A DNA stretch of 21,587 bases from a virus. Below are positions 1 to 21,587 of the stretch, one piece after another. How positions within the stretch are numbered: position 1 is the first letter of the stretch; the number at the start of each line of letters is the position of its first letter. The notes beneath the pieces are model-generated. The model ran no database searches, had not been told where the DNA came from, and saw only the letters and a program-made list of their open reading frames with translations. The stretch is from positions 1 to 21,587 of IMG/VR virus record IMGVR_UViG_3300035698_004529. One strand, given 5' to 3'. A program made the position numbers and the translations under genes.

Positions 1-33
1 AGGTCACAGGGAGTGGCTAGTCAAGTAGAATAA
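1..33 (+). CDS. Possible 3' end of an upstream gene (partial)
   Basis: The first reading frame is open from the window edge to a TAA at 31-33 and would encode ...RSQGVASQVE. It would leave 25 bases before gp32, which fits the tight packing of this operon. The other two frames also close early, at 26-28 and 16-18, so the choice of frame is a guess. Nothing in ten residues identifies a product. Confidence 0.25.
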   Translation, partial: RSQGVASQVE

Positions 34-58
34 ACAGTAAAATAGAGAAGGAAAAAGA

Positions 59-931
59 ATGAATAAATACACAAATAGCATATATGAAAAAATTAAAGCC
101 GCAAACAAAAAACAAGGAAACGGACGCAAGGATATCCTAAAAACAGTACCAACAAATACTTACGTTGTAAGGATTGTGCCTAATGCAGAAGATCCAAGTA
201 AGACATTTACACCGTACTTCATCCATGGTTGGAAATCACCAATAACTGGAAGATATACACAAACAATTTGCCCCTCCACTTATGGAGAAGATTGCCCAAT
301 CTGTAGCGAACGTTTCAGACTATGGCATATGGGAGATGAAGCATCGAAGGAAGCATCAAAAGTATTTGCACGTAAAGAGCGTTTTTACACAAATGTTTAT
401 GTTGTAGATGATCCAACTAATGCAGATAACAATGGAACCGTAAAAATCTACGGTTACGGTCGCCAGATTGAACGGATTATCAATGAAGCACTTGATGGTG
501 CTGATGTAGAAGAATTTGGCCCAAGAATTATTGACTTTTCAGAAGAAGGTTGTAATCTCCGAATTAGAGTTGAGAAAAATGCGGCTGACTTTCCGAATTA
601 TGACATGTCAAAATTCTTATCACCATGTGCAATCGACACTGATGTTGAAACAGCGATGGAACAGGCTCACGACTTCACACCGCTTTTGGTGAGAAAAACC
701 AAAGATGAGTTGGTTTCAATGCTTCACGATGAAATTTCAAATGCCCCAAAAGATGAGGCTCACGATTCTACCACCACTCCACCTGTAGTAAAGGAAAAGG
801 TAGAGAAAAAGGTAGAAGAAAAAGCCGATGAGATTCCAATGGAGTTTGTAAAAAAAGAGCCAGATGAAGCTAAGAAGGAAAACGACAAATTCTTGGCTGA
901 ATTAGCGGAACTAAATAGCGAAGATGACTAA
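59..931 (+). CDS. 32: gp32-like single-stranded DNA-binding protein
   Basis: This is the replisome ssDNA-binding protein, which coats ssDNA during replication, recombination and repair. The 290-aa protein carries the gp32 zinc site: His56, Cys71, Cys79 and Cys82 occupy the positions of T4 His64, Cys77, Cys87 and Cys90, in the context HGW...ICPSTYGEDCPIC. The stretch RFYTNVYVVDDPTNADNNG matches the T4 core pattern 'ANILVVKDPAAPENEG', and the FPNYDMSKFLSP segment matches T4 'FSNYDESKFLN'. The N-terminus is Lys/Asn-rich. The C-terminal ~60 residues are highly charged and end in SEDD, like the acidic tail that recruits partner proteins in T4. A good ribosome site (AGAAGGAA, about 47-54) precedes the ATG. 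It heads a + strand operon whose last members include the clamp. T4 gp32 is 301 aa, so the length fits. Confidence 0.93.
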   Translation: MNKYTNSIYEKIKAANKKQGNGRKDILKTVPTNTYVVRIVPNAEDPSKTFTPYFIHGWKSPITGRYTQTICPSTYGEDCPICSERFRLWHMGDEASKEASKVFARKERFYTNVYVVDDPTNADNNGTVKIYGYGRQIERIINEALDGADVEEFGPRIIDFSEEGCNLRIRVEKNAADFPNYDMSKFLSPCAIDTDVETAMEQAHDFTPLLVRKTKDELVSMLHDEISNAPKDEAHDSTTTPPVVKEKVEKKVEEKADEIPMEFVKKEPDEAKKENDKFLAELAELNSEDD

Positions 932-1445
932 CAATAAACCAGATATGGACTTGCTTCAACTGGCAGGTCTTACTAAATCAGGATTAAGAGAACTTGATCA
1001 GACTAGAGTGGGGTCTTCCCAGTCTAGTGATCATATTGATTTAAGGGAACTTGCAGGTATGAACGACCAAACCCCACAAGGCCCAAAACAACCAAGTATT
1101 CTCGATGGGTTGGACTTCATCGAACAACCTGTATCAAACCCAATTGGTAGAGTTGATATGGATGGTTCTGAACTCCCACCACTTCCCACTGCAACGCCAC
1201 CACAGATGATACCGATACCAGAAGAAATCAAAGAATCAGTCATGGGTCATCTACATGAGGGGGTTGCTCCAAAATCAACACAAATACCAGATGTTTCGGG
1301 CGAGGGTTTTGACCTTTTCCAGCATGCAGTATTAAAGTCTATTATAGACGATTTAACTAAAGCCATTTCCGCAATGGATACGTCACTGGAAGACCTTAAG
1401 GTTAAAAGAGAAAAACTTATACAAATGATGCTTGGTGAAAAATAA
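924..1445 (+). CDS. Unknown protein with repeated DLxxLAG motif
   Basis: I do not recognise this 173-aa protein. Its ATG lies inside the end of gp32 (8-base overlap) with no strong ribosome site, so translation is probably coupled. Two copies of a short motif, [MI]DLxxLAG[LM], occur at residues 8-16 and 38-46. A Pro-rich, probably disordered middle (about 50-120) follows, then an amphipathic, coiled-coil-like C-terminus (about 128-173). Residues 63-67 read LDFIE, which loosely recalls the hydrophobic/acidic clamp-binding motif of T4 gp33 and gp55. In T4 the genes after 32 are 59 (helicase loader) and 33 (late-transcription co-activator), so a replication- or clamp-linked adaptor is possible. 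That idea rests on position and one weak motif only. Confidence 0.75.
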   Translation: MTNNKPDMDLLQLAGLTKSGLRELDQTRVGSSQSSDHIDLRELAGMNDQTPQGPKQPSILDGLDFIEQPVSNPIGRVDMDGSELPPLPTATPPQMIPIPEEIKESVMGHLHEGVAPKSTQIPDVSGEGFDLFQHAVLKSIIDDLTKAISAMDTSLEDLKVKREKLIQMMLGEK

Positions 1446-1627
1446 TGGATGAAGTTAAAAATGTGATGGAAGAGTTGAAGAAGCTCGAAAAGCGAATTAC
1501 TTCTGTCGAAAAGGAGCAGAGTAAAAATGTCTCCAAATTTAAGACAGTAATGAAGACTATTAAACTATTAATCGGAAGGATTAACTCAAATGAATCTGAC
1601 ATTAGACGCAACAGTACTAAAAGATAA
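1445..1627 (+). CDS. Small coiled-coil protein, unknown function
   Basis: This 60-aa, highly charged protein has heptad-like spacing of hydrophobic residues from about residue 4 to 52 (VKNVMEELKKLEKRITSVEK...), so a single helix or coiled coil is likely. Its ATG overlaps the preceding stop in a TAATG junction, and its 3' end overlaps the clamp gene by 38 bases. Such tight nesting between gp32 and gp45 supports a real gene co-translated with its neighbours. A GGTGA about 8 bases upstream is a plausible ribosome site. The preceding protein also ends in a helix, so the two could interact, but that is inference. I do not recognise a family. Confidence 0.65.
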   Translation: MDEVKNVMEELKKLEKRITSVEKEQSKNVSKFKTVMKTIKLLIGRINSNESDIRRNSTKR

Positions 1628-2339
1628 TATTTTAAAACCATTATCTCGATTGCTCGACGATTGTGTACTTACCATCGAAAATGGTAAGCTTGAATCGTTA
1701 GCACAGGTAGATTCGGGTGCAATTATTGTTTATTCGTCATATCCAGTAGATGTACCAGAAGGCACAAAGGAAAAAATCATCATTAAAGATATCTCAAAGT
1801 TGATATCCGTGTTGAATTGTGTTAAGGGTAAAGAGTTGAATATGACAGTAGAACCAAATTCCCTGAAATACGATTCCGAAGACTTCAAATTCAGATTTCA
1901 AACGTTCGAAGAGGGCACGGTTCTAGAACCAAAGCAGTTAAAGAAGGAGAAATTGAATTCTTTTGCATTTAATTCTTCGACAGACTTGAATGCTTCGATC
2001 TTTTATGATATATTAAAGGCATCTTCGTATATTAAGGATAATAAAGCAAAGTTATATTTCTATACAAAGAATGTAGATGGAGAAATGGGATTGTATTGTG
2101 ACATAACAGATAAAACTATCACGAATTCAGATAGTGTAACGATTAAATTAAGCAGTGATGTTGATGGTGAGGATATTAATATACCACTTATCTGTGATTC
2201 AGAGCACATTAGAAAAATGAACATTACACGAAACAGTAAAATTAAAATGTATTTCAATACAGATAGGGGCTTCACAATCTTCGATTTCCACGATGATCAC
2301 GGGAAAGTGCGTTATGTACTTCCCACCTTAAGTAAATAA
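1590..2339 (+). CDS. 45: gp45-like DNA polymerase sliding clamp
   Basis: The 249-aa product looks like a T4-type trimeric sliding clamp, the processivity factor for the replicative polymerase; in T4 the clamp also activates late transcription. Support is the overall pattern: an N-terminal MNLTLDATVLKDNILKPLS segment like T4 'MKLSKDTTALLKNF', followed by two similar alpha/beta halves (about 1-115 and 125-249). The pattern ALAQVDSGAI-type strand, DISKLISVLNCV helix and a C-terminal strand ending KVRYVLPTL fit clamp topology. Length is close to T4 gp45 (228 aa). GGAAGGA at 1574-1580 is a good ribosome site, and the start lies inside the preceding 60-aa gene. Its place in an operon with gp32 agrees with a replisome role. 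No small motif is diagnostic, so the call rests on overall similarity and context. Confidence 0.8.
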   Translation: MNLTLDATVLKDNILKPLSRLLDDCVLTIENGKLESLAQVDSGAIIVYSSYPVDVPEGTKEKIIIKDISKLISVLNCVKGKELNMTVEPNSLKYDSEDFKFRFQTFEEGTVLEPKQLKKEKLNSFAFNSSTDLNASIFYDILKASSYIKDNKAKLYFYTKNVDGEMGLYCDITDKTITNSDSVTIKLSSDVDGEDINIPLICDSEHIRKMNITRNSKIKMYFNTDRGFTIFDFHDDHGKVRYVLPTLSK

Positions 2340-2355
2340 CTAATAGGATACAGAG

Positions 2356-2700
2356 ATGTATAACAGACTACAAAAACAGGCATATTTCATCAAGCGATTA
2401 AGGGATAGCGGGTTTAATGTTGAGAGAATCTTCGCCGGATACTCCTACGCCGATCCACGTATGTGGACTATCGTAATTAACCCTAAACAGGCCAGTTTAC
2501 ATTGCACATGCTATGCGAATAGTGGAGATGCCGATGGTATCGATCCTGATTCTCGTTGCTTCTTCGAGGTATATGATGGGGGTCAGTATATTCCGGGTCG
2601 TTTGAAAATCGACACGAACAGTATTGAGGTGTTTATCTCATACCTTATCAAAAGGGGTATTGAGCCAGTAAACACAAGACCCAAGACTTATCAAAAATAA
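2356..2700 (+). CDS. Conserved-looking hypothetical protein, last gene of the replication operon
   Basis: I do not recognise this 114-aa protein. It looks like a small globular alpha/beta fold: an N-terminal basic helix (YNRLQKQAYFIKRLRDSGF), then strands and loops with a WTIVINPKQASLHCTCY segment and two nearby cysteines (CTC), and a C-terminal helix near IEVFISYLIKRGI. It has no membrane segment or signal peptide. The ribosome site is probably AGGA at about 2344-2347. It lies 16 bases after the clamp stop and ends 10 bases before a strong terminator, so it closes the + strand operon. Confidence 0.7.
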   Translation: MYNRLQKQAYFIKRLRDSGFNVERIFAGYSYADPRMWTIVINPKQASLHCTCYANSGDADGIDPDSRCFFEVYDGGQYIPGRLKIDTNSIEVFISYLIKRGIEPVNTRPKTYQK

Positions 2701-2710
2701 GTCATGAAAG

Positions 2711-2733
2711 AGTCAGCTTCGGCTGGCTTTTTT
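2711..2733 (+). terminator. C(UUCG)G hairpin terminator between convergent operons
   Basis: AGTCAGC (2711-2717), loop TTCG, GCTGGCT (2722-2728) form a 7-bp stem with one G-T wobble, followed by a T run to 2733. The UUCG loop closed by C-G is a very stable type common in T4-like terminators. It ends the + strand operon. In the other direction the hairpin follows the last - strand gene directly, but the U tract there (CTTTC) is poor, so it may work only weakly for the late region. Confidence 0.88.
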
Positions 2734-3544
2734 ATATTAAACTAGTAACGGTTGGTATGAGTTCTGTAGTTGGTATTAGGTCTGTCACAGAAGGTGCAAG
2801 TTCTGTTATTGTTGGAAGTACAATTCCACCCAATTTATTAGCCAGTTTTATTGCCGCTAATGGCCCAGATATACCCGGAAATAATAAACCAACGCCCATC
2901 ATTAAATCCATACTTGGTAATTTAGGAATAACAAGATCAGGGATAAGACTTCCCAATTCTGGAATATCAAAATCAAAGATATTTAAACCGGGAATGTCGA
3001 GATCGGTTAAGTCTGGTAGTTTTGGGATTGGGATATCTGCTATATTAAAATTCAACGAATCGATACTAGGTAATGTTGGAAGCATATTTCCAAACTGATC
3101 TAATGAAAGTGCTGGCAATTCTGGAAATGCTGGAAGTGTGGGAATCTTAGGAAGGATTGATGTTAATGATGCCAAGCTTGGGAGTGCTAAATCTGGAATA
3201 GCAAACCCCAAAGTGGTTAGACTTGGAATTAGGGCACCCACTGAAGGTAGAAGTCCCTGAAGACCATCTCCAAGGCTTGCAAGACTAGGTATGGTTCCAG
3301 TGAAAGAGGCAAGAGTTGGAAGTTGTGATGTTAAATCTGTAAGACTGGGAAGACCAGCGAGTAGGGAATCTAATTTTGGAAGTTCAAATCCGGGGATTAA
3401 AGACGTATCTATTCCCAATGCGTCAAGACTCAACGTGTTTATGAGCGAAGCATCAATTCCCAACGATTCCATAGTTGGAAGTTCGATAGATGCAAGGTCA
3501 ATTCCTAGTGATTCTGGCGTTGGAATTTCTGGAAAGGTTAACAT
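2732..3544 (-). CDS. Leu/Pro/Ser-rich repeat protein, probable tail-tip structural protein of unknown family
   Basis: This 270-aa protein has very low complexity. It contains many copies of a short unit of the form P-[ST]-[LMV]-x-[ST]-L (PSLASL, PTLASF, PSLTTL, PTLPSI) and three N-terminal copies of xSLGID/xALGID (about residues 11-47). I see no Cys, His, Arg, Trp or Tyr. One hydrophobic stretch (about 213-243) could be a membrane or buried segment. An AAGGAG sits 7 bases before the ATG. It follows the gp5-like spike by 11 bases and is the last gene of the tail cluster, so a role at the baseplate hub, spike tip or in membrane contact is plausible. In many phages a small PAAR tip protein is found here, but this is clearly not one. 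I do not recognise a family. Confidence 0.7.
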   Translation of the reverse strand: MLTFPEIPTPESLGIDLASIELPTMESLGIDASLINTLSLDALGIDTSLIPGFELPKLDSLLAGLPSLTDLTSQLPTLASFTGTIPSLASLGDGLQGLLPSVGALIPSLTTLGFAIPDLALPSLASLTSILPKIPTLPAFPELPALSLDQFGNMLPTLPSIDSLNFNIADIPIPKLPDLTDLDIPGLNIFDFDIPELGSLIPDLVIPKLPSMDLMMGVGLLFPGISGPLAAIKLANKLGGIVLPTITELAPSVTDLIPTTELIPTVTSLI

Positions 3545-3555
3545 ATCATATCTCC

Positions 3556-4947
3556 TTAAATAATTATTGGGGCTATTAAGCTAATAACATTACCTGCTCT
3601 TAGATTCAGCAAGTTACCTGCTGTTATATCTATTATCGGTGCCTTTGCCGTTATCATGGTGGTGGCTGTCAAATCGATCAGTGGTGCCAGAACCTTAACC
3701 TCTACCGCACCAAGCAGACTTATGTCGGGCGCAGTCACTGTTAGTGCCGTAGTGCCGTTTAGGGCTATGTCAGGGGCGTTTACGGTCACTCCTGTACTCC
3801 CGTTGATATCAATCTGCGGTGCCGTCAACGAAATCTGTGTTGTGCCACTCATATATACAGTCCCATCTGGGTTTAAAACCAAAACGGAATTACCATTATT
3901 ACAATTTATGGTAACGGTATTTACCGACAAAACTCTTGTTTCATTATCAACTATAATTGAGATATCATTACCAACTTTGATGTTGGCATTATTCCCAATT
4001 GTTTCAAATTTATCATTTTCGATTAACGTGTAATCATCGTTAACAGAATATCGTGAATTGTAATTATTAAGCATTCTGATATTTGATCCCGAAAAGTGAC
4101 TTAGACGAACCTCTTCTACACAATCAGTATCTATAAATTCAAGAGTATGTTTATTTGTGTTAAAAACCTGCTTACCAGTATAGTGTGTTGGTGATATTAA
4201 AATAGCATCTTTAGATATTAGTGGTATAGAGCCAGTATAGTCTATTTGAAATGTAACTTTTCCCGGTAGTAACACGGCTAGCACGGTAAAGGTTCCATTA
4301 AAAAGAGGATTATTACTTGCTTTGTCTATGGTAATAGAATCTCCAACCTTAATGCATGGAAATTTAGTATCACCAACGGCAAACCCATTAGTGGCTATAA
4401 CGTTGATCGGTGTTCCAGAATTATCCAATTCGTGGTCGGTTGGATAGTTGTTATCTTTATAAATATCTTCCCAATCTTCCTTATTATGTGAAGATGTAAA
4501 GTAAACTGGAAACATTGGATTTCCAGTACGGAAAAACACATAAACATGTGCTCCAATATTTGGAATTGCATATGTCCCACCAGCGGTTCCAGAGTAATCG
4601 CCCGGAGTATAGTTCTTTGCACCAAATGCATCTTCGGGAGGCGACTTGACCTTTGCATCAGATGGTCTACTCAATGGGACTGGTGAGTCTGCAACGCTTA
4701 AACTAGATGTATTTCCACCCAATAGCCCAGTCGCACACGGTGCCCATGGTAAATCTTCACGCAATTGGTCTAAAATATTCAATATGCTACCATCGATGAA
4801 TGAGAACTCTTTATCCGTAGATTCCTCTGTCCATCCATTGTAGACTGAATCATTAATTCCCGGTACATAAACCTTAACACGACCCGCTTTCTCTGGGTCG
4901 CTATTTTGTATTACAATACCTGCATATATTCCAAAATTCCCTTCCAT
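3556..4947 (-). CDS. 5: gp5-like baseplate hub/spike protein without lysozyme domain
   Basis: This protein should form the trimeric central spike below the tail tube that pierces the outer envelope. Residues 1-155 look like the gp5/VgrG OB-fold domain (NFGIYAGIVIQNSDPEKAGRVKVYVPG, and later GGTYAIPNIGAHVYVFFRTGNPMFPVYFTS). The last ~110 residues form a beta-helix needle with five exact 15-residue repeats. Between them, about residues 181-258, lies an extra beta-rich domain (DTKFPCIKVGDSITIDKA...) that is not part of the basic plan. T4 gp5 (575 aa) has a lysozyme domain; none is visible in these 463 aa, so cell-wall digestion must be done by another protein. The start overlaps the gp27-like stop as TAATG, with AAGGAG 8 bases upstream. 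Adjacent gp27 and gp5 genes agree with the hub complex. Confidence 0.85.
   Translation of the reverse strand: MEGNFGIYAGIVIQNSDPEKAGRVKVYVPGINDSVYNGWTEESTDKEFSFIDGSILNILDQLREDLPWAPCATGLLGGNTSSLSVADSPVPLSRPSDAKVKSPPEDAFGAKNYTPGDYSGTAGGTYAIPNIGAHVYVFFRTGNPMFPVYFTSSHNKEDWEDIYKDNNYPTDHELDNSGTPINVIATNGFAVGDTKFPCIKVGDSITIDKASNNPLFNGTFTVLAVLLPGKVTFQIDYTGSIPLISKDAILISPTHYTGKQVFNTNKHTLEFIDTDCVEEVRLSHFSGSNIRMLNNYNSRYSVNDDYTLIENDKFETIGNNANIKVGNDISIIVDNETRVLSVNTVTINCNNGNSVLVLNPDGTVYMSGTTQISLTAPQIDINGSTGVTVNAPDIALNGTTALTVTAPDISLLGAVEVKVLAPLIDLTATTMITAKAPIIDITAGNLLNLRAGNVISLIAPIII
3598..3822 (-). repeat. Five tandem 15-residue beta-helix repeats in gp5
   Basis: Residues 376-450 of the spike protein consist of five 15-residue units that begin APQID, APDIA, APDIS, APLID and APIID. 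The unit is roughly A-P-x-I-x-[LI]-x-[GA]-x3-[LV]-x-V-x, typical of the triple-stranded beta-helix of VgrG/gp5 spikes. The register has no gaps. Confidence 0.85.
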
Positions 4948-6386
4948 TATATAACTCCTTTATGTAAAGAATCATCAGTTGGGTATGTAAACGCATTTGA
5001 CATGTTTGGTTTGACTGCCAAAATATTGTTTGTGTAGGCTGATGCCGTAACTTTATGCGTTACGTTTAGAATCAACCAAGAACCCAAAAATATATCTTCC
5101 CAAATTCCCTGTGTATCTGTTTCTGATGTTATATCAACAAAAGCACCCGGCTTTCTGGATACGAAACCTAATGCACTCATTTGAATTGCATCATTATAAA
5201 CCACAGCGGCTTGGATGGTCTTAGTTGTTGATGTTGTGGGTTCTAGTATATGATATTCGAGTGCGTTTCTATTCTCAATCTTATCATTATTTACAACGAA
5301 TAGTGGTTCCTGTATTTCAGATGGAAAATCGCCAAATAATTCAGCATATTTCTTCCTAACAGCCTGTATATCCCCAACAGCCCCAACTCTGGTGAATTTA
5401 CCCTCTAAATCATCGTATCTACTCACGACTCTACTAACAACGGATTGAGCATTTGATATTGGTGACATTTTACTGTATTTATATGTCAGAATATCTCCCA
5501 ACCCAGATACGTAATATGCATTTGAGCTGTCAGTTCTTGGAGGTAGAACCCCCTTGACTGTTTTACTAGGATCGGCAAACCTTAAATTCTCACGTTCATT
5601 TTTCATGTATTTTTTGAATAGAGTTTTATATGATAATAAATCAAACTTCTGAGTTATTCTATTCCAATAGAAATACCCCGGATAAACATCGTCACAATAA
5701 TAGTTGAGTAGATAATCAAGGTCATCCTTTACTGTCATTTCTGGTGTTGATACGAAAAACGATTTATATGTTCCAACATCCCACTCTCCAATTTCAGCCC
5801 CTAACTTATCTTCACATATATATTTAATTAAGTCTCCAATGATAACCCGACGATCATCGTTGTTAGACTTAATGATATCCTTGTCGTTTTTGGTTAAATA
5901 TTCACCACAAGAAACCCTAGTATTTAATGTCATGGCCTTCTGATAGTTTATATCATGGAAGTATAGTTTTTTGAGCTTACTATTAATGTCGGTATCTGTT
6001 AAATCTTCTGTATCATATATGACACCCTTAAGTGTCAAATGGGTATTATTAGTTTGGTTCTTCTCGAAACGCTTTGCACTTTTACGCTTTGCACCATCAG
6101 ATTTCAACACAGGTTTAAGTAGGATATCGATAATATCGGTTCCGTCTCTTCTGAAATAGAAATACTCGGTGTTTTTCTTTTTATCGTTAGCCTTATATCT
6201 CTCGAATTGTTCTTCACTATTATCATAGACAAGATAACCCCGAAAAGCCCAATCAATAAAGCTTTCCTCGATTTTCATTTCTTCGAATATGGATCGTGGT
6301 ATTAATATTTCTCCACCACTATTACTCAGCTTTATTTCAAACTCGTAATCAGTCCCATTCAATGATAATATGTTGCCACCTTTCAT
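4947..6386 (-). CDS. 27: gp27-like baseplate hub protein
   Basis: The 479-aa protein is probably the hub ring that joins the tube to the gp5 spike (T4 gp27, 391 aa; related to P2 gpD and the VgrG N-terminal region). The most telling part is the C-terminal barrel: a GFVSRKPGAFVDIT segment followed by GSWLILNVTHKV and NNILAVKPNMS, typical of the gpD/gp27 class. The N-terminal half has mixed strands and charged loops and contains a KSAKRFEKNQTNN stretch. Junctions with gp53 upstream and gp5 downstream are both TAATG overlaps, so these three genes are translated together and their products are neighbours in the baseplate. The assignment combines weak sequence resemblance with strong context. Confidence 0.72.
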   Translation of the reverse strand: MKGGNILSLNGTDYEFEIKLSNSGGEILIPRSIFEEMKIEESFIDWAFRGYLVYDNSEEQFERYKANDKKKNTEYFYFRRDGTDIIDILLKPVLKSDGAKRKSAKRFEKNQTNNTHLTLKGVIYDTEDLTDTDINSKLKKLYFHDINYQKAMTLNTRVSCGEYLTKNDKDIIKSNNDDRRVIIGDLIKYICEDKLGAEIGEWDVGTYKSFFVSTPEMTVKDDLDYLLNYYCDDVYPGYFYWNRITQKFDLLSYKTLFKKYMKNERENLRFADPSKTVKGVLPPRTDSSNAYYVSGLGDILTYKYSKMSPISNAQSVVSRVVSRYDDLEGKFTRVGAVGDIQAVRKKYAELFGDFPSEIQEPLFVVNNDKIENRNALEYHILEPTTSTTKTIQAAVVYNDAIQMSALGFVSRKPGAFVDITSETDTQGIWEDIFLGSWLILNVTHKVTASAYTNNILAVKPNMSNAFTYPTDDSLHKGVI

Positions 6387-6739
6387 TAATCTGCACTCCT
6401 AATTGATGATAATATAATCTGAACAACATTAGGATTAAGCATTCGGATGATCTCTCCCGGAACGGGTAATAATACTGGGTTCTGTTCTGGGTTCGATGCA
6501 AGAATAATCCACCATAAGCGAACATCACTATAATACAGGTGGGCAAGCGTAGTCCACGTATCACCCACTTGTAGAACGTAATCCTCATATGAATCTGGAG
6601 ACAACTGTTCTGGAACATTAACCTTTCTATTTATATTATAAAAGTAATTCCCATCGACATCTTCATATACATTGAATAAATTCTCATAGTTTTGAAAAAA
6701 TATCTTTACATCGATATCTGTTATATCATTTCTTTTCAT
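6386..6739 (-). CDS. 53: gp53-like baseplate wedge protein (LysM-type domain)
   Basis: The 117-aa product has a LysM-like core at about residues 52-101: a short strand, then GDTWTTLAHLYYSDVRLWWIILASN, then PVPGEIIRML. This is the arrangement in T4 gp53 and in gpX-type tail proteins. The segment before it (YFYNINRKVNVPEQL) also fits the gp53 family. T4 gp53 is 196 aa, so this is a short form. In T4 it joins the baseplate wedge to the hub region. TAATG overlaps occur at both ends, and GGAGGAGC precedes the ATG. Confidence 0.75.
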   Translation of the reverse strand: MKRNDITDIDVKIFFQNYENLFNVYEDVDGNYFYNINRKVNVPEQLSPDSYEDYVLQVGDTWTTLAHLYYSDVRLWWIILASNPEQNPVLLPVPGEIIRMLNPNVVQIILSSIRSAD

Positions 6740-7722
6740 TATGCTCCTCCACCATCAAGGGACGATCCACCCTCTAATAGATTAAGATCATTATCACTGT
6801 ATGGTTTTATTACGTGTACCTTTCGGCCTTCATCATAGACTCCAGCAAATATCTGCTTACTTTCAACCATAAGTTCATGTATATTTATCGTGATATTCCA
6901 AGCATCAGGGATATTCATTCCATTAACACCTTGAATGTAATTAGATTGTCCAACATTCGTTACATTGATGTTCTGTATATAAGCCGCTGGAGAATATCTA
7001 ACACCCGGGATGTCAATTTCATAGAAACACGGTGATCTCATAGTCAATGAAGATGTCCTAGATACTAAATTATTATTTAATAGGGTTTTAATCAACTCCC
7101 AGTTCTTTGGAATGTCATTAACATCAATCGTATTGTGTAGCATAAATGAAAAACTGTAACTCGGTCTATTCGTTGAAGTATAAATTCTTCTCTTCTCTGC
7201 ACCAGCACGTTCCATTACACCACGAACCTTCGCCGCAACTTCTAAAATCTTTCTTGAACCTTTTGCAGACAACTCGTCTGATTCATTCCAGACATTTGCT
7301 ATATCGTGATTATATGTTGAGAAGAATGGAAATATATAGTAGTTATTCGTTGGGACTCCCTTATATAATGATGCATATGGGGAATCATTTGCAGTTTCAC
7401 CCTCAACTACATCTGTCAGAACAGAACCAGTGTATAAAATATCAGCTAGAGTTGGTGCATCTGATGGCTGAAATTCTTTCATCCAGATTCTAGGAATTTC
7501 GTTTAGATATTCCTGATTTTGATTCTTCACACTCCACCGATAATCCTTAATAATATCCTGCTGACCAATTGTGAGATAATCACCACCACCATTACCAAGC
7601 TTTTTCTTTAAACCTGATATTAAATTTCCAAGGCCACGGCCTCCGACTCTGGTCAAGTCTGCTACCCCCTTACGGGCATCTTTAAATCCATCTCCTACAT
7701 CGTTTAGTACTTTAGGTGCCAT
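6739..7722 (-). CDS. 48: gp48-like baseplate tube-cap protein
   Basis: In T4, gp48 and gp54 complete the baseplate and start tube polymerisation. This 327-aa protein directly follows the tape measure, as gp48 does in T4 (364 aa). It has a basic N-terminus, an EIPRIWMKEFQPS segment, and a beta-rich part (about 185-310) with SYSFSFMLHNTID, GVRYSPAAYIQNINVTNVG and IPDAWNITINIHELMVESK, which resembles the tube-fold strands of tail-tube and tube-initiator proteins. A Gly-rich tail closes it. GGGGATAT before the ATG is the ribosome site. Whether it corresponds to gp48 or gp54 cannot be settled by reading; order favours gp48. Confidence 0.7.
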   Translation of the reverse strand: MAPKVLNDVGDGFKDARKGVADLTRVGGRGLGNLISGLKKKLGNGGGDYLTIGQQDIIKDYRWSVKNQNQEYLNEIPRIWMKEFQPSDAPTLADILYTGSVLTDVVEGETANDSPYASLYKGVPTNNYYIFPFFSTYNHDIANVWNESDELSAKGSRKILEVAAKVRGVMERAGAEKRRIYTSTNRPSYSFSFMLHNTIDVNDIPKNWELIKTLLNNNLVSRTSSLTMRSPCFYEIDIPGVRYSPAAYIQNINVTNVGQSNYIQGVNGMNIPDAWNITINIHELMVESKQIFAGVYDEGRKVHVIKPYSDNDLNLLEGGSSLDGGGA

Positions 7723-7724
7723 AA

Positions 7725-9554
7725 TTATATCCCCAGTTTTCTCTTGGCTCTCATCCTATTGTCATAGGCGGAATCGAATTCAGCTTCACGAATCAATCCC
7801 ATGTCTATCTGAACATCTGCATTAGCCTGAACCTGAACCTGTGGCTCCTGCTTCTGTCTTCTTAATACTTCAATTAATGCATCTGTTGATTCCTTATTAC
7901 CCCTCTGCATTTCTTCAATTTTCTGAACAGCTACATCGGGTTTCGGTTCTGACTTCTCAGTCTTCTCCTCTTCTTTTGGTTGGTCTATTGTTGTCAGTGT
8001 AGACCTTCGTTCTTCCTTAAGCTCTTTGGATTTTTCCTCGTTTTTATCTCTGCGTTTCCCAACCTTTTCCCACCAAGGCTCGTATCCACCTTGAATTTTT
8101 GGTACTTTTAGGTCACCTTCCGCCTCTTCTCCGAAGTCTCCCATCCCGGGTATTTTTCTTATAATCCCAAATACGATATCTTTGGCTTTGGTAAATAGTT
8201 TTGTTAATATTCCCGTTATTGCTCCAAATACATCTCTAACTTTTGTGAAGAACCCCTCACTATCTATTCCTAGTTTTTCAAGAAGCCACCCCAATCCATC
8301 TTTTAATTTCTCACCCCAAAAGGCTCCAATAATTTTAATCCCATCCCAAATTGCACTAAGCCAATCTAATTCAACCGCTAAGAGATTTACACATAAACCT
8401 TCAATTCCCTCCCAGAACCCCTCCTTGAACCCATCGAATAGTCCATCGAAACGAGCCTTAAACCAAACATCAATTGCTTGGAATGCATTTGCTATATTTT
8501 CACCACCAATATAACCAAGAAGTGCTCCAATTGCGGCTCCTAAAAGGCCACCAATGATAGCTCCGGGAATGGAAAATATACCAGCCCCTGCAATGGCTCC
8601 GATAGTAGCCCCAGCTAGTGCCCATTTACCCATATTAACAAACATGTTTGCAACTCCAGAGCCTGCTCCGCCGAGCATTGATGATATAATGCCATTGGTC
8701 TTACTAACACCCCAGTCTCCAGCCATAAGTGCCCCTTTAATCCCATCGTAGGCGAACCAGAGCACACTACCAGCCACCATTGCAACGATAGCCATAATAC
8801 CAGTAGCTCCTGCGATTATAGGAAGAAGAAATGCAGGTACAGCCACTCCACCAAGCAGTGCACCCTTTGCATGACTTAGTATATTATCCATCAATCCGCC
8901 AGTGTCGCCATCTTCACCGCCTTTTGGTGTATTTACTTTACCACCAACGCCACTTTCAGCACCAACACCAAGAAGTGCCAATACTGTTGGGTCAACGCCT
9001 GCGATGGTAACGGGTTTTGCCTTTTCATCAAAGACACCTTCCTTGTTACCATTTCCCGCATCTAGTAGCTCTATTATTTTTTGTAGGTTTCTATTACCAT
9101 ATTGGTTCCAAACCCTTTTACTGGATTTCATTTCTGCAATATCTACAAGTTTATTCAAACTGTCACGCATTTGGGTTTGCATTTTACTGATTGTTCCTCC
9201 ACCAGAATCACCTTTACCCACACCTTCATTGTTGGATGATTTACTAGACTTTTTGGTTTTGGTTTTCTCCACCAATTCCTCTTCATCAATTGCCATCAAT
9301 TTATCAATCGTCTTTTGGCGTTTATTCTCGGCGGTCGTTCTGTTCTTATTAGTTTTGACAGTGGCTTTATTGTATGCATCAACCGATTTTGAATATGAGT
9401 CCAGATTTTTAAGAATACTCTTCTTAACGGTATTCATCTTATTCATAAAAGCATCATCCGCTTGCATCAACTGAACCAATATATTAGTATCCACGCCACC
9501 ACCCAGTTCGGGTAGGCTTACATTTCCTTTTTCAAATCCACCGTCTTCACTCAT
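7725..9554 (-). CDS. 29: Tail tape-measure protein (gp29-like)
   Basis: At 609 aa this matches T4 gp29 (590 aa), which sets tail length and lies inside the tube. Its layout is typical: a charged helical N-terminus (about 25-170), a long hydrophobic, Gly/Ala-rich middle with candidate membrane segments (about 231-269 and 293-350, including AGATIGAIAGAGIFSIPGAIIGG-type sequence; later amphipathic helices to about 480), and a charged Lys/Glu-rich C-terminus with QVQVQANADVQID. It starts in an ATGA overlap with the gp51-like gene and follows the tail-assembly chaperones, as is usual in tailed phages. The hydrophobic segments could enter the inner membrane during DNA delivery; that is inference. 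Confidence 0.85.
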   Translation of the reverse strand: MSEDGGFEKGNVSLPELGGGVDTNILVQLMQADDAFMNKMNTVKKSILKNLDSYSKSVDAYNKATVKTNKNRTTAENKRQKTIDKLMAIDEEELVEKTKTKKSSKSSNNEGVGKGDSGGGTISKMQTQMRDSLNKLVDIAEMKSSKRVWNQYGNRNLQKIIELLDAGNGNKEGVFDEKAKPVTIAGVDPTVLALLGVGAESGVGGKVNTPKGGEDGDTGGLMDNILSHAKGALLGGVAVPAFLLPIIAGATGIMAIVAMVAGSVLWFAYDGIKGALMAGDWGVSKTNGIISSMLGGAGSGVANMFVNMGKWALAGATIGAIAGAGIFSIPGAIIGGLLGAAIGALLGYIGGENIANAFQAIDVWFKARFDGLFDGFKEGFWEGIEGLCVNLLAVELDWLSAIWDGIKIIGAFWGEKLKDGLGWLLEKLGIDSEGFFTKVRDVFGAITGILTKLFTKAKDIVFGIIRKIPGMGDFGEEAEGDLKVPKIQGGYEPWWEKVGKRRDKNEEKSKELKEERRSTLTTIDQPKEEEKTEKSEPKPDVAVQKIEEMQRGNKESTDALIEVLRRQKQEPQVQVQANADVQIDMGLIREAEFDSAYDNRMRAKRKLGI

Positions 9555-9757
9555 AACAAGTCCTCAATCTTATATCCAGCCAATTGTGCCGCATTTTCAT
9601 TCTCCTTTGTGTTGGGTGATTCTTTTGACTCCATCACAAAATAATTTTTATACAACTCTCGTTCACCCGGAGAAATCGTCTCAACATATTCAGCACTAAA
9701 CCCCACATGTTTGACCAACTGGTAAATGTCCCAGTAGACCTCATGAAGATTACGCAT
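9551..9757 (-). CDS. 51: gp51-like tail-assembly protein, probably made as a frameshift extension of gp26
   Basis: The 68-residue frame encodes a small helical domain (EVYWDIYQLVKHVGFSAEYVETISPGERELYKNYF). The pattern 'Y..L..H.G.....V....P.ER..Y' is that of gp51-like proteins in marine T4-like phages and of gpGT-type tail-assembly chaperone extensions. The ATG at 9757 has no convincing ribosome site. The frame is open upstream to the slippery run at 9781-9787 at the end of gp26, so the natural product is probably a gp26-gp51 fusion of 353 aa (277 from gp26, 8 linker residues YYILKSLF, and these 68). Independent starts cannot be excluded. The next gene is the tape measure (ATGA overlap), exactly where such chaperones lie. 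Confidence 0.75.
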   Translation of the reverse strand: MRNLHEVYWDIYQLVKHVGFSAEYVETISPGERELYKNYFVMESKESPNTKENENAAQLAGYKIEDLL

Positions 9758-9768
9758 AAATAATGACT

Positions 9769-10611
9769 TTAAGATATAATAAAAAAATCTGAACTAGCCT
9801 CCAAAACACTAGTTAATTTATCTTTACCTAATTCTTCCGATTCTTCTTCATTTAATTCCAATACAATCTTCATCGTTTCACGAACCAATTTATTAGAATC
9901 TTCAATATAACTCAATATCTCACCTAAAACATTGTTACCAATCGTTTCGAGAATTTGAACACGATCTTTAAATTTATAATCCTCCAAGTTCACAAGTTCG
10001 GGGTTTCCGTCATTGATGACTTCGATTGATTTGATATATTTAACAACACCACTCGTAAACACCTCACCGAGTATCTCACGGGCATCATCTATATCTTTAA
10101 CATTAAGGTCTGTCAATGATGATCTAAATTCCTTTTCTAACGCATACTCTGTAAGAATTGTAGGGTACGAGCATGTGACTTTTAGGTCTTTAGCCTCAAT
10201 AAGTCTATCTTCTGGAATTTCTATATCCTTCATAGACTCTACATAATCTGAAATTTTAATTGTTGTTGATTTATCAGCGTTTTCAAATTTATACTCGAAC
10301 TCATTACCAATACTTTTCTGTCTCATAACCAAACAAATAGCTAGCTTGTCGATAAGGGTTAATGAATCGATATCAATATCCTCCGCACAATTCTCTTTGA
10401 GAATATTTCGGATTGCAAATATGAATTCAGTATTGTATACTGGATTATCCACAACCGTTTTAATTAATGTCTTCTCTTGTCCAGTGTTTATTTCCCTGAA
10501 TAGTACGTCTCTCTTCAATGAGGGTACGTAAACCGAGTAAACGTTCTTCTCATTTACCTTATTAATCGCATTCAGAATATCTTTTACTTCCATTTTATTA
10601 ACTTCACTCAT
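9769..10611 (-). CDS. 26: gp26-like baseplate hub / tail-assembly chaperone protein
   Basis: The 280-aa protein resembles the T4 gp26 family: a strand-rich N-terminus, VYVPSLKRDVLFREINTGQEKTLIKTV, followed by a helical region (YNTEFIFAIRNILKENC). This is the signature 'P..G..v.f..f..GeEK.Ll' seen in this family. T4 gp26 is 208 aa; this one is longer. Together with gp51 it probably acts as the tape-measure chaperone pair of long-tailed phages; the family's classic name is baseplate hub subunit. Its AAGGAG lies within the last codons of the preceding gene, 5 bases before the ATG. The end of the gene carries the T7 slippery site. Product without shift: 280 aa; with shift: 353 aa. Confidence 0.8.
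   Translation of the reverse strand: MSEVNKMEVKDILNAINKVNEKNVYSVYVPSLKRDVLFREINTGQEKTLIKTVVDNPVYNTEFIFAIRNILKENCAEDIDIDSLTLIDKLAICLVMRQKSIGNEFEYKFENADKSTTIKISDYVESMKDIEIPEDRLIEAKDLKVTCSYPTILTEYALEKEFRSSLTDLNVKDIDDAREILGEVFTSGVVKYIKSIEVINDGNPELVNLEDYKFKDRVQILETIGNNVLGEILSYIEDSNKLVRETMKIVLELNEEESEELGKDKLTSVLEASSDFFIIS
9781..9787 (-). other. Slippery heptamer T TTT TTT, predicted -1 ribosomal frameshift site
   Basis: Near the 3' end of gp26 the - strand reads GAT TTT TTT ATT ATA TCT TAA in the gp26 frame. The seven Ts form a canonical X XXY YYZ heptamer. A -1 slip continues as TAT TAT ATC TTA AAG TCA TTA TTT ATG, entering the gp51-like frame without a stop. Only three sense codons of the zero frame remain after the site. 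I did not establish a downstream pseudoknot. Confidence 0.75.
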
Positions 10612-10612
10612 A

Positions 10613-12019
10613 TTATCTCCTTATTGTGTCATCTTCACCGATGACAGTTTCTTCAACACTTATGTCTTCTCCAGATGATGTGTCTACTTCACCTAAATTT
10701 ACGTTTTGAGGTGTATACACACCTTCATTATTACTTATCCCAACCTGTTCCGTTTTCAAGCTGTTAACGTTGGCGGTATCATCACCACCAGCTCCAACAT
10801 TCACACTCTGAGATGTACCCGATCTCTCCAAAGACCCCAAATTTACACCTTCTCGGTCAATAACGTCATCTGATTCAATCCGAACATCAACACGAGAAGA
10901 GGTTCCCGACCTATCTAGTGGTAATAATACACCCTTATCGCTTGTACTATTATCATCACTATCGGCTGGTGTGCTTTCATACACCACAGACTTAACGGTG
11001 TCGTCACCCTTATCACTCGGAGTACCAATTAACGAGTCGGACAGCTCCTGACCAGCATCAATAATATCATTTTCTCCATTAGTAAATGATTTTTTAGTTT
11101 CACTTGCAAGATGGGTTAGATGTGCATTCACGTTATCGGTAAATGCCCCCTCAAGGTTGGTCAATACACGACCAGCACCACCAATGACACTATCTATTCC
11201 TTTGTTTAGGAATGAGACTGCGGCTCGCTCGACTAGAGAACCAATAGCCTCTCCAAGTCCTATTTTGAGCGAATCACCCTCATCCATACTATAATGGGTG
11301 TATACGAATTTAGTCTGCCTGTGCTGTAAGTCGGTTGATGCTGTATATACATAATCTTCGGTATCAACTTCGGTTGGAACTGCGTTATAAAACTTAAAAG
11401 CCTTGCGAACCTTAAACCCCGTTGGTGATCTAGTTAGGTTGAAACACTCTATTGTGGCCTTTGTTGCAAACTTTAAACTTGCATATGATGAGTGAATCAG
11501 CCAAGGCCGTATAACCATGTCGGTTACTGATATATTATTTTCCCTAAATGTAATTGCTAATTCTTGAAGTTCACCACGACCAGTACCATCACCCATAGGA
11601 GCACCCAAGAATCCACCCATAGGCGTTTCCTGTGTGGATTTCATAGTATTAAACGTTTCCCCGGGTACCTGTATTCCCTGAACAAGCATCATAGTCTTCT
11701 GCATATCTTCAATAAACTGCTTTTGGGCATCTATCATTTTATCATTGGAAACCCCCCATGCATTTGGCTCTAATTGCCCACCCAACAGTGCATCTAGGGT
11801 TGATGTTGTATCGTTTCTGATCACATCAAATCCTCCCGGTGGAAGGGTGAAAAATACCACCCAATATGACCCTTCAGTTAATGCATTACTGGCATCTTGT
11901 AGAATATCGCTTATGAATTTATCATAATTAGGTATATCGGAGAATAGTGAACCAACTAACTGGTTAACTTTCCCTCGTAATGCCCCTTTTGCCTTTCCTG
12001 CTAAATTAAACTGTGCCAT
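10613..12019 (-). CDS. 54: gp54/gp48-like tail-tube initiator protein with long disordered tail
   Basis: The 468-aa protein has a tube-fold-like part at about residues 50-245, with GSYWVVFFTLPPGG, QGIQVPGETF, an AITFREN strand, SVTDMVIRPWLIHSSY, and a TKFVYTHYSM strand at the end. This resembles the tube-initiator/tube-cap proteins of T4-like baseplates (gp54, 320 aa). A helical linker follows (about 250-330), then a Ser/Thr/Asp/Gly-rich, probably disordered tail (330-468) with a repeated unit LDRSGTSSRVDV / LERSGTSQSVNV. The gene starts about 90 bases after gp19, behind a terminator and its own late-type motif (12038-12045), with AGGAAAG as ribosome site. Assignment to gp54 rather than gp48 is by elimination and is uncertain. 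Confidence 0.62.
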   Translation of the reverse strand: MAQFNLAGKAKGALRGKVNQLVGSLFSDIPNYDKFISDILQDASNALTEGSYWVVFFTLPPGGFDVIRNDTTSTLDALLGGQLEPNAWGVSNDKMIDAQKQFIEDMQKTMMLVQGIQVPGETFNTMKSTQETPMGGFLGAPMGDGTGRGELQELAITFRENNISVTDMVIRPWLIHSSYASLKFATKATIECFNLTRSPTGFKVRKAFKFYNAVPTEVDTEDYVYTASTDLQHRQTKFVYTHYSMDEGDSLKIGLGEAIGSLVERAAVSFLNKGIDSVIGGAGRVLTNLEGAFTDNVNAHLTHLASETKKSFTNGENDIIDAGQELSDSLIGTPSDKGDDTVKSVVYESTPADSDDNSTSDKGVLLPLDRSGTSSRVDVRIESDDVIDREGVNLGSLERSGTSQSVNVGAGGDDTANVNSLKTEQVGISNNEGVYTPQNVNLGEVDTSSGEDISVEETVIGEDDTIRR

Positions 12020-12037
12020 AATAATCTTTCCTATAAT

Positions 12038-12045
12038 TATTTATG
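12038..12045 (-). promoter_or_regulatory. Candidate late promoter CATAAATA before the gp54-like gene
   Basis: The - strand reads CATAAATA-ATTAT-AGGAAAG-N6-ATG. It is close to the T4 late promoter consensus TATAAATA and has the same 5-base gap to the ribosome site as the other copies in this window. It lies just downstream of the gp19 terminator, so it would restart transcription. Confidence 0.6.
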
Positions 12046-12054
12046 GATAAGTAC

Positions 12055-12084
12055 AAAAAAATAACCTCAATTAATGAGGCTATT
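12055..12084 (-). terminator. Terminator after gp19 tail tube
   Basis: In the - direction AATAGCCTCA (12084-12075), a 5-base loop TTAAT, and TGAGGTTATT (12069-12060) form a 10-bp stem with one G-T wobble, followed by Ts to 12055. It lies about 25 bases after the gp19 stop and separates gp19 from the next gene. Confidence 0.85.
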
Positions 12085-12108
12085 ATCTATAAGTTTGTGA
12101 ATAGTTGT

Positions 12109-12609
12109 TTAAACTAAACGCCAGTACTGATAGGCGAATGTGCAATCAACCTTAACGATTTCGCCATCATCCTTGATGTCGTATTCGATTTCACCAACCG
12201 ATCTTGGGTATATTCCGACGAAATCATATCGTCTTAGAGTTTCGAAATTCTTACCTAGCAAGTCCATAGTTGCTAATTCAATAGGAACGCCATATTTACC
12301 AGTAGAGGAGACTTCGTCGAAGATTTCCTTCGTCCATGCTTCCATTTTATTTCTGATATTTAGACCCTCATCACATCTGAACGAGACTTTCCATGAGTCA
12401 GAACCCGGAAACTTGACAGTACCCGGAACGTTGAAGTCTAGCCCCATGTAGGGTGTTGGTTTATTTTGAATTTCCTTGTTAGGAAGTGTTGCTGTTTCGA
12501 CGTATAATAGATCGTCGCTAGTAAATGGCCCAAGTGAACGTAGTCTGAACTGGAACTTTCTTGCAAATTCCATTTTCTGAGCGGCATTATAAAATTCTTG
12601 AATAGACAT
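12109..12609 (-). CDS. 19: Tail tube protein gp19
   Basis: The 166-aa protein matches T4 gp19 (163 aa), the subunit of the inner tail tube. Features are an N-terminal helix (FYNAAQKMEFARKFQFRL, like T4 'AFESGDFARPNLFQVEI'), then VETATLPNKEIQNKPTPYMG (T4 'CKATALPAGIVEKIPVGFM'), a DSWKVSFRCDEG strand (T4 'DDWTVTVMNDE'), a FVGIYPRSVGEIEYD segment (T4 'KGLWPTNVGELQLDWD') and a C-terminal FAYQYWRL (T4 'LALDYWE'). These line up along the whole length. It has its own late-type motif (12628-12635) with AAGGAG, and its own terminator (12055-12084), so it is probably transcribed as a strong single-gene unit. Confidence 0.93.
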   Translation of the reverse strand: MSIQEFYNAAQKMEFARKFQFRLRSLGPFTSDDLLYVETATLPNKEIQNKPTPYMGLDFNVPGTVKFPGSDSWKVSFRCDEGLNIRNKMEAWTKEIFDEVSSTGKYGVPIELATMDLLGKNFETLRRYDFVGIYPRSVGEIEYDIKDDGEIVKVDCTFAYQYWRLV

Positions 12610-12627
12610 AATATTTCTCCTTTTAAT

Positions 12628-12635
12628 TATTTACT
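12628..12635 (-). promoter_or_regulatory. Candidate late promoter AGTAAATA before gp19
   Basis: The - strand reads AGTAAATA-ATTAA-AAGGAG-N7-ATG. The six-base core TAAATA and the spacing are as in the other copies here. If spacing follows T4, transcription would start at the first base of the ribosome site, leaving a leader of about 13 bases. It lies just after the stop of the preceding 113-aa gene. Confidence 0.65.
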
Positions 12636-12652
12636 TCATAGTGAAGTGTTTT

Positions 12653-12994
12653 TTACAAACTTTTAGTACTTTTATCTGTATTAATAATAAAATTTGCTGT
12701 TTCCTTTGCAGTCTTGACTGCATCTCCAAATCTTTCTGCTTGTAAAAAGCTCGAAACCTTTATAATACCTTCTGAATGTTCGGGTGATGTTCCCAGTTGT
12801 TGAGGATCGTCGATCTGACCTAATTGCTTTAAGAAATGATTGACCAGTTCACTAGATGCTGTTTCAACACCCCTTTCAGCTATAAGCCTTTGCAATCTAT
12901 ATTGTCCATTACGGTTAAGTCCTTCTTCAAATCCCTGAAACATTTGGCTTCTTTCATAAATTAGTTCTAAGTCTCTTTCTTCTTTACTTCTCAT
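12653..12994 (-). CDS. Unknown 113-aa protein between the homing endonuclease locus and gp19
   Basis: I do not recognise this protein. It is predicted to be mostly helical and charged (RSKEERDLELIYERSQMFQGFEEGLNRNGQYRLQRLIAERG), with no membrane segment or cysteine cluster. A good AAGGAG ribosome site and a late-type motif (13011-13018) precede it, so it is expressed late with the tail genes. It lies between gp18 and gp19, which are adjacent in T4, so it may have come with the nearby endonuclease genes or be a minor tail protein. Neither is shown by sequence. Confidence 0.7.
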   Translation of the reverse strand: MRSKEERDLELIYERSQMFQGFEEGLNRNGQYRLQRLIAERGVETASSELVNHFLKQLGQIDDPQQLGTSPEHSEGIIKVSSFLQAERFGDAVKTAKETANFIINTDKSTKSL

Positions 12995-13010
12995 AAATTC
13001 TCCTTTTAAT

Positions 13011-13018
13011 TATTTACT
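13011..13018 (-). promoter_or_regulatory. Candidate late promoter AGTAAATA before the 113-aa gene
   Basis: The - strand reads AGTAAATA-ATTAA-AAGGAG-N5-ATG, almost identical over 19 bases to the copy before gp19. The near-identity of two copies argues for a functional module rather than chance in AT-rich DNA. Confidence 0.65.
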
Positions 13019-13056
13019 ATAGTCATTTGTTTTTTTAACCTTTTTTGTAAATATAT

Positions 13057-13344
13057 ATGATGAAAAGATTGACCATCAAAGCTAGAAACAAGTCTGGAAA
13101 CTTCCCATGTGATATATGTGGAGAGGTTGAATACCTTGAGGAGCACCATTTAAACGGACGTAAGGTGCCAAATCCCAACCATTCATCTAATTTAGCTAAC
13201 ATATGTCCAAATTGTCATGGAAGAGTACACAGGGGCGTTATCGTGGTCGAGCAATGGGTTCAAACCACCGATGGAATGAAGCTCTTGTGGCATCATGAGG
13301 GTAAAAACCCAGATATTGGGGATTCTGACACATATATTATTTGA
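13057..13344 (+). CDS. Small HNH endonuclease, opposite strand to its surroundings
   Basis: The 95-aa product is an HNH nuclease of the zinc-bound type. Cys18, Cys21, Cys50 and Cys53 form two knuckles (CDIC and CPNC). His30/His31 (EEHHLNGR), Asn45 (SSNLANIC) and His54/His58 (CHGRVH) supply the HNH catalytic motif. Such free-standing HNH enzymes are common homing endonucleases in T4-like phages. It is the only + strand gene within the - strand late region, and its 3' end overlaps the large endonuclease by 8 bases, tail to tail. Two ATGs stand in tandem; no ribosome site is visible, and a GTAAATA lies 3 bases upstream. How it is expressed is unclear. A role in DNA packaging (HNH proteins beside terminases) is possible but less likely at this site. 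Confidence 0.8.
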   Translation: MMKRLTIKARNKSGNFPCDICGEVEYLEEHHLNGRKVPNPNHSSNLANICPNCHGRVHRGVIVVEQWVQTTDGMKLLWHHEGKNPDIGDSDTYII

Positions 13345-15040
13345 TTTTTTTCTGGAATACTAAATTACCACAATCCCATATTCTGTCATATCCATTCGCT
13401 TTCATATTTTTCCATTCAGATATATCAGCGTCGAATGTTTTAAGTAAACCGGATAGTTTATGTTTTTGGTATTTTTGTCTATGTAGACGCTCTAAATTCC
13501 CATTCGATTTAATGTAGAAATAATTTGGGGTCGATGTGTGCGATAGATCAAAACCCAATTTGTGATATACGCCACCCGTTCCCCACCTAAGATCGCAATA
13601 TGATACAAGCACACCATCAAGCATATTAATTTCAGCATGTTTTAATAATTTAGATGCAATTCCAATTATATTCGTGTTCTGAACCGAACAAAACCTTAAT
13701 AACTCCCACCCATCTTTAGAATCAAATCTACGTTTTCCGAACGTCATGATAGCAACTAACACTCCATCGTGATACGCCCCTAAATTATAAGATGATCTAC
13801 AATCACCTTGGATGTGATTATTATTTATGAACTCTCGTTTAATCTTTGATGATATATCTTTGATGATGCAATTTCTGGCATATATTATATTGGAAGATTT
13901 TCTAAAAGCATTCAACAGTCTCGATTTTACAATATCGTTCTTATTAAACCACTCATCTTCGAATACATGTATTAACCTAATACCGACTTTAGAACACGCA
14001 TTGGTTTTATCTATATGATAATTTTTAGATTTGTTTCCAGAACATTCAGAGTGCCAATATAACCCATTAAATTCGACTCCAATATTCAACGATGGAATAT
14101 AAACATCCAATTCCATGGGGTTTATGATGATCCTATCGTTCCTAATTATATCCAATCCTGTTGATTCAATCCAATCAGCCATATCAGATTCTGGCTGTGA
14201 TTTTAAACTTCTATCACACGTTGGACAACGGATTCCACTGTGATCAAAAAAGTCCTCAAATTCCAAATTACACCTGAGACACTTAAATTTATATCTGGAA
14301 TATATACTCCCAGAATGAGTTCCAATGTATTCATCCTTTTTAAAAAGAAAACGAACATTTGATGAATATTGTTTCTCCATTTTCTCGTAAAATGCACTCT
14401 TCTGTCCTAATCCAGTTTTGTATACGTTTCCAATTCTAGAGCTTGATACCTTTTTTCTTATAATTGGAGATGCCATTGGAGAATCACCCCCATACTTTTC
14501 ATTATTAGTCTTCTTTATTTGTTCTCGAATTTTTGGGTTTGATAACGGAGATTTAAACCCCGTCTTATCTTGATACGACTTCATATGCAATCCCGTTTTT
14601 GAATACGAGATTTCATTGTATTTAGAAAGACACGTTCTTCGGGATTTCTCTAAAACTTCGGGATCATGTAATGGGGAATTTCCTCCATATCTTACGTTAT
14701 TAGTTTTTTTAATTCGATTCTTAACAATGCTAGATTTTGCTGGATTATCTACTCCATATATAGAATTACATTTACATTTTTTACTACAAACGGAATCATA
14801 ACCATCTAAAAAACCCACAAACCTAGCTGAATTTCCACATTCAACACAGTCCGGGAGCGTCGAAACACCATTAATATATCTATAGAGAGACTCCGTGAAC
14901 GTACTCCCAGTATAACTTCGTATTGATTCAATCAGATTATTTCCAAATTTTCGTTTTAATACCCACTGAATATTACCAAACGATCTCATGTTTTTATAAT
15001 CGGATGTGTACTCCTTCAATATCTCTAATATCTCATCCAT
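13337..15040 (-). CDS. Large Vsr-like (EDxHD) homing endonuclease with acetyltransferase-like C-terminal domain
   Basis: I place the start at 15040 (MDEILEIL, 567 aa) because AAGGAG lies 6 bases before it; an ATG at 15067 lacks this. Domains: a zinc knuckle (C65, C68, C85, C89); about four DNA-binding repeats at 92-203 of the form 'N..YG...P..S..I..K...T' (YGVDNPAKSSIVKNRIKKT, KYGGDSPMASPIIRKKV); a second zinc knuckle (C254, C257, C272, C275); and a Vsr-like/PD-(D/E)XK nuclease core at about 282-365 with E284, D312, E323, H330 and H342 (MELDVYIPSLNIGVEFNGLYWH, then GIRLIHVFEDEW). The remaining ~190 residues look like a GNAT acetyltransferase (GAYHDGVLVAIMTFG, NIIGIASKLLKHAE, VYHKLGFDL). The gene is inserted between gp18 and gp19. 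It lies behind the sheath terminator and has no clear TAAATA motif, only CTAATTA at the equivalent place. Confidence 0.88.
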   Translation of the reverse strand: MDEILEILKEYTSDYKNMRSFGNIQWVLKRKFGNNLIESIRSYTGSTFTESLYRYINGVSTLPDCVECGNSARFVGFLDGYDSVCSKKCKCNSIYGVDNPAKSSIVKNRIKKTNNVRYGGNSPLHDPEVLEKSRRTCLSKYNEISYSKTGLHMKSYQDKTGFKSPLSNPKIREQIKKTNNEKYGGDSPMASPIIRKKVSSSRIGNVYKTGLGQKSAFYEKMEKQYSSNVRFLFKKDEYIGTHSGSIYSRYKFKCLRCNLEFEDFFDHSGIRCPTCDRSLKSQPESDMADWIESTGLDIIRNDRIIINPMELDVYIPSLNIGVEFNGLYWHSECSGNKSKNYHIDKTNACSKVGIRLIHVFEDEWFNKNDIVKSRLLNAFRKSSNIIYARNCIIKDISSKIKREFINNNHIQGDCRSSYNLGAYHDGVLVAIMTFGKRRFDSKDGWELLRFCSVQNTNIIGIASKLLKHAEINMLDGVLVSYCDLRWGTGGVYHKLGFDLSHTSTPNYFYIKSNGNLERLHRQKYQKHKLSGLLKTFDADISEWKNMKANGYDRIWDCGNLVFQKKIK

Positions 15041-15123
15041 AACAATCTCCTTATAATTAATTAGCATAACATCTAGGTTAAAACAAGGGATAATTTAATA
15101 AAAATATACACGAACTCAACGAA

Positions 15124-15152
15124 ACAAAAGCCGACCCCCGTAGGATCGGCTT
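15124..15152 (-). terminator. Terminator after gp18 sheath
   Basis: In the - direction AAGCCGATCC (15152-15143) pairs with GGGTCGGCTT (15137-15128), ten pairs including one G-U, around a 5-base loop; a UACG tetraloop with a bulge is an alternative. A TTTTG run follows. It lies about 30 bases after the sheath stop and insulates the endonuclease gene from sheath transcription. Confidence 0.87.
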
Positions 15153-15181
15153 AAGTCGTTTATAACCAACGTTTAATGACT

Positions 15182-17437
15182 TCAGATTAATTCATCGAAA
15201 TTTTGATCAGTGCGAGTAGCATAGAAGTTCACCAAAATAAATTCAGCGGTACGAACAGGCTTTAAGTAGATATCTACTACCATTTCGTTTGCATCTCTAA
15301 TTTCTGCTCCATTATTTCTACCATCACAAATGATCCGGTAGTCATAAACTCCTTCATTGTTTTTGGCAATGTCGAAGATTGGAGTCAAGATATTAACAAC
15401 ACGAGTTCGAGTAAACACTGTATTCGGTTGGAACACAAAGTATTTCATCAAGCTACGTGTAGCCTTTTCAAGAGTCAAGAACAACCGTCTAACGTTGATT
15501 CTATCGAATGCACTAGGTTTCTTCTGTAAGGTCTTCTGACCCCAACAGGTGATACCCTCATTCGGAAAATCGACAACGGCGTTAATGTTATTACGATATA
15601 ACAAATCACGCTGTTTCTGCGTGGTCATAAGTGCTACGTCAACTGCACCAGTAACAATACCATTTTCAAGACCAGCAGGAGCTGACCACTTATACAGTCT
15701 TGCGTCTAGTTTAGACATGATTGCTCCTTGGAACCCAGAATATGGAACCCAAGCAAAATCACTTGAAGTAGAATCGTATACCTTCAGCCACTGTGCGTAG
15801 AACGCAGAGTAACTACTGTTGATGTTAGCCACCAATTGTTTGATAGGTGCATAAATATGCTGAGAGAAGTTCTTGGATTTATCGGCAAGGGCTTTAAAGT
15901 CTTTACCTTTCACAAGGATATTTCTATAGCAATCTGCAACATACATACAATCTTTACGAGTGTCCTGACAGAACACATCATATTGGCTTGTAATAACCGT
16001 CCAGTTATTTTCAACAGCTTCTAATTCTGCAACAGAAGTCATCGGAACGTTTACAGTATCATCGAACTCGTTGGATGCAGTCACGATCTTGGTTGTAGTA
16101 TGAATTGTTGACAATCCAGCATCGAGAATAATATCCAATGGATAAACCTCCCAATCTTCAGCCAGTCTAAGACCTATTTCCAATTTTCTTGATACATCAC
16201 CAATGTTTTTGGATACATCTACTGTTTCTTTATACACACCAAGTGTGTAACCAGCATCAGCAGACAGACCAGTAACGTCAGTGGTTGCTCCAGAGAGAGT
16301 ATTCGTTAGAGCATCAGCGGTTAGTATCCGCACCCTATGGCTAGGAATACCAGAATCATCCAACCAATTACCTGCGGCGAGGTTAGGGTTAACCATAACG
16401 TCCAAGTATGTTGAGGATTGATCCACCAATTTTTCCAACGAGAACGTGGTCTCTTGGAATCCATTAGGATTTGTATACATTCTATCTGCACCCAAAGAAC
16501 CAGCATGACTCTCAACCTGTGCAAACTTAAGTGCATTCTCTTCGCTGGTATAACCAGAACGAGCAAACTTATAAAGTCCAACAATTACGCCGTCTTTATA
16601 TTCATTTGCCCCGAAGTCCCAAGTTGGGACACCTTCAATTACCTCGGAAATGCTGTTAGGCACATTCGTGATATTCCCAGAAAGAGAAAACGATAAGCGA
16701 CTGTCGCTTAATGAATTCCAATCACTACCACTTACCGAAGGAAGAGTAACACCAGCACCAGTTTCGATACTATTGATACTTGTGAATTCAACATCTTCAT
16801 TGTTAACAGTAGCTGAAGATTGTGTATTATCAGAAAGACCAATATAGTAACCTTCGAAGTTCTGATTAACAGTAGTTTGATTCTTATTAACAACAACTAA
16901 ACCAGCTTCTCCAACTGCTGATGCGAATCTATCAGCATCGGTTGATCCAGTAAGGGTTCTTGAGGTTGTATCCCAAGTGATCCCGCCCTGTTTCCATGAA
17001 ATGTATTCTGTTTCAGTGATTGTGCTCTGTGTAGGACGACCAATGTAGTAATCTCCACTGGCAGTATAACTGACAGGAAGTCCACTTGGGTTTGCGTCTG
17101 AAACGGAGTAAACGGGGTACATCAATACTGAGTAACCAGAATCGTTGTAACCTTCTCCACCACCTGTACTACCGTAAGGTAGACGGTTAAATAACAGTTT
17201 TGCTGGTGTTTGTAGCACCTGCTTAACTGTGTGATATGCATATCTCTCTGCCGGATTCGTAGGGATACCATAGATTTGCTCATATTCCTTAATTGAGGTA
17301 ACATTCAATAATTCTTGTGCTGGGCCTTGGTCTGCAAAGCCGTTGATAAGAATGTTAGTTCCAATAGGAAGACTTCCTCGTAGGGACAAATCAATTTCAG
17401 TAATCTGTACGCCGGGACTTTCAATTGTTCTAGCCAT
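15182..17437 (-). CDS. 18: Tail sheath protein gp18
   Basis: This 751-aa protein is the contractile sheath subunit (T4 gp18, 659 aa). The N-terminus RTIESPGVQITEIDLSLRGSL, followed by GTNILINGFADQGPAQELLNVTS, is the sheath signature. The C-terminal ~150 residues (INAVVDFPNEGITCWGQKTLQ, then FDRINVRRLFLTLEKATRSLMKYFVFQPN and the AEFILVNFYATRTDQNFDE end) form the conserved core domain that holds neighbouring subunits together. The central ~350 residues are variable, as in other sheaths, and form the outer domains. It has a late-type motif (17455-17462) and AAGGAG before the start and a terminator after the stop, so it is probably a strong single-gene unit. In the tail it surrounds the gp19 tube. 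Confidence 0.95.
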   Translation of the reverse strand: MARTIESPGVQITEIDLSLRGSLPIGTNILINGFADQGPAQELLNVTSIKEYEQIYGIPTNPAERYAYHTVKQVLQTPAKLLFNRLPYGSTGGGEGYNDSGYSVLMYPVYSVSDANPSGLPVSYTASGDYYIGRPTQSTITETEYISWKQGGITWDTTSRTLTGSTDADRFASAVGEAGLVVVNKNQTTVNQNFEGYYIGLSDNTQSSATVNNEDVEFTSINSIETGAGVTLPSVSGSDWNSLSDSRLSFSLSGNITNVPNSISEVIEGVPTWDFGANEYKDGVIVGLYKFARSGYTSEENALKFAQVESHAGSLGADRMYTNPNGFQETTFSLEKLVDQSSTYLDVMVNPNLAAGNWLDDSGIPSHRVRILTADALTNTLSGATTDVTGLSADAGYTLGVYKETVDVSKNIGDVSRKLEIGLRLAEDWEVYPLDIILDAGLSTIHTTTKIVTASNEFDDTVNVPMTSVAELEAVENNWTVITSQYDVFCQDTRKDCMYVADCYRNILVKGKDFKALADKSKNFSQHIYAPIKQLVANINSSYSAFYAQWLKVYDSTSSDFAWVPYSGFQGAIMSKLDARLYKWSAPAGLENGIVTGAVDVALMTTQKQRDLLYRNNINAVVDFPNEGITCWGQKTLQKKPSAFDRINVRRLFLTLEKATRSLMKYFVFQPNTVFTRTRVVNILTPIFDIAKNNEGVYDYRIICDGRNNGAEIRDANEMVVDIYLKPVRTAEFILVNFYATRTDQNFDELI

Positions 17438-17454
17438 AATTTTCTCCTTTTAAC

Positions 17455-17462
17455 TATTTAGT
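17455..17462 (-). promoter_or_regulatory. Candidate late promoter ACTAAATA before gp18
   Basis: The - strand reads ACTAAATA-GTTAA-AAGGAG-N6-ATG. Core and spacing agree with the other copies. The gene behind it encodes one of the most abundant virion proteins, which fits a dedicated late promoter. Confidence 0.68.
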
Positions 17463-17496
17463 CTTTCTATAACGAAAAACCTAAAAATATAAATTA

Positions 17497-18111
17497 TTAT
17501 TCATTTACCATAACCACTTCCATTTGACTGAATTCAAAGTCAAAAGTCCCCTCTACTTGGGATGAATCTTGAAATTCAAAATTCAATCCTGAGAGTTTAA
17601 TCGGGAACGAGTTGTGGAATTTAAATTCACATATTGGCTCATTGTACTCATCTAGTGGATATATGGAGATAATCGTTTGATAATCCAAGTAATTATCGGT
17701 TTTTTCGATTTGTCCATCCCCATTATACGTTGTTGGGTGAGCAATTTGGTCATCAACACCAGACTCTCTCACTTTATTGAGTAAATCCAGCCATTTCCAC
17801 AAGACCCAGTAGTTTCTGAACCTGTTATCGATTACATATTTACACGACACAGGGTCGTATGCCTCACGATTTTGTGATGTCACCTTGACGGTTTGACCCA
17901 TCGTTGGTAGTGATTTAGATGGAATAGAAACATCAGGTATGGTTGCTGAATGTAACGAGAATTGCACTGAATCCACGTTAATTACGTCCTTTGTTATAGC
18001 ATCCCAATCCTTGCTGTCTATATCCCTTAATATTGGTGGAAGTGTCAATATCATGCGAAATTTATCTAGTCTCTGTTTGTTTAAAACAGATTGAAAAGTG
18101 TTATCTGTCAT
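17497..18111 (-). CDS. gp19-like tail tube paralogue or tail-completion protein
   Basis: I place the start at 18111 (MTDNTFQSV, 204 aa) because AGGAGA lies 4 bases upstream; the ATG at 18135 would overlap the terminase end and lacks a site. The sequence has tail-tube features: an early strand (FRMILTLPPI), a 'VQFSLHSATIPDVSIPSKSLPTMGQTVKV' region like the tube-fold strand-loop-strand, a NRFRNYWVLWKWLDLLN helix, and FPIKLSGLNFEF / GTFDFEFSQMEV strands at the C-terminus. It is about 40 residues longer than gp19 and lies before the sheath, while the classic gp19 lies after it. It may be a second tube protein or a tube terminator (a gp3/gp15-type role). It follows gp17 by 8 bases, so it is probably co-expressed with the nuclease half of the terminase. 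Confidence 0.7.
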   Translation of the reverse strand: MTDNTFQSVLNKQRLDKFRMILTLPPILRDIDSKDWDAITKDVINVDSVQFSLHSATIPDVSIPSKSLPTMGQTVKVTSQNREAYDPVSCKYVIDNRFRNYWVLWKWLDLLNKVRESGVDDQIAHPTTYNGDGQIEKTDNYLDYQTIISIYPLDEYNEPICEFKFHNSFPIKLSGLNFEFQDSSQVEGTFDFEFSQMEVVMVNE

Positions 18112-18119
18112 AGTTTCTC

Positions 18120-19334
18120 CTATACTAAGCTCCACCCAGCACCCAATAAGTCATTAACGTCTGGGTTGTTTGGGTCTTCGGGTTCCATTCCAAACAACAT
18201 AGGCATTGGTGCCCCCGGGGTCATCTGGTAAAAATCATCTAACTGGTAAAATTGTGGTGCTTCCACATATATATTACCGATTTTGCTAGGCTTTCCACGT
18301 TCATCATACTGTTGAACATCGAAATATTCTCTACAAAGGTCGCTGTCTAATGGAAGTAGTGCCCAGAACAGAGCATCAACACGGTCATCGTATACATCTC
18401 TTCCATCCTTCTTCTTCCAAACACCATTAGGTCTTCGGATGAAGGTTTCCAACTCATGAACCAAATTGATGTCATTTACATTAAGAACATCCAATGTGTT
18501 GATCCAATACCTCATGTTACTGACCCCTTTATATTTGGTTGATGTGGATGAATAACACCCAAATCGCTGTTTAGCTAAATTGGTATTGCTCGTGGTTGTC
18601 GTAAAGTTTACAAATTTATTGTATCCAAATGTGTGGAATAGCTCATCGATGACCTGTCCACCAGCATTATTTCTTTCGATTGCCATGTATGGGCGACCCC
18701 ACTGATTGGCAATTCTGAATAAAACTTCACCAAAGAAGTGAGGATCAATCAGTTTATCATGGAAGCAAGCCACCTGTCTAATATCTGTAAGGTCTGTAAT
18801 ATCAAGGACTTGTGCAACAGATGCGGCTTCACCTACACCCTCACTCACATCCACACCTATACTGTACAGGCGAGACGGATCTGGCTTTTCCCAAATCTGA
18901 TAATGTCCATCTTCCAATAATGCAATCGGAGGCTTTCTTGTTTTTCTCCATCTATCAAGAATAGCTCCATCAACCGCACTTTCACCAGTTTCAATGAACT
19001 GACAATTGTGTGATAATATCCCATCAGAATAAAATACATGACCATTTTCAACCTCCAATAAATCATACACATCCTCTTCACGCCCAGTAGGTTCGAGTTT
19101 AATGATCACTTCCAATCCACTTTCCGTTTCAAGTTTATCTCCAACCTTTAATTCGGAATATTTTATGGTGGAACTGTTAACTTGAAATGGATGGTCATAT
19201 GAGCATTCCATTTCATGCGATTCAGTCTTGACGTAGTATAAATACTTTACCAATTTCTGCACACCCTTGAATGGCCGAAACCCACTTGGGGTTGATACTT
19301 CATACTCATCTGTATATTTAATTTCTACTTTCAT
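18120..19334 (-). CDS. 17: Large terminase gp17, C-terminal half (intein C-fragment + nuclease domain)
   Basis: Residues 1-110 are an intein C-fragment ending DGILSHN; residues 111-404 are the C-extein beginning CQFIETGESAVDG. The C-extein carries the RNase H-like packaging nuclease: Asp162 (YSIGVDVSEG), Glu220 (AIERNNAGG) and the Asp316/317/320 group (YDDRVDALF) match the catalytic acids D401, E458 and D542 of T4 gp17. This half lacks the ATPase motifs, which are on the other polypeptide (20323-21243), so it can act only after trans-splicing, giving a 566-aa enzyme (T4: 610 aa). The ATG has no ribosome site; a GTAAATA motif ends 5 bases before it. A Pro/Met-rich C-terminus (PGAPMPMLFGMEPED) may be the portal- or prohead-contact tail. 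Confidence 0.92.
   Translation of the reverse strand: MKVEIKYTDEYEVSTPSGFRPFKGVQKLVKYLYYVKTESHEMECSYDHPFQVNSSTIKYSELKVGDKLETESGLEVIIKLEPTGREEDVYDLLEVENGHVFYSDGILSHNCQFIETGESAVDGAILDRWRKTRKPPIALLEDGHYQIWEKPDPSRLYSIGVDVSEGVGEAASVAQVLDITDLTDIRQVACFHDKLIDPHFFGEVLFRIANQWGRPYMAIERNNAGGQVIDELFHTFGYNKFVNFTTTTSNTNLAKQRFGCYSSTSTKYKGVSNMRYWINTLDVLNVNDINLVHELETFIRRPNGVWKKKDGRDVYDDRVDALFWALLPLDSDLCREYFDVQQYDERGKPSKIGNIYVEAPQFYQLDDFYQMTPGAPMPMLFGMEPEDPNNPDVNDLLGAGWSLV
19005..19334 (-). other. Intein C-fragment (110 aa) of the split terminase intein
   Basis: Visible intein blocks: block B around residues 40-50 (HEMECSYDHPF, with the conserved His48), block F at about 86-102 (REEDVYDLLEVENGHVFYSDG) and block G at the end (ILSHN, then +1 Cys). 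The penultimate His and terminal Asn are the residues needed for Asn cyclisation. No LAGLIDADG endonuclease domain is present. At 110 residues it is far longer than the ~35-residue C-fragments of classical split inteins such as Npu DnaE. Confidence 0.93.
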
Positions 19335-19339
19335 ATAAC

Positions 19340-19347
19340 TATTTACT
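19340..19347 (-). promoter_or_regulatory. Candidate late promoter AGTAAATA directly before the gp17 C-half
   Basis: The - strand reads AGTAAATA-GTTAT-ATG. With the 5-base gap of T4 late promoters, the first transcribed base would be the A of the start codon, so the message may be leaderless. Unlike the other copies, no ribosome site follows. Confidence 0.5.
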
Positions 19348-19374
19348 AATATATCGATAAATATCTAGCTATTT

Positions 19375-20280
19375 TCAATACCAATCATCATATCCATCCC
19401 AACCATCGAATATAACCTTTACATTACAATTCAATGACTTTACGATATTTTGAAGTCTTTGTTTATCATATTCTCTATTATATTTATGTTCATATTCATA
19501 AATTTCATAGACGGTATTGGTGGCTTCGCAATACCCATCTACCAAATAATTTAAGATCCTATGAGATCGGTTTATTATACAATCATTCAAGACTTCCTGC
19601 TGGTTTAGTAATTTAACCTCATTGACCCCGATTGAGCATTTTAATTTTCCAGATTTAATTCCACCAAAATAACAATCATAACGTTCACATTCATACTGTT
19701 CGTATTTTTCTCTCCACGCACTTCCATATCTATTTTCGAAATGCGAGTGCGTCTGTAGCGTATCTCTACATATTCTACAAAATCTCTTTGTGAATTGTTG
19801 TCTAGCAGGATCAAACGTCAATCGCCTCCCGCAGTGGCAGGTCAACTCATCACCAATGATCCCACGATGCTCACCCACTATACATAGCCTGAGAGATAGT
19901 GGCTTCCTTGGAATTAGATCGCCAATTACTTCATCACTCCAATGTATTAATGATTTATATAATCTAGGGTCATCTTTAATCATTGTTCTATTCTTGGCCT
20001 TTCCGAAGTATTTGGTGTAATTGAGAGGTCTACTATTTAATAGATCGACAGTTTCCTCTTTGGTGTAAATATCTACAGTTTCCAATTCCCCTTTGACCTT
20101 TTCGTAATTGGTGTTCAGCGCTTTAACGATAGTCTTACTGGATGACGGACTCCCGCATCCATGCTTTGCAGTATTACTTCTCGATCTACTAATGGCACTA
20201 CATTCATTGTTACAACATTTCCTATTGCTTCCCCTCTTGGGGGTGAACTCTGCACCGCAAACTACGCAATTTCTAATCAT
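19375..20280 (-). CDS. Homing endonuclease inside the split terminase intein (Vsr-like, two zinc clusters)
   Basis: The 301-aa protein lies between the two terminase halves. Zinc cluster 1: Cys5, Cys8, Cys22/23 and Cys27 (CVVC...CC...C). Zinc cluster 2: Cys148, Cys150, Cys168 and Cys171 (CHC...CRIC). The C-terminal ~85 residues resemble the nuclease core of the 567-aa endonuclease at 13337-15040: Glu221, then YLVDGYCEATNTVYEIYEYEH with Asp248, Glu259/Glu262 and His265, then NCNVKVIFDGW. This is the Vsr-like/PD-(D/E)XK ('EDxHD') family known from fractured genes. It should cut intein-less terminase alleles and so spread the element. It has its own late-type motif (20299-20306) and AAGGAG. The specific activity is inference. 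Confidence 0.85.
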   Translation of the reverse strand: MIRNCVVCGAEFTPKRGSNRKCCNNECSAISRSRSNTAKHGCGSPSSSKTIVKALNTNYEKVKGELETVDIYTKEETVDLLNSRPLNYTKYFGKAKNRTMIKDDPRLYKSLIHWSDEVIGDLIPRKPLSLRLCIVGEHRGIIGDELTCHCGRRLTFDPARQQFTKRFCRICRDTLQTHSHFENRYGSAWREKYEQYECERYDCYFGGIKSGKLKCSIGVNEVKLLNQQEVLNDCIINRSHRILNYLVDGYCEATNTVYEIYEYEHKYNREYDKQRLQNIVKSLNCNVKVIFDGWDGYDDWY

Positions 20281-20298
20281 AAGTATTCTCCTTATAAG

Positions 20299-20306
20299 TA
20301 TTTAGG
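20299..20306 (-). promoter_or_regulatory. Candidate late promoter CCTAAATA before the intein endonuclease
   Basis: The - strand reads CCTAAATA-CTTAT-AAGGAG-N7-ATG, with the same layout as before gp18 and gp19. It lies 17 bases after the stop of the terminase N-half, so the endonuclease can be transcribed on its own late in infection. Confidence 0.62.
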
Positions 20307-20322
20307 CACGGGGAACTCTTGA

Positions 20323-20427
20323 TTAAGGGATTTTGTTGAAGAAATTTGATATTTTTTGCTTTATGCCGTTTTTGTTAGACAAATCACCCTTTTTTCTAAT
20401 GACGATTTCCGTCTCGGAGCCACAACA
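20323..20427 (-). other. Intein N-fragment (34 aa) of the split terminase intein
   Basis: The fragment begins CCGSETEIVIRKKGD. I take the first Cys as Cys1, because C-x-x-[GS]-[DE]-T-x-[IV] is the block A pattern and then the junction reads EFG/CQF. After block A the fragment runs only about 20 more residues (KQKISNFFNKIP) to a TAA. No block B is present; it lies in the other fragment. Confidence 0.9.
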
Positions 20428-21243
20428 GCCAAATTCTTGGTTGAAGGATTCCTGAGAGCCGAGAGATTCGATCATACTCTGCCTCCATTTCTTACCACGA
20501 CCGGGCAATTCGTGCCATTCCATCTTTTCATGATGCCATTCCTTACTATCACCACGTTCTGATTCAGAATAAATCTGATAAAACTTATTAGAGGTACCGT
20601 TAGGAGTGGAAATTAAGAAAATCTTAGTTTCAGATGATGCTGAAATAATAGGAATAACAGAATTCCAGAACTCATCCATGATATGTGGTTGAATAAAAGC
20701 GGCCTCATCAATGATAAGACAGTTGGCAGTTTCACCACGAGATGAACTACTAGATGTAGAACTGATCGTAATACGTGAGTCATTTGCAAAAACAACCTCA
20801 GTCTTACCCCACTGTTTAACACCGGGTTTTAACCAGTTGGGAAGATACTCATAGGCCATTCTGATCCTTCTAAGGATTTGAATAGCCGTTGCCTCTTTAT
20901 TAGCCACGATCATTACAGTCTTGTCTCCTTGGAAACAGGTCATCCATAATGCATAAATAGTCATCATAGTCGTCTTTCCTGTCTGACGTGAAGCCAAACA
21001 TACAACTCGGTTATGTTTACCTAAACTCTTAATGATACGTCTCTGTGGTCTGAAAAGTGATATTTTTTTCTTGCCTTCCTCAAGTGTTGTAATGAAAAAA
21101 TGATTCTCTGCGAAATGTGTAATGTTTTTGAAACATTTATCCATCTCTTTAATCATCTCCGGTGTATATTCGAACTCAGCCTTAACAGAAGGCAGGTTTG
21201 GGTTGCCCATGTAAATGCTCGGATCGAAATTATTTGTAGCCAT
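20323..21243 (-). CDS. 17: Large terminase gp17, N-terminal half (ATPase domain + intein N-fragment)
   Basis: Residues 1-272 are the ATPase of the packaging motor. The Walker A motif is S85-R-Q-T-G-K-T-T (T4: SRQLGKTT), Walker B is CLIIDEAAF with Asp179-Glu180, and motif III is ISTPNG (211-216). A QPHIMDEFW segment after Walker B and the ESFNQEFG end agree with T4-like terminases. Residues 273-306 are the intein N-fragment starting at Cys273, followed by a stop. The nuclease domain is encoded separately (18120-19334). This half alone would be a motor ATPase without a nuclease. It has a strong ribosome site (AAGGAG), and its start lies 9 bases after the upstream probable gp16 stop. Confidence 0.94.
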   Translation of the reverse strand: MATNNFDPSIYMGNPNLPSVKAEFEYTPEMIKEMDKCFKNITHFAENHFFITTLEEGKKKISLFRPQRRIIKSLGKHNRVVCLASRQTGKTTMMTIYALWMTCFQGDKTVMIVANKEATAIQILRRIRMAYEYLPNWLKPGVKQWGKTEVVFANDSRITISSTSSSSSRGETANCLIIDEAAFIQPHIMDEFWNSVIPIISASSETKIFLISTPNGTSNKFYQIYSESERGDSKEWHHEKMEWHELPGRGKKWRQSMIESLGSQESFNQEFGCCGSETEIVIRKKGDLSNKNGIKQKISNFFNKIP

Positions 21244-21252
21244 ATTAACTCC

Positions 21253-21587
21253 TTATTTTATTATTTTTTTCAAATCATCATCCCAATCATCAACCTCTCT
21301 ATTATTGAAGTTTTCCAGATAATCTATATCAATGTCATCAAATCCAACACAATCTCCATAATCGGTTACTATATTTCCAGTGACATGCATTGTGCCCATT
21401 GCTAGTGAAATTGTAGAGGTCATTTCTCCTACAATTTTAATTATATCCTTGACTGTATTATCCAAATTGGAATCGTCAGGGTGGAGGTTTAGAACAGTAT
21501 TTGTCATTTTATTTGAAAAGTCCTCAACCTCTGAAAGTTTTTTTTCTGCTTCCTCTATATCATACGTCACAGATTCAATACTGATTC
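21253..21587 (-). CDS. Probable small terminase subunit (gp16 position), 5' end outside window
   Basis: The frame is open from the window edge, so the gene is cut off; an internal GTG at 21570 is not needed as a start. The visible ~110 residues include a coiled-coil-like part (YDIEEAEKKLSEVEDFSNKMTNTVL), a helix (NTVKDIIKIVGEMTSTISLAMGTM) and a very acidic tail (DDIDIDYLENF...DDWDDDLKK). T4 gene 16 lies directly upstream of 17, overlaps it and encodes a helical oligomer, so position and helical nature fit gp16. I see no convincing residue-level match to gp16, so the name rests mainly on context. It ends in a TAA immediately followed by the gp17 ribosome site. Confidence 0.55.
   Translation of the reverse strand, partial: ISIESVTYDIEEAEKKLSEVEDFSNKMTNTVLNLHPDDSNLDNTVKDIIKIVGEMTSTISLAMGTMHVTGNIVTDYGDCVGFDDIDIDYLENFNNREVDDWDDDLKKIIK

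What the first reader, a model, noticed from the sequence alone, without database searches (positions are those of the whole stretch)
18120..21243. Packaging terminase gene split into two cistrons joined by a split intein, with a homing endonuclease gene in the gap
The ATPase half ends in an intein N-fragment and a stop. The nuclease half starts with an intein C-fragment. A Vsr-like endonuclease gene lies between. The motifs at both junctions are intact (Cys1; His-Asn/+1 Cys), and both halves keep their catalytic residues, so this looks like a working fractured gene rather than a pseudogene. An essential motor protein would therefore depend on protein trans-splicing. The class is known (fractured genes; AceL-TerL-type terminase inteins), but mostly from metagenomic fragments.
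Basis: partly seen in the sequence, partly recalled or inferred. Interest (0 to 1): 0.9.

Follow-up and report, generated by a model that had tools for sequence, protein, structure and literature searches.

The report
Phage motor gene fractured by split intein
In this T4-like phage the DNA-packaging motor gene is broken into two separate genes whose protein products almost certainly join themselves through a split intein, with a selfish nuclease gene in the break; the arrangement is real but belongs to an already known class, and its relatives show the nuclease gene decaying while the split stays.

Summary
Confirmed. On the minus strand, gp17/TerL is encoded as an ATPase half (272 aa) plus a 34-aa intein N-fragment, a 301-aa nuclease gene, then a 110-aa intein C-fragment plus the nuclease half (294 aa). 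A relative whose halves are 94% and 91% identical has one continuous 566-aa TerL, joined exactly at the predicted splice point (272+294=566). The intein's best structural match is CatC (6dsl, E=1e-11), the engineered TerL consensus split intein. A second contig carries the same layout at 99.95% identity.

It is a new member of a known kind: "fractured genes" with AceL/GOS-TerL-type atypically split inteins. It is not confined to metagenomes: cultured phages (PX29, VP-1, Providencia and Serratia phages) are split at the same site.

The relatives add more. This one site occurs empty, with a contiguous mini-intein, split with an intact HEG, split with a frameshifted HEG, and split with a 28-codon HEG relic, while the intein fragments stay under purifying selection. 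One relative's TerL is in three pieces with two different split inteins.

The nuclease is DUF559 (PD-(D/E)xK-like) with two Cys-rich zinc-finger-like motifs; EDxHD membership was not shown. Splicing and homing are inferred, not shown.

The parts
20428..21243 (-). TerL (gp17) N-extein: ATPase domain, 272 aa, Walker A SRQTGKTT and Walker B LIIDE intact
20326..20427 (-). Intein N-fragment, 34 aa: CCGSETEIVIRKKGDLSNKNGIKQKISNFFNKIP, Cys1 = first C; stop codon at 20323-20325
   Evidence: register fixed by the continuous allele L004
20295..20305 (-). Late-promoter-like motif CTAAATACTTA followed by an AGGAG Shine-Dalgarno, upstream of the nuclease gene; the same motif precedes the tail sheath gene, the tail tube gene and ORF 12653-12994
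   Evidence: 5 matches to STAAATANTTA in the window against 0.38 expected, 0 of 100 shuffles reach 5; positions
19375..20280 (-). Free-standing endonuclease gene, 301 aa, putative homing endonuclease; N-terminal CxxC..CCxxxC zinc-finger-like motif, a second CxC..CxxC ribbon, C-terminal DUF559 (PD-(D/E)xK) domain
   Evidence: DUF559 E=9.2e-5, 22.7 bits against cut-off 20.6; 29% identity to an E. coli phage DUF559 protein; homologue at the same site in L030-L032
19447..19602 (-). DUF559 nuclease core, with D-G-Y...YE.YEYEH...D residues
19336..19346 (-). Second late-promoter-like motif GTAAATAGTTA, ending 1 base before the IntC ATG with no Shine-Dalgarno; kept in L003 as CTAAATAGTTA
19005..19334 (-). 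Intein C-fragment, 110 aa, blocks B (CSYDHPF), F (VYDLLEVENGHVFYSDGI) and G (LSHN)
   Evidence: TIGR01443 E=2.7e-5; CatC 6dsl E=1.2e-11
18123..19004 (-). TerL C-extein: RNase H-like nuclease domain, 294 aa, starts Cys+1 (CQFIETG); stop codon at 18120-18122
   Evidence: Terminase_6C E=7.7e-6; motifs; alignment

Best explanation
A T4-type gp17 gene is fractured at the ATPase/nuclease junction (T4 residue 352) by an atypically split class 1 intein and a free-standing putative homing endonuclease gene. SHOWN by sequence: the three ORFs, the intein fragments with Cys1, the B-block His, His-Asn and Cys+1, the catalytic motifs, and a continuous 566-aa allele in a close relative. INFERRED: both TerL precursors are made late in infection; the short N-fragment docks onto the long C-fragment; an N-S shift at Cys1, transfer to Cys+1 and Asn cyclisation give a seamless 566-aa motor protein. 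The endonuclease presumably cuts empty alleles near the same site, so that repair copies the endonuclease together with both intein fragments. Once fractured, the host gene depends on trans-splicing, so the fragments persist even after the endonuclease decays, as in L003 and L032.
For: Intein matches. Exact empty allele, 272+294=566 aa. Second assembly. Window vs L003 dN/dS: IntN 0.21, IntC 0.22, exteins 0.05-0.09. L003 keeps both fragments but only a 28-codon relic of the same nuclease gene between them, alignment score 72 against a maximum of 24 in 100 shuffles. L030-L032 are split at the same site with a 40%-identical nuclease that is frameshifted identically where the assemblies overlap. 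Occupied and empty alleles interleave on the extein tree, window with empty L004 at 97/100 support. Many isolates are split at the same site with other nuclease types. No Rfam intron in the window.
Against: No splicing, proteomic or cleavage data. IntN is divergent: CCGS where most have CxxG, and joined-intein hits rest on IntC residues. dN/dS of the intein parts is 2-5 times that of the exteins and dS is near saturation. The nuclease's homing activity and target are untested, and no confident fold was obtained.
Confidence: 0.88

Rival explanations
1. The two TerL halves work as a non-covalent complex without splicing, the intein fragments being mere tails, as reported for the Aeh1 ribonucleotide reductase NrdA-a/NrdA-b, which a homing endonuclease split without a splicing element.
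For: Such a genes-in-pieces enzyme is known (Friedrich et al. 2007, cited in PMC3653736, and PMC10448857). The break lies at a natural domain boundary.
Against: Unlike NrdA, both fragments carry complete intein splicing motifs at residue-exact positions and stay under purifying selection.
Confidence: 0.07
2. terL has been inactivated by insertion, and the phage packages with another terminase or is a dead lineage.
For: Only 21.6 kb of the genome is held, so a second terL elsewhere cannot be excluded.
Against: Extein dN/dS is 0.04-0.09, all catalytic motifs are intact, and the same fracture is retained in L003 at 74% C-extein identity.
Confidence: 0.03
3. The interruption is removed at RNA level or is an assembly artefact.
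For: A terL intron is known in phage ICP1 (PMC10448857).
Against: No group I or II intron found by Rfam, the intein motifs account for both ends, and a second contig has the same structure.
Confidence: 0.02

Closest known systems
AceL-TerL / GOS-TerL / Cat-TerL atypically split inteins
   Same: Terminase large subunit host gene; short IntN (25, 37, 30 aa; here 34) and long IntC (104, 115, 104 aa; here 110); Cys1/Cys+1 as in AceL-TerL (PMC11766414); IntC 38% identical to CatC.
   Different: Different sequence: IntN is divergent (CCGSETEI). Whether AceL-TerL and GOS-TerL lie at exactly this insertion site was not tested here.
Fractured genes with split intein and free-standing endonuclease (Dassa et al. 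2009, NAR 37:2560)
   Same: Conserved phage enzyme broken in two by a split intein with a free-standing endonuclease gene between. Paper not held; its content is from memory and from papers citing it.
   Different: Host gene is TerL. The Vsr-like family membership of this nuclease is not shown.
Aeromonas phage PX29 gp17A/gp17B and other isolates (Va1, VP-1, 1.244.A, PSTRCR_127, 92A1, EniLVp02)
   Same: gp17 split at the same ATPase/nuclease junction by a split intein.
   Different: GIY-YIG nuclease, often fused to IntC or IntN (PX29, VP-1, 1.244), or a DUF559 nuclease fused to IntC (Va1); here the nuclease is a separate gene. IntC only 26-32% identical.
Aeh1 NrdA-a/NrdA-b (genes in pieces)
   Same: T4-like phage enzyme split by a homing endonuclease gene.
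   Different: There is no splicing element there.

Membership tests
T4-type TerL (gp17) | ATPase domain with Walker A/B and RNase H-like nuclease domain | tested here: met
   Terminase_6N E=5.7e-16, Terminase_6C E=7.7e-6; gp17 structures E=1e-41; motifs
Class 1 intein | Cys/Ser1, block B His, penultimate His, terminal Asn, Cys/Ser/Thr+1 | tested here: met
   Cys1, CSYDHPF..LSHN|CQF; TIGR01443 E=2.7e-5
Atypically split TerL intein | Short IntN, long IntC, homologous to CatC | tested here: met
   34 + 110 aa; 6dsl E=1.2e-11
Split intein | Trans-splicing activity | not testable with these tools
   Needs co-expression or proteomics
Fractured gene | Endonuclease gene between the two halves; continuous homologue exists | tested here: met
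   19375-20280(-) with DUF559; continuous L004, L005, L007
EDxHD / Vsr-like homing endonuclease (I-Bth0305I) | Homology to the family's catalytic core | tested here: inconclusive
   DUF559 match, but no PDB match, no profile match to the Va1-type group with very shallow profiles, and a low-confidence fold. An E..D..E..H..D pattern is visible by eye only.
Homing endonuclease | Cuts the empty allele at or near the insertion site | not testable with these tools
   Only indirect: presence/absence at one site and raised codon identity to L004 near the site

The most novel reading that the evidence does not exclude
The relatives show an evolutionary ratchet at one site: an endonuclease fractures the motor gene through an intein, then decays (frameshift in L032, 28-codon relic in L003) while the split cannot be undone because trans-splicing has become essential; and TerL of L003 is made from three polypeptides by two different split inteins that must not cross-react, because the middle piece carries the C-fragment of one and the N-fragment of the other.
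Probability: 0.6. Interest if true: 0.65.

Novelty: new member of a known kind. Interest (0 to 1): 0.45.

Why it matters
An essential packaging motor that depends on protein trans-splicing is a natural test of how selfish DNA becomes obligatory. This locus comes with close relatives that hold the empty, contiguous, fractured and decayed forms of the same site, so the order of events in gene fracturing can be tested rather than guessed. L003 would be a natural three-segment protein ligation by two split inteins, which engineers have been building artificially (PMC12707363, title and abstract only). The new intein pair could also add to the set of short-IntN tools.

Tried and rejected
Nucleotide search in 50,697 phage records: no match. 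Structure prediction of the nuclease from three rows: pLDDT 48, not used for a fold search. Profile comparison of the nuclease with Va1-type HEGs: no match with very shallow profiles. PDB search with the nuclease: only chance carboxysome hits. The window's other large HEG (13337-15067) is not detectably related to this one. RNA intron: none. Second Cys as Cys1: rejected, block A falls out of register and the product would have an extra Cys against L004. Identity of AceL/GOS-TerL extein site with this site: the PDB construct carries a changed extein, so it could not be tested. Dassa et al. 2009 could not be read. IMG sample id not found in papers. One earlier call with a wrong frame, and one incomplete submission.

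Full report
OBSERVATION. Three ORFs lie head to tail on the minus strand. 20323-21243 encodes 306 aa: a T4 gp17-type ATPase half (Terminase_6N E=5.7e-16; gp17 structures E=1e-41) that ends in CCGSETEIVIRKKGDLSNKNGIKQKISNFFNKIP. 18120-19334 encodes 404 aa: 110 aa ending ..VYDLLEVENGHVFYSDGILSHN (TIGR01443 intein C-terminal region E=2.7e-5), then CQFIETG.. and the RNase H-like nuclease half (Terminase_6C E=7.7e-6). Between them 19375-20280 encodes 301 aa with a DUF559 core above Pfam's cut-off (again). The joined intein fragments match CatC (6dsl), the engineered TerL consensus split intein, at E=1.2e-11; the aligned stretch lies within IntC.

THE SPLICE POINT. A relative in IMG/VR, L004, has a single 566-aa TerL, 94% identical to the N-extein and 91% to the C-extein, reading ..SFNQEFGCQFIETGESAVDG... 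Removing IntN and IntC from the window gives 272 + 294 = 566 aa. This fixes Cys1 as the first of the two cysteines. The site corresponds to T4 gp17 residue 352, close to the known boundary between the ATPase and nuclease domains (established knowledge). A separate contig, L002, has the same layout with 2 differences in 3710 bases, so it is not an assembly error.

SELECTION. Between the window and L003, dN/dS is 0.21 for IntN, 0.22 for IntC, 0.05 for the end of the N-extein and 0.09 for the C-extein. dS is near saturation, so the figures are rough, but all are far below 1.

RELATIVES AT THE SAME SITE. Empty: L004, L005, L007 and about 100 other fetched loci. Contiguous mini-intein of about 133 aa: L027-L029 and L098. 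Split with an intact nuclease gene: window and L002. Split with a 40%-identical nuclease broken by a frameshift: L030-L032. Split with a nuclease relic: in L003 the 122-base gap reads, in frame from a TTG, (M)IRNCIVA-ELNCDVKIIFDGWEGYDDWY-stop, that is, the first 7 and last 20 or so codons of the window's nuclease (MIRNCVV.. and ..LNCNVKVIFDGWDGYDDWY) with the middle deleted; local alignment score 72 against at most 24 in 100 mononucleotide shuffles. Split with GIY-YIG genes: L119 and L122 (GIY-YIG by eye). Cultured phages split at this site: PX29 (record notes 'putative N-intein' and 'GIY-YIG endonuclease and C-intein'), Va1, VP-1, 1.244.A, PSTRCR_127, 92A1, EniLVp02.

TREES. On C-exteins the window groups with empty L004 (97/100), with L003 and empty L005 next: occupied and empty alleles are interleaved. 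On IntC the window pairs with L003 (92/94), and L032 joins the contiguous L029/L098 inteins (99/97). Because the window and L032 share a homologous nuclease at the same place, either the fracture predates their split and L029/L098 re-fused, or the nuclease entered twice; the data do not decide.

RECOMBINATION. Among codons for identical amino acids, the window and L004 share 73% identical codons within 160 codons upstream and 80 downstream of the site, against 50% elsewhere (p=2e-7). Other pairs show weaker contrasts, L005/L003 being the largest at p=1e-3. The bins were chosen after seeing the data, so this is only suggestive of exchange around the site.

EXPRESSION. The motif [CG]TAAATANTTA occurs 5 times in the window (0.38 expected, 0 of 100 shuffles reach 5), all on the gene strand and just upstream of starts: the tail sheath gene, the tail tube gene, ORF 12653-12994, the nuclease gene (followed by AGGAG) and the IntC gene. 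At IntC it ends one base before the ATG with no Shine-Dalgarno, and L003 keeps this. By analogy with T4 late promoters (established knowledge) the IntC message could start at or next to its ATG. This is inference.

MECHANISM. Inferred steps: late synthesis of both precursors, docking of the short IntN onto IntC, class 1 splicing chemistry, and a ligated gp17. The nuclease is presumably a homing endonuclease that mobilises the whole cassette. The L003 and L032 states fit a cycle of invasion and nuclease decay in which the split intein stays because the host gene needs it.

MULTIPLE BREAKS. L003's TerL has a second split intein just before Walker B (ETAN|C ... SRQ|CLIIDE) with a GIY-YIG homing endonuclease (phrog_314 E=1.4e-33) in its gap, so TerL is in three pieces. 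Its two IntC fragments are 29% identical. L027-L029 combine a contiguous Walker A intein, a split Walker B intein and a contiguous junction intein.

KNOWN OR NEW. The arrangement is the fractured-gene class and the TerL atypical split inteins (PMC11766414; Dassa et al. 2009 known from memory and citations). I file it as a new member of a known kind. The nuclease's membership of the Vsr-like/EDxHD family remains unproven. I found no paper in the held library on a TerL in three pieces, but I did not search for that specifically, so no claim of priority is made.

Noticed in passing
L003 1199-1858, 1925-2803, 2806-3549, 3672-4871: TerL in three polypeptides with two different split inteins; a GIY-YIG homing endonuclease gene in the first gap and a 28-codon nuclease relic in the second. 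The Walker B intein ends SRQ|C instead of SHN|C.
   Followed up: partly
L029 1200-5679 (also L027, L028): TerL carrying three inteins: contiguous with a long insert at Walker A, split with a GIY-YIG gene before Walker B, contiguous mini-intein at the window's site.
   Followed up: partly
L025 3980-4462: The gap of a Walker B split intein holds a 160-aa ORF with no Pfam or PHROG match instead of a recognisable homing endonuclease.
   Followed up: partly
L005 3408-4178 (also L006): A 256-aa TerL ATPase-half paralogue just upstream of terL, ending at ..FKREMECVF, the same junction where other phages are split, with degenerate Walker motifs (ARQTGIS, FLADA).
   Followed up: partly
window 13337-15067 (-): A second free-standing homing endonuclease gene, 576 aa (phrog_3339 E=6.5e-129, DUF7487), with a Vsr-like VEFNGLYWH stretch and a Mom-like C-terminal domain (phrog_1384 E=5.7e-9; Pfam Mom below cut-off).
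   Followed up: partly
window 17497-18135 (-) and 12109-12609 (-): Two different tail-tube-like proteins, both phrog_45, one directly downstream of terL and one after the sheath.
   Followed up: no
L010 1102-3216 and L011 1337-3553: Vibrio phage isolates with further TerL inteins: vB_VmeM-32 has a C-fragment at Walker A and a contiguous intein after Walker B; VP-1 has a contiguous intein at Walker A plus the junction split.
   Followed up: no
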